From Deltaproteobacteria bacterium (lineage in GTDB: Bacteria; Myxococcota; JADLHZ01): a stretch of DNA of 61,732 nt. A program made the position numbers and the translations under genes. The stretch lies in NCBI GenBank assembly GCA_020848545.1, contig JADLHZ010000010.1, positions 1 to 61,732 of the forward strand, read 5' to 3'. This document shows, in pieces, positions 1 through 61,732 of the stretch. The stretch's first letter is position 1. Each line of letters opens with the position of its first letter. Below the pieces are notes generated by a model, which saw only the letters and a list, made by a program, of their open reading frames with translations, was not told where the DNA came from and searched no databases.

Positions 1-150
1 GCGGCATAGAGACCGCCCGGTGAGGCGGAGACACGCGACCTCCGACATGACGACGCAAATTCTCTCATTCGACCAAATGGGAGGACCAACTTGAGCGCCA
101 AGTATGGTTTTTCAACAGCCTGCTAGAGCGCCAACCGCGGCAATCCAATG

Positions 151-309
151 ACCACAGGAGAAAGGGAGAAAGGGAGAAAGGGAGAAAGGGAGGCGGGCCA
201 ACGCTGAAGCTCGCGTCACATTCTTATTGTGGGGTATTGCGTCTTTGGAATGCAGAGCAGAGTGATTTTCGGCGATTGCCAACCTCCCTTTCTCCCTTTC
301 TCCTGTGGT
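151..309. repeat. Inverted repeat of GGGAGAAA units flanking an AT-richer spacer
   Basis: The left arm (151-193) begins ACCACAGGAG and continues with 8-nt GGGAGAAA-type units. The right arm (283-309) is the exact reverse complement of a version with two fewer units. The arms therefore form a 27-bp perfect inverted repeat plus 16 nt of extra units on the left, around a spacer of about 89 nt that is clearly less GC-rich than its surroundings. The right arm lies inside the reading frame of the lipoprotein gene that follows. No gene is visible in bases 1-228. Confidence 0.85.
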
Positions 310-1095
310 GATGGACCCCTCCGCTGGGCGCTCCTCGTGCTCTTCGCTTCGTCGTGTACGCCGACGCTCCCTCTCCTCCGCGGCGCCGAGCTGCAGACGC
401 CGGCCATCGCCGCGTTCATCGCGCAAGTGAAGAAGGACGAGGCCACCCGGACGTCGCTCTCGGCCGAGGGCTCGCTGACCTTGAAGCGCAACGTCGCCAA
501 GTTGAAGGCGCGGATGAGCGTGGCGGTGCAGCTCGACGGTGAGGGCGCGACGCGCGTTCGGCTCGACGTCTCGACCGACGCCGGCAACGTGCTCTTTGCC
601 CTCGCGACGAACGGGACGCGCGTGACGATCTTGGACCTCGAGCACAAGCAGTTCATCGCCGGACCCGCGGGGCCGGGAGACCTCACGCCTATCGGCCTCA
701 GCGCGATCGACACCCGCGCGCTCGGGCGGCTGCTGCTCGCGCGAACGCCGTGCGCCGAAGCGCCCAGCGGGGCCGATCAAACGCACCTAGAGTGGCAGGG
801 CTGCCTCGGCGGCACGCTGCTCGCGACGTACGCGCCGAACCCGAACGGCCACGTGTATCTGCGCGCGCTCGCCCTCGACGCCAGGCCGACGAAGTTCTCT
901 GCGACCCTCATCGGTCATACGACGCTCGGCATCGCGCGGCGGGTGGAGCTCGTGACGAAGGACGTCGACTTCGCTGTCGCGCTCGACGAGATCGACCCAG
1001 GCGACGCGCTCGATCCCGAGCTCTTCGAGCTGTCGCCGCCGCCCGGCGTGGTTGTGATGGATCGTTCGGAAGTGGCTGCACCGCCGCAGAATTGA
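250..1095 (+). CDS. Putative lipoprotein with disturbed N-terminus
   Basis: The frame encodes a protein with a hydrophobic stretch (WALLVLFASSC) ending in a plausible lipobox cysteine, then a soluble domain of mixed beta character. It resembles the LolA/DUF4292-like class of outer-membrane lipoproteins, but no signature is decisive, so this is weak inference. The start is uncertain: ATG at 250 is used, with a GTG in frame at 229. Either start gives an unusually long n-region encoded by the right arm of the inverted repeat (residues PPFLPFSCG). The native start may have been displaced by the repeat. A separate gene starts 33 nt downstream. Function unknown. Confidence 0.6.
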   Translation: MQSRVIFGDCQPPFLPFSCGDGPLRWALLVLFASSCTPTLPLLRGAELQTPAIAAFIAQVKKDEATRTSLSAEGSLTLKRNVAKLKARMSVAVQLDGEGATRVRLDVSTDAGNVLFALATNGTRVTILDLEHKQFIAGPAGPGDLTPIGLSAIDTRALGRLLLARTPCAEAPSGADQTHLEWQGCLGGTLLATYAPNPNGHVYLRALALDARPTKFSATLIGHTTLGIARRVELVTKDVDFAVALDEIDPGDALDPELFELSPPPGVVVMDRSEVAAPPQN

Positions 1096-1128
1096 TTGCA
1101 AATCGCGGCGCCCACTCTAACCTTTAGC

Positions 1129-2007
1129 ATGGCTGGAACAGACACCGCGGAAGAGCTTCCAGAGCTCGAAACCGCTGCCTTGGAAGAGCTCGGCGCCGAC
1201 GCCTTGTCCCCGATCGATGAACCCGCGAAGACGCGAGCGCTCGACGCGTCGACCACCGCTGATCCGTTTGGCGATCTGGCGGGCCCGCCGACGCTCGGCG
1301 CCACGCCGCAACTCGCCGCCGCGCCCGATCTCGCCGCAGCGCCCGATCTCGCTGCGGCGCCCGATCTCGCTGCGGCCCCTGAGCTCGCTGCCGCGCCCGC
1401 GGTGAGCGCAGCACCGACCGCACCTGCGAAGCCTGCGACGGTGAGCGCCAAAGAGCTGACCGACGACATCCTCGGCGGCGTCGACTTCGACCTCCCCGCG
1501 CCGGGCGCCGCGAACGCGCCGAAAGCCGCGACGCCGATGCCAGCGCCAAAACCGATGACTGCCGCGCCGGCGGCGTCGGGTGGCGAAGCGAAAGGAGCGG
1601 CGCCCTCGTTCGGTGGCTTCAAGCCGGCCACCCCGGCGTTCGCTGGGGGCGCTTTGCCGAAGCCGGGATCGCCCTTCGGTGGCGGCGCGCCGAGCCCGTT
1701 TGGTACGAAGCCCGCCGCGCCGGCGCCGATGACGGCGAAGCCACCTGCGCCGCCGCCGGCTGCCGTGCCCGGTCAAGTCGATCCCAAGTCGCTCTTTGGC
1801 GACGTCGGTGAGCTCGGCGCTCTCGGCGGCGATGACACGCCAGCCGCAGCCGCCGCGCCGACGGCCAAGAGCGCCGCTTCGCTGAAAGAAGCGCTCACTG
1901 CCGCAGAGATGCCCGCGAACATTCCGCCGGACGCCCTCCGCGCCGCGTTCATGCTCTGCCGCGCGTTGATCAAGAAGGGCGTCGTCTCGATCGACGATCT
2001 CGTCTAA
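1129..2007 (+). CDS. Ala/Pro-rich low-complexity protein with conserved-looking C-terminus
   Basis: A 292-residue protein with an acidic N-terminus (EELPELETAALEEL), a long Ala/Pro-rich middle containing tandem DLAAAP-type hexapeptides (about residues 59-88), Pro/Gly-rich linkers (FGG, KPGSPFGG), and a compact C-terminal segment of about 45 residues (SLKEALTAAEMPANIPPDALRAAF and onward to VSIDDLV) that looks helical and folded. No signal peptide is seen, so it is probably cytoplasmic. ATG 1129 is preferred to TTG 1096, because the upstream segment reads like intergenic sequence. Such linker-rich proteins are common in Myxococcota and often serve as signalling or scaffold adaptors, but the function here is unknown. 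Confidence 0.75.
   Translation: MAGTDTAEELPELETAALEELGADALSPIDEPAKTRALDASTTADPFGDLAGPPTLGATPQLAAAPDLAAAPDLAAAPDLAAAPELAAAPAVSAAPTAPAKPATVSAKELTDDILGGVDFDLPAPGAANAPKAATPMPAPKPMTAAPAASGGEAKGAAPSFGGFKPATPAFAGGALPKPGSPFGGGAPSPFGTKPAAPAPMTAKPPAPPPAAVPGQVDPKSLFGDVGELGALGGDDTPAAAAAPTAKSAASLKEALTAAEMPANIPPDALRAAFMLCRALIKKGVVSIDDLV
1303..1392 (+). repeat. In-frame 18-bp tandem repeat
   Basis: Five consecutive 18-bp units of the type GCGCCCGATCTCGCTGCG encode hexapeptides related to APDLAA. The two central copies (1339-1356 and 1357-1374) are identical and the outer ones diverge, as in a coding minisatellite that changes length by slippage. Confidence 0.8.
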
Positions 2008-2014
2008 CCCACGC

Positions 2015-2055
2015 TCCCCGGTCCCTTTTCGATTCTTCTCCCCGGTCCCGTTTCG
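2015..2055. repeat. Two copies of a 17-nt intergenic motif, also present at 49166
   Basis: TCCCCGGTCCCTTTTCG occurs at 2015-2031 and, with one mismatch, at 2039-2055 (24-bp period). An identical third copy lies in another intergenic gap at 49166-49182. The repeats sit directly after a stop codon and before the phosphatase gene. Confidence 0.6.
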
Positions 2056-2113
2056 CACCCTTTTCGCAACGTTGGCGGCGGGGCGGCCGATAATCGGCGC
2101 CCACGGAGTCCGC

Positions 2114-2644
2114 ATGCCCATCGCAAGAGTCGCCTCGTCGCTTCCGAATCGTCCGCTCGTTGGTCCGAACAATCACTATCTGCCGTACCAGGCCGCGGTG
2201 AGCACAGGCCTCGGCCGTGGCTCTGCCGTCGACGCTCAGGCGCTCGCGGGGTTGAAGGCCCGCGGCTACAAGAGCATCGTCAACCTGCGCGAGGAGGACG
2301 ACACCGACCGTCTCAACGCGCGGGCCCTCGGCATGGGCCACCTGCGCCTCGTCATCACCGATCAAACGGCGCCAACGACGGCGCAAATGAAGCAATTCTT
2401 GGACTTCGCCACGAACCCGGTGAACCAGCCCGTCTACGTGCATTGCTACGCCGGCGTCGGTCGCACGGGCGTCGCGGTCGCGTGCTATCGCATGGCCGTC
2501 CAGGGTTGGTCGGCGTCACGCGCGCTGCGCGAGGCAGAGTTCTACCAGCTGTGGGTGCCGGAGCAGATCGCGTTCATTCAGCAGTTCGGAAGAGATCTGA
2601 CGGCCGGGCGCATCTGGGGCTACCCGCTGATCACGACGGTCTGA
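2114..2644 (+). CDS. Protein tyrosine / dual-specificity phosphatase
   Basis: A 176-residue cysteine-based phosphatase. The signature HCYAGVGRT (residues 110-118) supplies the catalytic Cys111 and phosphate-binding Arg117 of the CX5R loop. The preceding segment (KSIVNLREEDDTD) matches the usual core strand of DSP/PTP-like enzymes, and Asp83 in ITDQ is a candidate general acid. There is no signal peptide or membrane segment. ATG at 2114 is chosen over an upstream TTG at 2072, which lies in the repeat region. The FHA gene converges on it only 3 nt away, and a Ser/Thr kinase gene occurs in the same 12 kb. The substrate is unknown. Confidence 0.85.
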   Translation: MPIARVASSLPNRPLVGPNNHYLPYQAAVSTGLGRGSAVDAQALAGLKARGYKSIVNLREEDDTDRLNARALGMGHLRLVITDQTAPTTAQMKQFLDFATNPVNQPVYVHCYAGVGRTGVAVACYRMAVQGWSASRALREAEFYQLWVPEQIAFIQQFGRDLTAGRIWGYPLITTV

Positions 2645-2647
2645 GCG

Positions 2648-3202
2648 TCAGCCGAGTACCAAGCGAAACAACCTGCGGCCGACGCGCACTTCCGAGTCGG
2701 TGTCGATCGGCGCCCGCTTGATGCGCTTGCCGTTCAAGAACGTGCCATTCGTGCTGTCGAGATCTTCGATGTGAAACGCGCCGCTCGAATACACGACGGC
2801 GGCGTGGTGACGGCTGACTTGATCGTCGTCCGGAAACGACACGTCCGAGACTTCCTTCACGCGGCCGATGATCGTCAGCGACTTCGTGATCGTGATTCTG
2901 CGATCGTCGAAGATGAGCTGCGCCCGCACGCCTTGCGGCAGCGGTTGCAGCCGCGCTTGCTGCCGCGACATGTTCGCGTCGATGGCGCGCTGGGTGTCGG
3001 GCGTCATCGCCATCACCCGCGTCTCCGAGCCCATGTCCCAGAGCGCATCGTCGCTCGGGCTCTCCGTGGCTTCCACGGCGGGCATCGGATGATCATCGAG
3101 GATCGGGTTCTTCGCGGTCTCGAGCGGCCCGTCGCCGAGGGCGTCCGAGATCGCGTCGTCGATGTCGAAGCCTTTCGGTTTGCTCTTCGTGGGCTCGGCC
3201 AT
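2648..3202 (-). CDS. FHA-domain protein
   Basis: A 184-residue protein. The C-terminal ~95 residues form a forkhead-associated domain that binds phosphothreonine peptides, with the GR (TIIGRVKEV), SRHH (QVSRHHAAV) and STNGTFLNG motifs intact. The N-terminal half is acidic and disordered, with a threonine in SETRVMAMTPD that could be a kinase target. ATG 3202 is preceded by a good ribosome site (GAGGAA about 8 nt upstream). It is divergent from the lipoprotein gene at 3257, leaving a 54-nt shared promoter region. It is probably a reader for Ser/Thr kinase signalling. Its partner is not known. Confidence 0.9.
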   Translation of the reverse strand: MAEPTKSKPKGFDIDDAISDALGDGPLETAKNPILDDHPMPAVEATESPSDDALWDMGSETRVMAMTPDTQRAIDANMSRQQARLQPLPQGVRAQLIFDDRRITITKSLTIIGRVKEVSDVSFPDDDQVSRHHAAVVYSSGAFHIEDLDSTNGTFLNGKRIKRAPIDTDSEVRVGRRLFRLVLG

Positions 3203-3256
3203 TGTTGATTTCCTCAGTGCTCTCCATTCATTGTGCCACGGCGCATGCTGACGCAC

Positions 3257-4876
3257 ATGAAATCCGCTGTCTTCGGGCTCGCCGCTTTGACCCTGTGCGT
3301 GACTGTGGGCGCATGCCGCAAGAAGGACCGGCCGAACGTGCTCGGCCTCATCCCCGAGGACGCGCCGCTCGTCGCATGGATGCCGGAGCCGAAAGCGAGC
3401 CTCGACGGCGCCCGCGCGTTCCTCGCCGTCTTCGAGCAGGAGAACCTGGGCGATCAGTTGAAGACGCTGCGCTTCGAGTGGAAGAAGCAATACGGCGTCG
3501 ATCCGCTCGACGAAAAAACGATCGCGGCCGTCGGCCTCGATCTCACGAAGCCCTGGGCGCTCGCGTACGGGCGCGCCTCCAACACACCTTTGTACTTCCT
3601 CGCGGCGCACGATCCGGGCACGTTCCTCGCGTACTTCAAGAAGGTCATGGCGGACGGTTGGCTCATCACCGAAGCGCAGACAAAGAGCGCGCCGAGCGGC
3701 AAGATCTACGTCTTTGCGCAGCCCTTCGGCAACGCGACGATCGAGGTCGCGGCGCTGCGCCTAGGCGACGATCACGTGGCGATCGCGAGCGGATCGCAAG
3801 CGAGCGCCGCCCTCGCCGCGTGGCCGAGCGCCGACGCGTTCTCGGGCAAAGACGGAGCGCCGAAGAGCTTCCAAAAAGCGTGGAAGCGCGCCGAGTCCGA
3901 TGGCTCCGCTGCCGGTGCGGCGCTGCGGGTCGTCGCCAAAGATTCGGCGCAAGTGCTGCCGGCGATCTTGGCTCAGCGCTTCGCCAAGGCCGAAGTGCGC
4001 GCCGCGCTCAGCTTGAAGGCCAATCGCGCGGAGCTCTTCACCACCTTGCTCGGCGCCGGCGACGTGCGGCCCTTGCTCGCGCAAGAGAAGACCTTCGCGC
4101 CCGGCGTCGGGCTGCCGGACAAGCCGGTGATGGTCGCGCGCTCGCAGCTGAACGCCAACGAGCTCTTCGCGATCGCCACGAGCCTGCGCCTCCTGCAGCC
4201 GCTCTACGCGCGCGCCGGGATCGACGAAAAGCGCATCGCCGACCTCCTCGCCCTCGGCACCGGCGCCGGCGCGTTCGCGGTCGAGCTCGTGCCGCAAGCG
4301 CTGAAGAACGCCGGCGGCAGAACGGCGCTCGATCGGCTGCGCGTCTTGCTCGACGCCTTCCCCGTCACGGCGATCGCCGAGCTGAAGCAAGCGGAAGCCT
4401 TCGACGCCGCGCTCGGCACGCTCGAAGGCGAGTTGAAGCAGCGGGGTTTCGCCGCCACGCTCGACAAGTCGAACAAGCTCGCACCGGTGCTGAAGACGGC
4501 GAGCATCACGCCGGGATCGCAGGTCTCGCTCTCGCGCCGTGCCAACACGCTCATCTACGGCATCGGCCCCGGCGCATTTTCGTCAGCGGTCGATCGCGTC
4601 ACGCAGCAGAAAGGCATGACACGCGCGCATCCGGTGTTCGGCCCGCTTTTTGAGCCATACACGAGCGGCATGATCGTCGACGTCGCGGCGCTCGTCACGT
4701 CTGCGAGCGTGCTACCCGAGATCATCTTCGGCGATCAAAACGCGCTGATGAAGAGCTTCTTCGGCAGCACGCTGAAGAGCTTTGCGCACTTTCAGCAGGC
4801 CGGCGCCACGCTGGGGCTGGAAGGGCCGGCGTACGAGCCGCACCCAGTCCTGCGCCTGTGGCTGACGACGAAATGA
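3257..4876 (+). CDS. Large lipoprotein, DUF3352-like
   Basis: A 539-residue precursor with a clear lipoprotein signal (MKSAVFGLAALTL ending in the TVGAC lipobox). The mature part resembles the DUF3352-type secreted proteins: 'IPEDAPLVAWMPEP' near the start, repeated 'AFAVELVP'/'RALGRLL'-type alpha-beta units, and a C-terminal 'MIVDVAALVTS'. An alternative ATG lies at 3245. Its stop overlaps the start of the ABC ATPase gene by 4 nt (ATGA), and the permease follows with the same overlap, so the three are one transcription and translation unit. It may be the periplasmic or outer-membrane partner or cargo of the transporter; this is inference from the operon. Confidence 0.8.
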   Translation: MKSAVFGLAALTLCVTVGACRKKDRPNVLGLIPEDAPLVAWMPEPKASLDGARAFLAVFEQENLGDQLKTLRFEWKKQYGVDPLDEKTIAAVGLDLTKPWALAYGRASNTPLYFLAAHDPGTFLAYFKKVMADGWLITEAQTKSAPSGKIYVFAQPFGNATIEVAALRLGDDHVAIASGSQASAALAAWPSADAFSGKDGAPKSFQKAWKRAESDGSAAGAALRVVAKDSAQVLPAILAQRFAKAEVRAALSLKANRAELFTTLLGAGDVRPLLAQEKTFAPGVGLPDKPVMVARSQLNANELFAIATSLRLLQPLYARAGIDEKRIADLLALGTGAGAFAVELVPQALKNAGGRTALDRLRVLLDAFPVTAIAELKQAEAFDAALGTLEGELKQRGFAATLDKSNKLAPVLKTASITPGSQVSLSRRANTLIYGIGPGAFSSAVDRVTQQKGMTRAHPVFGPLFEPYTSGMIVDVAALVTSASVLPEIIFGDQNALMKSFFGSTLKSFAHFQQAGATLGLEGPAYEPHPVLRLWLTTK

Positions 4877-5535
4877 GCGCGCTCGTCTTCGATCGCGTCT
4901 CGAAGTCGGTCCGCACGACGGAAGGCCCGCGCCGCATTCTCCACGAGGTCAACCTGCACATCGAGAAGGGCCGCTTCGTCGCGCTCACCGGCCGCTCCGG
5001 CGCCGGCAAGAGCACGCTGCTCAGCATCGCCGGCGGCCTCGACGCGGAGTACGAGGGCACCGCCGCGGTCCATGGCCACGACTGGCGCTCGCTCAAAGAC
5101 GGCGCGCGCGCGCGGCAGAGAAACGCCGCCGTTGGCTTCGTGCTGCAGATTCCGCGGCTCTTTTCGCACCTCTCGGTGTGGCAGAACCTGACGGCGCCCG
5201 CGTGGATCGCAGGCCACGCGGCCGACACCTCCCGCGGAGAAAAGCTGCTCGCGCGCGTCGGCCTCGGCGCCGTGAGCAAGCGCGCGGTCAGCGGCCTCTC
5301 GGGCGGCGAGCGCCAACGGCTCACGGTCGCGCGCGCGCTGATCAACAAGCCGACGCTGCTCCTCTGCGACGAGCCGACCGGCAACCTCGATCGACAAACC
5401 GGTGGCGAGCTGCTCGACTTGCTCGTCGAGCTGCAAAAGGAAGAAGCGCTGACGATCTTCGTCGTCACGCACGATCAACACGTGATCGCGCGCGCCGACA
5501 CCGTGCTGACGATCAAAGACGGAGCCCTCGTATGA
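4873..5535 (+). CDS. ABC transporter ATPase, MacB/LolD type
   Basis: A 220-residue ATPase subunit with Walker A GRSGAGKST (residues 40-48), signature LSGGERQRL, Walker B LLLCDEPTGNLD and switch His in VVTHD. The DEPTGNLD form and short length fit the MacB/LolD/FtsE group, which powers mechanotransmission permeases rather than classic importers. ATG 4873 is preferred to GTG 4858 because it makes the ATGA overlap with the lipoprotein gene. It is followed by its permease with a second ATGA overlap. Confidence 0.95.
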   Translation: MSALVFDRVSKSVRTTEGPRRILHEVNLHIEKGRFVALTGRSGAGKSTLLSIAGGLDAEYEGTAAVHGHDWRSLKDGARARQRNAAVGFVLQIPRLFSHLSVWQNLTAPAWIAGHAADTSRGEKLLARVGLGAVSKRAVSGLSGGERQRLTVARALINKPTLLLCDEPTGNLDRQTGGELLDLLVELQKEEALTIFVVTHDQHVIARADTVLTIKDGALV

Positions 5536-6833
5536 CGCTTTCCGGCGTCGTCTCGTGGGTCGCGACCGACCTGCGCATGCACAAGTCACGCACCGCCGTC
5601 AGCGTATTCGGCATCGCGGTCGGCATCGCGGCGCTCGTCTTCTTCTTGGCCCTCGGCGCCGGCGTGCGCTCGTTCGCCGTCGGCAAGGCGGCCGATGACG
5701 TCGACGCGCGGCTCATGGAGGTCGTGCCGAAGACGATGGAGATCGGCTTCTTCAAGGTGCACCGGCCGGGGCTGCTCGGAAACACGGGGCTCGACGCGAT
5801 GACGCTCGATCGCCTGCGTCGCGTCGAAGGCATCACCGCCGTGTACCCGCGACGCATGCTGCGGGTCCCAGCGACAGCGCGCGGCGGCGCCGGACTCTTG
5901 GGTAAAGACATGCTGACGGATCTCTTCGCGGAAGGCATCGATCCGGAGCTGCTCGCGCGCGACGTCAAGAAGGAAGCGCTCGTGTACCAGCCAGGCGAGC
6001 CGCTGCCGATCATCGCCAACGATCAATTGCTCGCGCTCTTCAACGGCTCGGTCGCCGAAGCGATGAACGTCCCGAAGCTCGCCAAAGACGCCGTCACGGG
6101 CTTCACCTTCGAGATCGTGCTCGGCCAATCGTTCTTGATGGGATCGAGCGGCGCCAAAAAGACAGCCACGGTGAAGGCGCGCATCGTCGGCTTCTCGCCC
6201 TACGCGATGAAGCTCGGGGTCAGCATGCCGATGCCGGCGCTCGACGCGATCGAGAAGGAGTTCCGCGCCGGCGACGAAGCGCCCACGTACACCGCCGCGA
6301 TCGTGTTCGTGCAGGACGCCGCGAAAGCCGCCAGCGTGGCCGCGGCGATCGACAAGCTCGGCTTGAAGGTGTCCGAAGCGAACCGCCGCACCGCCGACGC
6401 GATCCGCTTGGCCACCTTGACGCTCGCGCTCATCGCCTCGCTCGTCTTGCTCGTGGCGGCGTTCAACATCGGGCAGACCTTCGTCGCGCAGTTCATCGAG
6501 CGACGCGCGGAGCTGGCGCTGTTGAAGGCGCTCGGCGCGAGCGGGCTGCAGGTGCTGCTCTTGATGCTCGTGCAAGCGGTGCTGATCGGCATCTTCGGCG
6601 GCGCCCTCGGCGTCCTCTTCGGCTACGGCTTGAGCGCGCTCGCCGACAGCAGCCTGCAGCGTTGGGTGAGCGACATTCCGTTTCGCCCGGAGCACTTCTT
6701 CGCGTTCGAGCCCATGCTCGTGCCGCTAGGCATCGCCGTCGCGACCATGGCCGCGGTGCTCGGCGCCCTGATCCCGGCGTTTCGGGCGATGCGCGACTCG
6801 CCGGCGCGCGTGTTGTCGTCGGTCGAAAACTGA
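5532..6833 (+). CDS. FtsX/MacB-type ABC permease
   Basis: A 433-residue permease. One membrane helix near the N-terminus (SVFGIAVGIAALVFFLALG) is followed by a large periplasmic domain of about 240 residues and then three C-terminal helices (LTLALIASLVLLVAAFNIG; VLLLMLVQAVLIGIFGGALG; LVPLGIAVATMAAVLGALIP). This is the four-helix MacB/LolC architecture. The C-terminal 'LIPAFRAMRDSPARVL' matches the conserved end of the family. It lies in an operon with the ATPase and the lipoprotein. It is likely to move lipoproteins or hydrophobic molecules across the envelope, but the substrate cannot be deduced. Confidence 0.93.
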   Translation: MTLSGVVSWVATDLRMHKSRTAVSVFGIAVGIAALVFFLALGAGVRSFAVGKAADDVDARLMEVVPKTMEIGFFKVHRPGLLGNTGLDAMTLDRLRRVEGITAVYPRRMLRVPATARGGAGLLGKDMLTDLFAEGIDPELLARDVKKEALVYQPGEPLPIIANDQLLALFNGSVAEAMNVPKLAKDAVTGFTFEIVLGQSFLMGSSGAKKTATVKARIVGFSPYAMKLGVSMPMPALDAIEKEFRAGDEAPTYTAAIVFVQDAAKAASVAAAIDKLGLKVSEANRRTADAIRLATLTLALIASLVLLVAAFNIGQTFVAQFIERRAELALLKALGASGLQVLLLMLVQAVLIGIFGGALGVLFGYGLSALADSSLQRWVSDIPFRPEHFFAFEPMLVPLGIAVATMAAVLGALIPAFRAMRDSPARVLSSVEN

Positions 6834-6883
6834 ACGCGGCGGAATTGCGTGACGGCCGGCGCGGCTCGGCTATCATTCCGTGC

Positions 6884-8065
6884 ATGCGACGATCTCGCTT
6901 GGTTGCTGCCCTCGGCGTCTCCCTCGGTTGTTTTTCGTTTTCGCTCGCGCTGCCTTTCGCGTCCGCGGCTCCGAAGGCCGTCAAGCCCGGCGCCGCGAAG
7001 AAGCCCGTCAAGAAAGGTCAAAAGCCGATCCAAGACGAGCTCGACGCCGCCGAGGCGAAGACGCCGCCAGTCGAGCCAGCGAAGCCTGAGCCAGCCAAGA
7101 CCGAGCCAGCGACGCCGGCAGAGACCGCCGCGCCGGCGAAGACCGAGACGCCTGCGACTCCGCCGCCCGCGCCGGTCGAAACGAAGCCGACGGAAGTGAA
7201 GGCGGCGCCCGCCGCGGACGCCGGCGGCGAGCTGCAGGTTCCTCGCGAGCGCAAGAAGTTGATCCCAGCGCTCCGCGTAGCGGTCTACGATCTGGAGCTG
7301 CAAGACGTGGCGCCGTCGGTCGGCGTCATCGTGACGGACTCGCTGCTCGCCGAAGTGCGCAAGCTGCAAGGCGTGAGTGCCATCGGCATGAACGAGATCC
7401 GCGACATGCTCTCGCACGAAGCGACGAAGCAGCTCGCGGGTTGCAGTGAGAACGCCGACTCCTGCTTGGCCGACCTCGCCGGTGCGCTCGGCGTCGACGA
7501 GCTCGTGACGGGCAAGCTCGCGACCGCCGGTAACGAGCGCCTGATCCTCGTGCGCCGCATCGATCAAAAGCGCGCCGAAGTCGTCGGCACGCACAACCAA
7601 CGCTTGAAGGCGGGCTCGGGCCAGGAGTTCTTGGCGACAGTCGGTCCCGCGGTCGAGGACCTGTTCAAGGGTTACGAGCTGCGTGGCGGCGTGTCGCGCG
7701 GCGTCTCGAAGGAAGTCGCGCTCAAGCTCGACCCGCCGCCGATCCCGACGTGGGCGACCCTGACCGTCGGCGGCGTCGCCGTCGGTGCCGGTATCGCGTG
7801 CGGCGTCTTTGCGTTGCTCGCGCGTGAAGCCGAGATCGCGTACGGCAACAAGGCGAAGGAGGGCCTGCCGCCGAACCCGCAGCCGGTGAACGGCGCTGAG
7901 CTCGTCGCGATGGGCAAGGTCGCCGAGCAACGCGCGCTCGCGACGAATGTGCTCATCGGCGTGGCCGGCGGCGTCGCGCTCGTCGCGGTCGTGATGGCGC
8001 TGTTTACGGACTGGAAGGGGTACCGGGACCAGCTGCGTAAACGCGAAGAGATCACCAAGAACTGA
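6884..8065 (+). CDS. Exported protein with TolB/CsgG-like domain and two C-terminal membrane helices
   Basis: A 393-residue protein with an N-terminal signal peptide (LVAALGVSLGCFSFSLALPFASA), a Pro/Ala/Lys/Glu-rich linker (about residues 30-120), a globular domain starting RVAVYDLELQDVAPSVGVIV, and two hydrophobic segments (TWATLTVGGVAVGAGIACG; LIGVAGGVALVAVVMALF). The globular part resembles the TolB-N/CsgG-like fold seen in many myxobacterial envelope proteins that predict 'AVYDLE...' strands and a 'GADELVTG'-like turn (here GVDELVTGKL). No catalytic residues are visible. ATG 6884 places the signal peptide at the N-terminus. Function unknown. Confidence 0.75.
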   Translation: MRRSRLVAALGVSLGCFSFSLALPFASAAPKAVKPGAAKKPVKKGQKPIQDELDAAEAKTPPVEPAKPEPAKTEPATPAETAAPAKTETPATPPPAPVETKPTEVKAAPAADAGGELQVPRERKKLIPALRVAVYDLELQDVAPSVGVIVTDSLLAEVRKLQGVSAIGMNEIRDMLSHEATKQLAGCSENADSCLADLAGALGVDELVTGKLATAGNERLILVRRIDQKRAEVVGTHNQRLKAGSGQEFLATVGPAVEDLFKGYELRGGVSRGVSKEVALKLDPPPIPTWATLTVGGVAVGAGIACGVFALLAREAEIAYGNKAKEGLPPNPQPVNGAELVAMGKVAEQRALATNVLIGVAGGVALVAVVMALFTDWKGYRDQLRKREEITKN

Positions 8066-8105
8066 CGCTGCCCATGCTTGTCTGCCGGCGCCGCGTGCGC
8101 TAGAT

Positions 8106-8339
8106 ATGGCAGATATGGCAAAGCGCACGACCATCATCCTCTCGAGCAACGAAGAGCGCGCTTTGCGGGAGGCGAGCCGCAAAGAAGGCGTCTCGCAGTC
8201 GGAGCTCATCCGCCGTGGAATCCGTACGGTCACCGCCGCCTATCGCGCGCGGTCACGGCCGCTCGCGGGGTGGCTTCGCCTCAGCGAGAAAGAGAAGCGC
8301 GCGATCCGCGCCGACGAGTTTGGGGACGACGACGCGTGA
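8106..8339 (+). CDS. Ribbon-helix-helix antitoxin (CopG/VapB type)
   Basis: A 77-residue protein whose N-terminus (RTTIILSSNEERALREASRKEGVSQSELIRRGIRTV) is a typical RHH DNA-binding fold: one short beta strand and two helices. The C-terminal tail (about 30 residues, ending DEFGDDDA) is acidic and would wrap the toxin. The stop overlaps the toxin start by 4 nt (GTGA), as usual for vapBC. Two in-frame ATGs (8106 and 8115) are possible starts. The complex is expected to repress its own promoter, which must lie in the 40 nt after the previous gene. Confidence 0.88.
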   Translation: MADMAKRTTIILSSNEERALREASRKEGVSQSELIRRGIRTVTAAYRARSRPLAGWLRLSEKEKRAIRADEFGDDDA

Positions 8340-8746
8340 GCGAGGCGTTGGTCCTCGATACCGGCGGCTGGCTCGAAGCGCTCGCGGGAACGAAGGCGCC
8401 GCTCGCCGCGTTCGAGGCAGCCACGACCCTCTACCTCCCCGCTCTGGTGCTCGCCGAAGTCGACTATCACTTGCGACACAATCGTCGCGCCATGCACCGC
8501 GTCCTCGATGACATCGAGCGCGGCGCCTACGTGCTCGAGAGCGTCTCGGTCGGCGACCTGAAGCGCGCGGCCGAGATCGACCGCAAGTTCTCGTCTCTGA
8601 AGCTCGGGCTCGTCGACGCGTCGGTGATCGCTGCGGCAGAGCGCCTTCATGTACTGCGCGTGCTGACGATCGATCGCGGTTTTTTCGCAGTACGCGTGGG
8701 ACCGAAGTGGTCGCGCGGGTTGGAAGTCGTTGGTGCCGAGCGCTAG
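8336..8746 (+). CDS. PIN-domain toxin (VapC type)
   Basis: A 136-residue PIN ribonuclease. The acidic residues expected at the metal site are present: Asp8 (LVLDTGG), Glu41 (LAEVDY), Asp94 (LVDASV) and Asp113 (TIDRGFF). VapC toxins cleave tRNA or rRNA when freed from the antitoxin. It starts with GTG inside the antitoxin stop codon, so translation is coupled. Its end lies only 7 nt from the convergent gene at 8754. Confidence 0.9.
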   Translation: MSEALVLDTGGWLEALAGTKAPLAAFEAATTLYLPALVLAEVDYHLRHNRRAMHRVLDDIERGAYVLESVSVGDLKRAAEIDRKFSSLKLGLVDASVIAAAERLHVLRVLTIDRGFFAVRVGPKWSRGLEVVGAER

Positions 8747-8753
8747 GAGCCTC

Positions 8754-9647
8754 TTAGTCCCTCAGGACCAGCGTGTTCTGGGTGACGCTCTCGACGTTCG
8801 AGCCCGCCTTCGCCTGCACGACTTGGTCGGCGAACGCCGCCGTCGAGCCGCCGTACTCCACCTCGAACTCGGCCGTCTTGTCCTTGAAGCCGCGCTGCGT
8901 GAGCTTCTGCACCTTGGCGATGGCCTTCAACGCGATCTCGATGTCGCGCGCGCGCTTCCAGTCCTTCACGCCGCGCACCGTGACGACGATGCGGCTCGAC
9001 GGCGCTTGCCAGCTGTCCTTCACCTTCTGCGCGAGCTCGGTGCCGGCCTTTTGCGTCACCTTCTGCAGCGCCTTCGTGCTGCCGGCGAGCGTATCCACGT
9101 TCGCGGCGCTCTGCGTGCCGGCCGAGCTGCCGATGATGCGCGCGTCGTCGACGTTCAGCGCGCGGACCGACAACGTCGCCTGGATCGAGTGCATCGGCGT
9201 GCCGAGCACGGTGCCGGCGTCGACGGCGACGACCTTGCCGATGAAGACGACGTCGGCGCCGGTCTTCAGCGCGAACTCTTTGATGTCTTTGTCGCTCGGC
9301 TCGATCGTGGTCAGCGCCGGCGCGACCTCGAGCTTGCCGGCGAGGATGCGGCGATCGACGACGACGAAGCCCTGCGCCTTCAGCACGTCGGCGAGCGTGT
9401 TCTCGGCGACCTCGAAGTCGGCCGAAAACCCGCCGCTCGCGCCCCACCAGAACTTCGGCTTCTCGGCGCCGATGCTCTGCTCGGCGAGCATGATCAGGCA
9501 GCGCGGCAGCACCTTTTGTTCGGCCGCGGCAGGCGCAGGCGCAGGCGCGGCGGCAGCGGGCGAAGCGGCAGCGGGCGAAGCGGCAGCGGGCGAAGCGGCG
9601 GCGGGCTGAGCGGCGGAAAAAGCGAGCGTGAAGACGAGCGTCAACAT
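8754..9647 (-). CDS. Exported FlgT/CsgG-like protein with Ala-Ser-Pro repeat linker
   Basis: A 297-residue precursor. A short signal peptide (MLTLVFTLAFSAAQ) is followed by tandem AAASP pentapeptides and a Pro/Ala run, then a globular domain with 'IMLAEQSIG', 'ALKTGADVVFIGKVVAV' and repeated 'VTVRGVKDWKRARDIEIAL' elements. This arrangement resembles the middle and C-terminal parts of FlgT/CsgG-like secreted proteins (LPP20/TolB folds), known in periplasmic assemblies. Family assignment is tentative. It is the last of three co-directional genes after the Ser/Thr kinase. Confidence 0.75.
   Translation of the reverse strand: MLTLVFTLAFSAAQPAAASPAAASPAAASPAAAAPAPAPAAAEQKVLPRCLIMLAEQSIGAEKPKFWWGASGGFSADFEVAENTLADVLKAQGFVVVDRRILAGKLEVAPALTTIEPSDKDIKEFALKTGADVVFIGKVVAVDAGTVLGTPMHSIQATLSVRALNVDDARIIGSSAGTQSAANVDTLAGSTKALQKVTQKAGTELAQKVKDSWQAPSSRIVVTVRGVKDWKRARDIEIALKAIAKVQKLTQRGFKDKTAEFEVEYGGSTAAFADQVVQAKAGSNVESVTQNTLVLRD
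9550..9609 (-). repeat. 15-bp coding tandem repeat
   Basis: Three identical 15-bp units (9550-9594) plus a diverged fourth encode AAASP pentapeptides just after the signal peptide. The copy number probably varies between strains by slippage. Confidence 0.8.
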
Positions 9648-9715
9648 GCCCTAAGCGTAGCCGAAACCTCGGGTGAAACCGTGTTTTTCGTCACGCCCGA
9701 GTCCTCGCAAGAAGC

Positions 9716-10333
9716 TCAGGTTTCACCGAGCAGATAGCGCACCTTCGTCTCGGCCCGACCGACCAGATTCGCGCTCCACTGCCGGTACGGAGCGAGCTGC
9801 CCGGAGCGCTCGGCGTCCCCTGCCACGCGCAACTCGGCGCGTTGCATGATCTCGGCACGCTCGCCGAGGAGGCCGTCGACGCGCAGCGCCTCCTCCTTGC
9901 CCGCCACAGATCGCGGCGTCTTCTTGTGCACGAACGACAGGATCTCTGCGTCGGCCCGCTCGATGGTCTCCGCTTCGTCGCCAAAAACGTCGGTGAGCTC
10001 TTCGTGAACGCTCGCGGCCATCTGCTGCGCTTTCTCGGTCACGGGCCGCGGATCGTTTCCGCGCGTGCTGCGCGCTTCAGTGCCTTCCTGCGCGGCGCCA
10101 ACCCGACGGATCCCGGTCATCCAATCCTTGGACTTCGGCGCTCGTTGCACCGCGTCGCTCGCGGCGGGTTCGGTGGGCGTGGGCTGCGCTTGAATTTGTC
10201 GCGAGAGCGCCACTTGCTGAAGCTGCTGCGCCTGTTCTTGCTCGAGCTGCTGCAGATACTGGTTGTAGCCCGCCCAACGCCGAGTGCGCCGCTGGCGGTC
10301 GTCGTCGTCGCAGGGATCGATCTTGATGCCCAT
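9716..10333 (-). CDS. Gln-rich coiled-coil protein of unknown function
   Basis: A 205-residue hydrophilic protein starting MGIKIDPCDDDD. A Gln-rich coiled coil covers about residues 20-50 (YLQQLEQEQAQQLQQ). The C-terminal half is helical, with 'TEKAQQMAASVHEELTDVFGDEAETIERADAEILSFVHKKTPR'-type charged heptads (quoted only in part: AEILSFVHKKTPR). There is no signal peptide or membrane segment. ATG 10333 is chosen because upstream residues look non-coding. It lies directly downstream of the Ser/Thr kinase on the same strand (gap 62 nt) and may be its substrate or a co-expressed partner; this is inference. Confidence 0.7.
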   Translation of the reverse strand: MGIKIDPCDDDDRQRRTRRWAGYNQYLQQLEQEQAQQLQQVALSRQIQAQPTPTEPAASDAVQRAPKSKDWMTGIRRVGAAQEGTEARSTRGNDPRPVTEKAQQMAASVHEELTDVFGDEAETIERADAEILSFVHKKTPRSVAGKEEALRVDGLLGERAEIMQRAELRVAGDAERSGQLAPYRQWSANLVGRAETKVRYLLGET

Positions 10334-10395
10334 ACCGATCTTATCGAAGACGACCGCCGAAGCAGGACGCCAACGATACGGGGTCGCGCGCCAAG

Positions 10396-12195
<1,800 letters not shown>

Positions 12196-12255
12196 ACCCG
12201 TCTTTTCCCCCCTTCCTTGAAAAATCCCCCGATTACGGGCTTACACTGGGACTCT

Positions 12256-12609
12256 ATGCCGTACTGCGCCGATTGCAAAACCGAGTATCGCAGCGAAGTG
12301 AAACAATGCGCCGACTGCGGCGGCGAGCTCACGGCCAGCCGGCCGAACGGCGAGACGACGGAGGCCTTCGTCGAGGTGTTCAGCACCGACAACCGGGAAG
12401 ACATCGAGACGGCGCGGCAAGTGCTCGCCGAAGCCGAGATCGAGTACTTCGTGCGTGACTTGGGGGGCGGCGCATTTCCCGTGCACATGGGCGCCGAGCA
12501 CGCGTGCCGCATCGCCGTCAGCGCGACGCAGCTGCAAGTGGCGCACAACGTCATCCGCGAGGCGATCGAAGACGGCGCGATCACGAGCAGCGGGGCCCTG
12601 CTCGCATGA
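12256..12609 (+). CDS. Zinc-ribbon / DUF2007-like protein
   Basis: A 117-residue protein. The N-terminus is a small zinc ribbon (CADCKTEY...CADCGGEL, four cysteines), and the rest (FVEVFSTDNREDIETARQVL...YFVRDLG) matches the DUF2007 'putative signal transducing' fold. Its stop overlaps the start of the Lon-N protein by 4 nt (ATGA), indicating coupled expression. A short gap with the divergent kinase gene holds its promoter. Biochemical role unknown. Confidence 0.85.
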   Translation: MPYCADCKTEYRSEVKQCADCGGELTASRPNGETTEAFVEVFSTDNREDIETARQVLAEAEIEYFVRDLGGGAFPVHMGAEHACRIAVSATQLQVAHNVIREAIEDGAITSSGALLA

Positions 12610-13310
12610 GCCAGCCGGAGGCGTTCTTCTCACCTGCTCCGCTCACGGTCGAGGAGCTCTCACGCCTGCCGCTGTTTCCGCTGCCGAGCTCCGTCTTGTT
12701 TCCAAAGACCTTTCTGCCGCTGCACATCTTCGAGCCACGCTATCGCATCATGGTCAGCACCGTGATCAAAGAGGGCGGCGCCATGGGCGTCGTCATGCTG
12801 AAGCCCGGCCACGAGGCGGATCAGAACGACGCCAACGCGCGGCCGCCGGTGAACAAGGTCGCCGGCTGCGGCCGCATCGTGCACTACAACGAGCTCGCCG
12901 ACGGCCGCTTCATGATCCTCCTTCGCGGCACGAATCGCGTGGCGATCGAGCGCGAGCTGCCAGCGACGCAGGAGCCGTTTCGCCGTTTCCTCGTGAGCGG
13001 GCTGCTCGAGGACGAGATGCACGGCGGCCTCGCCGAGCAAGCGATGGCGACGATGCACAACTGCGCCACGCAGATCGCGCTCGCGATGAGCGAAGGTGGG
13101 CCGGAGCTTCTCAAAGCGGTGTCGATGGCGAAGGTCCCGGGCGAGCTCGCCGACCTTCTGGCGTCAGCGCTGATCGGCGAGCCCGAGCTGCAACAGAATT
13201 TGCTCGAGATGACACGCGCCACCGCGCGCGTCGAGAAGATCGTCGCAGCGATGGCGGAGCTGCTGCTGAACTTGCCCGGGCAGCGTCCGGCGCCTGGGTT
13301 CGACAACTGA
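12606..13310 (+). CDS. Lon N-terminal (substrate-binding) domain protein
   Basis: A 234-residue protein consisting of the Lon LAN domain without the ATPase or protease. The signature 'LFPLPSSVLFPKTFLPLHIFEPRYR' opens it (here LPLHIFEPRYRIMV), followed by 'GRIVHYNELADGRFMILLRG' and a helical C-terminus. Stand-alone LAN proteins are common in bacteria. They are thought to bind unfolded peptides or act as adaptors, with no established function. It overlaps the DUF2007 gene by 4 nt. Confidence 0.9.
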   Translation: MSQPEAFFSPAPLTVEELSRLPLFPLPSSVLFPKTFLPLHIFEPRYRIMVSTVIKEGGAMGVVMLKPGHEADQNDANARPPVNKVAGCGRIVHYNELADGRFMILLRGTNRVAIERELPATQEPFRRFLVSGLLEDEMHGGLAEQAMATMHNCATQIALAMSEGGPELLKAVSMAKVPGELADLLASALIGEPELQQNLLEMTRATARVEKIVAAMAELLLNLPGQRPAPGFDN

Positions 13311-13368
13311 TTCGCAAAAGCTCGTGGCCTTTTGACACGGCTGGCGCCGCTCGTTAGTGCGCCTGCGC

Positions 13369-15366
13369 ATGCGAAGAACCCTTGCTCTGTGCCTCGCGCT
13401 CGCTGCTTGTGAAACGAAAACCGCGCCTCCGCCCGCCACGGCGGATCACTACGACGCGACCGTATTCGACACGATAGAGCGCCTCGACTTCAACAAGCTC
13501 GCCGCTGAGCTCGCGCTGCCCTTGTTCTGGCGCGAGGACGCCAACAAGAACAAGGCGCTCGACGCGGCCGAGCTCGAAGTCGTCTGGGGCCTCCCCGAGA
13601 GCAAGCTCGATCTCTGGCTGGCCGCCGGCGCCTTCACCGAGAAGTTTCGCGGCGCCTACAAAGCGATCGCCGAACGCGCGAAGGCCGGCCCGCCGCTGAA
13701 AGATCTCTCGGGGCCCGAGCAGATGCGGCGCGCCGCGCTGATCAAAGAGCTGTCGCAGGGGCGGCCGACGCTGGTCGCGTGGGACTTTCGCACGGCGCCT
13801 CCGGCAGATCGCGCCATCGTGCAGCACATCATGACCGCCGCCGAGACGATCGAGACGCTCTACGCCGCGCAGTCCGGTGTGTTGGCGTTGCGCGGCGACG
13901 TCGCGAAGCAAGATCCCGAGAGCCGCGCGGTCTTCTTCAGAAACCAAGCGCCGTGGTGCACCGCCCCGGCGACGCAGAACGACGCCGCGTGCAACGCCTT
14001 ACCGGCGAAGCCGGAGAAGCTCTCCGGCCTGTACCCTGTCGATGCACAGAAGGACAAAAACTTCTGCGAAGCGCTGCAGAAGCAAAAAGGCGACCTGATG
14101 TCGCCGTTCACCGTCGTGAAGAAGGGCGCTTCGGGCTTCGAGGCCGTGCCGTACACGGTCGAATACAAGTCAGAGATGGAGAAGATCTCGAACGAGCTGA
14201 AGGCCGCCGCCAACGCGATCACCACGCCGGACGAAGCGGCGTTCAAGAAGTACCTGCTCGCCGCCGCGCAAGCGTTCCTCGACAACAACTGGCCGCCGGC
14301 CGACGAGGCGTGGGCGGCGATGAACGTGGCGAACTCGAAGTGGTACCTGCGCATCGCGCCGGACGAGACCTACGCCGAGCCATGCAGCCAAAAGGCGAAC
14401 TTCCACGTCAGCTTCGCGCGCATCAACCCGGCCTCGGTCGAGTGGCAAAAGCTGCTCGATCCGGTGAAGAACGACCTGGAAAAGGCGCTGGCGGCGCTCG
14501 CCGGCCCGCCGTACCAAGCGCGCACCGTCGCGTTTCACCTGCCAGACTTCATCGACATCATCCTGAACGCGGGCGACTCGCGCTCGCCGCACGGCGCCAC
14601 GATCGGCCAGAGCTTGCCGAACTTCGGCGCCGTCGCGAACGAAGGTCGCGGGCGCACGGTGGCGATGACGAACTTCTATACGGACACGGATAGCCGCACG
14701 ACGCTGCGCCAGCTCGCGGAGAGCTTGCTCGACAAGGACTCTCTGGCGATGGCGTCGACCGATCCGAAGCCGCAGCTGATGAGCACCGTCTTGCACGAGG
14801 CGGCGCACAACCTCGGCCCCGCGCATCAGTACAAGGCGAAGGGCAAGACCGACGCGCAGGCGTTCGGCGGCCCGCTCGCGAGCATGCTGGAGGAGCTGAA
14901 GTCGCAGGTGGCGGCGGCGTACTTCGCCGATTGGCTCGCCGAGAAGAAGTTGATCACCGACGTGCAACGCCAAGAAGCGCACGCGAGCGACGTGCTCTGG
15001 GCGTTCGGGCACATCTCGCGCGGCATGTACGACGAAGGCAAGAAGCCGAAGCCGTACTCGCAGCTCGCCGCGATCGAGATCGGGTTCTTGGTGAAGGAAG
15101 GGGCGATCACTTTCGACGCGAACGCGATGGCGGCGAACGGCATCGACAAGGGCGCCTTCAAGATGACGCTCGCGAAATTTCCGGCGGCGTTCGAGAAGCT
15201 GATGGGCATTGTGGCGAAGGTGAAGGCGAAGGGCGACAAGGCCGGCGCCGAGAAGCTCGTGAAGGAATTCGTCGACGCCGACGCAGCGAAGCTCATGCAC
15301 GCGGTCATCGCCGAGCGCATGCTGCGGGCGCCGCGGGCTTCGTTCGTTTATGCTGTGAAGTACTGA
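13369..15366 (+). CDS. Lipoprotein zinc metallopeptidase, M49-like
   Basis: A 665-residue precursor. The signal MRRTLALCLALAAC ends in a lipobox. The catalytic zinc motif is HEAAHNLGPAH (about residues 475-485), with the third ligand likely in MLEELKSQ about 30 residues later. HExxH plus EExK fits the gluzincin M49 (dipeptidyl-peptidase III-like) group, in which the classic form is HELLGH. Other M49-like traits are its length and the 'GAKPYSQ'-type middle (KPKPYSQLAAIEIGFLV). An EF-hand-like segment DANKNKALDAAELE (about residues 65-78) suggests Ca2+ binding. It would sit on the periplasmic or outer face of a membrane. ATG 13369 is preferred to GTG 13357. Confidence 0.8.
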   Translation: MRRTLALCLALAACETKTAPPPATADHYDATVFDTIERLDFNKLAAELALPLFWREDANKNKALDAAELEVVWGLPESKLDLWLAAGAFTEKFRGAYKAIAERAKAGPPLKDLSGPEQMRRAALIKELSQGRPTLVAWDFRTAPPADRAIVQHIMTAAETIETLYAAQSGVLALRGDVAKQDPESRAVFFRNQAPWCTAPATQNDAACNALPAKPEKLSGLYPVDAQKDKNFCEALQKQKGDLMSPFTVVKKGASGFEAVPYTVEYKSEMEKISNELKAAANAITTPDEAAFKKYLLAAAQAFLDNNWPPADEAWAAMNVANSKWYLRIAPDETYAEPCSQKANFHVSFARINPASVEWQKLLDPVKNDLEKALAALAGPPYQARTVAFHLPDFIDIILNAGDSRSPHGATIGQSLPNFGAVANEGRGRTVAMTNFYTDTDSRTTLRQLAESLLDKDSLAMASTDPKPQLMSTVLHEAAHNLGPAHQYKAKGKTDAQAFGGPLASMLEELKSQVAAAYFADWLAEKKLITDVQRQEAHASDVLWAFGHISRGMYDEGKKPKPYSQLAAIEIGFLVKEGAITFDANAMAANGIDKGAFKMTLAKFPAAFEKLMGIVAKVKAKGDKAGAEKLVKEFVDADAAKLMHAVIAERMLRAPRASFVYAVKY

Positions 15367-15395
15367 GGGGCCGCTCGGAATTGGCCATGCGAAAT

Positions 15396-17525
15396 CTACG
15401 GCAGGGTGAGTGTCGCCTGTGAGAGGCCGGACGGACCGCTCGGGGCCAGGTTGACGCCGTTGCTGCCGCCGCTGCCGCCGCCACCGGCTTGACCGAGGGT
15501 GAAGACGTTGCCCCGAGATGGCACCGCGGCTTCGGTGCACGGCAGGGCGCCGTTCCAACAAATCATGCCGATCGACATGCCGCCGGCGCCGCCCTGCGAA
15601 CCGCCGCCGCGTCCTCCGGCGGATCCGGCGCCGCCGCGGCCACCCAATTGACAGTCGGCAAAGGTGGCAGCTCCACCGGGACCGCCCGCACCGCCGAGGC
15701 CGCCATCGCCCCCACGACCGCCGTTGCCGCCGTTCGACGTCTGCAGAATCGTCGTTTCGATCGTCAGCTGCGGCGAGCCGAGCGCAAGCACACCGATCGA
15801 TCCACCGGCGCCGCCCCCAGTGCCACCGGGCTTGCCACCGCACCCGCCGCCGCCGCCCGAGCTGCCGCTGAACCCTTCGAGGGTGGCGCCGAAGTTATCG
15901 CCGCCGCCGCCGCCGCCGCTGCCGGGCACGCCGTCCTTACCACTGAGGCCGGCACCGGCGCTCCAATCGTCGGCGGCAAGAAGAGCCCCCCGCTGCTGCG
16001 CATCGAGCGCGGTCATGACGCCGAGTGCCGACGGGTGCGCGCCAGTCTGCCCGGGTGCGGTCGCTCCCGGCGCTGGCGGCGCCGGCGTCGAAAAGCACGC
16101 GGCGGGCGCACCGCCACTGCCGCCGCTCAAACCGCTCCCTGGGCCACCCGCGCCGGGATTTGGGGTGCCGCTTTGCGGCGCGCCGGCGGCGCCAAAGCCG
16201 CCGGGACTCTCGTGACAATACGCAGGATCGGAGCTCGAGTAGGGCGCCGCCGGCCCACCGAAACCGCCGCCGCTCGGATTTGAGGGGGTTGCTGGACCGC
16301 CGTCTTTTCCGGGTGCACCGACCGTGGCGTCGACGCCGTCGCGTCCGGCACCAGGTCGCAAGAGGAGCGAACGAAGCATGACCGGCGCCACGGTGCTCAC
16401 GACGACGACGATCGCCGAGCGATCGGTTCCGCTCGCCGGTGCCGTTTGAATCGTCAGGCCGTCGATCGTCACCGGGCTCGTTGTGCCCATGATCCTTGCA
16501 CCAACCCGCCCCGAGCTCACAAACACCGAGGCAAACGCGGCGGCGCGACGTTTGAAGGTGCTCGAGAAGCTCCCGTAGACGGCGATCCCGCTCGGGATCG
16601 CCAGCGGGCCGCCAAGGTAGCCGCCTGAAGAAACGAAGACCTGCGGCTTGTCGTTCGTCGGATCCGAATCGACCAGCGTCGCCGCCGCGAGATCGACGCC
16701 TGCTTGGATCGCATCGAGCGGTGCCGCCAGCGAGCCGTCACCGCTCGGCGTCCCAAAAACGCTGACGAACACCACGCGCGCGCGTTCGCCGTCGACGCCA
16801 TCGCAGTTGGAGTCGGTGGCGACGACATCCATCGCTTCGATCGGATCGCTCGCGGCGGCCATCCCGTTGGGAAGCGTGGGGCACAGATCGCACGCATCCG
16901 GGTGACCATCCCCATCCTTGTCGGCCAGATCGCTCGCATCGGGGCACACGTCGCAAGCATCCGGCACACCGTCGAGGTCGACGTCGTTGCGATCGTCGGC
17001 ATTCACACACGCGTCGCAAGCGTCGGCCACGGTGTCCCCGTCCGCATCCTGCGCTTCGTCGCCACCGGGGCAAGGATCGCAAGCGTTTGCTTTTCCGTCG
17101 TCGTCGGCGTCGAGCGCGTCGCTGCCCGCGGCGCAGCTGTCGCACGCGTCGGGCGTGCCGTCGCGATCGACGTCGGCTTTATCATCGCTTCCCGCGCATG
17201 CGTCGCATGCATCGGGAACGCCGTCCGTGTCGGCGTCGAGCGCGTCGTCCCCGACAGCGCAGGTGTCGCATTCGTTCGGCACGCCGTCGGCGTCGGTGTC
17301 CAAGCGGTCGTCGCCGCCTTGGCACGTGTCGAAGGCATCGGCAATCGAGTCGAGATCGGAATCGCCAAGCAGGTTTTGCGACTGCACACAAAGCTGCTTT
17401 CCCGGCTCGCACGTCCATCCGTCGGGGCACACGCCATCGACGCAGGCAAGCAGCGCGGCGCGGTCGATGTTCAGGTTCAACACGCACCCGCAAAACGCGA
17501 GCGAGAGGACCGTGGCGATTCTCAT
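15396..17525 (-). CDS. Surface lipoprotein with thrombospondin type 3 repeats and Gly-rich repeats
   Basis: A 709-residue precursor. The short signal (MRIATVLSLAFCGC) ends in lipobox-like cysteines. Residues about 50-220 hold at least seven Asp/Cys-rich calcium-binding TSP3-type repeats (for example DADTDGVPDACDAC). A beta-helix-like domain follows (AAPLDAIQAGVDLA..., VTIDGLTIQ), and then about 300 residues dominated by Gly, Ala, Ser and Pro (GGAGGPGG, GGNGGRGG) with scattered cysteines. The order fits a Ca2+-stiffened stalk carrying a right-handed beta-helix and a collagen/PGRS-like tip, as found in myxobacterial adhesins and surface proteins. It is convergent with the peptidase gene, only 29 nt away. 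Confidence 0.88.
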   Translation of the reverse strand: MRIATVLSLAFCGCVLNLNIDRAALLACVDGVCPDGWTCEPGKQLCVQSQNLLGDSDLDSIADAFDTCQGGDDRLDTDADGVPNECDTCAVGDDALDADTDGVPDACDACAGSDDKADVDRDGTPDACDSCAAGSDALDADDDGKANACDPCPGGDEAQDADGDTVADACDACVNADDRNDVDLDGVPDACDVCPDASDLADKDGDGHPDACDLCPTLPNGMAAASDPIEAMDVVATDSNCDGVDGERARVVFVSVFGTPSGDGSLAAPLDAIQAGVDLAAATLVDSDPTNDKPQVFVSSGGYLGGPLAIPSGIAVYGSFSSTFKRRAAAFASVFVSSGRVGARIMGTTSPVTIDGLTIQTAPASGTDRSAIVVVVSTVAPVMLRSLLLRPGAGRDGVDATVGAPGKDGGPATPSNPSGGGFGGPAAPYSSSDPAYCHESPGGFGAAGAPQSGTPNPGAGGPGSGLSGGSGGAPAACFSTPAPPAPGATAPGQTGAHPSALGVMTALDAQQRGALLAADDWSAGAGLSGKDGVPGSGGGGGGDNFGATLEGFSGSSGGGGGCGGKPGGTGGGAGGSIGVLALGSPQLTIETTILQTSNGGNGGRGGDGGLGGAGGPGGAATFADCQLGGRGGAGSAGGRGGGSQGGAGGMSIGMICWNGALPCTEAAVPSRGNVFTLGQAGGGGSGGSNGVNLAPSGPSGLSQATLTLP

Positions 17526-17695
17526 CCGGCTCAAATCAGCCTGCTGGGCGCAGTCATAGGCGCGTCGCGGCCACTTCGCGCTGAACTGTCGTAGGTGACG
17601 AAAATGACGCACATGAACCCACGGTGCCAGAGTTGCGTCGCGCGCTCAAAGAAAGTCTGGTGTCGAGTGCGGTCGTGATGCCGTGGCGAATCACT

Positions 17696-20659
17696 TTAGC
17701 TGACGATCTGCCCGGCATACGACGACGTGCGGTTGTACATCTCGATGCGCCGCTTGTCGGTGCCGTACGCGCCGGTCCACAGCGGGATGATCGCGTCGTT
17801 CCACGTTTGATCCGAGAGGTAGCGCGCGTTGTCGGCAAGCGCGAGCTCGTTCCAGATGTGATAGCCGCGAAAATCTCCGGTCATCGTATTCGCCGCGCCC
17901 GACGCCAAGCGCGAGTCGATGCCCGCCACCTGCATCAAGATCTGCTCGATGATGCACTGGTGCCGGCAGACGCCGCGCTTGATGTCGAGCAAGTTCTCGA
18001 GCGGCGTCGTTCCCCACCCCGAGAGCCCGTCGATGAGGTCGTGGTACTTCTTCGACGCCTCGTCCATCGTGCCTTCGCCTTTGTGCGCGGGGTACGTCAT
18101 CAGCGGCCGCATGTACGCTTGCAGCGCGCCGACGCACTCGCGCTGCGCTTTGGCGAGCTGCGCGGGCGTCAACGCGAGCAAGCTGCCGTCGCGCGGCAGA
18201 TACTTTTGGATGATCGGCTTCGCGCCGTCGATGAACGCCTGTAGCTTCGGCTGCTTCCTCACGTCGATGCGCACGTCCGAGAAGTCCGAGCCGTTCAAGT
18301 CGAAGTTGTGCGGGTTGTTCATCTCCTCGAGGTTTTTCAGAGTCAGCGACGCCTTCACCTCGACGCCGTCCGTGTTCTTGTAGCTGACGGTGTAGTGCCC
18401 GCTGGCGTCGTAGCTCTCGATCTTCGCTTGCAGCACTTGGTGCTTCGTCGAGAACGGCTTCCCTTCGACCGGCTGGTTCGTCGACGACTTCGGATCGGCG
18501 TAGCGGATGTCGATGAGATCGCCCACGGCATACGTCGTCTGCAGCGGCCAGCCGCTCGGCGCGAGCGCTGGCGCCACCGACACGTCGAAGGTGCCGTCCG
18601 TCTTCACCTTCGCGCTGAACAGCGTTTGCGAGAGCTTCGCGCGGCACGGCGAGATCGCACCATCGGACGCCTGGTTGAACATGCCGACGCCCTTCACCTC
18701 GAAGACGAACTGATCGTGCGCGCCGGACTTGCCTTGCGCGTGCACGGTGATCGCGCGGTCGGGGTAGCGCTGCGCGAGGAGCGTGATCGGGCCTTTGCCT
18801 TCGGCGGTTTGCTGCGCGATCACGTCGAGCAGCTCGGCCGCTTGCGACGCACGTTGGCCCCAGCGCTCCGGCATCCACTCGTAGCTCATCTTGGTCTTGT
18901 CGATCGCGCTCGAGACGTTGCGGCCGACGCTGGCGTAAAAGTCACCGAGGCCGACTTGCTTGCCGTTGATCGTGCACAGCGGGACGGCTTTTCCCTGCAC
19001 GATGAAGCCGGCCATGCGCCCGAGCTTGTTGAAGTCGAAGACGGTCGCGCCCGGCCAGTTCTGCGCGTAGGTGTCGATCACTTTGGCGAGCTGGGCTTCG
19101 CCCGCGGCGTCGATCTTGCCGCCATTCGCAAGCGCGATCACCTTCAGCGCGCCGCCGATGTTCGCCACGCTCAGCTCGGAGCGCAGATACTTTTCCAGGA
19201 TGCCGCAAAGCTGCGTGGCGGCGCCGGCCGAGAGCGGAATGCCGTCATAGCTCGGCGGCGTCGCGCGCAAGGACGAGAGGCGCGGCTGCAGCTCGGCGTT
19301 CACCGCTGAAAACGCCTGGCGCAGCTCGCTCTGCAACGCCCAGGTGTCGATCATGTGATCCTTGTTGTCGCCCTTCCGCTCGAACGCACGCGTCGTCGTC
19401 GTCTTGAACAGCTCGAACGCCGCCGGCGTGAGCGTGCCGAACATCTGCTGAGCGTTCTTCAAGCCTCCAGCGAAGGAGGCGAGCGCGCTCTGGTTCTTGA
19501 TGCCGGGGAGGATCGTCTCGAGGTACTTCGCTTGGTCGGCGCTGAGCGCGACGCCTTCGAGCGACGGATTGGCCGCTTGCAGCTGCGGCAGCACCTTCGC
19601 CAGCAAGCGCTTGTTCGCGTGCTGCGCGGCGTTGGCGACGGCTTGGTCGCCGAAGCTGCCGAACACGAAGACGAACTGCTGCGAGCCGTCGAGGTAGGTC
19701 TCGAGATCCTGCAGCGCTGCCGCGGCTTCCTCGTCGGCGAGGCCGTAGACGTCGTCGACTTGATCGTACTGCTGCAACGCGGTCGTGAAGTTCGTGATCG
19801 CGGTGCCGTCCTTGCTGAACGCGAGGCCGACGAGCCCGACTTGCGCGCCAAGGCCGGTCTTCTGCATGCCGCGATCGAACGCGGCCAGGAGCTCGGCCGA
19901 GACCGCCGGCTGATTCAGCGCGGCCTTCTTCGTCTGCTGCGCAGCGTCGAGCGTAGCGCCGTCCAACGCGCGGACGATCAGCGCCTGGAGCAGCGGCGCC
20001 GGCGCCTTGTCGTAAAGGCCGAGGAGCTTGTCCACTTGCGCGGGCGTCAAGCTCTTCGCCGATGTCGCGAGGGCGGCAAATGTCGCCGTCGCAGCCACGG
20101 TCTTGCGATATTTCCCCGCCGAGCCGGTCTCGATCGGCAGCGTGCCCTCGACCGCCGAGAGCAACCCATCGAACAAGCGCGCCTTGCTCGCCGGCAGCAA
20201 GCTGTCGAGCTGCCCGGGGCGCGCGATCGCGAACAGCGCGTTCAACGCCGCGTCGTTCACCGGCGCCGTGAGATCGATCTTCTTCTCGTCGAGGAGCAGG
20301 CGGCCGTTGCCGTCGACCGCGACCTTCTCGCCAGAGAACGCCGTCTTGTTGAGCACGTCGCCGATCTGCCCGACTTTCAAGGCGCTCAGCCAATCCATCG
20401 AACCATCGGGCTTTCTTGCCTTCGTGCGATCGAGCGGCAGCGCCTTCACCTTGTCCAAGCGGCCGAGGAAGTCGTTGACCGTCTTTTGCGCTTCAGCGGT
20501 GCCAACCTCGAGCGCATCCGCCGGGGCCGCCGTGACCGCGATCTTCAGCTCGCTCACGATCTCTTCGACGTCCTCCGGCTTCGCCTCCTTCAAGACCTCT
20601 TCGGCCTCGGTGGACGATAGCTGGCGGTCGGCGAGCTTCGCTTTCATGTCGATCGGCAT
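17696..20659 (-). CDS. Large protein with C-terminal transglutaminase-like domain
   Basis: A 987-residue protein with no signal peptide or membrane segment. The first ~600 residues are helical with many Leu/Ala (for example DKLLGLYDKAPAPLLQALIV) and match no family I recognise. The C-terminus has the Cys-His-Asp triad of the transglutaminase-like fold: GVCRHQC (about residue 894), YHIWNEL (about 932) and YLSDQTW (about 949). Enzymes of this fold act as amidases, peptidases or crosslinkers. A middle region starting about residue 690 (SGWPLQTTYAVGDLIDIRYA) looks like an all-beta domain. Starts at 20659 or 20647 are equivalent. No coupled neighbour; the divergent region with other genes lies downstream. 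It could be a secreted enzyme using a non-classical route, but this is only a guess. Confidence 0.85.
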   Translation of the reverse strand: MPIDMKAKLADRQLSSTEAEEVLKEAKPEDVEEIVSELKIAVTAAPADALEVGTAEAQKTVNDFLGRLDKVKALPLDRTKARKPDGSMDWLSALKVGQIGDVLNKTAFSGEKVAVDGNGRLLLDEKKIDLTAPVNDAALNALFAIARPGQLDSLLPASKARLFDGLLSAVEGTLPIETGSAGKYRKTVAATATFAALATSAKSLTPAQVDKLLGLYDKAPAPLLQALIVRALDGATLDAAQQTKKAALNQPAVSAELLAAFDRGMQKTGLGAQVGLVGLAFSKDGTAITNFTTALQQYDQVDDVYGLADEEAAAALQDLETYLDGSQQFVFVFGSFGDQAVANAAQHANKRLLAKVLPQLQAANPSLEGVALSADQAKYLETILPGIKNQSALASFAGGLKNAQQMFGTLTPAAFELFKTTTTRAFERKGDNKDHMIDTWALQSELRQAFSAVNAELQPRLSSLRATPPSYDGIPLSAGAATQLCGILEKYLRSELSVANIGGALKVIALANGGKIDAAGEAQLAKVIDTYAQNWPGATVFDFNKLGRMAGFIVQGKAVPLCTINGKQVGLGDFYASVGRNVSSAIDKTKMSYEWMPERWGQRASQAAELLDVIAQQTAEGKGPITLLAQRYPDRAITVHAQGKSGAHDQFVFEVKGVGMFNQASDGAISPCRAKLSQTLFSAKVKTDGTFDVSVAPALAPSGWPLQTTYAVGDLIDIRYADPKSSTNQPVEGKPFSTKHQVLQAKIESYDASGHYTVSYKNTDGVEVKASLTLKNLEEMNNPHNFDLNGSDFSDVRIDVRKQPKLQAFIDGAKPIIQKYLPRDGSLLALTPAQLAKAQRECVGALQAYMRPLMTYPAHKGEGTMDEASKKYHDLIDGLSGWGTTPLENLLDIKRGVCRHQCIIEQILMQVAGIDSRLASGAANTMTGDFRGYHIWNELALADNARYLSDQTWNDAIIPLWTGAYGTDKRRIEMYNRTSSYAGQIVS

Positions 20660-20700
20660 GCCGCGTTATCGGGGCACGGCGCGAAAGCGTTTCCTCCCTC

Positions 20701-21300
20701 TCAACGTGACGCAGGCGTCCAGGTGCACTCGAAATCGTGGGCATCGTCGCCCTTCGACATGCAGGCGATCTCTCGGCCTTCGTCGCTCACGCGGCAGCCT
20801 ATCTGCGCCATCGTGCTGATCATCCAGCCTTCCATCAGCCGGCAGTGCAGCGGCTCCATGTGCTTGAAGTCCGAGATGCGGACGATCGTGCGCAAGGGCT
20901 CCCACGCGATCGCCTGCATCTTGCCTGCGTTTCGGTAGTACACTGGCCAGATCTTCTCGCACGAACGGATCAGCCGCTCGGCGCTCGCCATCATCGCGTA
21001 GAGCTTGAAGATCGAGCCGAGATCGCGCTCGCCCGCGGCGATGCCTAGCTTGCGCGCGTAACGCCCGTCACCGGTGCCGAAGGTCTTCTCGGCCGCGCGC
21101 AACACGTCTGCGTAGGCCGTGTAGGCGTACCACTTGCGCGCGACGAGCGCCGTCTCGAAGGTGCGCTGCGTGCTCGCATCGGTCGCAGCGAGCACCTGCT
21201 TGAAGGCGTCCGGGCCGTGGCTCTTCTTCAAATGGCTAATGAGGCCGAGAAGGGCGCGGCCGCTGGCTTCGGCAATGTTCTGGTCGCCCATCGTCCTCAT
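20701..21300 (-). CDS. Small V4R/HNOB-like protein (DUF2378 / TIGR02265-like)
   Basis: A 199-residue soluble protein with two helices at the N-terminus, then an alpha/beta domain including YADVLRAAEKTFGTGDGRYARKLG and ending in Cys-containing strands (GCRVSDEGREIACMSKG, CTWTPASR). The pattern 'HGPDAFKQVL...RTFETALVARKWYAY' and the helix-rich, ~180-residue length remind me of the Myxococcales family DUF2378 (TIGR02265) and of V4R/heme-NO-binding-like small-molecule domains. The match is not certain. The start is ATG 21300, with ATG 21291 possible. It shares a ~100-nt divergent promoter region with the GH31 gene. Confidence 0.75.
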   Translation of the reverse strand: MRTMGDQNIAEASGRALLGLISHLKKSHGPDAFKQVLAATDASTQRTFETALVARKWYAYTAYADVLRAAEKTFGTGDGRYARKLGIAAGERDLGSIFKLYAMMASAERLIRSCEKIWPVYYRNAGKMQAIAWEPLRTIVRISDFKHMEPLHCRLMEGWMISTMAQIGCRVSDEGREIACMSKGDDAHDFECTWTPASR

Positions 21301-21401
21301 GTGTAGTCGCTCGCAGTGAAGGCAGCAAACTGTTGTGCAAGGGTGACCGTTCGGTCGCGCTTCTCAGAGGCCGGCGTGGCGATGGCCGATATCCGCCCGG
21401 C

Positions 21402-23489
21402 ATGCCGCTGCGAGCGATCGTCGATGAAGAACGAGAAGATGAAGCGCCATGGCTCAGGTGGCAAACGCTCGACGGCGGCCTCGTCTTTCAGCGCCCAAGA
21501 GACAGCGTCGTCTACGGCTTCGGCGCCGCCACCGGTGAAGCGACGCGCAACCGCGCCACGTTTCGGGTGCTCACGCAGGACACGCTGATGTTCGGCATCG
21601 CCGGCGCCGCCTTCACGGCGCATCCGTTCTTCGTCGTGCGGTCGCGCGCCGGGTGCGTCGGCGTGTTGATCGACACGACGCTGCCGCTCGCGGTGCGCTG
21701 CGAGGAGGAGCGTGTCGTCATCACGCCGCTCGCCGGCGATACGCCGCTGCCGGTCGTGGTCTTCAGCGGAACGCCCAAAGAGATCCTCGACGCCTACACG
21801 ATGCGCACCGGCCGCCCGTTCATGCCGCCGCTCTGGGCGCTCGGCTTTCACCAGTCGCGGTGGTCCTACAAGAGCCAACGGCGCGTGCTCGCGATCGCTC
21901 GGCGCATGCGTCGCGAGCAAGTGCCGTGCGACGCCATCTACCTCGACATCCATTATATGGACCGCTTTCGAGTGTTCACCTGGCACCCGCGGCGCTTTCC
22001 CGATCCCGAGCGCATGCACGACGAGCTACAGGCGCTCGGCCTCCGCACGATGGCGATCGTCGATCCCGGCGTCAGCGCGAGCGACTACTGGGTGTACAAG
22101 GACGGCCTCGCCGGCGAGATGTTCTGCAAGCGCTCGGACGGCCGCGTGTACATGGGCAAAGTGTGGCCGGGCGAGACGGCGTTTCCGGACTTCTCGCGCG
22201 AAGCCGTGCGCGACTGGTGGGCGAGCCATCACCGCGCGCTCTTCGACAGAGGCGTCTCCGGCATCTGGAACGACATGAACGATCCGACGCTGAAGGTGGG
22301 CGTCGACTACGATCCGCTGCGCGAAGATCTCCTGCAGTCCGGTGCCCCGCACGCGCGCTCGCGAAATTTGTACGCGAACCACATGGCGATCGCGACGCGC
22401 GCTGCCTTTTCTGAAGCGCGCCCGAATGAACGGCCGTTTCTGCTCACGCGCTCGGGCACGACCGGCATCCAGCAACACGCCGCCGTGTGGACCGGCGACA
22501 ACCTCTCGACGTGGGCCCACCTGAACGAAGCGCTGCACCGCGTGAAGAACCTGGGCCTCTCGGGCGTTCCCTTCTGCGGCGCCGACGTCGGCGGCTTTGG
22601 CGGCCGGCCCGGAAAATGGGGAGCGGTGAAGCTGCACGTGCCGCGCGAGCTCATGGGCCGTTGGATCGAGCTCGCCGCGCTCATGCCGCTGATGCGCATG
22701 CACACCGTGCTCGTGTCGCCGAGCCAAGAGCCGTGGAGCTTCGGCCGCCGCATCCTCGCGCTCGCGAAGAAGCACATCCGCCGGCGCTACCGTTTGCTGC
22801 CGTATCTTTATGCGCAGCTGTACGCCGCGCATGTGTCGGGCGCGCCGGTCGTGCGTCCGTTGTGGTTCGACGACGCATCTGTCCCGCTCGACGTTGGCGA
22901 TGACCAGTTCATGTGCGGCCCGGCGTTGCTGGCGGCGCCTGTGCTCGCGGCGAAGACAACGCAGCGCAGCGTGTATCTGCCACCCGGCGAGTGGTTCGAC
23001 TACGAGACGGGCGCACCCCACTCGGGTGAAACGAGCGTCACGGCGCCGCTCGGTGTGTCGCCGCTCTTCGTGCGCGCCGGCGCCGTGATCCCGTGCTTCA
23101 GAGCGGCCGACACTTCGGATCTTTCGCGCACGGGGCCGCTCCGCCTCGAAGTCTACGCACCGAACGCTCCCGGTCCGTTGTTCGGCGAGATGTACTTGGA
23201 CGACGGTCTCTCGGCGACGCCCGGCGCGTTTCGCTTGGTGCGTTTTTCAGGCGCGCTGGATCGCGACGGCATGCTGACGCTCACCTTGCACACCGAGCAC
23301 AACGGCTTCGTGCCGCCGCAAGCGACGCTGCAAATCGCGGTGCCCGAGCGCTTCTGCAGGCTCACGGGGGCGTCGCTCGATCACGGCGCCGTCCTCCAGC
23401 TGTCGACCGAGGATCGCCCGCAGCGCATGCGCATCTACGACGTGGCGATCGACACGACGCAGGTCCGCTTCGTCGCGGTGGGTCGATGA
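21402..23489 (+). CDS. Glycoside hydrolase family 31 alpha-glucosidase
   Basis: A 695-residue retaining alpha-glycosidase. The nucleophile motif GIWNDMNDPT (Asp near residue 290) and the acid/base motif WTGDNLSTW (about residue 363) are intact, as are 'MPPLWALGFHQSRWSYKS' and 'LPYLYAQLYAAH' of GH31. There is no signal peptide, so it is probably cytoplasmic and acts on oligosaccharides such as maltose or isomaltose derivatives. ATG 21402 is the first plausible start; upstream in-frame starts lie in the divergent promoter. Its stop overlaps the FadL-like gene by 4 nt. Confidence 0.94.
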   Translation: MPLRAIVDEEREDEAPWLRWQTLDGGLVFQRPRDSVVYGFGAATGEATRNRATFRVLTQDTLMFGIAGAAFTAHPFFVVRSRAGCVGVLIDTTLPLAVRCEEERVVITPLAGDTPLPVVVFSGTPKEILDAYTMRTGRPFMPPLWALGFHQSRWSYKSQRRVLAIARRMRREQVPCDAIYLDIHYMDRFRVFTWHPRRFPDPERMHDELQALGLRTMAIVDPGVSASDYWVYKDGLAGEMFCKRSDGRVYMGKVWPGETAFPDFSREAVRDWWASHHRALFDRGVSGIWNDMNDPTLKVGVDYDPLREDLLQSGAPHARSRNLYANHMAIATRAAFSEARPNERPFLLTRSGTTGIQQHAAVWTGDNLSTWAHLNEALHRVKNLGLSGVPFCGADVGGFGGRPGKWGAVKLHVPRELMGRWIELAALMPLMRMHTVLVSPSQEPWSFGRRILALAKKHIRRRYRLLPYLYAQLYAAHVSGAPVVRPLWFDDASVPLDVGDDQFMCGPALLAAPVLAAKTTQRSVYLPPGEWFDYETGAPHSGETSVTAPLGVSPLFVRAGAVIPCFRAADTSDLSRTGPLRLEVYAPNAPGPLFGEMYLDDGLSATPGAFRLVRFSGALDRDGMLTLTLHTEHNGFVPPQATLQIAVPERFCRLTGASLDHGAVLQLSTEDRPQRMRIYDVAIDTTQVRFVAVGR

Positions 23490-24793
23490 GGCTCACGCTG
23501 CTCGTGGCGCTCTCTTTGGCGGCGCGAACGGCGTTCGCAGGCGCCGCGCTTCCGGCCGAGATCGAGGTCGTCGGCCAAAGTCTCGGTGGAGCGACGATCG
23601 CCTCGCCCGAGACGCTCGGCGCCGCGTGGTACAACCCGGCGGCGCTCGCGGGGCAAAGCGGCTTGCGCCTGCAGCTCGAAGGCGGCGTGCAGTACAGCCC
23701 GGTCGTCTTCGAACGCGCGCAAGATGTGCATCGCTATCCACCCGCGCCGAACCTCGCGCCGTTCAACCCGGCGTTCTTCGGAGCGCTGAGCTACGACTTC
23801 GGCGTCGAGAACCTGAGCGTGTGCGTCGCCGTGTACTCGCCGGTCGCGGGTCACTACGCCTACGCGGAGCGCGGGCCGCAGCGTTACAGCTTGGTCGCCG
23901 CCGATCACTTCATGCTCACGATCCACGCCGGCGTCGCCTACAAAGTGAGCATCTTCTCGTTCGGCGTGATGCTCGGTGACACGATGGTCGGCTCGTCGCT
24001 GAAGACGACGATCTCGGGCGCGCTCGCGGGCGACATCGAGGATCCCGCGTTTGCGATCCCGGTGTCGGTGTCGCTCTTCGATGCGTTCTCGCCGAGCTTC
24101 AACTTCGGCGTGCGCGTGGAGCCTTCGCCTTGGCTCGCGTTCGGCGCGTCGTTTCAACCACCCTACGACGCCACTTTGTTCGGCACCGCGCAGATCACCA
24201 TGCCCGACGCGCTCGCGTTCATCGTGCCGGAGGGCGATCGCGTGCGCGTCGACATGAAGATGCCGTTCACGCTGCGCATTGGGGCGAAGGCGCGGCCGCT
24301 GCCCTGGCTCGCCCTGGACGCAGCGTTCGTCATGCAAGGCTTCTCGAGCTACAAAGAGCTCCGCGTGCAGCCCGAGATCCGCGTGCTCGATCAACCGCTC
24401 CCCGAGATCGTGCTCGACAAGAGCTTCCGTGACACCTACTCGGCGCGGCTCGGGATCGAAGCGCGGCCTTTCCAGTGGCTCGCGCTCCGCGCCGGCGTCG
24501 CCTACGAGAGCACAGGCGTGCGGCCGGAGGTCTTCGATCTCGGCGCGCCCGACGCGAACAAAGTGTGGCTCACCGCCGGCGCCGGCGTGCGCTTCGGCAT
24601 CGTCAGCGTCGACGTCTCGTACATGCACATGTTCGCGCCTGCGGTCGTGACCAACAGCTCGCGGGTGAGCGTAGGTCCGCTCGTCGACTTCTCCTCGGCC
24701 GAGCCACGGATCATCGGCAACGGTGTCTATCGCTTCGGCATGGAGGTGTTTCACCTCGGCGTCGGCATCGTGTTGTTCGAGCGTCCCCGATGA
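23486..24793 (+). CDS. FadL/OmpP1-family outer-membrane transporter
   Basis: A 435-residue precursor with a signal peptide (LTLLVALSLAARTAFA), then 'PETLGAAWYNPAALAGQSG', the conserved N-terminal hatch motif of FadL/TodX porins for hydrophobic substrates. The rest is a run of alternating beta strands ending in an aromatic-rich C-terminal strand (GVYRFGMEVFHLGVGIVLF), typical of a barrel. It imports long-chain fatty acids or other hydrophobic molecules. It is joined by ATGA overlaps to both the GH31 gene upstream and the hydrolase gene downstream. Confidence 0.9.
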   Translation: MRLTLLVALSLAARTAFAGAALPAEIEVVGQSLGGATIASPETLGAAWYNPAALAGQSGLRLQLEGGVQYSPVVFERAQDVHRYPPAPNLAPFNPAFFGALSYDFGVENLSVCVAVYSPVAGHYAYAERGPQRYSLVAADHFMLTIHAGVAYKVSIFSFGVMLGDTMVGSSLKTTISGALAGDIEDPAFAIPVSVSLFDAFSPSFNFGVRVEPSPWLAFGASFQPPYDATLFGTAQITMPDALAFIVPEGDRVRVDMKMPFTLRIGAKARPLPWLALDAAFVMQGFSSYKELRVQPEIRVLDQPLPEIVLDKSFRDTYSARLGIEARPFQWLALRAGVAYESTGVRPEVFDLGAPDANKVWLTAGAGVRFGIVSVDVSYMHMFAPAVVTNSSRVSVGPLVDFSSAEPRIIGNGVYRFGMEVFHLGVGIVLFERPR

Positions 24794-25584
24794 TCTTCGT
24801 GCTCTTCGCACCTTTGTTGCCGCTCGCGCTCTACGCCGTCGCGCTCTGTGTGGCGTACGCGTGGCGGCGCGCACGTTACAAAGAGGGACCGCATCCGGGC
24901 GTGCTGCGTCTGGTGCGCCTGATCGGCGGCGAAGCTTTCGCGCAGTGGCGCATGCTCGGCTGGGCGCTGCTCCTCCGCGGCGATCGCTTGCCCGCGCGCG
25001 ACGGCGTGCCGGTGTTGCTCGTGCACGGCTTCAGCACGAACGGCTACAGCATGTGGCGGCTGCGACGGGCGTTTCACATAGCCGGCCGCGCGACGCTGGC
25101 GCCGAGCCTCGGTCTTCCTGGACGTTCGTTGTCGGCGTATGCGCAGCCGATCATCGCAGCGATGGAGCGCGCCGAGCGGGTCGACGTCGTTTGTCACTCG
25201 CTCGGCGGCGTCGCGTTCGCGGTGGCGCTCTCTGAGCGGCCGGATCTCGCCGAGCGCGTGCGCAGCGTCGTCCTCATCGCGAGCCCGCTCGCCGGAACGC
25301 GCAGCCTATGGAGGCGGGTGCCGCTGCCGGAGGTCCGCGCGCTGCTCCCCGGCGCAACGCTGCCCAACTTGGGCGCCTTGCTCCCGCACGCGAGCATCGC
25401 CACGGTGGCGACGCCCTACGACGTGATGATCTATCCGATCGCGTCGACGCAGCTCGCGGGCGCCGAGCACCATGTGATCGAGGTGGGCCACGCCGATCTC
25501 GTGGTCGATCGCCGCGCGGTCGCGCTCGTGCTCGGGCTCGTCGTAAGCCTCACCAGAGAACCGACACCAGCTCCGCGTCGGTGA
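24790..25584 (+). CDS. Alpha/beta-hydrolase, lipase-like
   Basis: A 264-residue protein with one N-terminal membrane helix (VLFAPLLPLALYAVALCVAYAW) and a lipase/esterase core: oxyanion motif LLVHGFSTNGYSMW, nucleophile elbow VCHSLGGVA, and catalytic His in IEVGHADL. It resembles triacylglycerol lipases and acyltransferase-like hydrolases; the substrate is not deducible. The position next to FadL makes fatty-acyl esters plausible. Its last 35 nt overlap the antisense 3' end of the VapC gene at 25550. Confidence 0.88.
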   Translation: MIFVLFAPLLPLALYAVALCVAYAWRRARYKEGPHPGVLRLVRLIGGEAFAQWRMLGWALLLRGDRLPARDGVPVLLVHGFSTNGYSMWRLRRAFHIAGRATLAPSLGLPGRSLSAYAQPIIAAMERAERVDVVCHSLGGVAFAVALSERPDLAERVRSVVLIASPLAGTRSLWRRVPLPEVRALLPGATLPNLGALLPHASIATVATPYDVMIYPIASTQLAGAEHHVIEVGHADLVVDRRAVALVLGLVVSLTREPTPAPRR

Positions 25585-25951
25585 TCTTCGCATCGCGAGA
25601 GATCAAGGTCAGCCGATGCCGGCGCGCCGTAGCGACGATCAACCGATCAAAGGGATCGCCTTGCGCCAACGCGAGGTGCGCCGCATCGGCGGCGATCTCG
25701 CCGTCAATCGGCAGAACCACGAGACGCTGAGCGAGGTCGCCAAGAAAAACTGCCGCGGAAGGCGCCAGCGAGATTGTGCCTTTGCGATCGAGCTGCGCAA
25801 GCTCGAAGAGCGAGACGTCGGACATCGCGAGCTGCCCGGCCGCCGCTCGCGTCAGTGCGCGACGAGCTTTCTTGCCGAGCTTTGGACTGTCGATCACGAG
25901 CCAAAGCGCAGCGTGAGTGTCGAGAAGAAACTTCAAAGACCAGCCTTCCAT
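25550..25951 (-). CDS. PIN-domain toxin (VapC type)
   Basis: A 133-residue PIN protein of the 'LLDTHAALWL' subgroup. Acidic residues are in place: Asp11 (LLDTH), Glu50 (LFELA), Asp102 (PFDRL) and Asp120 (ISRDAK). The start lies 19 nt inside the antitoxin gene. A GTG at 26011 would add about 20 residues overlapping the antitoxin further and is unlikely. Convergent with, and overlapping, the hydrolase gene by 35 nt. Confidence 0.92.
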   Translation of the reverse strand: MEGWSLKFLLDTHAALWLVIDSPKLGKKARRALTRAAAGQLAMSDVSLFELAQLDRKGTISLAPSAAVFLGDLAQRLVVLPIDGEIAADAAHLALAQGDPFDRLIVATARRHRLTLISRDAKITDAELVSVLW

Positions 25952-26154
25952 TCGCCCGAGGTCCTGGTTCTCGCCTGGAGGCCGTAGTCGCCCGCGCGAC
26001 CGCGCATGCACCCAAGCAGCGTCTTCCCTGAGACCGGCTCTGCGATGAGCAGCAGATTTCCTTGCCGCGTCTCGATGACGACCCGCTCTCCGTTCAACGC
26101 AGCGCGTTTCACGCGCGGGAACTCTCGCAGCAACACCGTGACGCTCGTCTTCAT
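25933..26154 (-). CDS. Phd/YefM-type antitoxin
   Basis: A 73-residue protein: an N-terminal Phd fold (TSVTVLLREFPRVKRAALNGERVVIETRQGNLLLI) and a short basic tail. It is the partner of the downstream VapC toxin, whose start lies within its last codons. ATG 26154 is used. The ORF would repress its own operon promoter, which must lie within the 13 nt to the permease gene or beyond, so the promoter may overlap the 3' end of that gene. Confidence 0.85.
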   Translation of the reverse strand: MKTSVTVLLREFPRVKRAALNGERVVIETRQGNLLLIAEPVSGKTLLGCMRGRAGDYGLQARTRTSGEWKAGL

Positions 26155-26167
26155 ATCTGATCTTTTA

Positions 26168-28441
26168 TCAGATTCGAGTCGCGGTGGCGAGCCACACGAT
26201 CGTGCCATTGTAAGCGAAGTGCAGCGCGATGCCGGGCAACAGCGAGCGCGTCGTCACCGCGAGCCCGGCGCAGGCGAGCCCGAGCAAGAACACCGGCGGC
26301 ACCGATGCCGGCGGATGCACGACGGCAAAGAGGGCCGCGCTCGCGAGCACCGCCAACGCCGGCGTCAACGCGCGCTTCAGGCCGGTGAGCAAGATGCCGC
26401 GAAAGAGGTACTCCTCGACGCACGGCGCCACGATGACGGCGAGGAGCGCGTAGTACCAGTTGAGCGCCTCGGCGCTCGAAGGATCGATCTCGAACCACTT
26501 GACAGCGTAGCTCGCGTAGAGCGACGCGCCGGCGCCGAGAAACGCGCCGCCCGCGAACCCTAGGAACACGTAGATCCCCCCGGCACGCAGGCGCGGCATG
26601 CCGGCGCGGCGCTTCTTGCCGAGCACGACGTACGCGCTGACGAAGACGACGAGCGCCGCGTGGGCCGACGCCAGCAAGGGCACCGCGTACGCCGGCGCTT
26701 TCAAGAGCGCGAAGAGCAGCGCGAAGAGGCCTTGCATCACGAAGTACGCCATCAGCGCCATCACGCCGTCGGAGACCGCGATCGGCAGCTCCGGCGCCGA
26801 CGAGGGATCGAAGAAGTACGGCAAGAGATCGCGCGCCTTCTGCCACAGCGCGATCGCCAAGAACACGCTGAGCACGACGAGCACGAGCTGCTGCCAGAAC
26901 GACTCGGCGACGATCGCGTAGACGAAGAACGAAGTGAGCCCGAGGTAGAGCATCATGAACTGCTGCTTGATGCGCCGGCGCACATCGACGACGTTCGCGT
27001 CGTAGGCGAAGACCCCGAGCGCGCCTGCGATCGCCGAGTAGATGACGATGCCCGTGAAGGCGAGGATCAACGTCGCCACGTGCTCGAAGCTGACGACCGG
27101 CAGGCGGCTCAGCGAGAGCGTCGCCACGATCCCGCCGATGACGCACGCGAAGCCGAGCGACAACACGACCTTCTCTCGCAGCAGACGCTCTACGGAGATC
27201 GGTTGCGCAAGTGTGAGCCAAAGCGCGCGGCCGTCTGGCACGAGGAGCTGCAAGCCGCTGAACGCGAGCGCGTAGGCACCGGCGCCGAAGACGTAGGCGC
27301 CGAGATACGCAGGCTTCGGGATCTTGAAGCCGCTCGTGTACATCTGCTGCAGGACGATGAGCAGCGGGAGGACGACGAGCTGCACCATCAAGTTACGGTC
27401 GCGCAGGAGCAGGCGAAGATCGCGGCGTTGGATCGGCGTCAGCCACGTGCGCGACCGAAGAGCGCGGGCCACGAGCGGCCCATGCGAGCGCACGCCGATG
27501 CGATTGCCGGACGCGACGAGGCCCGCGCGGATCAGCCGATTGGATGCCACCACCGCGGCGAGCAACAGGATCGCGCACTCGGCGAAGAAGAGCGCGAAGC
27601 TCGCGGCGGCCGGCGCGAGATCTTCGACGAGCAGCGCGCGGACGAGGAGCGTGCCCGGCATCAGCGCAGCGATCGTCGTGAGCGGCGCTTTCACCAGGAT
27701 GTCCGAGGCGTGCACGTAGACCGCGGCGCTGTTGCTCGACGTGAACATCGGCACGAGGAGCAGCATCGCCAGCACACTGTTCGCCGCCTGCACGTTCTGG
27801 CGCGTGCTCGTGCGAAGCTGCAAGCGCATCGCGGTCTCGACAGCGAGGGCCACCGCCGCCGACGTCAGCGCGAGCATCGCGAGCCCGATGGGGATGACGG
27901 CGAGCGCACGCACGAAGCCACCGAGCTTCAAGGCAACACCGGCGAGCAAGCCTAGCCCCATGGTCCACGTGGTCCAGCTGGTCAGCGCGAGCTCGACGAC
28001 CTTCGCGAAGGTGATCGTCGCGCGCGGGATCGGGAGCGTCACGAGCCACTCGACGTCCCAGTCCGCGGAGCCGACGTCGCGGTTCGCGAGCAACTGCGTC
28101 ACCTGCGCGGCGAAGAGCACGACGAGCATGACGCCGAGGATCGCGAAGACCACGCCGGCCACTCCATCGGCGCCGGTGATCGGTGAGAGCGTGGGGACGA
28201 GGCCGTACGCGCGCTTGTCGAGCGCCTTCAGCATGTAGTGCGCGGTGGACCACCCCCAGCCGACGAGCGTCGCCGAGAGCACCATGACGAGCACCGGCGT
28301 GAGGAACATGGAGCGCGCCCGCGGCCTCGTTCCCAGGCGCTCGCCGATGCGCGCCGCGCGGCCCGACACCTGGCTCTGGAAGCGCCGCACCCGCATGCGC
28401 GCGAGCACGACGCCCGCACGAAACGCCGAGATCTTGCGCAC
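26168..28441 (-). CDS. ABC-2 permease fused to a CPBP intramembrane protease
   Basis: A 757-residue multi-pass membrane protein. The first ~520 residues form an ABC-2/NatB-like exporter permease with about a dozen hydrophobic segments. The last ~200 residues form a CPBP (CAAX-type, ABI) protease with EEYLFRG, FAVVHPP and HFAYNG motifs, which supply the Glu, His and Asn of that active site. The ATPase gene lies immediately upstream on the same strand (gap 8 nt). Exporter-protease fusions of this kind could process a peptide or protein during export; the substrate is unknown. Confidence 0.92.
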   Translation of the reverse strand: MRKISAFRAGVVLARMRVRRFQSQVSGRAARIGERLGTRPRARSMFLTPVLVMVLSATLVGWGWSTAHYMLKALDKRAYGLVPTLSPITGADGVAGVVFAILGVMLVVLFAAQVTQLLANRDVGSADWDVEWLVTLPIPRATITFAKVVELALTSWTTWTMGLGLLAGVALKLGGFVRALAVIPIGLAMLALTSAAVALAVETAMRLQLRTSTRQNVQAANSVLAMLLLVPMFTSSNSAAVYVHASDILVKAPLTTIAALMPGTLLVRALLVEDLAPAAASFALFFAECAILLLAAVVASNRLIRAGLVASGNRIGVRSHGPLVARALRSRTWLTPIQRRDLRLLLRDRNLMVQLVVLPLLIVLQQMYTSGFKIPKPAYLGAYVFGAGAYALAFSGLQLLVPDGRALWLTLAQPISVERLLREKVVLSLGFACVIGGIVATLSLSRLPVVSFEHVATLILAFTGIVIYSAIAGALGVFAYDANVVDVRRRIKQQFMMLYLGLTSFFVYAIVAESFWQQLVLVVLSVFLAIALWQKARDLLPYFFDPSSAPELPIAVSDGVMALMAYFVMQGLFALLFALLKAPAYAVPLLASAHAALVVFVSAYVVLGKKRRAGMPRLRAGGIYVFLGFAGGAFLGAGASLYASYAVKWFEIDPSSAEALNWYYALLAVIVAPCVEEYLFRGILLTGLKRALTPALAVLASAALFAVVHPPASVPPVFLLGLACAGLAVTTRSLLPGIALHFAYNGTIVWLATATRI

Positions 28442-28449
28442 CGCCGCCG

Positions 28450-29205
28450 TCAGACGGCCTCCCCTGCCGGCACCGTCACGCGCATGTAGACGTCGTGCAG
28501 CGATCCGCCTGCGCTCAGCTGCGCGCGCAGATCTTCGACGGGCCCAGAGGCGACGAGCTTGCCGCGATCCAAGATCGCCACGCGATGCGCGACGCGCTCG
28601 GCCATCTCCAACAAGTGCGTCGAGAGCAAGACGGTCTTCCCCTGCGCGCAGAGCTTGCGAAACAAGGTGATTAGCTCGGCGCTCGCGCGTGGGTCCAAGC
28701 CGTTCGTCGGCTCGTCGAGGATCAGGAGCTCGGGCTCGTGCATCAGCGCGGCGGCGATCGCGAGCTTCTTCTTCATGCCGAGCGAGTAATTGACGGCGAA
28801 CTCTTCAGCGGCGTCGGCGAGGCCGAACTCGGCGATGAGCTCGATCGCGCGCTCGTCGGCCTCACGCCGCGAGAAGCCGTGCATCTCGCCGACGAAGCCG
28901 AGCAGCTCGCGGCCGCGAAGGTAATCGAAGAACGCCGGCTGATCCGGCAAGTAGCCGACGTGGCGCTTCACCTCGACCGAGTCCTTCTGGCAGTCCATGC
29001 CGAGCACGTGGGCGCTGCCTTCGCTCGGCACGAGCAGGCCCATCACCAAGCGCATCATCGTCGTCTTGCCGGCGCCGTTCGGGCCGAGCAGCGCCACGAT
29101 CTCGCCGGGCTCGATGCGCAGCGCGAGGCGATCGAGCGCGGTGAAGTCGCCGAAGCGCTTCGAGAGGTCGCTGCAGAGAAGCGTCGGCTTCACCGGTTGC
29201 TCCAT
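28450..29205 (-). CDS. ABC exporter ATPase
   Basis: A 251-residue ATPase with Walker A GPNGAGKTT, signature YSLGMKKKL, Walker B LLILDEPTNGLD and STHLLEMAERVAHRV. It is of the Nat/CcmA-like exporter group. It precedes the permease-CPBP gene by 8 nt and is divergent from the M14 peptidase gene with only 29 nt between the two starts, so both promoters must overlap coding or each other. Confidence 0.95.
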   Translation of the reverse strand: MEQPVKPTLLCSDLSKRFGDFTALDRLALRIEPGEIVALLGPNGAGKTTMMRLVMGLLVPSEGSAHVLGMDCQKDSVEVKRHVGYLPDQPAFFDYLRGRELLGFVGEMHGFSRREADERAIELIAEFGLADAAEEFAVNYSLGMKKKLAIAAALMHEPELLILDEPTNGLDPRASAELITLFRKLCAQGKTVLLSTHLLEMAERVAHRVAILDRGKLVASGPVEDLRAQLSAGGSLHDVYMRVTVPAGEAV

Positions 29206-29234
29206 GGGCGCCCGTTACATTACACGGGGCCACC

Positions 29235-30962
29235 GTGTTTGCACTCCTGAGCTTCATCCTCGCCGCGCCTCTCCTCACGACCGCCGAACAATCCGGCTTC
29301 ACGACGACCGGCCGCTACCAAGAAGTGGAGGCGCTGTGCGCCGGCTTCGCGCAGAAGTACCCTGGGCGCGTGCGTTGCTTCGACTTCGGCACCACGCCCG
29401 AAGGCCGCAAGATGAAGGCGCTGGCGCTTTCGCAAGACGGCGTGCTCGACAGCAAGAGCGCGAAGCAGAAGCAACGGCCAGTGCTCTTCGTCGAGGGCGG
29501 CATCCACGCCGGCGAGATCGACGGCAAGGACGCCGGTTTCTGGCTGCTGCCGGATCTGCTCGACGGCAAGGTCGCCGCCGGCGCGCTCGGAAGAGTGACG
29601 CTGCTCTTCGTGCCGGTGTTCAACGTCGACGGCCACGAGCGCTTCGGCAAGAACCACCGGCCGAACCAGCGCGGCCCCGAAGAGATGGGCTGGCGCACGA
29701 CGGCGCAGAACCTGAACCTGAACCGCGACTGGTCGAAGGCCGACGCGCCCGAGATGCGCGCGATGCTGAAGCTCATCAACGAATGGGATCCGGCGGTGCT
29801 CGTCGATCTGCACGTGACCGACGGCGCCAAGTTCCAGCACGACGTCGCCGTGCTCGTGGAGCCGATCCTCGCCGGGCCCGTGCCGCTCTTCGGCGTGGCG
29901 AAGGCGCTCTCGCAGCAGCTGCATGCGGACCTTCGCAAAGGTGGCCACCTGTCGATCGATCGCTTCTACCCGGCGTTCGAAAAAGACGACGACCCGAGCT
30001 CGGGCTTTGCGATGGGCGTGGCGCCACCGCGGCTGTCGAGCCCCTACTGGGCGCTCAGAAACCGCATCGGCATCCTGGTCGAGACGCACGCGTGGAAGCC
30101 GTACAAAGAGCGGGTGAAGGCAACTCGCGACGTCCTCGAAGCGCTGCTCGCGCACGCGGACGACGCCAGGGCGTGGCGCGACGCCGGCCTCGCGATCGAC
30201 GAACAAGGGAGAGCGAGCGCCGGCAGGCGATTTGTCCTCGCGTGGGACAACGACGACAGCAAGGAAAAGATCGACTTTCTCGGCTACCACTACGAGCGCG
30301 TCGCCTCCGAAGTCAGCGGCGCCACGTGGACGAAGTACGACGAGACGAAGCCGGAAGTGTGGAAGGTGCCGCTGCTCACCGGGGTCAAGCCGATCGCGAG
30401 CGCAACGGCACCGCAGGCTGGCTACGTCGTGCCGGCGCCATACGCGGGTGTGATCGGCGAGCGTCTGGCACTGCACGGTATTCGCTTCAGCACGATCGGC
30501 AAATCGCAGTCCGTGAGCGCAGACGTCTACAAGGCCACGAGCGCGGACTTCGGGGCGAAGTCCTACGAAGGGCACCAGACCCTACGCGTGAAGGGCGCGT
30601 GGGAGCGGCGCGAGCGCGCGATTGAGAAGGGCGCCATCTTCGTGCCGGTCAATCAAGATCGGGCGCGCTTGCTCGTGCACTTGCTGGAGCCGGAGGCGCC
30701 GGACTCTTATCTCGCGTGGGGCTTCTTCAACGCGTCCTTCGAGCAGAAGGAGTACATGGAACCCTACGTCGCCGAGGAAGAGGCCCGCAAGATGCTCGCG
30801 GCAAGCAGCGCGCTCAAGGCAGAATTCGAGAAGAAGCTCTTCGACGACACCAAATTTCGGAACGATCCCGAGGCGCGGCTCGACTTCTTCTATCGCCGTC
30901 ACCCAACGTGGGATCAGCGGCTCGGCGAGTACCCCGTGCTGCGCGTCGACATCGCGCCCTGA
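29235..30962 (+). CDS. Secreted M14 zinc carboxypeptidase
   Basis: A 575-residue precursor with a signal-like N-terminus (MFALLSFILAAPLLTTA), then a peptidase M14 domain: zinc ligands in HAGEIDG (His about 91, Glu about 94) and in VDLHVTDG (about 191), substrate-binding NLNRDW, and catalytic Glu in LVETHAW (about 282). A C-terminal domain of about 250 residues is rich in beta strands and has no recognised motif. It starts with GTG. It is convergent with the ActC gene at 30985. Confidence 0.92.
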   Translation: MFALLSFILAAPLLTTAEQSGFTTTGRYQEVEALCAGFAQKYPGRVRCFDFGTTPEGRKMKALALSQDGVLDSKSAKQKQRPVLFVEGGIHAGEIDGKDAGFWLLPDLLDGKVAAGALGRVTLLFVPVFNVDGHERFGKNHRPNQRGPEEMGWRTTAQNLNLNRDWSKADAPEMRAMLKLINEWDPAVLVDLHVTDGAKFQHDVAVLVEPILAGPVPLFGVAKALSQQLHADLRKGGHLSIDRFYPAFEKDDDPSSGFAMGVAPPRLSSPYWALRNRIGILVETHAWKPYKERVKATRDVLEALLAHADDARAWRDAGLAIDEQGRASAGRRFVLAWDNDDSKEKIDFLGYHYERVASEVSGATWTKYDETKPEVWKVPLLTGVKPIASATAPQAGYVVPAPYAGVIGERLALHGIRFSTIGKSQSVSADVYKATSADFGAKSYEGHQTLRVKGAWERRERAIEKGAIFVPVNQDRARLLVHLLEPEAPDSYLAWGFFNASFEQKEYMEPYVAEEEARKMLAASSALKAEFEKKLFDDTKFRNDPEARLDFFYRRHPTWDQRLGEYPVLRVDIAP

Positions 30963-30984
30963 GCCGATGACGGCCGCTTCTACC

Positions 30985-32355
30985 TCAGTGCGTCTTCGCT
31001 TGCGGCATGACGCCCTTCACTTCGCTGATGGCGACCATCGGTAAGAAGCGAACGAAGAGCAGGAAGAGCGAGAGGAACACGCCGAAGGTGCCGGCGAACG
31101 TCGAAATGTCCCAGATCGTCGGGCGGAAGTAGCCCCACGCCGATGGTAAGAAGTCGCGGTGGATCGACGTCCCGATGATGACGAAGCGCTCGAACCACAT
31201 ACCGATGGTCACGAAGAGCGCGACGACGAAGGTCACCGGGATCGAGGTGCGGAAGCGCTTGAACCAGAAGACCTGCGGCGAAGCGACGTTGCAGAGGAAC
31301 ATCGACCAGTACGCCCACTTGTACGGACCAAAGGCGCGGTTGATGAACGTGAAGAACTCGTAGTCGTTATCGCTGTACCAGGCGATGAAGAACTCCATGC
31401 AGTACGCGTAACCAACCATCATGCCGGTCGCGAGGATGATCTTGTTCATGTTCTCGACGTGACGCAGCGTGATCAGCTCTTTCAGGCCGAACCATTCGCG
31501 TGCAGGTACGAGTAGTATGTTCACCATCGCGAAGCCGCCGAAGATGGCGCCAGCGACGAAGTAGGGCGGGAAGATCGTCGTGTGCCAGCCGGGGATGACC
31601 GAGGTGGCGAAGTCGAACGAGACGATCGTGTGCACGGACAAGACGAGCGGCGTCGAGAGCCCGGCGAGGATGAGGTACGCCTTCTCGTAATGGCGCCAGT
31701 GGCGGTTGGCGCCGCGCCAACCCATGCTGAGCACGCCGAAGATGATCTGCCGGGTCTTGGTGGTCGCGCGATCGCGCAGCGTCGCCAGGTCGGGGATGAG
31801 GCCGACGTACCAAAAGAGCAACGAGACGGTGAAATACGTATTGAGCGCGAAGAAGTCCCACATGAGGGGGCTACGGTAGTTCTGCCAGATGCCCATCTGA
31901 TTCGGCACCGGGATGAACCAGTACGCGAACCAGGGGCGGCCGGTGTGAATGCCGACGTAGCTCAGCGCGCACAAGACGGCGAAGAGCGTCATCGCTTCGG
32001 CGGCGCGGTTGATCGATGTGCGCCACTTTTGCCGGAAGAGGAAGAGAATCGCCGAGATCAGCGTGCCGGCGTGGCCGATACCGACCCAGAACACGAAGCC
32101 GGTGATGTCCCACGCCCAACCGATCGGCTGGTTCAGGCCCCAGATGCCGATGCCTTCCCAGACGAGATAGCCAACCGACACCACCCACACGCCCGCGAGC
32201 AACGCGGCCAACCCGAAGAAAACGAACCACGCTTTGGGCGTTGGCGTTTCGACGATCTGTGCCACCTTGTTGGTGACGCTGGCGAAGTCGTTGTCGCCTT
32301 TGACGAGCGTGGCGCGTGCGATCTCCGGATCGAGCGCGAGCGCGGGTGAACCCAT
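30985..32355 (-). CDS. NrfD/ActC-like membrane subunit of a quinone-linked complex
   Basis: A 456-residue integral membrane protein with about ten helices, of the NrfD/PsrC family. '[32 protein letters not shown]' (here [11 protein letters not shown]) and '[11 protein letters not shown]' match ActC, the quinol-binding subunit of alternative complex III. ActC normally sits in an operon with ActA-F. Here it is alone: both neighbours are unrelated, so it is an orphan copy. A good ribosome site (GGAGG) precedes ATG 32355. It could pair with subunits encoded elsewhere. Confidence 0.88.
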
Positions 32356-32369
32356 GGCCGATACCTCCG

Positions 32370-32517
32370 TAAGAGCTGTCAGCTTTCAGCCGTCAGCCAT
32401 CAGCTAAAACACCTGAAGTGGCGCCTGTTAAGCTCAACTCGCGGTGAAAGACCAGAGCCCCGCGCATTTTCCAAAATCTGAGCGCTGAGAGCTGAAGGCT
32501 GACAGCTGTCCGCTGTC
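32370..32517. repeat. Intergenic inverted repeats of AGCTGTCAGC type
   Basis: Bases 32374-32405 are a run of CAGC/GTCAGC heptamer-like units (AGCTGTCAGCTTTCAGC, then CCGTCAGCCATCAGCT). Bases 32491-32507 are the inverse with one mismatch, and 32473-32517 continue the same mirror-like units. The two arms are about 85 nt apart and could form a cruciform or RNA hairpin. Repeats of this kind recur in many environmental genomes. They lie between two same-strand genes. Confidence 0.85.
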
Positions 32518-33813
32518 TCACTCGCGCTCGACGCGATCGCGGCCGGCGCCTTTGGCCCGGTAGAGCGCCTTGTCGGCGCGGTCGATCAGCGTCTGCGCGG
32601 TGTCGTCGGCGCGCGCGGCCGAGACGCCGATGCTCGCTGTAACGCGCAGCTCCTCGCCCGCCTGGGCAGGAAAGCTCACCGCGCGAATGCTCTGACAGAC
32701 GCGGCGGATCACACCCTCGGCGGCGGCGAGCGGCGTCTCGGTGAGCAGGATGACGAACTCGTCGCCGCCCCAACGCCCGACCGCGTCGCTCGTGCGTAGC
32801 TGGCCGCCGATGACGCGCACCACGCGGCTCAAGACCGCGTCGCCGGTTTGGTGGCCGTGCGTATCGTTGATGGACTTGAAGTGATCGATGTCGACGATCG
32901 CGAACGAGAGCGCGGCTTCGTAGCGGCTCGCGCGCTTCACCTCTTGGTCGACGAGGCCCTCGATGTACTTGTGGTTGAAGACGCCGGTGAGGCTGTCGCG
33001 GATCGCGAGCTCGCGAATGGTGCGCAAGCGTTCCAAGTGCGCCGCCACGCGCGCGACGAGCTCGTCCGGGTTGAACGGCTTCTCGATGTAGTCGTTGCCA
33101 CCCACGGTGAGGCCGCGGACTTTTTGCGCGGTGTCGTTCTTGGCGGTGACGAAGAGGATCGGCACGAGCGCGAGCGCCGGGTTCTTGCGCAAGAGCTCGC
33201 AGAGCGCGAAGCCGTCGAGCTCCGGCATCACGACGTCGAGCAAGATGAGATCCGGCAACGTGCGGGCCAGCACCTCGGACGCCTGGCGCGGGTCACGTAA
33301 GAGCGTCGTCGTGTAGCCCGCCGATTCCAAGCAGGCGGTGATGATCTGGCCGCTCGTCGCGTCGTCATCGACGATCGCGATCGACGCCGCGCGGCCGGAC
33401 TCGAAGAGCGGCGTCGTGATCACGCGGTGCTTCGGCGGCGGAAACGCCAGCGTCGCGCGCTCGGCGCTGCGCCCGTCGAGCTCTTGGAACGACTCCTTCG
33501 TCGCGCCGGCGCCGATGCACATGATCTCGAAGATGCGCCCGCGTTCAACCGCGTCGGCGCCGCCCGCCAGATCGGCGATGCGATCGCAGACCATCGCCAA
33601 GCGCCCGAGCGTGGAGAGCCCGAAGGTCTCGGCGACACCCGCCAGCCGGTGAAAGAACTCGCCGGCGGCAGCGACGGCTTTCTCGTGAGCGAACTCGCCC
33701 TTGCGCGTCGCTTCGAGCACCGGCTCGAGCGTCCTCAGCTCGTGCGAGAACTCGCGCACGAAGTCACCACGCAGGCGCTCGAGCATGGCGGCATGGTCAC
33801 TGGACGAGGACAT
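32518..33813 (-). CDS. HPt-REC-GGDEF diguanylate cyclase
   Basis: A 431-residue signalling protein. An N-terminal histidine phosphotransfer-like helix bundle has FFHRLAGV (His55). A response-regulator domain follows (IAIVDDDATSG; phosphoryl Asp in LILLDVVMPELDG; Lys in IEKPF). The GGDEF domain has an intact active site (RWGGDEF), with the allosteric inhibitory motif RTSD five residues before it, so c-di-GMP feedback is expected. It is likely to make c-di-GMP when phosphorylated. It is the only gene of its kind here. Upstream of its start the strand is separated from the TPR gene by 48 nt. Confidence 0.95.
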   Translation of the reverse strand: MSSSSDHAAMLERLRGDFVREFSHELRTLEPVLEATRKGEFAHEKAVAAAGEFFHRLAGVAETFGLSTLGRLAMVCDRIADLAGGADAVERGRIFEIMCIGAGATKESFQELDGRSAERATLAFPPPKHRVITTPLFESGRAASIAIVDDDATSGQIITACLESAGYTTTLLRDPRQASEVLARTLPDLILLDVVMPELDGFALCELLRKNPALALVPILFVTAKNDTAQKVRGLTVGGNDYIEKPFNPDELVARVAAHLERLRTIRELAIRDSLTGVFNHKYIEGLVDQEVKRASRYEAALSFAIVDIDHFKSINDTHGHQTGDAVLSRVVRVIGGQLRTSDAVGRWGGDEFVILLTETPLAAAEGVIRRVCQSIRAVSFPAQAGEELRVTASIGVSAARADDTAQTLIDRADKALYRAKGAGRDRVERE

Positions 33814-33861
33814 CGCCTAGCATGTTCACCCGCGCCACGGGCCGGCGCTACTTCTTTCGCA

Positions 33862-34254
33862 TCACTTCTTTCGCAGTTGGCGCTCGCCCCGCTTGATCAA
33901 CGCGCGCGCGCGGAGACCCGACGGATGCGTGGCGTTCGGGTCGAGCTCGAGGCAGCGCTTCAAAGCGACCGCAGCACCGTTGTAATCGCCGCGGTCCAGC
34001 GAAATCTCGCCGACGATGCACCAGATTTGAACGTTCGCCGGATCGAGGCTCAGGCATCGGCGGAGCGCGTCGACCGCCTCGGCCAAGCGAAACGTCTTCG
34101 CCAGCGCGATGCCGTACGCGCTCCAATAGTCAGCGACGCTCGGCACCAACGCCGTCGCCTCGCGCAGCGCGATGACGCCCCCTTCGAGATCGTTCGCCTG
34201 CGCGGCCTGCCAGCCATAGCGCGCGAGGTGTCCGGCGCGATCTTCGGGGCTCAC
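33862..34254 (-). CDS. TPR protein, SycD/LcrH-chaperone-like
   Basis: A 130-residue protein with about three tetratricopeptide repeats: EGGVIALREATALVPSVADY, AEAVDALRRCLSLDPANVQ and GAAVALKRCLELDPNATHP. The GTG start overlaps the stop of the 492-aa gene by 4 nt. TPR proteins of this size that trail a larger helical, proline-rich protein resemble the SycD/LcrH chaperones of type III secretion translocators, but the same fold serves many other roles. This reading is speculative. Confidence 0.8.
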   Translation of the reverse strand: MSPEDRAGHLARYGWQAAQANDLEGGVIALREATALVPSVADYWSAYGIALAKTFRLAEAVDALRRCLSLDPANVQIWCIVGEISLDRGDYNGAAVALKRCLELDPNATHPSGLRARALIKRGERQLRKK

Positions 34255-35729
34255 GCCTTGCCTGCGTGCGCGATCATCGCGCGGATCATCTGCTGAAAGC
34301 CGGCGCGGCGCTCCAAGTAGAACTCGAGGCGGGACGAGAGCGCGTCGCGCGTCTCCTGCTGTGCGAGCAGCACCGCGCGCAGATCGTCGGCGACGGCGCG
34401 CACATCGGCGAGCGCCACCTCGGTCAGCCCGGGCGGCGTCGGCTGACCGCGGAACGCTTCCTTTGGCGACAAGCGCAGGACGATCTTCGGCGTCTCGGGA
34501 TCTTTGAGCGAACCGGCGGCGAGCCACAGCGCTTGCTCCTGGCAGTACGCGTCGAAGCGGACGCTCTTGTCGAGCGCGCTCGGATGATCGGGCGTGAGCC
34601 GCACGCGATCGTCGTAGCGCTTCTTCAGCTCCGCCTTCGCCTCGTCGTGCACGCGATCGTGCACCTTCAACTTCTTGCGCATCGGCCTCTCGGCGACGTC
34701 GAGCACCTTCGCTTCATCGAGCATCGCGCCGAGCGCCTGCTCGCTCTCGGCGCCGCACTGCACGAGCAGCATGTCGGCGAGCGTCTCCGGGTCGAGGCCT
34801 TTGAAGCTCGGCAGCGCCGTCGCAAAGGCGCGCTCCAAGGCGACGAGGTCGAGGTCCGGCAGGACCAGCTTCTCGAGCGACACGATCGCGGCGAGCTCGG
34901 CCTCGAGCAGGGCTTCACGCTCGTTCGCGTTCAGCGGCTTCTTCTTCTCCGGCGTCTCGGCGGGCGCCGCTGCCTCTTCTTCCTCCACCTCTTCGTCGCT
35001 GCCTCGGCTGTCCCTGCCGAGCGCACGGCGAATGAGGTCGCGCAATTCTTCGGGCTCGATCGCCTCGAGATCTTCGCGCGACGGGATCGCCGAGAGCTTC
35101 AAGCCCTTCTTCCCGCGCAGGGTCTGCAAGCGAGCGCGCGCTTTCGGCGACGCCTTTTTCGACAACGCCGCGAACGCCGGTGCGAGCGCTGCGGCCAACT
35201 TCGAAAACGCCTCTTGCTCGTTCTGCGGCAGCTTCTTCAGCTGCGCTTCGAGCGCCGCCTGTGGCAGCGGCGCCGTCATCACCGCGAGCTTGTCGGCGAG
35301 CGCCGCTTCGAGCTCGCGCGGCACTTCGAGCGCGCCCTCGCGGACGAGCGCCAAGAGGTCGTTCGTCGCAGCGATCTGCTGGCGCGAAAAGCCGAGGCTC
35401 GCCACGCCGGGCCGCGTCTCCAACGAGGAAAGATTCGCTTCGAACGCCGACGCCGCGCGCGCGCCTTCTGGGATGTCGCCGACCTGCCCGCTGAGCAGCG
35501 TGAACGCTTCCATATGCGCGGCGAGCTCGGGGCCCGCGCCGCCGGGCGGCGGTTGCAGGCCAGGCGCAGGGCCGGCACCGGGACCCTTCGGCAAGGCCGG
35601 CGCCTTTTGCAGCTCGTCCTTTTCGGTCTTCTTCGCCGGCTCCGCGGCCTTCTGTGTCTCGGCTGGCTTCGCTTCGCCGGGCAAGATCTGCGGCAGGTTC
35701 GGACGCGGGGGGACGGAGCCGATCGTCAT
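34251..35729 (-). CDS. Helical 492-residue protein of unknown function
   Basis: A 492-residue soluble protein. A disordered Pro/Ala/Lys N-terminus (about 70 residues, with LPQILPGEAKPAE) is followed by a long helical body containing acidic stretches (GSDEEVEEEEAAA) and a C-terminal half starting NANEREALLEAELAAIVSLEKLV. No signal peptide or transmembrane segment. I do not recognise a family. The next gene is a TPR protein whose start overlaps its stop. The start at 35729 is divergent from alanine racemase with a 99-nt gap. Confidence 0.8.
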   Translation of the reverse strand: MTIGSVPPRPNLPQILPGEAKPAETQKAAEPAKKTEKDELQKAPALPKGPGAGPAPGLQPPPGGAGPELAAHMEAFTLLSGQVGDIPEGARAASAFEANLSSLETRPGVASLGFSRQQIAATNDLLALVREGALEVPRELEAALADKLAVMTAPLPQAALEAQLKKLPQNEQEAFSKLAAALAPAFAALSKKASPKARARLQTLRGKKGLKLSAIPSREDLEAIEPEELRDLIRRALGRDSRGSDEEVEEEEAAAPAETPEKKKPLNANEREALLEAELAAIVSLEKLVLPDLDLVALERAFATALPSFKGLDPETLADMLLVQCGAESEQALGAMLDEAKVLDVAERPMRKKLKVHDRVHDEAKAELKKRYDDRVRLTPDHPSALDKSVRFDAYCQEQALWLAAGSLKDPETPKIVLRLSPKEAFRGQPTPPGLTEVALADVRAVADDLRAVLLAQQETRDALSSRLEFYLERRAGFQQMIRAMIAHAGKA

Positions 35730-35828
35730 CTCGGATCGAGCTTAACCCGATTCGTGGCGGCGTGCATGTGGTGGCATTCGGGAGGGTCGAGCCTTGAGTT
35801 TTTCCGCGCTTCGTCGCTTTCTCTCTGC

Positions 35829-36992
35829 GTGTCGAGCCTCCACACGAGCTGGTGCGAAATCTCGGCCTCGGCGCTGCGCAAGAACGCCGAGACGCTGAAG
35901 GCCCGCCTGAAGTCGCACACGAAGCTCGGCGTCGTGGTGAAGAGCGACGGCTACGGTCATGGCCTCACCATCGCCGCGTCGGCGTTCTTGCGCGGCGGCG
36001 CCGATTGGCTAATCGTCAATGCGATCGACGAGGCCATCCAACTTCGCCGCGCCAGCATCGCCGCGCCGATCTACGTCTGCGGTTACGTGCCGGAAGCGGC
36101 GTTCGAGCGCGTGATCGAGACGCACTCTCGCCTCGTGCTCTTCGACTTTGCAGCGGCCAAGGCGCTGTCGGCGATCGCAACGAGCATGCACGCGAAGGTC
36201 GCGGTGCACATCAAGCTCGAGACCGGCACGAACCGCCAAGGCCTCGAGCTCGAAGAGGCTGTCGAGCTCGGCAAGCTCGTGCGCTCGTTGCCGGGCCTCG
36301 AGCTCGAGGGCCTGACCACGCACTTCGCCGACATCGAGGACTCGACGAACCACGCCTTCGCCAAGAAGCAGATCGAGCGCTTCGACGCGGCGTTGAAGTC
36401 CTTCGCCGAGACCGGGCTGCGCGTGCCCGTCCCGCACCTCGCGAACTCGGCGGCGACGCTGCTCTACCCAGAGACGCATGCGATCATGGTGCGCGCCGGC
36501 ATCGCCGCCTACGGGCTGTGGCCATCGAAAGAGACGTACGCGACGGCGCTGCAACGTCAGGCGGACGGTGTCGACGCTGGCGCCGCGATGCTCGAGCCGG
36601 CGATGACTTGGCGCGCGCGCATCGCGCAGGTGAAGAACGTCGCCGCCGGATCCTACGTGGGCTACGGACGCACGTATCGCACGAGCGCGCCGGCCCGGAT
36701 CGCCGTGCTGCCGCTCGGCTACTACGAAGGCTACGACCGGCGCCTGTCGAACACCGCGCACGTCTTGGTGCACGGCCAGCGCGCGCCGGTCCGCGGCCGC
36801 GTGTGCATGAACATGTGCATGGTCGACGTGACGCACGTGCCCGAGGCGGCCGCCGGATCGGTGGCGACGCTGCTCGGGCGCGACGGCGACGAAGAGATCA
36901 GCGCCGAGCAGCTCGCCGGCTGGATGGGCACGATCAACTACGAGGTCGTCAGCCGCATTCACCCGTCGGTCGCCCGCGTCGAGGTCGAATAG
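35829..36992 (+). CDS. alr: Alanine racemase
   Basis: A 387-residue PLP enzyme converting L- to D-alanine for peptidoglycan. The PLP lysine region VVVKSDGYGHG (Lys38) is the family motif with Ser in place of Ala and Gly in place of Ala. The second catalytic region VGYGRTYRT and the 'GRVCMNMCMVDVTH' strand (usually MDQLMVDVT) are also present. The GTG start at 35829 gives the usual family length, whereas ATG 35766 would add about 21 residues of ordinary upstream sequence. No ribosome site is convincing. The substitutions mean another D-amino acid could be its substrate. Confidence 0.9.
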   Translation: MSSLHTSWCEISASALRKNAETLKARLKSHTKLGVVVKSDGYGHGLTIAASAFLRGGADWLIVNAIDEAIQLRRASIAAPIYVCGYVPEAAFERVIETHSRLVLFDFAAAKALSAIATSMHAKVAVHIKLETGTNRQGLELEEAVELGKLVRSLPGLELEGLTTHFADIEDSTNHAFAKKQIERFDAALKSFAETGLRVPVPHLANSAATLLYPETHAIMVRAGIAAYGLWPSKETYATALQRQADGVDAGAAMLEPAMTWRARIAQVKNVAAGSYVGYGRTYRTSAPARIAVLPLGYYEGYDRRLSNTAHVLVHGQRAPVRGRVCMNMCMVDVTHVPEAAAGSVATLLGRDGDEEISAEQLAGWMGTINYEVVSRIHPSVARVEVE

Positions 36993-37030
36993 TAGCCTCC
37001 GCGGCTGACATCCGTTAGGGAGGTTTCGAC

Positions 37031-37828
37031 ATGCAACCGCGTACGCGCTTGTTCGCGTTCCTTCACTGGCTGAACCTGTTGGCGCTCGTCGGCGTCGCCT
37101 ACGCCACCGTCCACACCGGCGATACGCGCGTGCTCGGCGCCGGCGCGCTGCTCGAAGTGCTGTGGCTCGTCGCCGGCGCGCGCATGGAGTTCTTTCAACG
37201 CTACGTCGCACTGAAGAACGGCAAGGCAGAGCACAAGATCCGCGCCTTCAAGCTGCTCGAGACGATGCAGCAGATGAGCTACGAGTACAAACAACGCTAC
37301 CGCGAGCTCGAGAAGACGAAGCAGCAAGTGCTCGACGCCGTGAAGACGAACAAGCGCTTGGAGCTCGGCGCGATTCAGCCGGAGCTCGACAAGATCGACG
37401 GCCTGCTCGACTCGTTCGTGCGCATCGCCATCGCGCACAAGAAGCAGACGAAGTACCTGGAGCAGAACAAGGAGGACGCCGTTCGCAAGGAGATCGCCGA
37501 CGTCAAAGCGCGCGTCGCCGCCGACACCTCGGGCGATCCGTCGATCAAAGAGAACCTCGGGCACCAGGTGCAGTTCGCCGAGAAGCGGCTCGAGGAGCAT
37601 CTGAAAGTGCAGCAGAGCGAGAAGGCGCTCGCCGTCCAGCTCGAGACGATCGAGAAGACGATGACCTACTTGAAGTCGAAGATCATGTCGTTCGAGAAGC
37701 CCGAGCAGCTGTCGAACGAGCTGTCGAGCGTCGTCATGGGCTTGGAAGCCGCCGAGCGCACGCTGCAAGAGACCGACAAGATCGAAGAGGAGATCAAGCG
37801 GATGGAGCAACGCGCCATTGCTCGCTAA
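37031..37828 (+). CDS. Membrane-anchored coiled-coil protein
   Basis: A 265-residue protein with two N-terminal membrane segments (LFAFLHWLNLLALVGVAYATV; LGAGALLEVLWLVAGA) and a long cytoplasmic coiled coil (about residues 60-265, rich in KQRYRELEKTKQQ-type heptads). A strong ribosome site (GGGAGG) precedes ATG 37031. It resembles scaffold proteins that tether to the inner membrane. The next gene starts 11 nt before its stop, so they are translationally coupled. Confidence 0.85.
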   Translation: MQPRTRLFAFLHWLNLLALVGVAYATVHTGDTRVLGAGALLEVLWLVAGARMEFFQRYVALKNGKAEHKIRAFKLLETMQQMSYEYKQRYRELEKTKQQVLDAVKTNKRLELGAIQPELDKIDGLLDSFVRIAIAHKKQTKYLEQNKEDAVRKEIADVKARVAADTSGDPSIKENLGHQVQFAEKRLEEHLKVQQSEKALAVQLETIEKTMTYLKSKIMSFEKPEQLSNELSSVVMGLEAAERTLQETDKIEEEIKRMEQRAIAR

Positions 37829-40013
37829 GAGTCGCCCTTCGCCTTCGCGCCTCGCGCTCGGCCGCCGTCTTCCGCTCTGCCTCTCGCTCTCGCTCGCACT
37901 CTGGCTCTTCCTCCCCGCCTCTTCCTTCGCCGAGTCCTTCAAGAACTACGTCCCCCCGAACGTCAAAATCGCCGATCGCAAAGATCGCCCGAGCGCGCAG
38001 GAGATCCTCCGCCACGCCTCCACCTTCCTCGGCACGCGCTACGTGTGGGGCAGCTGCGAGATCCCGCCGGGGGTCGACTGCTCGGGCTTCATGATCCGTG
38101 TGTGGTCCGACATGGGCTACGCCTTGCCACGCGTCTCGCGCATGCAAGCGCAGGTGGGCATCGCCGTCGATCCCGAAAAGCTCGAGCCGGCGGATCTGCT
38201 CTTCTTCACCTCGACGCCGGGCGACGGAAAGATCACCCACGTCGGCATGTACATCGGCAACGGCGAGTTCATCCACGCAGCGCAAGGCTCGATGAAGGTC
38301 AGCGTCAACTCGCTGAGCGGCTATTTTCGCCGGCACTTCTCGCACGCGCGGCGCATCTTGCCGCTCGGCCCGGGCTGGGTCGTCGAGGCGGATCAGAGCA
38401 CGATCATCTCGAAGCCGCTGCCGGACGCTCCGAAGAAGCCGCCGCACGAGACGCCGAAGTCGCCGCCCTCGAAGAAGGAGAAGGAAGACGCCGACAAGCT
38501 GCTCGAAGGCGTCGAGCTGCCGCAGACCGACGTCTACGTGCCGGAGTCCGACGAGGTGCGCATCGGCGACATGGTCGTCGAAGACGAAGCGCTCGCCGAT
38601 CAGCTGCGCGGCGTCGACACGAACGATCCGAACCAGTTCGAGCACGCTGGGCAAACGCCGCCGCCGTTCTTCTCGCTGATGACCGACGCCTTCGCCGGCG
38701 CCGCGCTGCCGCAGGGCCCGCGCTACCTCACGCGCAACGAGCACGCGGTCTCGCTGCACCTGGGATCCGGCCCCGTGCCTGCGAACTACGCGAACGCAGC
38801 GCTCGTGCCCGGCGCCCTGCCCCGCTACGCGTTCTTCTTCTCGCCCGAGCTGAACCTGAAGTTCGAGAACGCGGGCGTGCGCTTGAACCTCGGCTTCCCG
38901 ATGGGCTTCGCGCTCGTCGGCGGCAACGAGCCGGCGCGCGGGCAGTTCCTCGTGGCGAGTCAGCCGAACGCATGGCGAGACTACACGCGCGCCTTGCGCC
39001 TCGTGCAGTACGGCGAAGAAGAAGGCGGTCTCTATTTCGCGCTGAATCGTTTTGCGACGACGACGACCGGACACGGCCACCTCGTGCGCAATCTGTCGCC
39101 TTCGTTGGCTTCGCCGTACATCGCCGGTTCGGAGCTCGGTCACGTGCCGCTCACCTGGCACGGCGACGTCAACTTGGAGGCGGTGAGTCTCGAGACCCAC
39201 GTGGACGACGTCTTCGATCCGCGCGTGATGTCGGCCCGCGTCGGCGTGCGGCCCTGGCAGATCGGCAACGTGCGGACGGCCTCCTTGCTGTTGAAGACGC
39301 TGACCTTCGCGCTCGAATACGCGGCGGACTGGGGTCCGAATCGTGCACTGCCCACGACGAACCTGGCCGGCACCGACCTCGAAGCGGTCGTTTGGCAGAC
39401 GAAGGTGCACCAGACCGATCTCTACGCCGGCGCATCGCTCGCGATCCCGGGCGGCATCGCCGCGCCGACCCTCGGAATGGCCAAGGGCACGCTCGGCACG
39501 CTCTGGCGCTTCAAGCTCGGCGCGACGGCAGCGCACTCGCTCCGCGCGCGGCTCGAGCTCGGGTTTGGACGCGCGCGTGACACCTGGATCGACAACTTCG
39601 AGTACGTCGTCGCGGCGGGCCTGGCGCCGGTGTCGCGCAGCCCGTCGGTGCTCAGCTTGCTCGCGTCGCTCAACTATAGCTACCGCGAGACCTTCGAGAT
39701 CGGATCGACCTACGTTCCGGCGATGCCGGCAACGATGAACACAGTGCCAACCGCCGGCGCGCACAAGCTCGAATCGCACATCGGCACCCGTGATTTGGCG
39801 GTGACGCCGAAGGTGCGCTTGAACCTGCAGCTCCTGCACCAAATGCTCGTCTACGACGACGCCGCGACGACGAACGTGCACTACTTGCTAGCCGACGCGC
39901 ACGTGATCGCGGTACGCTTCCTGAAGGTCGGGTTCGTGGCGCGCAAGCAGCTCGGGCTCGGTTTCTCACAATGGGACGTGATGGCGGATCTGGCGGGCGA
40001 GATCCCGTTCTGA
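37818..40013 (+). CDS. NlpC/P60 peptidoglycan hydrolase with C-terminal outer-membrane barrel
   Basis: A 731-residue precursor. The signal peptide is LPLCLSLSLALWLFLPASSFA. An NlpC/P60 cysteine peptidase domain follows: Cys88 in GVDCSGF, His141 in ITHVGMYIGNG and the third residue near FIHAAQ (His153). The region about 200-300 is a Pro/Lys-rich linker. From about residue 300 to the end the sequence is a series of amphipathic beta strands (for example EHAVSLHLGSGP, FFSPELNLKFENAGVRL) ending in an aromatic strand (MADLAGEIPF), as in outer-membrane barrels. Peptidase-barrel fusions of this kind are unusual. A non-ATG start overlaps the coiled-coil gene, in line with a shared function at the cell wall. 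Confidence 0.85.
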   Translation: MLAKSRPSPSRLALGRRLPLCLSLSLALWLFLPASSFAESFKNYVPPNVKIADRKDRPSAQEILRHASTFLGTRYVWGSCEIPPGVDCSGFMIRVWSDMGYALPRVSRMQAQVGIAVDPEKLEPADLLFFTSTPGDGKITHVGMYIGNGEFIHAAQGSMKVSVNSLSGYFRRHFSHARRILPLGPGWVVEADQSTIISKPLPDAPKKPPHETPKSPPSKKEKEDADKLLEGVELPQTDVYVPESDEVRIGDMVVEDEALADQLRGVDTNDPNQFEHAGQTPPPFFSLMTDAFAGAALPQGPRYLTRNEHAVSLHLGSGPVPANYANAALVPGALPRYAFFFSPELNLKFENAGVRLNLGFPMGFALVGGNEPARGQFLVASQPNAWRDYTRALRLVQYGEEEGGLYFALNRFATTTTGHGHLVRNLSPSLASPYIAGSELGHVPLTWHGDVNLEAVSLETHVDDVFDPRVMSARVGVRPWQIGNVRTASLLLKTLTFALEYAADWGPNRALPTTNLAGTDLEAVVWQTKVHQTDLYAGASLAIPGGIAAPTLGMAKGTLGTLWRFKLGATAAHSLRARLELGFGRARDTWIDNFEYVVAAGLAPVSRSPSVLSLLASLNYSYRETFEIGSTYVPAMPATMNTVPTAGAHKLESHIGTRDLAVTPKVRLNLQLLHQMLVYDDAATTNVHYLLADAHVIAVRFLKVGFVARKQLGLGFSQWDVMADLAGEIPF

Positions 40014-40029
40014 TCGTCGGAGCAGACGC

Positions 40030-40683
40030 ATGGCATATCGAAATCGCGAAGAAGAGAAGCTCGAACGGCGCGAAGAGCAGTCGCGGCGCGATGAGCCAAA
40101 ACCCGAAGGCGGCGGCGGTGGTCCTCGCAACGCGGCGAGCGGCGAGCGCAAGCAGACCTTCGCCGAGCGCGACAAAGCCCGCCGTGGCCAGAAGCGCGAT
40201 GATGACAGGCCGAGGGGTGCGAAGGGCGAGTCGGCGTCGTACCGCTCGTACAAGTCGAAGCTCGATCGCCTCTTCGACGGCGAGATCAAGCTGCCGCAAG
40301 CGACGGTCGTCGAGGTGGTAAAAAAAGAAGATCCGGCGGCGGTGAAGAAGAAGGCCGAGCCGGTCGCGACGACGCCCGTCGAGCTGTCACCGCGCGATCG
40401 CTTGAAGGCGGCCGACGCCGCCGACGACATCGAAGCCGCGGCGCGGGCTTGCTTGGTCGAGGGCGGGCTGCCGAACGACACCGAGCAAGTCGCGAAGCTG
40501 CTGCTCGTCAACGACGAAGCGCTCGTGCTCACCGCCTTGGAGACGCTGCTCGATCTCATGGAGCGCGGGCGGCCGAAGAACGCGAAGGTCATCGTGGCGC
40601 GCATCGCCGAGCGGCAGCCTTCGCTCACCGACGCGCACGCCAAAGAGCTGGCAGCCGGCATCCGCGCGCGGCTCGGCGGCTAG
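40030..40683 (+). CDS. Highly charged protein of unknown function
   Basis: A 217-residue protein. The N-terminus is extremely hydrophilic and basic-acidic (NREEEKLERREEQSRRDEPK), then a short Gly/Lys-rich linker, and a C-terminal helical domain from about residue 100 (LSPRDRLKAADAADDIEAAARACLVEG). No signal or membrane segment. It may bind nucleic acid or act as a scaffold, but this is unsupported. It lies 16 nt downstream of the NlpC/P60 gene in the same orientation and is followed by an intergenic region with the operator below. Confidence 0.75.
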   Translation: MAYRNREEEKLERREEQSRRDEPKPEGGGGGPRNAASGERKQTFAERDKARRGQKRDDDRPRGAKGESASYRSYKSKLDRLFDGEIKLPQATVVEVVKKEDPAAVKKKAEPVATTPVELSPRDRLKAADAADDIEAAARACLVEGGLPNDTEQVAKLLLVNDEALVLTALETLLDLMERGRPKNAKVIVARIAERQPSLTDAHAKELAAGIRARLGG

Positions 40684-40723
40684 ACGACTCGCCCGGAGTC
40701 CTCATTTTCCTCGCCAAATCTGA

Positions 40724-40745
40724 AACTTGGTTGTATAACCAACTT
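40724..40745 (+). promoter_or_regulatory. Palindromic operator with overlapping -10, probably for the downstream TetR
   Basis: A 22-bp imperfect palindrome whose half-sites are AACTTGGTTGT and its mirror ATAACCAACTT (two mismatched pairs). A TATAAC hexamer (40734-40739) at its centre could be a -10 element; no clear -35 is seen. A ribosome site AAGGAG (40752-40757) follows before ATG 40764. The size and symmetry fit a TetR-family operator, and a TetR gene is the second gene of the operon. Confidence 0.65.
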
Positions 40746-40763
40746 AGATTAAAGGAGAGGACC

Positions 40764-42185
40764 ATGGACCTCGCATTGTCTTCCTCATCACGGGCAGCCT
40801 CGCTGGGCCTACCGTTTCCGGCGATCGCCATCGACGGCTTCTTTTCACCCGCCGAGTGCGCCGCGATGATCGCCGCGGCCGAGCGGAAAGGCTTCGGCAA
40901 GACCGGGCACCTCTATCCTGCCGAGTACCGCAACAACGATCGCCTGATGCTCGACGACGCGGCGCTCGCGGCGTCCTTGTTCAAGCGCGTGCGGGGCGAC
41001 TTGCCGATCGCCACCGACGAGCGTGGCCATGTGCTCACGCCGATCGGCTTGAACGCGCGCTTCCGCTTCTGTCGCTACTCGGCGGGCCAGCGCTTCAGCG
41101 TGCACAGAGACGGCGCTTACTGCCGGCCAAACGGCGACGCGTCGCGCATGACCGTGCAGATCTACTTGAACGACGGCAGCGAGTTCAGCGGCGGCAGCAC
41201 GCGCTTCTTCGCCGACCACGACGCGCGCGAGGTGTTGCTCGCTGTGCGCCCCGCGCTCGGCCGCGCGATCGTCTTCGATCACCGGCTGTGGCACGACGGC
41301 GACGCGGTGCCACGGGGGACGAAGTACGTCATGCGCACCGACGTCATGTTCGCGAACGCCGCGCCAGAGACGAACGCGCACACGGGCTACATCTGGCGCA
41401 TCGCGCAGGGCAACGAGGGCGCGATCTACACGTCCTCGCGCGACGGCACGATCCGGCGCTGGAACCACGCGCTCGAGAGCACAGCACGACTGGCGGGTCC
41501 TGGCGGATCGATCGGCGCGCTCGCGCTGACGCCAGACGGCCTCGTGGCGGCGACGCGTGAGGGCCACGTCTTCACGACCGGCCGCGATCTCGCCGCGCGG
41601 ACGACGCTCGCCGAGGTCGACACAGCGGTGATCGACCTTTGCGCAGCGGCCAACGGCGCGGTCATCCTGTCGTGCGCGGATGGAAGCCTGCAGCGCGTCG
41701 ACGGTGCGAGCGTGCGCGCGCACACCGGCTGGGCGTCCGCGCTGGCCTCCATGCCACGCCGAGATCTCGTCGCGAGCGTTGGCCATGACGGCGTGCTCAG
41801 CGTGCGCCGCGCGAGCGACCTCGGCGAAGTCGCGCGCTACGTGCACGGCGCGCCCTTGTACGCGGTCGCCGCGAACGACTGGCAGATCTGGATCGGCGAC
41901 GCCCACGGCCGCTTGGTCACCCTGCGCTTCGGCTGCGACAACTTCCGCGTCGAGAGCATCGCCCAAGCGCACGCCAGCACGATCACATCGATCGTCCCCC
42001 ACGGCCTCAACGTCGCGACCTGCGGCGAGGACAACCGCGCGCGCATCGCGGCAATATCGCGCCCGCAAACACCGTTGGCGATCACTGAGCACACCGACTT
42101 CGCGCGCGGCGCCGTCTGGCTCGACGATCGGACGATCGTCAGCGCCGGCTACGACGCCTTGCTGCGCAAGAGCGAGATTTCCTGA
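40764..42185 (+). CDS. 2OG-Fe(II) oxygenase fused to a WD40-type beta-propeller
   Basis: A 473-residue fusion. Residues about 20-200 are a 2-oxoglutarate/Fe(II) oxygenase of the prolyl 4-hydroxylase group. The metal site is His114-x-Asp116 (SVHRDG) plus His177 (LWHDG), and Arg191 (VMRTDV) can bind 2OG. Residues about 210-473 hold WD40-like repeats (IYTSSRDGTIRRWNH, LVASVGHDGVLSVRR, IVSAGYDALLRKS), a propeller that could bind a protein partner or substrate. ATG 40764 has a good ribosome site. The last base of its stop is the first base of the TetR gene. Confidence 0.93.
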   Translation: MDLALSSSSRAASLGLPFPAIAIDGFFSPAECAAMIAAAERKGFGKTGHLYPAEYRNNDRLMLDDAALAASLFKRVRGDLPIATDERGHVLTPIGLNARFRFCRYSAGQRFSVHRDGAYCRPNGDASRMTVQIYLNDGSEFSGGSTRFFADHDAREVLLAVRPALGRAIVFDHRLWHDGDAVPRGTKYVMRTDVMFANAAPETNAHTGYIWRIAQGNEGAIYTSSRDGTIRRWNHALESTARLAGPGGSIGALALTPDGLVAATREGHVFTTGRDLAARTTLAEVDTAVIDLCAAANGAVILSCADGSLQRVDGASVRAHTGWASALASMPRRDLVASVGHDGVLSVRRASDLGEVARYVHGAPLYAVAANDWQIWIGDAHGRLVTLRFGCDNFRVESIAQAHASTITSIVPHGLNVATCGEDNRARIAAISRPQTPLAITEHTDFARGAVWLDDRTIVSAGYDALLRKSEIS

Positions 42186-42778
42186 TGCCGAGGCCATCGA
42201 ACACCGACGAGCGCCGCGCCCAGATCGTCGCGGGCATGCGCCACGTGATCGCCAAGGTGGGCTACGAGCGCGCGAGCGTCGCCGACATCGCCAAGGCGGC
42301 GCGGCTCACGCCCGGCCTCGTGCACTATCACTTCAAGAGCAAGCTCGAGATCCTCGAGGTGCTGACGAGCGAGCTCGTGCGCGAACGCGCGGCGCAGCTG
42401 CGTGACAAGCTCGCGAGCGCCGGCGCCGCTGACCGTGCGCTCGACGTGTTCATCGACCACTACCTGCGCCCGGGCAAAGACGCCGATCCAGAGGCGCTCG
42501 CGTGTTGGATCGTGCTCAGCGCCGAAGCCCTGCGCGAGCCGAAGATCAAGCGCGCGGTGGCGTTGTCCGTGCACGAGACCGTGGCGCAGGTCGAAGACAT
42601 CTTGCGCGCAGGCATCGCCGCGAAGGTGTTCAAGAAGAGCGACACCGGCGCCGCTGCTGCCGCCCTCGTGGCGCTGATCCAGGGATACTATATAGTGGCT
42701 GCGACGGCCGAGGGCGCGACCCCGCGCGGCACGGCGGCGGAGACGGCGAAGAAGATGATGCGAGGGTTGTTGAGGTGA
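42185..42778 (+). CDS. TetR-family transcriptional regulator
   Basis: A 197-residue repressor. The N-terminal HTH (RRAQIVAGMRHVIAKVGYERASVADIAKAA; turn residues RLTPGLVHYHFKSK) is typical of TetR. The C-terminal ligand domain (LDVFIDHYLRP..., LACWIVLSAEALREPKI) resembles BetI- or AcrR-like proteins. It is translated between the oxygenase and MBL genes with 1-nt and 4-nt overlaps, and most likely represses the operon through the palindrome at 40724. Ligand unknown. Confidence 0.93.
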   Translation: MPRPSNTDERRAQIVAGMRHVIAKVGYERASVADIAKAARLTPGLVHYHFKSKLEILEVLTSELVRERAAQLRDKLASAGAADRALDVFIDHYLRPGKDADPEALACWIVLSAEALREPKIKRAVALSVHETVAQVEDILRAGIAAKVFKKSDTGAAAAALVALIQGYYIVAATAEGATPRGTAAETAKKMMRGLLR

Positions 42779-43512
42779 GCTTCGAGGTCATCGCGCTCGG
42801 CGTCGGCGACACCTTCTCGCGCGTGCATCACACGACGTCGCTGCTCTTGCACAAGGACGGCTTCTACCTCGGCGTCGATTGCCCGGACTCCTATCGCAAC
42901 GTCTTGCGCGACGCCGGCGACAAGTGCGGCCGCGCGCTCGATCTCTTCTCGGTCGACGACATCTTGCTCACACACGTGCACGGCGACCACATGAACGGCA
43001 TCGAGGGCGTCGGCTTCTTCAAGCACTTCGCCGAGAAGAAGCGGCTGAAGCTGCACACGACCGAAGACGTACGCTCCGTCATCTGGGATCAGCGCTTGCG
43101 TGCCCCGATGGAGCGGCTGTGGAACGGCAGCGCGTACCGAGAGCTCTCGTTCGACGACTACTTCGACTATCGCCAGCTCGACTGGAGCGCCGAGGCGACG
43201 ATCGGCCCGTTCTCGATCCGCATCCGCCGGACGATTCACCACGTGCCGACGTGCGCGATCCTCGTGCGCTGCGACGGGCGCTCGCTCGGCTACTCGAGCG
43301 ACACCGCGTTCGATCCGTCGTTGATCGACTTTCTCTCCGCCGCGGATCTCGTGATCCACGAGACGAACTACGGTCCGGCCCACACCGCTTACAAAGATCT
43401 CGCCGCGCTGCCTGAAGCGGCGCGGGCGAAGATGCGCCTCATCCACTATCCGGATCAACTCACGGACTCCGTGATCCCCTTGGTCAAAGAGGGCGAGATC
43501 CTCGTTCCGTAG
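42775..43512 (+). CDS. Metallo-beta-lactamase-fold hydrolase
   Basis: A 245-residue MBL-fold protein with the zinc motif THVHGDHMNG (residues 66-75), the Asp in YSSDTAFD and the last His in LIHYPDQL. It resembles ribonuclease Z-like or phosphodiesterase-type MBLs without added domains. The GTG start overlaps the TetR stop by 4 nt. The combination with an oxygenase and a regulator suggests a small-molecule pathway, but the substrate is not known. Confidence 0.9.
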   Translation: MSFEVIALGVGDTFSRVHHTTSLLLHKDGFYLGVDCPDSYRNVLRDAGDKCGRALDLFSVDDILLTHVHGDHMNGIEGVGFFKHFAEKKRLKLHTTEDVRSVIWDQRLRAPMERLWNGSAYRELSFDDYFDYRQLDWSAEATIGPFSIRIRRTIHHVPTCAILVRCDGRSLGYSSDTAFDPSLIDFLSAADLVIHETNYGPAHTAYKDLAALPEAARAKMRLIHYPDQLTDSVIPLVKEGEILVP

Positions 43513-43591
43513 CCCGCGCCGAAATTTTGACGGATCGCTCAGCGTGCCGTAGCGCTCTTTATGGAAGCACTTGCTAGCCAAGGAGCGGCGC

Positions 43592-44722
43592 ATGCAAACC
43601 GAAGAGACGCAACAAAGCTGCCAGACCTGTCAGAAGCAGTTCGTGCCGAAGTTTCGCTTTCAGCTCGCGCAGACCGCGCACGGCACCGCGTACTTTTGCT
43701 CGCAGAAGTGCCGCGGGCCCGAGATCGCAGCGCCGGCGCACCGCCATGACGTGACGTGCGACGCGTGCGCGAAGAGCTTCACGCTCGCGTTCGCGTTCCA
43801 AACGGCGGAGTTCGCCGAGGGCCGCAAGTTCTTCTGCAGCGAGGCGTGCCGGCACACGGCGATGACGCGGGTGAAGCCGGTGTCGTCGAAGCCCGCGCGC
43901 GTGATCGCCGTGCTCAATCAGAAGGGCGGCACCGGCAAGACCACGACCGCCATCAACGTCGCCGCCGGCCTCGCCGAGGCCGCGAACAAGCGCGTGCTGC
44001 TCGTCGACCTCGACGCGCAGGGCAACGTCGGGATCTCGCTCGGCATCAAGGGACCGAAGACGATCTACCACGTGCTCTCGCAAGGCGCCGACCCGGTCGA
44101 GTGCGCCGTGCCGGTGCGCAACAACCTCGACGTCTTGACCAGCGACTACACGCTCGCCGCCGCCGAAGTAGAGCTCGCGCGCAAGGATCGCAGAGCCCAC
44201 GCGCTGGCGATGCGCTTCGGTCAGCTCACGCAGTACGACTACGTGATCCTCGACTGCGCGCCGTCGCTCTCGCTGCTCAATCAGAACGCGCTCACCTACG
44301 CCGCCGAGGTGCTGGTGCCGGTGAGCTGCGATTACCTCTCGCTCGTCGGCGTGAAGCAGGTGCTGCGCACGCTGCAGTACGTGAACGAGATCTTGATGCA
44401 CCCGGTGAAGATCTGCGGCGTGCTGCCCACCTTCTTCGACGTGCGCGCGAAGATCAGCACCGACGCCGTCCAGAACCTGCGCCAGTACTTCAAGGAGCGC
44501 ACGCTGCCGCCGGTGCGCATCAACACGAAGCTGAAAGAAGCGCCGTCGTTCAAGAAGACGGTGTTCGAGCACGCGCCGGAATCGCACGGCGCCCGAGACT
44601 ACGCGCGCGTCGTCGAGTGGGTGGCGAACCTCTCGCAGGTCGAACAAACGACGTCGGCCGACTTGCCGACCGTCACAGTGCCCGCACCCGCCGCGGCCGA
44701 AGCGGTCGAGGTGCGAGGATGA
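43592..44722 (+). CDS. ParA-like ATPase with two N-terminal zinc-finger modules
   Basis: A 376-residue protein. The first 90 residues contain two TRASH/MYM-like zinc modules: C10/C13 with C36/C40 (FCSQKC), and C56/C59 with C82/C86 (FCSEAC). The rest is a ParA/MinD-like P-loop ATPase: KGGTGKTT (111-118), 'VLLVDLDAQGNVG', and 'DYVILDCAPSLSLL'. An AAGGAG ribosome site precedes ATG 43592. It overlaps the RHH gene by 4 nt, giving a ParA-CopG-like pair. Zinc modules on a ParA are uncommon; the pair may position a plasmid, a chromosomal locus or a protein complex. Confidence 0.92.
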   Translation: MQTEETQQSCQTCQKQFVPKFRFQLAQTAHGTAYFCSQKCRGPEIAAPAHRHDVTCDACAKSFTLAFAFQTAEFAEGRKFFCSEACRHTAMTRVKPVSSKPARVIAVLNQKGGTGKTTTAINVAAGLAEAANKRVLLVDLDAQGNVGISLGIKGPKTIYHVLSQGADPVECAVPVRNNLDVLTSDYTLAAAEVELARKDRRAHALAMRFGQLTQYDYVILDCAPSLSLLNQNALTYAAEVLVPVSCDYLSLVGVKQVLRTLQYVNEILMHPVKICGVLPTFFDVRAKISTDAVQNLRQYFKERTLPPVRINTKLKEAPSFKKTVFEHAPESHGARDYARVVEWVANLSQVEQTTSADLPTVTVPAPAAAEAVEVRG

Positions 44723-44985
44723 AGGAGTCGCTCGCAATGGACAACCCGCTCATGCACGACGAGATCTTCTTGCGCACCTACGTGGGCGAGAAGGAGACGC
44801 CGGCGAAGGACAAGCCCGAGCACTACAAGGTGATCAGCATCTCCTTGTACAAGGAAGACATCGAGCTGCTCGAGCGGCTGGTGCAGGAAGCGAAGAAGCT
44901 CGGCCACACGAAGGCGAACAAGTCGCAGATCATCCGCTGCGCGCTGCACACCTTGGATCTGCAGAAGCTGCCGAAGACTTACTGA
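44719..44985 (+). CDS. Ribbon-helix-helix partner of ParA
   Basis: An 88-residue protein. The C-terminal half (HYKVISISLYKEDIELLERL...ANKSQIIRCALHTL) is a RHH DNA-binding fold. The N-terminal ~35 residues are probably a flexible ParA-activating segment. Overlapping the ParA gene by ATGA, it is likely the DNA-binding or cargo adaptor, in the style of ParG/ParR-type partners or orphan ParA systems. Confidence 0.88.
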   Translation: MKESLAMDNPLMHDEIFLRTYVGEKETPAKDKPEHYKVISISLYKEDIELLERLVQEAKKLGHTKANKSQIIRCALHTLDLQKLPKTY

Positions 44986-44990
44986 GGCCG

Positions 44991-45788
44991 CTATTGCAAC
45001 GAGACCTGCGGCTTCTCGGCCGCGGGCTTCTCGGGCTCGGCGGCGTCGACCTGTGCCGCTTCGTACGCGGCTTGCTCTTGACGCATGCGCTCGACTTCAC
45101 GGGTGCCTTGCTCGCCGCGCAAGCTCGGCACGCGTTGCTGCAGCTTCACGACGTCGGCGCAGAGATCCAAGAAGCGCTGGCGAATGTGCGCCGTCTTGTC
45201 TTGCTCCTTCTCCATCTCTTTTTGCTGCACGATGTAGATGCGCCGGTACCACTCGATCTTGCGGCGCATGTCGGTGACCGACTTCTCTTGATCGCCGGCG
45301 CGCTTCTTCACCGCGTCGAGCTCGGCCCGGAGCGGCGCGGCGTCATCTTTGACCGGAGCTGACTGCGCGCGCTCGAACGCTGCGAGCTTCTGCTGCGTCG
45401 CGGCGAGATCGATCGCGAGCGCCGTCGCGCGTTGCTTCTCCGCGTCGAGCTCGGTGACGGCGTCGCGCCATTGCTTCTCTAGACGAAGGATCGTCTCCGG
45501 CTCAGTGGACGGTGCCGTCGCCTGAGCCGGGACCGGCTTTTTTTCGTCGAACCGCTTCTTCTTGAGCGCCTTGTTCTCGTCCTTCTGCTCGCGCAGGTCC
45601 GTCTTCATCGACGCGAGCTCGCTTTGCAGCTCCTGCTTCTTCTTCTCGGCGGCGGCGAGCTGCGCTTCGATCTCGTGCTTCAAGGTCTCGAGCGATCGGG
45701 CCTGCGCGCGCGCACGCGCCGCCGACAAGAAGACCATCACCGCCGTCGCCACGGTGAGGGCAAATAGTACCCAGAGGAGTGTGAACAT
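44991..45788 (-). CDS. Membrane-anchored coiled-coil protein
   Basis: A 265-residue protein: one N-terminal membrane helix (TLLWVLFALTVATAVMVFL) and a long coiled coil with three heptad blocks (about residues 30-85, 100-150, 165-210), rich in Lys, Glu and Gln. The C-terminal tail is Glu/Pro/Ala-rich. ATG 45788 is used; an upstream ORF extension at 45806 lacks support. It is convergent with the ParA-RHH pair (6 nt apart) and divergent from VanZ. No specific role is deducible. Confidence 0.8.
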   Translation of the reverse strand: MFTLLWVLFALTVATAVMVFLSAARARAQARSLETLKHEIEAQLAAAEKKKQELQSELASMKTDLREQKDENKALKKKRFDEKKPVPAQATAPSTEPETILRLEKQWRDAVTELDAEKQRATALAIDLAATQQKLAAFERAQSAPVKDDAAPLRAELDAVKKRAGDQEKSVTDMRRKIEWYRRIYIVQQKEMEKEQDKTAHIRQRFLDLCADVVKLQQRVPSLRGEQGTREVERMRQEQAAYEAAQVDAAEPEKPAAEKPQVSLQ

Positions 45789-45844
45789 AGGCCGCCGCGC
45801 TAGCACGGCGCCTGCACGAGCGGCAATCGTGCTAGGACGCGGCC

Positions 45845-46381
45845 ATGACAGCGACGGGCTTTCGCTGGGCGCTCGGCGCTTGGCTGCTCACGATCTACGG
45901 CACGCTCGGCGTCGTGCGCTTCGTCGTCGATGAGCTGCGCGCGCGGGGGTGGCTCGTCCTCTCCGTCGCGAGTCTCTTCGTGGCGGCCGCTGCTGTTGCG
46001 GCCGTCGCGGTCGCCAAGCGTGCGGCGAGGCCCTGGCGGGCAGCGGTGGCGCTCGCCCTCGTGGCGTTCGTCTACGCTGCGCTTCTATCGACGATGCAGA
46101 GCCCGGAGGAGCGCGCGCACCTCTTCGAGTACGGCCTCGTCGCCCTGCTCGCGTTCGGCGCGTTTCCCGCGCAGCCGTCGTGGCGACGCTACGCCATCGC
46201 CGCGTCGTTCACCGCCGCCGTCGGGTGGCTCGACGAAGGCATCCAGGCGCTCCTGCCGACGCGGTATTACGATCTGCGTGACGTCGGCTTCAACGCGCTC
46301 GCCGGCGCCCTGGCCTGCGCCGCGCACTATGTGGTGATGCGCAGCAGCGCAGCGTCTTCGTCAGGCGTCGCCGGCAGCTGA
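45845..46381 (+). CDS. VanZ-like membrane protein
   Basis: A 178-residue protein with about five membrane helices. 'HLFEYGLVALLAFG' and 'RYYDLRDVGFNALAGALAC' match the VanZ family (small membrane proteins that raise resistance to teicoplanin in Gram-positives; function in other phyla unknown). It converges on the E1-like gene, and their 3' ends overlap by 55 nt (46327-46381). Confidence 0.85.
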   Translation: MTATGFRWALGAWLLTIYGTLGVVRFVVDELRARGWLVLSVASLFVAAAAVAAVAVAKRAARPWRAAVALALVAFVYAALLSTMQSPEERAHLFEYGLVALLAFGAFPAQPSWRRYAIAASFTAAVGWLDEGIQALLPTRYYDLRDVGFNALAGALACAAHYVVMRSSAASSSGVAGS

Positions 46382-47673
46382 AGCGCGTGCGCCGCGACGA
46401 GCGTGCGCCCGCACGTCTCGCATGCGCGATCGCTGCCGGCGAGATCGTCGAGCCCGAGGCGCACGACTTGGCCTGGCCGCGAGATGCCATATGCCGGAGC
46501 ACCGTCACGAACGTCGACCGTGTTGCCGCCGATGAAGCACGTGGTCTGGTCAGCGAGCGCGCGCAAGAACCATGCGCCCCGCTGCTTGCGCGCGAGCTCC
46601 GTCACGCAGGCCATCGCCACGTCGGCGACGCGGCCGGTCTCGATGGCGCTCGCCGGCTCGGCCACGAGGTCCACGTACGTCGCGTCACGCTTGGCCTGGT
46701 CAGGCTCCATGTAAAGAAATTGAGACACTTCATCACTCAGCGCCGGCCGCGACTGGACGCCACGGTGGATGTGGCCGCGAAAGCAATCGTAGCAAGGCGT
46801 GCCGCCCGCGGGATCGACGGCGAGCACTTCGAAGAAGCGCGCCTGCGGATACGCACAGCAGGCGACGTGCGGAACGCCGTGCCAAGAGAGCACGCGCGCG
46901 AGCGCCTGATGGTGATGCGTGCCCGTCGCGAGCACGCAGACGTCCGGCCGATCGCTGCGCAGAAGCCCGTCGAGGAAGGTGGCGTCGGCGGCGATGGGCA
47001 CCGCCCGCACACGCTCAGCGCCAATGCGATCGCGGAGCGCCGTCACCTTCGCGCGCCCGATCTCCTCGGTGCTGAACCACTGCCGCTGCGGGTTGAAGAC
47101 GCTCACCGCCGCAGCGTCCACGATCGTCAGCCGCGCCGCTGTCGCCGCGAGCAGGCGCGCGATCTCGCTGCCCACGCTGCCGGCGCCAACGACGAGCACG
47201 TGCTGGCCGGCGAAGGCGTGAGCGAAGCTGGCCTGCGCCGGCGCTTCAGCAGCGACCGCGAACGGCCATCGCGCGTCGCCGTAGTGTCGCACTCCGCTGG
47301 GAAACGCCGCTCGGCCGAGGAGCGCGTCACGCAGCTCGCGGGCGACTGCGTTCGTGACGAAGCGTGCGCGAACGGCGTCGCGCGGCAGCGTCAGGTGTAC
47401 AATCGCGCCGTCCCACCGCGCGCACGCGTGCTCGCCGGCCTCCGCGATCAACGTGGCGTCGGTGTGGCCGTCGGCGAAGTCGAAGCGCTCGAAGCCGTTG
47501 CGCCAGGTGAGCGCCTCGCGCAGCGGCGCCGATGCACCGGGAAACGATCGCAGCCGACACGACGCGAGCAGCTCGGCCACGTGCGTGTCGCCGATGCAGC
47601 GCACCCGGAAGCGCGAGAGGCCCTCGCCGAGCAAAGGCGCCACGCGCGCAAAGTAGCGTTCTCGTTCGTTCAT
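46327..47673 (-). CDS. E1/ThiF-like activating enzyme of the Ub-like operon
   Basis: A 448-residue protein. Residues 1-150 form an N-terminal domain of unknown fold. The ThiF/E1 adenylation domain follows: nucleotide loop VVGAGSVGSE (161-170), ribose-binding Asp186 (IVDAAAV) and the Asn194/Arg197 pair (VFNPQRQW). Four cysteines (C294/C297 in PCYDC and C418/C421 in CETC) match the structural zinc site of MoeB/UBA4 enzymes. A catalytic cysteine for thioester transfer is plausible but not assigned. It is the last gene of the operon: its ATG overlaps the JAB stop by 4 nt. It would activate a Ub-like protein's C-terminus with ATP. Confidence 0.9.
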   Translation of the reverse strand: MNERERYFARVAPLLGEGLSRFRVRCIGDTHVAELLASCRLRSFPGASAPLREALTWRNGFERFDFADGHTDATLIAEAGEHACARWDGAIVHLTLPRDAVRARFVTNAVARELRDALLGRAAFPSGVRHYGDARWPFAVAAEAPAQASFAHAFAGQHVLVVGAGSVGSEIARLLAATAARLTIVDAAAVSVFNPQRQWFSTEEIGRAKVTALRDRIGAERVRAVPIAADATFLDGLLRSDRPDVCVLATGTHHHQALARVLSWHGVPHVACCAYPQARFFEVLAVDPAGGTPCYDCFRGHIHRGVQSRPALSDEVSQFLYMEPDQAKRDATYVDLVAEPASAIETGRVADVAMACVTELARKQRGAWFLRALADQTTCFIGGNTVDVRDGAPAYGISRPGQVVRLGLDDLAGSDRACETCGRTLVAAHALQLPATPDEDAALLRITT

Positions 47674-48449
47674 GACGCTTCCTCCTTGGCGAGACCGTTG
47701 GCGTCGATCGCAAAGCGCCGCGCCGGTGCCGCCGGAAAATCGCAGGGCACGAAGAGCACTTCGCGCGGCGCGCCGCCTTCCCGCACGACGTAGCGACGCA
47801 CGCCATCGAAGAGCTCGGTCGAACGCACCTCCCGGCCCGCGCGCTGGTGCCGCCGGCACAGCTGCCGCAAGATCGCGCGCGCCGGACGCGAGAGCGGCGG
47901 CTGCAACGCCCACCGGACCAAGGGATCGCCGTCGGGCGTCTTCTGCGCAAAGCCGAGATCGACGACGCGCCGCCCGCCGTCGAGAGCGAAGGTCTGCAAC
48001 GCCCACCCGTCACGCTCGCGGCAAGCGATGAGGCTGAACGAGGTGGCGACGCCGGCGCGCTCGTTCTGCGCCGCGAGCGGCAGCATGTGGCCGTCGTAGT
48101 CGCCGGCAGATGGCCAGGTGCGGCCGAACGCGAACGGATGCGAGTGCAGATACGCCGCCACGCGCAACCGAGGATGCTGCGCCGTCACGCGCTCGACCTC
48201 GCGTTGCATCGTCGCGTCAGCAGACGGGAGCACGCGCACCGCGATCGCCGCGTTCGTCTGCAACGCGGCCGGCACGCGCAACATCCCGGCGATCACCAGC
48301 GCCTCGATCGTCGCCAGCGTGCGCGGCGCGGCGGGCAACGCCGTCGATCGGAGCGCGACCAGTGGCAGGAGCACGCCCTCGGCCGGCGCCACCCGGTCGA
48401 GCTCCGCCGCCATCTCGTCCCATGCACTTTGAGCGATGATGATTCGCAT
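47670..48449 (-). CDS. JAB/JAMM metalloprotease of the Ub-like operon
   Basis: A 259-residue protein. The JAMM active site is complete: Glu24 (APAEGVLLPL) and the H102-x-H104-P...S114-x2-D117 motif in YLHSHPFAFGRTWPSAGD. It therefore should bind zinc and cut isopeptide or peptide bonds at a Ub-like C-terminus. A second half of about 110 residues (starting about FALDGGRRVVDLG) has no recognised motif. It starts 2 nt after the E2 stop and overlaps the E1 start, so the three are one translational unit. Confidence 0.92.
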   Translation of the reverse strand: MRIIIAQSAWDEMAAELDRVAPAEGVLLPLVALRSTALPAAPRTLATIEALVIAGMLRVPAALQTNAAIAVRVLPSADATMQREVERVTAQHPRLRVAAYLHSHPFAFGRTWPSAGDYDGHMLPLAAQNERAGVATSFSLIACRERDGWALQTFALDGGRRVVDLGFAQKTPDGDPLVRWALQPPLSRPARAILRQLCRRHQRAGREVRSTELFDGVRRYVVREGGAPREVLFVPCDFPAAPARRFAIDANGLAKEEAS

Positions 48450-48451
48450 GG

Positions 48452-49126
48452 CTACGACACGATCGCGAAGGCGCTCTTCTTGCCGTTCGCGTAGTTCAAG
48501 AGCTTGATCACGTGCGCGTACGCCCGCTGCTGCAAGGTCTCGCGACAGCTCATCTCGCTCTGCCACTCGCTGCCGGCGAACAGGCACATCTGCTCGTTCG
48601 GCAGCATGTGAAACGCGTGGCTCACTGGTTCCTGCGGCATGCCGGCGACGTGCCGGATGGTCGGCAGGTAGTGCACCTGCACGGGCGCGATCGGAAACGC
48701 TGCCGGCAAGATCGCGACGAGCGGCACCAGCAGGTAGCGTCCGATCGACGGATGCGTGCCGACGACGTGCTGCGCCGGGGGCTTGGTCATGATGGCGTCG
48801 CGGATCGCGCCGAGGCCGTCGAGGCCGATCGGCGGCAGGAGCCCAAACCACGCCGGCCGGTGCGTGTCGCGTTTCGCTTGAAACGGCCGCTCACACGCGA
48901 CGCACCGCACGCCGCGATCGTGCACGAGCACTCCGTTGCATCCGGGGCAACGGACGAGCCTCCCGTCCTTCGCGACGCTGAGCACCCAGCGCCCAAAATG
49001 TTCGCGCATCTCGCTGAGCTCCCGCTCGAGCCGGGCGCCGTCGAAGCCCCACAGCTTCACCACGTTCGCCACGTCGACTTGCCATCGCCGCGGGCCGCTC
49101 GCCGTCGGAAATTGTTGTTCACTCAT
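48452..49126 (-). CDS. E2/UBC-like protein with zinc ribbon
   Basis: A 224-residue protein. Residues 60-78 form a zinc ribbon (C60-x2-C63...C75-x2-C78). The last ~100 residues resemble the prokaryotic E2 group: the strand VQVHYLP, then SHAFHMLPNEQMCLF with the likely catalytic Cys181, and EW followed by a helix with a hydrophobic WL-like end (AHVIKLLNYANGKK). The E2 assignment rests on the HxF-x-LP-x-xxMCLF pattern and its place between adjacent JAB and E1 genes. A clear GGAGG site lies about 8 nt before ATG 49126. It would transfer the modifier from E1 to a target. Confidence 0.8.
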   Translation of the reverse strand: MSEQQFPTASGPRRWQVDVANVVKLWGFDGARLERELSEMREHFGRWVLSVAKDGRLVRCPGCNGVLVHDRGVRCVACERPFQAKRDTHRPAWFGLLPPIGLDGLGAIRDAIMTKPPAQHVVGTHPSIGRYLLVPLVAILPAAFPIAPVQVHYLPTIRHVAGMPQEPVSHAFHMLPNEQMCLFAGSEWQSEMSCRETLQQRAYAHVIKLLNYANGKKSAFAIVS

Positions 49127-49165
49127 GATCGCCTCCGCAAAAAGTTGCAGCCCCGCACAAATCTC

Positions 49166-49182
49166 TCCCCGGTCCCTTTTCG
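49166..49182. repeat. Copy of the 17-nt intergenic motif (see 2015)
   Basis: Identical to 2015-2031. It lies in the 66-nt gap between the small CxCC gene and the E2 gene. The same gap contains no other feature. Confidence 0.6.
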
Positions 49183-49192
49183 CTTCGTTGCG

Positions 49193-49495
49193 TCAGGCGA
49201 AGGTGGCGCGCTCGAGGTTGATCCGCGTCTTGTCGCTCGTGCGCGCCGGCCGGTCGTCCAAGAGATCGGTGGCGGCGAGCGCGGTCGGCGTCGGGGCGAG
49301 CGCGGTCGCGGCGAGCTTGGCGCCGTCGGGACGGAAGACGCCGTCGCCGCGATCCAAGTATGTTTGCTGCGTGGCCGGGCAGTACATGCGCGCGCTGCCG
49401 AGCTGCAGGTGGTTCAAGAGGAGCTTGCTGTCGGCGCAGCAAAAGCACGACGCGTGCACGACTCCGGCGATGATGGCGTTGTTCTCGTTCTGCAT
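49193..49495 (-). CDS. Small CxCC zinc-module protein of the Ub-like operon
   Basis: A 100-residue protein with one zinc-type module: C17-x-C19-C20 and C39 (MYCPATQQTYL). It matches the two C-terminal modules of the 398-aa neighbour, with Tyr46 where those have His. The second half is an Ala/Thr-rich, probably flexible tail. The C-terminus (NLERATFA) is not the GG end of a Ub-like protein. A good ribosome site (GAGGAG) precedes ATG 49495. Function unknown; see the findings for the adaptor hypothesis. Confidence 0.75.
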   Translation of the reverse strand: MQNENNAIIAGVVHASCFCCADSKLLLNHLQLGSARMYCPATQQTYLDRGDGVFRPDGAKLAATALAPTPTALAATDLLDDRPARTSDKTRINLERATFA

Positions 49496-49508
49496 ATTCG
49501 TTCTCCTC

Positions 49509-49528
49509 AAAAAAAACGGTCCTCACCG
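49509..49528 (-). terminator. Weak hairpin with T8 tract inside the operon
   Basis: On the minus strand the sequence reads CGGTGAGGACCG (a 4-bp stem) followed by eight T. It covers the stop codon of the 398-aa gene and precedes the 100-aa gene. The stem is too short for a strong terminator; it may attenuate transcription or be chance. Confidence 0.3.
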
Positions 49529-50719
49529 CGCGCGGGAAATTCCGCTCGCGCTGATCGCCGCCAAACCTTGGTCCAAGAGATCGTCGATGGCTGCCGCGTC
49601 GAAGACGGGCGCCGTCGGCACGAGCACGTAGCCATGCCCGTCGCTCGCGCGGTGCGGCTCCTTGGTCTTGCCGCAGACCACGCGATCGCCGCGCCGCTCC
49701 AAAGGCCGGCGCGGCCGGCAGCACTGGCAGAGCCCGAAGGGAAGATCCTCGATCAGCCGAAAGCCGCGCTCGCCGGCCAAGCGCAGATGCTCTTTCTGCG
49801 AGTGAGCGCAGACGAGCGCATCACTGCCTTGCTCCTGCACGAGCACCTTCTTCGGCAGACAGCACGCGCAAGTGCCGAAGCGCAGGCGTGCGAGATCGAG
49901 AAAGTCGCCGCGCCCGTTCGGTATGAACTCGGCGCCGCACCCTCCGCAACGCAAGCGATAGTCGACCCACGCGACCTGGGCTCGGCAGTGACAGCACGTG
50001 ATGCGCTGCACCGGCGTCGCCCTCGGTGTTTCGGCGGCGAAAGGATCGTGCTCATCACCGAGCGCCAAGAACGGATAGACGATGCCCGCCTGCGGCAGCG
50101 CTCGGTTGCGCGCGCGCTCTTCACCCTGCGGCGCCGGCACCACCTGCGTCGAGATGACCGCGCCGAACGACGTGCCGAAGCGAGGCACCACGCTCACGAG
50201 GTATGCTTCGCCGTTCGCGAGCGCCGGGCAGCGCGTGGCGTCGATGACGACGCTCTTCACCTCGGGCTCGACGCGCATCGTGAGCAGCCGCTCGCCGCCG
50301 AGCGTCGACAGCACGCTGAGCTCGACGTCGTCGATGAAGCCTTTGCCGAGCGACCAGAAGACCGTCAGCCGGCGGTTCTGCGGCATCACGCGCAGCGCCG
50401 AGAGCTTGGCGATGTCGGCCTCGACGCCTTTTTTCTCCGTGTCGATCGCCGCATCGACGCCGAGGCGCGGCGTCACCGAGCGCCAGGGAGAGATCTGCAT
50501 CGTCGCGCCAGCGAGGGTGGCGATCGCGCAGAGGTAGCGTTGGTGGCGCGAGAGGCGCTCGACTTGGTACGCGCCGACTTCACGGCCGAGTCGCATGCGC
50601 AAAAAGCCTGGGACGGCGCCGGTGCGAATGAGCAAGAGGCTGACGCTTTCGGCGGCCTCGGCGGCGCTCCATTCGAAGCGGATGGCGCCGTCTTTGGGGA
50701 CTGAGATCGAGGATTGCAT
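49523..50719 (-). CDS. Multi-zinc-module protein of the Ub-like operon
   Basis: A 398-residue protein. Residues 1-230 look like beta-sandwich domains (for example AIRFEWSAAEAAESVSLLLI and SLGKGFIDDVELSVLSTLGG). A zinc ribbon follows (C242/C243/C245...C258/C261), then two related modules: C284-x-C286-C287...C304-x6-H311 and C331-x-C333-C334...C349-x6-H356, each preceded by FGx and followed by a KPRR-like patch. The neighbour at 49193 has a third copy. The ATG at 50719 is chosen because upstream residues are low-complexity. This architecture is new to me; it could bind a target or act as an E3-like adaptor (inference only). Confidence 0.75.
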   Translation of the reverse strand: MQSSISVPKDGAIRFEWSAAEAAESVSLLLIRTGAVPGFLRMRLGREVGAYQVERLSRHQRYLCAIATLAGATMQISPWRSVTPRLGVDAAIDTEKKGVEADIAKLSALRVMPQNRRLTVFWSLGKGFIDDVELSVLSTLGGERLLTMRVEPEVKSVVIDATRCPALANGEAYLVSVVPRFGTSFGAVISTQVVPAPQGEERARNRALPQAGIVYPFLALGDEHDPFAAETPRATPVQRITCCHCRAQVAWVDYRLRCGGCGAEFIPNGRGDFLDLARLRFGTCACCLPKKVLVQEQGSDALVCAHSQKEHLRLAGERGFRLIEDLPFGLCQCCRPRRPLERRGDRVVCGKTKEPHRASDGHGYVLVPTAPVFDAAAIDDLLDQGLAAISASGISRAR

Positions 50720-50773
50720 CGGAGGGCTCCACGTTGAATTCGGCGACGGCGACGGCGACGGAAACGTCAACGG

Positions 50774-52951
50774 CTACGCGGCCCGTTGTTTGACGGTGCG
50801 CGAGATGTGGCAGAACAACTGGGGCGAGCTCTCGACGATGCGCTTGAAGTCGGCGCCGCGGATGGCGAGCACCTCGCACTCGTCGAGCGTGACGATGCTC
50901 GCGTTGCGCTCCTTGTTCAGGAACGGCGCCGTCTCGCCGATCAACGTGCCGCTCTCGACGATCACTGGCGCGCCGGCGACGAGCAAGGGGTCGGTGCCCT
51001 TGTAGACCTGTACGCGGCCCGCGACGAGCACGAACACCGTGCTCGACTGCGACTTCTCGCGGATCAACGTGGCGCCGGCCTCGATCGTCTTCTTCACCGC
51101 GTGCTCGGCCAAGAGCTGCTTCGCCGTCACGCTGGCGCCGTCGAGCAAGCGCACGCGATCCAACGCCCCGCGCCGCTCCCAGATCTCGGGCAGCACCGAC
51201 GCGAGGGCTTCGCTCTCGGAGAAGCGCTCGAACACTGCAGCCGGAATGCGCATCAACCGCGCCGCAGTGCTCGCCACCACCGTCGCCGAGCGTGGCGCAC
51301 CGCTCACGGCCGCCCGCTCGCCGCAGATCTCCCCGGCGGTGATCGCCGCGACTGGCTTGGCGCTTCCGTCCGCCTGCGCGAGCAACACTGAGAGCTCTCC
51401 CGTCAGCGCCACGATGACGTCACGCCCGAGCTCGCCTTGGCGCATGATCACGTGGCCGGCGTTGACGTTCTCCGCGGTCGCCGCGTCGAGCAGCACGTTC
51501 AAGGCGTCGAGGCTGACCGACTTGAACGCTTGCGTCAGCGCGCGCAGCCCGAGCCCGCGCTCGAGCGCCGTCAGCCGCAGGTGATCGGACGCGATCGTAT
51601 AGCGGTAGCCGGCGCGTCCGAGCGTGTACAACGCCGCCTCCTTCAAGGCGCCGGTGTGCACATAGACCACGTTCGACTCGTTGTTGACGAAGTCGATCGG
51701 CGCGCCGTGGATCGCGCCCTCGCCGGCGTCGGCGACGATGAGATCGCCGCGCCACTCGTAGAGCATCAAGAGGTCCGCGTAGCGCTCGCCCGAGATCGCG
51801 CCCTTCTCGAAGGCCGCCTCGATATGCGCCCGCGAGTCGCTGTCGCCGACGATCAGCGCCTTCTTCGTCGCGCCCCCGCTCGTCACGGAGAGCTCCACGC
51901 CGGTGCACGGGATCGAGTGGAAGGTGTAGTGATAGCGCAGGCGCAGGCCGCAGAAGTCGTAGTCCTTGCCCGGCTCCACGTAGGTGATCTCGAACGCGTC
52001 ATCGAGCAAGCGCTCGGGCTTGTTCACGTCGGCGTTCAGGATCGCCAGCTTCTTCCGCATGATCTCGGCGTTCTCGCGCGAGATGAACAGGCGCAATTTC
52101 TGGCGCGTCTCGAGCAACGCGCTCAAGCCAACCGCGTGGTCTTCGTGCGCGTGGGTGATGACGAGGCCGCTCAGCTGATTCAAGCCGATGCCGGCGTGGT
52201 TCAGCGTCTGGCGGACGTACGGGCCAGCGTCGATGAGGACGAAGCGCCCGTTCGCTTGCACCACTTGGTTGCTACACGGGTTCTTCGCGTCGAAGCCGTT
52301 CGAGGCGCCGAGCATGATGAGCTCGAAGGGCTCCGGCGTCACCGGCCGCGTCGCCGGCGCGAGCGAGTAGGTGGGCGTTTGCCCGGCCGGCACCTCGAGA
52401 CGCAGCTCGTCGATGCGATCGCTCGCGGTGAAGAACGAGTACACGTTGTCGCCGTGGCGCTTCACCGACAGCTCGCCGAGCTTGGCGACGCCTTCAGTGT
52501 CGTAGAAGACGGGCTCCAAGAACTCCTCGATCGGCGCCACGCTGCCGTCCTTCTTCTTCAGCGCGAGGTAGTCGCTCTCCTTGGCGAGCATCTCGGCAAT
52601 CTCGGCCTTCACGCCGGCGCCGCGCATCTCGTCGCGCGAAAGGCCGAGCAAGGTCAGGCGCAGATACTCGACGACGTCTTTCCACTGCGAGCGCTCGACG
52701 ATGACCGGCATCTTCTCGCCGCGCCCGAAGGTGCCGCGGACGAAGAGCGCGTGATAGAGCGGGAATTCCAGAGCCCACTGTACGATGCCGTGCGCGGTGC
52801 GAACGTCCGGGATGATCCAGCCGTTCACCTGCGCGCCGCTCTTCATCCACGCTTTGACGATCTCTTCGGGAAAGCCGAGGCCGAGGCGGTGCTCGCCGGC
52901 TTCGATCACCTTCGCACCCGCCATCACGTCTTTGACTTCGATGTTCACCAC
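50774..52951 (-). CDS. MBL-fold protein with two cyclic-nucleotide-binding domains
   Basis: A 725-residue protein heading the operon. Residues 1-150 are unrecognised; residues about 200-475 are a metallo-beta-lactamase fold with HAHEDH (267-272), DSDS and SDHLRL sites; two cNMP-binding domains follow (about 485-600, FxxGE-like 'IMRQGELGRDVIVALTGELSVL', and about 615-725, 'LIREKSQSSTVFVLVAGRVQVY'). It starts with GTG, preceded by a strong AAGGAGG ribosome site, fitting the first gene of a transcript. It may sense a cyclic nucleotide and hydrolyse a nucleotide or nucleic acid; neither is shown. The gene is 54 nt upstream of the 398-aa gene. Confidence 0.9.
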   Translation of the reverse strand: MVNIEVKDVMAGAKVIEAGEHRLGLGFPEEIVKAWMKSGAQVNGWIIPDVRTAHGIVQWALEFPLYHALFVRGTFGRGEKMPVIVERSQWKDVVEYLRLTLLGLSRDEMRGAGVKAEIAEMLAKESDYLALKKKDGSVAPIEEFLEPVFYDTEGVAKLGELSVKRHGDNVYSFFTASDRIDELRLEVPAGQTPTYSLAPATRPVTPEPFELIMLGASNGFDAKNPCSNQVVQANGRFVLIDAGPYVRQTLNHAGIGLNQLSGLVITHAHEDHAVGLSALLETRQKLRLFISRENAEIMRKKLAILNADVNKPERLLDDAFEITYVEPGKDYDFCGLRLRYHYTFHSIPCTGVELSVTSGGATKKALIVGDSDSRAHIEAAFEKGAISGERYADLLMLYEWRGDLIVADAGEGAIHGAPIDFVNNESNVVYVHTGALKEAALYTLGRAGYRYTIASDHLRLTALERGLGLRALTQAFKSVSLDALNVLLDAATAENVNAGHVIMRQGELGRDVIVALTGELSVLLAQADGSAKPVAAITAGEICGERAAVSGAPRSATVVASTAARLMRIPAAVFERFSESEALASVLPEIWERRGALDRVRLLDGASVTAKQLLAEHAVKKTIEAGATLIREKSQSSTVFVLVAGRVQVYKGTDPLLVAGAPVIVESGTLIGETAPFLNKERNASIVTLDECEVLAIRGADFKRIVESSPQLFCHISRTVKQRAA

Positions 52952-53259
52952 AAGTCCTCCTTCGTTACGGACGCGAAGAAGGATTGCGAGCGTTGTGCCA
53001 GCGCGCGCGTTGCACGAATGCGCGGGTATTTAGCGGTGATTCGTGATCGGCCGCACAGGGCGTGCGTGCTCAGATTCGGAGCAGGTGCTCGGCGCGGTGC
53101 TCAAGGTGTTCGCAGCGCGCCGCGAACGCGTCGTGGAGAAACGCACGAGAGTGCCTCAAATGCGAGGCGCGACCGAGTGAGCAGCGGAGGCGAACTTCCT
53201 GTACGCCGAGCAGCGGAGCGACCGAGCAACGAAGCAGTTGGGGCGCTATCGTGCGTTTC
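52952..53259. other. Intergenic region with 13-bp inverted repeat upstream of the operon
   Basis: About 308 nt without a gene. GAGAAACGCACGA at 53136-53148 is exactly inverted at 53249-53261, the latter overlapping the last codon of the lipoprotein gene. Between them are direct repeats of GAGCAGCGGA. The strong ribosome site of the MBL gene lies at about 52956-52965. No clear promoter hexamers are seen. Confidence 0.5.
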
Positions 53260-54144
53260 TCACCCGCAGGTACCGCCGGTGCCCCAGGTAAACTGCTCAC
53301 CCGTCGGCGAGTCGTTCGCGCCGAGCAGGCGGCAGCAACCGGTCTTGCCGCTGTCCGGCGTGTTGCAGCGGTATTTCCCCCCCGCGCCGGTCAGGTAGTA
53401 CTCGCTGTACTTGCCGATGCCGACGCCGGGCGCCGGGCTCCATGACAAGATCACCGGCTTGGCGTCGCCCGCGGGCTTGCCGTCTTTGCCGATCGTCTTG
53501 AAGAAGCCGAGCAGCTTGACGTCTGAGAGGGGCACGATGCCGACCTTGAGCGTGCCGCCCATGTCGACGTCGTGTGAGGTGCCGCCGGCCGCTGGCTTCA
53601 CCGTCGCACGCAGCGCCCAGATGAGCTTTCCGTCTTTCAGCTCGTAGCGGCTGCTGCCTTCGAAGCACCAGCTCTTCGCGCACGCCGCGCCCATGGTCAC
53701 GGTCATCGTGAAGTAGTGCTGATCGTTGCACTGCACGGTGACCGACAGCGTTCCGCTGCCGCCGTCCGCCTTGAGATCGACATTGTCGGTGACGGCCTTC
53801 ATGTTGCGCTCGACGCCGTGGCACGCGAGCTCGTAGAAGTCCGGCACGCGCACGCTTCCAGCGGGCACCGTTTCTTCGGCGCGCGCCGGCTCGAAGTCGA
53901 AGGTCGGCAACCACGTCTCGCGTGGTCCGACGATGAAGCCGGTGGGGAGGCGCGAGTTCTTCGTCGCCACGCTCTCGAAGAGCTCGTCCTTGGCAATGTT
54001 GTCGACGACGATCTGCGCCGCAGAGACGGAGTCGACGACGCCGGTCGGCTTCGCTGAGCTTTGATCGATCTCTTCGAGCGCGCGCGGAGGGTTGCCGCAG
54101 GCGAGGAAACACGCGAGGGGGAGCACGTAAAGAAGTCTATACAT
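53260..54144 (-). CDS. Lipoprotein of unknown function
   Basis: A 294-residue precursor. The signal peptide (MYRLLYVLPLACFLAC) ends in a lipobox; the mature protein has Asn/Pro right after the cysteine. The sequence is of mixed beta character with pairs of cysteines (AACAKSWCF, CNTPDSGKTGCC) that could form disulphides. I recognise no family. It is on the same strand as the glycosyltransferase gene 36 nt upstream and ends where the 308-nt intergenic region begins. Confidence 0.8.
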   Translation of the reverse strand: MYRLLYVLPLACFLACGNPPRALEEIDQSSAKPTGVVDSVSAAQIVVDNIAKDELFESVATKNSRLPTGFIVGPRETWLPTFDFEPARAEETVPAGSVRVPDFYELACHGVERNMKAVTDNVDLKADGGSGTLSVTVQCNDQHYFTMTVTMGAACAKSWCFEGSSRYELKDGKLIWALRATVKPAAGGTSHDVDMGGTLKVGIVPLSDVKLLGFFKTIGKDGKPAGDAKPVILSWSPAPGVGIGKYSEYYLTGAGGKYRCNTPDSGKTGCCRLLGANDSPTGEQFTWGTGGTCG

Positions 54145-54180
54145 AGTGGCAAACCTCGGACGCGGCGCTAACACTACGGC

Positions 54181-55002
54181 CTAAAACCGGGCAAGTGCTT
54201 CTTTGAACAGCGCGTCATAGCGTTCGTCACGGAAGAGCCCGAGTAGATCCGAGTGTTTTCCGGCCTCGATTTCCCGAAGAATTTCGTACTTTCGCGCGTG
54301 CGTCTTCGACACCGCCCATGCGAGGCGCAAAGCGTCGAGGCCGCCGCGAAACAGAGCGCCCTTCACCACCGCGTCGCGCAGCACGTGGGCGGAGCGGATC
54401 CCGAAGGTCGACTTCGAGCGCTTGCCCATCGCCGCCAGCCGCACGGCGTAGAGCAAGGAGTAGAGCTCCTGCTTCTCTTCGATGCCGCGCACGGAGTCGG
54501 CGAAGTGATGCTCGATGAAGGCGCCGGGGATCTTCTGCGCGTCGTCCTTCGGCAGCGCGTCGTGCAAGATCATGTCGGGTGCCCAACGCGCGTGATCCCA
54601 GCGCACGAGACGCTTTCGGGTCTCCTTCCGATACATGAATCTTCCGGTCGGCAGCTCGGCCCAGTCGCGCCGCTGGAGCGTGTAATACGGCAGCGTCGCT
54701 TGGGTCTTCTTCCACGCGAGCACGCGCGCGAGGCTCTCTTCGTTCAACCACTCGTCGGCGTCGAGGAAGAACACGTAGTCGGCTGGCGCGAGCAGCTTCA
54801 TCGCCTCGCCGCGCGCGGCCCCGCACCCCTGCCAAGGGAAGATCTTCGAGCGCACACCGAGGGATCGCACGAGCTCAGCCGAGCCGTCCGTCGACTCGGA
54901 GTCGACGGTGACGACCTCGTCGCACACCGCGAGCAAGCTCTCGAGGCACGCGCGCAGCGTTTTGCTGTGGCTGCCGTGAATGACGAAGCCCGCCACGCGC
55001 AT
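54181..55002 (-). CDS. Family 2 glycosyltransferase
   Basis: A 273-residue GT-A enzyme. 'VVTVDSESTDGSAELV' is the nucleotide-binding motif and YVFFLDADEWL supplies the DXD-like metal site. It resembles the WaaE/KdtX-like beta-glucosyltransferase group, which adds a sugar to the lipopolysaccharide core. The C-terminal half lacks membrane segments. The start is 5 nt after the stop of the membrane-protein gene upstream. Confidence 0.88.
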   Translation of the reverse strand: MRVAGFVIHGSHSKTLRACLESLLAVCDEVVTVDSESTDGSAELVRSLGVRSKIFPWQGCGAARGEAMKLLAPADYVFFLDADEWLNEESLARVLAWKKTQATLPYYTLQRRDWAELPTGRFMYRKETRKRLVRWDHARWAPDMILHDALPKDDAQKIPGAFIEHHFADSVRGIEEKQELYSLLYAVRLAAMGKRSKSTFGIRSAHVLRDAVVKGALFRGGLDALRLAWAVSKTHARKYEILREIEAGKHSDLLGLFRDERYDALFKEALARF

Positions 55003-55007
55003 CGGGT

Positions 55008-55967
55008 TCAGGCGTTCGACGACAGCCGGCCCGCGCGCCGCGCGAACCACACCGCCACGAGCAAGAATGCAAAGCCTTCGCGCAGCGCGTAGCAGATCGA
55101 CTGGACGACGGCGCGGTAGATCGCAACCCACATCGCCGTCGGCTTCGGCTCGAACATCTTCTTCATCAGGCTCTTCGCGTCGAGCTTGTCGTTCAGGATG
55201 TCGAAGTCGAGCTTCGACGGCGTGCTCGGCAGCGGCACCTGCAAGAGAAGCCCCAAGATCCACACGACGACCGCGGCGACGACCAGCACGAGCGCGATCA
55301 AGATCACCTCGCCGAAGCGGGCGCGCGCGACCGCCCACGCTTCCGCCAAGGCGTCGAGGCCGCGCTTCGGGCCGAAGGCGCCGGTGCCGACGACGAGCCG
55401 AAAGATCGGATCGCCAATGACGTACGCCCCGAGCGCGAAGACCATGAGCAGCAAGCTGATGCCGACGCCGCTGCCGAGGCCCTTGCCCGAGAATCCGGCG
55501 ATGAGCTGCTGCGCGGCGAGCATGCCGAGGACGATCGCCGGCACGTACGCGAGCGAGAAGGCGCCGAGCGAGCGCATCGTCTCGAAGATCCGCGGGCGCG
55601 CGTAGGCGAAGGCCGCGTTCGGATCGGGCTTCCGGCGTTCGAGCGCTTCTTTCACCGCGTATTCGACGACGCCGAACGCAAATGCGTAGGCGAAGACCAT
55701 CGCCAGCATGAACGCGAAGAACAAGAGCAGCCCGGCGACGACCCACTTCATCATCGCCTGCACGAGCGCGGGCGTCAGCTCGGCGTCCTGCGCGAGGATC
55801 TCTTGCACCAAGCGCTCGCCGAACACCGAGGCGACGATGCTCGGCAGCGCCCACGCGAGCTCGAGCGCGGCGAAGGTGCCGAGGATGAGCAGCGGCGCGC
55901 GGGCGAGCGTGTCGAAGGCGTCGCCGATGAGATCGGCGATCCCACGCTCGGGCAAGGGCTCACTCAT
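55008..55967 (-). CDS. Multi-pass membrane protein
   Basis: A 319-residue protein with about six hydrophobic segments (for example WVVAGLLLFFAFMLAMVFAYAF and FSLAYVPAIVLGMLAAQQLIAG) and no catalytic motif. Its layout resembles the membrane domains of GlpQ-like and DUF7544-type proteins, without certainty. The start overlaps the stop of the 319-aa gene upstream by 4 nt (55964-55967). Confidence 0.8.
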   Translation of the reverse strand: MSEPLPERGIADLIGDAFDTLARAPLLILGTFAALELAWALPSIVASVFGERLVQEILAQDAELTPALVQAMMKWVVAGLLLFFAFMLAMVFAYAFAFGVVEYAVKEALERRKPDPNAAFAYARPRIFETMRSLGAFSLAYVPAIVLGMLAAQQLIAGFSGKGLGSGVGISLLLMVFALGAYVIGDPIFRLVVGTGAFGPKRGLDALAEAWAVARARFGEVILIALVLVVAAVVVWILGLLLQVPLPSTPSKLDFDILNDKLDAKSLMKKMFEPKPTAMWVAIYRAVVQSICYALREGFAFLLVAVWFARRAGRLSSNA

Positions 55968-56923
55968 CGCTTTGTCTTCTTCTTCGGGGGCTTCTTCGCG
56001 AGGGGCCTGCCCTTCGTCGGCTTCTTTGCGACGGCCTTCTTCTTCGCGGCCGGCTTCTTCGTCGCCGTCGCCCGCGGCTTCGGTGCCTTCGTCTTCAGCG
56101 TCGCTGCGGCGCGCGGATGGCCGATCGTCAACCCGCGCACGCCCGCCCCGAGCGCGCGCATCTTCGCCAGCATGTTGACGAGGACGGCCCGCGACGGCAC
56201 GACCCCGTGGAGAAACTCCTCGAAGCGCGCCATGAAGCGCTCGCCTTCGCGTGAAAACGCCGGCAGGTGCTTCTCCAAGTTGTCCTTCGCGCGGACGATC
56301 GCGCGGCCGTCATCGTCGAGGTAGGCCGCCGTCGCGATGAGCCAGCGCATCGCCATGTGCTTCAGCGCGTCTTCGAACGCAGGCTCGATCACGGACTCCA
56401 TCGTCACGCTGAAGAACGTATGCGGGCTCTCGTGCATTTCCACGGAGAAGCCGGGCGCGCGGCATTCGTCCACGTACGCGCTCGGATCGTCGAGCCACGC
56501 GCGCATCTTCTTCGTGTCGACGCTGAGCGCGCCCGCGTCCACCGGCAGCTCGCCGCGCAGGCGCATGGTCGTCACTGGCTGCTCGTGGCCGCACCGGCGC
56601 AGCTGATCGATCATGGTGCGCAAAAAGAGCGGCGACACCGCGCGCACGCGCAGCACCCACTGAAAGTCCGGGCCGAACGCGTCCGGGCCGTCCCACGGGC
56701 CGCTCACGCGCTCGGCGAACGAGGCATCCGGCGAAAAGGCGCTGCCGCACGCGGCGCCAGCGTTGATGAGCTCGATGAGCCGCTTGACGATGATCGGCGC
56801 GCTGCGCTTCGTGCTCTTGTCGATCGTCGTGACGTCGATGCGTAAGAGCTGCGGCTCGACGCTCGCGCGGTAAGCGCAGTCGAAACCGAGCCGCAGAAAA
56901 TCGAAGCCTTCGAGCACCGGCAT
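55964..56923 (-). CDS. Unknown protein with histone-H1-like C-terminal tail
   Basis: A 319-residue protein. The first ~255 residues are folded, with no recognised family (for example FFSVTMESVIEPAFEDALKH). The last ~55 residues are Lys/Ala/Pro/Thr repeats (AAKKKAVAKKPTKGRPLAKK), as in histone H1-like or DNA-compacting tails. The tail could bind nucleic acid or an acidic polymer. It overlaps the membrane-protein gene by 4 nt and follows the sterol reductase gene on the same strand by 45 nt. Confidence 0.8.
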   Translation of the reverse strand: MPVLEGFDFLRLGFDCAYRASVEPQLLRIDVTTIDKSTKRSAPIIVKRLIELINAGAACGSAFSPDASFAERVSGPWDGPDAFGPDFQWVLRVRAVSPLFLRTMIDQLRRCGHEQPVTTMRLRGELPVDAGALSVDTKKMRAWLDDPSAYVDECRAPGFSVEMHESPHTFFSVTMESVIEPAFEDALKHMAMRWLIATAAYLDDDGRAIVRAKDNLEKHLPAFSREGERFMARFEEFLHGVVPSRAVLVNMLAKMRALGAGVRGLTIGHPRAAATLKTKAPKPRATATKKPAAKKKAVAKKPTKGRPLAKKPPKKKTKR

Positions 56924-56968
56924 GCGCGCTCATTTATGCAGAGGGCCGCCGGCAAGTCACGTGGTCGG

Positions 56969-58291
56969 TCAGTACACGAAGGGCAGCATGCGCCAGCGCA
57001 CCGTCTCTTTGTACGTCTGCCAATCGCGGCCGTACTTCTTCTCGCAGCGGAGATCGTCACGGCCGGCGCGATCGACGAGCAAGATCGTGAGGAAGAAGAG
57101 GTAGAACCACGGCAGCGCGTGCGCGAAGCCGACCGGCGCGATCCAGCACGCGGCGAGCGTGAGCTCCGGCACGTAGTGGAAGTGCCGCGCGATGCCCCAC
57201 CAGCCGTTCGCGAGCAGCAGGTTCTCGTGCTGCTTGCCGTCGCCCGTCGTGTAGCGCGCCTTGATCAAGAGCGGCGCCTTGCCCCACACCGTGGTCTTGC
57301 CGTTCGTCGCGCGCACGCGTTGGCGCTGCGCATCCGCGTCATAGTTCACCCAAATCGCGAAGACGCCGAAGACGAAGAGCGCGAGCGCGAGCGGCCACGC
57401 CATGTGCGACGGGTGCGTCACGAGGAACATCGTGCTCAGCGTGTAGACGCACGGCACCCACGCCATGACGCCCCAGCAAATGTAGTAGCCGAAGCGATCG
57501 TGCATGATGTCGAGCGAGGTGAAGTAGCCGCTCTCCCAGTAGAAGAACTTGAAGAGATAGACGTTCTGCAGCGCGACGGCGACGAGCATGCCGTTCGACA
57601 CGGTGCCGTAGAGCTCGAGCTCTTTGAACGCGTACGAGACGACCATCACGCTCCAGCCCATCATCGAGAAGCGGCAGTTCAGGAGTTGCTTCAAGCCAAC
57701 GCCGAACAAGCGCGGGTGGAGCTCGGTGCCCCAGAAGTAGTCGAACACCGGGTTGCCGGTCTTGCCCGCGTCGCTCGAGGACGGAAAGTACGCGCCTTTG
57801 AAGTAGAGGAACAAACAGAAGGCGAGCGCGAACAGGCAGAGCGTGGACAGGATGGCGCCCAGGTGATCGTAGACGATCGCCGGCGAGAACCAGCCAAGGC
57901 CCGCCGACAAGCCGATGAACGCCGCGTGCGTGACGAAGTACGCAGCGACGCCGTTCAGCTTGTACTCGGGGCGATTCCCTGCGGGGGTGATCGGACCCAA
58001 GAACTTCTTCCCTGGCAACGCGAGCATCAAGACGAGCTCGAACGCCAAGAAGGCGAAGATGATGCCGAGCGCGGGGAGGCTCGGCGCCGGCAGGTTCTGG
58101 ACGATCGTCGTGACACCCTCGGCGCTCAGCATGCGCAGGAGCGACCCGTCCAAGAAGACGATCGTCCCCCAGAGCGCGATGACCAGGGGCGGGGTGACCA
58201 AGAGCAAGAAGAGCGGAAACACGCTCGTTCTGAAGGTGGTGGCGAAGAAGCCGTCGCGCGCAGGAGCCTGGCCCAGGGTCGTCGTCGTCAT
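56969..58291 (-). CDS. 7-dehydrocholesterol reductase-like sterol reductase
   Basis: A 440-residue membrane protein of the ERG4/ERG24 family. The C-terminal signatures LLANGWWGIARHFHYVPEL and DRAGRDDLRCEKKYGRDW match DHCR7 and plant DWF5 rather than the C14-reductase group, whose equivalent reads RHPNY. About nine membrane helices are visible. It would reduce the delta-7 double bond of a sterol with NADPH. No other sterol gene is in the window. The start is divergent from the PuuD-like gene across about 230 nt. Confidence 0.92.
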   Translation of the reverse strand: MTTTTLGQAPARDGFFATTFRTSVFPLFLLLVTPPLVIALWGTIVFLDGSLLRMLSAEGVTTIVQNLPAPSLPALGIIFAFLAFELVLMLALPGKKFLGPITPAGNRPEYKLNGVAAYFVTHAAFIGLSAGLGWFSPAIVYDHLGAILSTLCLFALAFCLFLYFKGAYFPSSSDAGKTGNPVFDYFWGTELHPRLFGVGLKQLLNCRFSMMGWSVMVVSYAFKELELYGTVSNGMLVAVALQNVYLFKFFYWESGYFTSLDIMHDRFGYYICWGVMAWVPCVYTLSTMFLVTHPSHMAWPLALALFVFGVFAIWVNYDADAQRQRVRATNGKTTVWGKAPLLIKARYTTGDGKQHENLLLANGWWGIARHFHYVPELTLAACWIAPVGFAHALPWFYLFFLTILLVDRAGRDDLRCEKKYGRDWQTYKETVRWRMLPFVY

Positions 58292-58521
58292 GCGGAATTT
58301 TACCCTTCGTTAAAACCGGGCAAGCGCCTAGCAATCTGCGCGAAAGGCCGCAACTACAACCTGCGATCGCCCGTCCAAACGCGACGCACCGTCGGGGACA
58401 TTTGTTGATCTTCTTTTCGATGGTGATAGGTCAGAGGCCCAAGCGGGAGCTCGCATGCAGCGAGCGACCATGAACAACATGAATGGGGGCGCTGTGAGCG
58501 ACAATCACAGCGCAGGAATGA

Positions 58522-59250
58522 ATGACGACGATCGACTTCTCTTACTTCGTCCTCCGCTTTCTCCACTTCTTCGCCGGCATCACGTGGATCGGCCTCCTCT
58601 ACTACTTCAACTTCGTGCAGGTCCCGTTCATGGCGGAGACCGACGCCGTCGCCAAGCCGCACGTCATCAGCAAGCTCGTGCCGCGCGCGCTTTGGTGGTT
58701 TCGCTGGGGTGCGATGGGCACCTTCATCGCGGGCCTCGGCTTGCTCAGCCTGGCGCTGCACAACGCGACGGCGCCCGGGGTGAACCCACTCGAAGTCTTC
58801 TACGCCGGCTGGTTCGGCTGGGGCATCACCTTTGGCACCCTCCTCGCCACAACGATGTTCTTGAACGTGTGGCTCGTCATTTGGCCGAAGCAACAAATCG
58901 TGATGGCCTCGAACGCCGCGGTGATGGGCGGCGGCCAAGCGAACCCCGAAGCCCCGAAGGCCGCGCGCCGTGCGTTTCTCGCCTCGCGCACGAACACGCT
59001 CTTCTCGATCTCCATGCTGACGTTCATGGTCGCGCCGCGCTGGCTCTTGATGAAGGCGGCCGCGCCGAGCATGGCCGGCAAGATGATCGTGCTCGTCTAC
59101 ATGATCGCGCTCGTCGGCATCTTCGAGTTCTCGGCGCTCACCGGCGATAAGGGCCCGCTGACGAAGCCGCTCGACACGGTGAAGAGCGTACTGACGACCG
59201 GCTTCGTGCTCGCGATCGTCAGCCTTGCCGTCTTCCTGCTCGTCCCCTAA
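58522..59250 (+). CDS. PuuD/urate-hydroxylase-like membrane domain
   Basis: A 242-residue protein with about six helices. 'LRFLHFFAGITWIGLLYYFNFVQ' and 'PRALWWFRWGAMGTFIAGLG' are the conserved part of the PuuD membrane domain. Classic PuuD has a C-terminal cytochrome c domain, which is absent, so this is a short form whose electron partner, if any, is encoded elsewhere. ATG 58522 follows an AGGA-like site. No purine catabolism genes are near. Confidence 0.85.
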   Translation: MTTIDFSYFVLRFLHFFAGITWIGLLYYFNFVQVPFMAETDAVAKPHVISKLVPRALWWFRWGAMGTFIAGLGLLSLALHNATAPGVNPLEVFYAGWFGWGITFGTLLATTMFLNVWLVIWPKQQIVMASNAAVMGGGQANPEAPKAARRAFLASRTNTLFSISMLTFMVAPRWLLMKAAAPSMAGKMIVLVYMIALVGIFEFSALTGDKGPLTKPLDTVKSVLTTGFVLAIVSLAVFLLVP

Positions 59251-59262
59251 GCTTCCGCCTTC

Positions 59263-59290
59263 ATGCCGATAGAGACATGCCGATAGAGAG
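59263..59290 (+). repeat. 14-bp tandem duplication at the aldehyde dehydrogenase start
   Basis: ATGCCGATAGAGAC (59263-59276) is repeated at 59277-59290 with the last base changed. Only the second ATG is in frame with the enzyme; the first ends at a stop within eight codons. The duplication thus gives an out-of-frame start just before the true one. Confidence 0.8.
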
Positions 59291-60641
59291 CGTCAACCCG
59301 ACCACCGGTCAGGTGCTGCACCAGTTCACGCCGCACACCGCCGCTGAGGTCGAAGAGAAGCTCGGGCTCGCCGAACGTGCCTTCGCCTCGCACCGGCGAA
59401 CGACCTTCAACGAGCGCGGTCGCCTGTTGCACCGCGTCGCCGACATGCTCGAAAAAGACGCCGATCGCTTCGCGCACCTCGCCGTCATCGAGATGGGAAA
59501 GACGCTCTCGGCGGCGCTCGCCGAGGTGAAGAAGTGCGCGGCGACGTGCCGGCACTTCGCCGACCACGCCGAGCGCTACCTCGGCGATGAAGCGCTGCCG
59601 TCGGACGCCAAGAAGAGCTACGTCCGCTACCTGCCGCTCGGGCCGGTGCTCGCGGTGATGCCGTGGAACTTTCCCTTCTGGCAGGTGATCCGCTTCGCCG
59701 CGCCGGCGCTGATGGCCGGAAACGTGGGCGTCTTGAAGCACGCGTCGAACGTGCCGCAGTGCGCGCTCGCGCTCGAAGCGTTGTTCGCGAGCGCCGGGTT
59801 CGCGCCGGGCGTGTTCCAGAGCCTGCTCATCGGACCGAGCGAGGTTTCTCTGCTCATCGCTGATCGTCGGATCGCGGCAGTCACCGTCACCGGCAGCGAG
59901 GGCGCCGGCAAGAACGTCGCCGAGCACGCCGGCCGCGCGCTGAAGAAGTGCGTGCTCGAGCTCGGCGGCAGCGATCCCTTCGTCGTGATGCCGAGCGCCG
60001 ATCTCGACGCCGCGGTGGCAGCCGCGGTCACGGCGCGCAACATCAACAACGGCCAATCGTGCATCGCCGCCAAGCGCTTCATCGTCCACGCTCAAATCTA
60101 CGAGCGCTTCGTCGAGCGCTTCGTCGAGCGCATGCAGCAAGTCGTCGTCGGCGATCCGCTCGACCCGCAGACCGAGGTCGGCCCGCTCGCGACGAAGCAC
60201 GGCCGCGACGAGCTCCACGAGCAAGTGAAGCGCGCCGAGCGGGCCGGCGCGCGCATCCTCTGCGGCGGTGAGCCACGCTCAGGCCGCGGCTGGTACTACG
60301 CGCCCACGGTGCTCGCCGACGTCTCGAACCGCTCACCGATCTACGAAGAGGAGCTCTTCGGTCCGGTGGCGATGGTGTTTCGCGCCGACGATCTTTCGCA
60401 CGCGATTCGCATCGCCAACGACTCGCCCTTCGGCCTCGGCAGCAGCGTTTGGACGAAGGACGCCGGCGAGATCGAGCGCTTCGCGAGCGAGATCGAGGCA
60501 GGGCAAACGTTCTTCAACACGATCGTGGCGAGCGATCCGCGGCTGCCCTTCGGTGGCATCAAGCGCTCGGGCTACGGCCGCGAGCTCGCCGCGCACGGGA
60601 TCCGCGAGTTCTGCAACGCGAAGACGGTGGTCGAGGCTTAG
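59277..60641 (+). CDS. Aldehyde dehydrogenase, succinate-semialdehyde type
   Basis: A 454-residue NAD(P)-dependent dehydrogenase. Catalytic Cys is in NNGQSCIAAKR (about residue 260), the general base Glu in LELGGSDPF (about 228), and the 'MPWNFPFWQ' nucleotide-fold segment is intact. The sequence SPFGLGSSVWTKD and ending GIREFCNAKTV fit the succinate-semialdehyde dehydrogenase (GabD/YneI-like) clade, but the aldehyde is not certain. The start is the second ATG of the 14-bp duplication; no ribosome site is evident. Confidence 0.93.
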   Translation: MPIESVNPTTGQVLHQFTPHTAAEVEEKLGLAERAFASHRRTTFNERGRLLHRVADMLEKDADRFAHLAVIEMGKTLSAALAEVKKCAATCRHFADHAERYLGDEALPSDAKKSYVRYLPLGPVLAVMPWNFPFWQVIRFAAPALMAGNVGVLKHASNVPQCALALEALFASAGFAPGVFQSLLIGPSEVSLLIADRRIAAVTVTGSEGAGKNVAEHAGRALKKCVLELGGSDPFVVMPSADLDAAVAAAVTARNINNGQSCIAAKRFIVHAQIYERFVERFVERMQQVVVGDPLDPQTEVGPLATKHGRDELHEQVKRAERAGARILCGGEPRSGRGWYYAPTVLADVSNRSPIYEEELFGPVAMVFRADDLSHAIRIANDSPFGLGSSVWTKDAGEIERFASEIEAGQTFFNTIVASDPRLPFGGIKRSGYGRELAAHGIREFCNAKTVVEA

Positions 60642-60696
60642 GCCAGGTCTCGCGGCCTCTTGCGACCCTGGCCTCCGCGAGCGTAGTCAGCGACGC

Positions 60697-61206
60697 ATGA
60701 TTCATCAGCTGACGATCGCCCAGTTCTCGAAAATGCTCCACAACTTGTCGAAGCTCTTCGACCAAGCCGCCCTGCACGCCGAGGCGAAGAAGTTCGACCT
60801 GGCCGTGCTTCTCCAGGCCCGCCTCGCGCCGGATCAACTGCCACTCGTCCGCCAGATTCAGATCGCCTGTGACACGGCGAAGCTCGGCGTGGCGCGGCTC
60901 ACCGGCAAGGACGCGCCCGTGCACGAGGACAACGAGAAGACGGTGGCGGAGTGCAAAGCGCGCATCGAGTCCGTCATCGGCTACTTGCAGTCGTTCACCG
61001 AGAAAGACTTCGCGGGCTACGAAGCACGGCAAGTGACGACGCCGCGCTGGAACGGCAAGTGGCTCACCGGCGAGGAGTACGCCGTGCAGCACGTGATCCC
61101 GAACTTCTATTTTCACGTCACAACGGCGTACGCGATCCTCCGCCACAACGGCGTCGACATCGGCAAGAAGAACTACCTCGGCGACATGCCGTACAAAGGC
61201 GGGTGA
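60697..61206 (+). CDS. DUF1993 family protein
   Basis: A 169-residue helical protein. 'MIHQLTIAQFSKMLHNLSKLFDQAA' and 'NFYFHVTTAYAILRHNGVDIGKKNYLGD' (key parts LRHNGVDIGKKNYLGD) are the DUF1993 hallmarks; the fold is DinB-like. Usual metal-binding positions of DinB are only partly visible. Function unknown. ATG 60697 is 55 nt after the dehydrogenase stop. Confidence 0.9.
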   Translation: MIHQLTIAQFSKMLHNLSKLFDQAALHAEAKKFDLAVLLQARLAPDQLPLVRQIQIACDTAKLGVARLTGKDAPVHEDNEKTVAECKARIESVIGYLQSFTEKDFAGYEARQVTTPRWNGKWLTGEEYAVQHVIPNFYFHVTTAYAILRHNGVDIGKKNYLGDMPYKGG

Positions 61207-61219
61207 CTGAAGCTCGCCC

Positions 61220-61405
61220 GTGCTGCCATACCTCGATCCCAAACCGCTCCAACTCGGCGCCATCAGCGTACAGTGGTTCGGGCTGCTGGTCGGCACCGGG
61301 ATCATCATCGGGCGTATTTTGGCCCGCTGGCGCGCACGCAAGCTCCGCTTCGACGCCGGGGAGCGCCGAGCACCGTGCCACGCGTGTCGCTCGCATGAGC
61401 CGTGA
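61220..61405 (+). pseudogene. lgt: Truncated lgt (prolipoprotein diacylglyceryl transferase)
   Basis: From GTG 61220 about 49 codons match the N-terminus of Lgt (LPYLDPKPLQLGAISVQWFG and GTGIIIGRILARWRARKLRFDAG). After about 61365 the frame reads unrelated residues and stops. The lost part would be about 200 residues with the catalytic region. The join meets the antisense RHS sequence, so the truncation is either a real rearrangement or an assembly error. Without lgt the lipoproteins of this window could not be lipidated, so an intact copy must exist elsewhere if the truncation is real. Confidence 0.8.
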
Positions 61406-61732
61406 ACGCGCCACGACGAAGCGTTCCCACATGCACGCCGGCGACCGAGATCGGCGCCGTTAGCCCCGCGCCGTCATGCACGCCGCCGCCGACGTACGCG
61501 AGCGCGATCTTGCCGTCACTGCGGCGCACCTTCGCGAGGCGCTGGCCCGATTCGTCGTACAAATAATCGTACTCGTCGCCCGCCGGCGTTCTCGCGCTCT
61601 CGATTTGGTTTTGCGGGCCGTAGGTATACTGCGTCTCGCCACCGCCCACGCGCCGTCGTGTCACCCGCCCGAGCGCGTCAAACGTTTGCACCACCTGCGT
61701 CGCGGCGGCGAGAGTCAGCGTGGAGCCCGAAC
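61305..61732 (-). pseudogene. RHS/YD-repeat protein fragment, open at the window edge
   Basis: The minus-strand frame is open to the right edge and reads YD/RHS repeats: QTFDALGRVTRRRV, YTYGPQNQIES, YDYLYDESGQRLAKVRRSDG, and 'RGAFTAHASDTRGTVLG' near the RHS core end. After about 61365 the sequence no longer reads as RHS and ends at 61305 through antisense lgt. The usual variable C-terminal toxin is missing. It is a partial gene at both ends. Confidence 0.85.

Follow-up and report, generated by a model that had tools for sequence, protein, structure and literature searches.

A conserved six-gene cassette

The locus described here raises the question whether a set of co-encoded E1-, E2- and JAB-like proteins forms a single conjugation pathway and, if so, which protein it conjugates. 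In the 61,732-nucleotide stretch of myxococcal DNA analyzed (the window), six open reading frames occupy positions 46327-52951 of the minus strand. In gene order, they encode a metallo-beta-lactamase with cyclic-nucleotide-binding domains (MBL-cNMP), a 398-aa zinc protein, a 100-aa protein (CxCC), an E2-like enzyme, a JAB/JAMM-like protein, and an E1-like enzyme (Table 1). From MBL-cNMP towards E1, intergenic gaps are 54, 27, 66, and 2 nt, followed by a 4-nt overlap of the JAB and E1 genes. A first-pass annotation, based on the DNA sequence, had described this order, the 2-nt gap and the 4-nt overlap as a six-gene operon, and all of its open reading frames were found to be present.

The full set was also detected in three other bacteria of the phylum Myxococcota, and homologues of all six genes in other genomes showed the same order and 39-57% identity to the proteins of the window. 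These relatives were found with an alignment of the zinc protein; a contig scan with a single E2 sequence gave nothing. When 193 genomes of the phylum were searched, exactly the same four proved to carry CxCC, zinc protein, and JAB. E2 was likewise confined to these four apart from one extra match (genome G052), which comprised only the zinc ribbon, contained an internal stop and was taken as spurious. Flanking regions were unrelated between copies. Co-occurrence in the same 4 of 193 genomes and a gene order conserved despite differing flanks demonstrated that the six genes are a real conserved unit. A lack of co-occurrence of E1, E2, and JAB in homologous neighbourhoods, named earlier as a ground for refutation, was thereby not observed, and the proposal that they act in one pathway was supported by their conserved co-occurrence.

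A further copy, with five of the six genes visible and the MBL side running off the contig, was found in a bin from another phylum, Riflebacteria. This copy was as close to that of the window as the other copies are, and RecA encoded on the same contig had its nearest relative in its own group, which fits transfer of the cassette as a unit. In total, five copies are known, and the four outside the window come from metagenome bins. No relatives of the cassette were found in viral, phage, and plasmid collections, which leaves a role in defence conjectural.

Table 1. Coordinates of predicted genes, domains and motifs of the cassette.
Feature	Position	Strand	Evidence
E1-like adenylating enzyme, 448 aa	46327..47673	-	Pfam ThiF 6.1e-13; PADLOC E1-E2 2.9e-14
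JAB/JAMM-like peptidase, 259 aa: E24, H102-S-H104, S114, D117	47670..48449	-	motif invariant in five homologues
C-terminal JAB stretch resembling first half of E2 fold, without catalytic Cys	47715..47837	-	two homologues match PADLOC E2 regions, E 8.5e-4 and 0.019
E2-like enzyme, 224 aa; zinc ribbon (C60, C63, C75, C78) inserted into UBC fold	48452..49126	-	PADLOC, predicted fold, alignment A7
E2 active-site region S169-H170-x2-H173-x7-C181-L-F	48584..48619	-	H170, H173, C181 invariant in five homologues
Candidate modifier CxCC, 100 aa; flexible tail and a zinc core at about residues 8-62	49193..49495	-	alignment A8, predicted structure
Conserved CxCC C-terminal tail DRP...KTRIxLExATFA up to stop	49196..49255	-	five homologues
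Zinc protein, 398 aa (from ATG): three zinc modules; no family match for N-terminal half	49523..50719	-	alignment A10
MBL-cNMP protein, 725 aa	50774..52951	-	Pfam cNMP 7.8e-30, Lactamase_B 2.3e-8; alignment A4
cNMP-binding domain 2, phosphate cassette G672-E673 ... R682-N-A	50783..51121	-	Pfam, alignment
cNMP-binding domain 1, phosphate cassette G544-E545 ... R554-S-A	51209..51469	-	Pfam, alignment
Metallo-beta-lactamase domain, RNase Z/Apyc1-like: H267xHxDH272, H345, D370, H432 (invariant)	51632..52327	-	alignment, RNase Z model, PDB
N-terminal domain of MBL protein	52337..52951	-	alignment A11; present in 13/193 genomes

Putative conjugation enzymes

In the E1-like protein, an N-terminal domain of ~150 aa precedes a ThiF domain with GxGSxGSE, NPxRQ, and K, two zinc pairs (C294/C297 and C418/C421), and a candidate catalytic cysteine (Cys379) in a TTC motif; key residues were invariant in an alignment of four homologues. 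PDB relatives included MoeB, NEDD8-E1, and Cap2, with MoeB and TcdA as the nearest solved ones, and the best NCBIfam match was the 6A-MBL protein (NF058523; 3.9e-11, 42.2 bits versus a cut-off of 320). Judged by sequence, the protein is a ThiF-type E1 whose adenylation/nucleotide and zinc motifs are complete.

PADLOC E2 models matched the E2-like protein (E 3.7e-4) and gave matches in four of five homologues. Its predicted structure matched UBC/UEV folds with Z up to 8.5, which, at a model pLDDT of 57, is moderate support for the fold. These results indicated that, as the first-pass annotation had supposed, the predicted protein has a UBC fold, with C181 as putative catalytic cysteine. Invariant histidines are located upstream of C181, and no invariant Glu or His occurs at +6, +8, or +13 from it.

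The metal-site pattern of the JAB protein (E / HSHP / S / D) was invariant in five homologues. Its spacing is unusual, with 9 instead of 7 residues from the second His to Ser and a Ser-Asp spacing of 2 or 5. An earlier statement that JAMM and adenylation motifs were complete thus held for adenylation and for the residue content of the JAMM motif, and failed for its non-canonical spacing. No JAB family profile matched the protein in Pfam, NCBIfam, and further profile searches; in the PDB, BRCC36 was matched weakly across the JAMM region (E 0.94), and HHalign against 27 Prok-JAB proteins aligned 11 columns, covering the HSHP stretch only (P 0.004). The putative JAB identity rests mainly on conserved motifs. 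The E2-like C-terminal stretch of the protein (Table 1) yielded no match in the PDB, which did not confirm the likeness.

CxCC as a candidate modifier

The CxCC tail KTRIxLExATFA was invariant; it ends at the stop codon in three copies and is followed by 5 or 16 extra residues in the other two. This invariant C-terminal motif ending in Ala, together with the variable extension in two copies, makes CxCC a candidate modifier, and the earlier impression that the locus has no visible modifier is probably wrong. In the predicted structure of CxCC, five strands extend to residue 60 without any helix, and most of the tail has a pLDDT below 50 (overall pLDDT 57). Foldseek searches with this low-confidence model yielded nothing above noise, and searches of Pfam, NCBIfam, and a further profile search gave no ubiquitin-family match among the six proteins. 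CxCC ends in FA rather than GG, which counts against a role as modifier. A precedent is cGAS, the protein conjugated by Cap2 in CBASS: it has no beta-grasp fold, and its C-terminal residue is a conserved Gly or Ala (PMC10097602).

We estimate at roughly 0.45 the probability that CxCC is a modifier conjugated via its terminal Ala, with JAB trimming or removing it, and that the whole is a self-contained, reversible conjugation pathway. E1 would adenylate the C-terminal Ala of CxCC and hold CxCC on Cys379, from which it would be transferred to Cys181 of E2. JAB would trim precursors with residues beyond ATFA and take CxCC off its targets. Docking of CxCC and the choice of targets may be aided by the 398-aa zinc protein, with its related CxCC modules, and by the zinc ribbon of E2. 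In the zinc protein, which has a C-terminal motif VFDAAAIDDLLDxGLAxI, repeats 1 and 2 are homologous (HHalign 97%) and related to the CxCC core (HHalign 45-50%); a function as scaffold or E3-like factor is possible.

The same relationship between the CxCC core and these zinc modules would also suit an alternative in which CxCC is an adaptor with its tail as docking peptide, and in which E1, E2, and JAB conjugate a beta-grasp protein whose gene lies outside the cassette. Beta-grasp proteins are the usual modifiers, accounting for most of those known from E1-E2 systems. However, where a dedicated modifier has been described (type 6d and 6e operons; BilA), its gene is part of the operon, and conservation of the CxCC tail up to one residue, with variable extensions beyond, is at odds with an adaptor. 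We consider this alternative unlikely.

Still less probable is a sulfur-carrier or peptide-maturation pathway, for which QbsE/QbsD and CysO/Mec-type systems are models, and in which activation by E1 would prepare the C-terminus of CxCC for peptide or thiocarboxylate chemistry, with JAB trimming the tail. MoeB and TcdA as closest solved relatives of E1 would suit such a pathway, as would residues beyond ATFA that could be trimmed. Against it stand the conservation of an E2 whose His and Cys residues are invariant, since such an enzyme has no known role in sulfur transfer, and the lack of a sulfurtransferase or biosynthetic gene in the cassette.

Role of the MBL-cNMP protein

The MBL domain matched an RNase Z model (1e-12, below cut-off) and Apyc1 in the PDB (1.1e-7), and the best PADLOC matches of the cNMP domains were PycTIR and TIR effectors. 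For the N-terminal domain, no relatives were found by sequence in Pfam and the PDB, and no PDB match was significant. The cyclic-nucleotide-binding domains and zinc modules of the first-pass annotation were recovered in the alignments and, for the former, by Pfam. MBL-cNMP, there called the head gene, is indeed the first gene in all four cassette copies of the phylum, but its family is not exclusive to them: nine other genomes of the phylum carry it without the rest of the set, and the idea of an exclusive cassette part was dropped. A search of the Riflebacteria genome, whose cassette contig ends on the MBL side, did not recover the family. MBL-cNMP is a separable partner of the cassette and, on account of these two findings, its role is the weakest link of the pathway.

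MBL-cNMP might be a cyclic-nucleotide-gated phosphodiesterase or nuclease that conjugation acts on, or that regulates it or serves as its effector; a response to stress or phage would be the most plausible setting. Of the two roles suggested in the first-pass annotation, defence or protein quality control, that of the cassette is perhaps defence. A reading in which MBL-cNMP is a cyclic-nucleotide-activated effector, and E1-E2-JAB conjugate it or the zinc protein rather than CxCC, agrees with its PycTIR/TIR-like and Apyc1/RNase Z-like domains and with CBASS, where the cyclase itself is the conjugated protein, but is improbable in view of a cassette without cyclase, a genome without SMODS cyclase, a C-terminus that is better conserved in CxCC than in the MBL and zinc proteins, and an MBL family that occurs without the cassette. 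The complete scheme, E1-E2-JAB with a dedicated zinc-finger modifier of non-ubiquitin fold, C-terminal-Ala activation, a scaffold of related zinc modules, and coupling to a cyclic-nucleotide-gated metallo-hydrolase, we place only a little below the conjugation pathway with CxCC as modifier in probability.

Comparison with known systems

In the type 6a operon, a triple-module E2-E1-JAB protein is encoded together with a metallo-beta-lactamase (Iyer et al., 2006); '6A-MBL' is listed in NCBIfam as an anti-phage system. As in the present cassette, E2, E1, JAB, and an MBL are encoded there in a single operon for which no beta-grasp modifier has been described. In contrast, E1, E2, and JAB are three genes here, zinc protein and CxCC are added, and the MBL is extended by a pair of cNMP domains and by an N-terminal domain of unknown kind. 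With the single-polypeptide feature missing and a score far under the cut-off, membership of the fused 6a/6A-MBL group was rejected.

With Cap2/Cap3 of type II CBASS, the cassette would share its predicted chemistry: activation and conjugation of a protein without beta-grasp fold through a C-terminal Gly/Ala, and its later removal. Cap2 is a fused E2-E1, whereas the cassette encodes E1 and E2 separately and has neither CD-NTase nor CBASS effector. No CD-NTase was detected among the six proteins with Pfam, PADLOC, and NCBIfam, and a genome-wide SMODS search, which gave matches in control genomes, came back empty. No cyclase or nuclease effector of a known kind was recognized, in agreement with the first-pass annotation, which had listed such an effector and a CBASS core as missing. 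Without CD-NTase and fused Cap2, membership of CBASS was rejected. A PF14461 search gave no match in the cassette's own genome and likewise none in the control, and is therefore uninformative.

BilABCD also encodes E1, E2, and JAB as separate genes. Its E2 has a CEHH motif, in which Glu and His residues follow the catalytic Cys (PMC11354881); the cassette E2 lacks this arrangement and has an inserted zinc ribbon. No ubiquitin-like protein was seen in the cassette and, with beta-grasp BilA and CEHH both missing, it was not assigned to Bil. Its MBL is Apyc1-like, at a score below the Apyc1 cut-off (27 versus 50 bits), and it shares tandem cyclic-nucleotide-binding domains with the PKA regulatory subunit and PycTIR, but unlike in those proteins MBL and cNMP domains are combined in one chain.

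If CxCC is a modifier, even a small protein dedicated to ubiquitin-like conjugation can do without the ubiquitin fold, CBASS is no longer an isolated case, and 'modifier-less' E1-E2 operons, those of the 6a type included, deserve a search for invariant C-termini. Protein conjugation and cyclic-nucleotide sensing would, if the scheme is true, be linked in one cassette, which is a variant distinct from CBASS, Bil, and fused 6A-MBL.

Organization and distribution of the cassette

The six reading frames proposed in the first-pass annotation were confirmed in placement and strand (minus). Their order is MBL-cNMP (725 aa), zinc protein (398 aa), CxCC protein (100 aa), E2 (224 aa), JAB (259 aa), and E1 (448 aa). 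Spacers measured, in gene order, 54, 27, 66, and 2 nt, while the JAB and E1 genes overlapped by 4 nt. This observed tight packing makes it likely that the genes form a single transcription unit.

Homologues of all six genes occurred in the same order in two other genomes (L006 in G012 and L008 in G003). The copy in a third genome (G005) was divided between two short contigs, the first carrying MBL-zinc-CxCC and the second E2-JAB-E1. Across 193 genomes of the phylum, profile searches detected the CxCC protein, zinc protein, and JAB in an identical set of four genomes and in none of the others. E2 matches covered these four genomes; one extra match, limited to the zinc ribbon, was treated as spurious. 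The cassette is rare, its members share 35-61% identity, and its flanking genes were not alike from genome to genome.

A fifth copy, with a zinc protein truncated where its contig stops and then CxCC, E2, JAB, and E1, was found in a bin titled Candidatus Riflebacteria, at a distance from the window's copy no greater than that of the other copies; it was the only one in 40 genomes of that bin's phylum. RecA encoded on this contig was closest to another genome of the bin's own phylum (72%) and less similar to genomes of the window's phylum (63-69%). This affinity is modest evidence that the contig was binned correctly and that the cassette was acquired horizontally.

Cassette and side features in the window and in searched genomes
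Location	Positions	Strand	Feature	Remarks
Window	46327-52951	-	Six-gene cassette	
Window	42781-43512	+	Second metallo-beta-lactamase	~3 kb from cassette end; 58.7 bits, above Pfam cut-off for Apyc1 family (cyclic-nucleotide-degrading enzymes)
Window	43589-44722	+	ParA-type ATPase	Two short zinc-finger-like motifs at N-terminus
Window	56969-58291	-	Homologue of ERG4/ERG24 sterol reductase family	E 1.3e-73
Window's genome (G000), contig C152 (L065)	21363-21620		Another JAB-domain frame	26.1 bits
G003, L008	11272-12487		Zinc-protein gene split by apparent frameshift	Assembly error or decay
G003, L008	3797-6438		ClpA- and ClpS-like genes	Some kilobases downstream of cassette; not seen adjoining the other copies

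The MBL-cNMP protein

The N-terminal domain of MBL-cNMP was present in 13 of the 193 genomes. In nine of these, the other cassette genes were not found near its gene, and the CxCC protein, zinc protein, and JAB were not found anywhere in the genome. MBL-cNMP was not found in the Riflebacteria genome, where the contig stops inside the zinc gene, so this absence may be only apparent. The protein is most readily viewed as a partner that the cassette recruited. Its MBL domain resembled RNase Z/Apyc1, with scores under the family cut-offs; in the three operon copies aligned, the ligands H267, H269, D271, H272, H345, D370, and H432 and both phosphate-binding cassettes were invariant. Among the relatives outside the cassette (L089-L097), two distant ones (L094, L095) adjoin a response-regulator-like gene, and a third (L090) may lack the cNMP domains, since similarity ends after residue 453.

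Conjugation and deconjugation enzymes

E1 contained a ThiF domain (6.1e-13), the nucleotide-binding motifs GxGSxGSE, NPxRQ, and K, and two CxxC zinc pairs. Between these pairs lies an invariant TTC379, which we take to occupy the place of the catalytic cysteine of MoeB- and E1-type enzymes. The nearest solved structures by sequence were MoeB, TcdA, NEDD8-E1, ThiF, and ATG7, with Cap2 among weaker matches.

E2 had no E2 match in Pfam, and PADLOC E2 models matched four of the five homologues (best 3.7e-4, residues 142-202). In structural alignment of a low-confidence AlphaFold model built from the five sequences (pLDDT 57), UBC or UEV domains made up nearly all of the best 50 rows (best Z 8.5 over 133 residues). 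Foldseek alone gave nothing below 1e-3, and the rows listed were likewise UBC/UEV. Lack of a UBC fold, which the first-pass annotation had named as a refutation of its reading, is therefore not borne out. A weak profile match to UBE2G2 fell on the Pro-rich strand ahead of the active site; H170, H173, and C181 were invariant, and an inserted zinc ribbon with four Cys separates the first helix from the active-site half.

None of the family libraries searched recognised JAB as such. Residues E24, H102-S-H104, S114, and D117, of metal-site type but unusual spacing, were invariant in five homologues, and their region matched BRCC36 in a PDB profile search (E 0.94). JAB may also carry a cysteine-less half E2, as hinted by its C-terminal stretch, which in two homologues matched PADLOC models over their E2 region (8.5e-4 and 0.019) and found no match in the PDB.

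A candidate modifier

The CxCC core (C17, C19, C20, C39) is probably related to both CxCC repeats of the zinc protein (HHalign probability 45-50%), which are homologous to each other (97%). The model of the CxCC protein showed five strands within the first 60 residues, followed by a tail that was largely unordered, at low confidence; as it contained no helix, the model gave no sign of a beta-grasp fold. The tail of all five copies has DRP...KTRIxLExATFA, followed by a stop in three, by SGSEN in one, and in another by a longer extension that runs into the beginning of the E2 gene. A processed, reactive C-terminus would be expected to show this pattern of conservation to one residue and freedom beyond it. 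The cGAS protein of CBASS, which lacks a beta-grasp fold, is linked to Cap2 as a thioester through its C-terminal Gly or Ala, and Cap3 removes cGAS (PMC10097602). From this precedent and the tail pattern, the CxCC protein is proposed as a candidate modifier.

Role and relation to known systems

An accessory, transferred function such as defence would suit a cassette that is rare, scattered in its distribution, and set between unrelated flanks; its cNMP domains and its 6A-MBL and CBASS relatives point in that direction too. A role in protein quality control is possible.

CBASS and Bil identities were ruled out by missing parts. Of the arrangements described so far, operon type 6a comes closest, in which a single E2-E1-JAB protein adjoins an MBL (Iyer et al., 2006; PMC1779556). 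This operon is apparently what NCBIfam names 6A-MBL, the first NCBIfam match of the window's E1 (42 bits versus a cut-off of 320). In contrast to type 6a, the window's cassette encodes E2, E1, and JAB in separate genes, adds two zinc proteins, and has an MBL that carries tandem cNMP domains in the same protein. Among prokaryotic E1-E2-JAB systems it represents a new variant.
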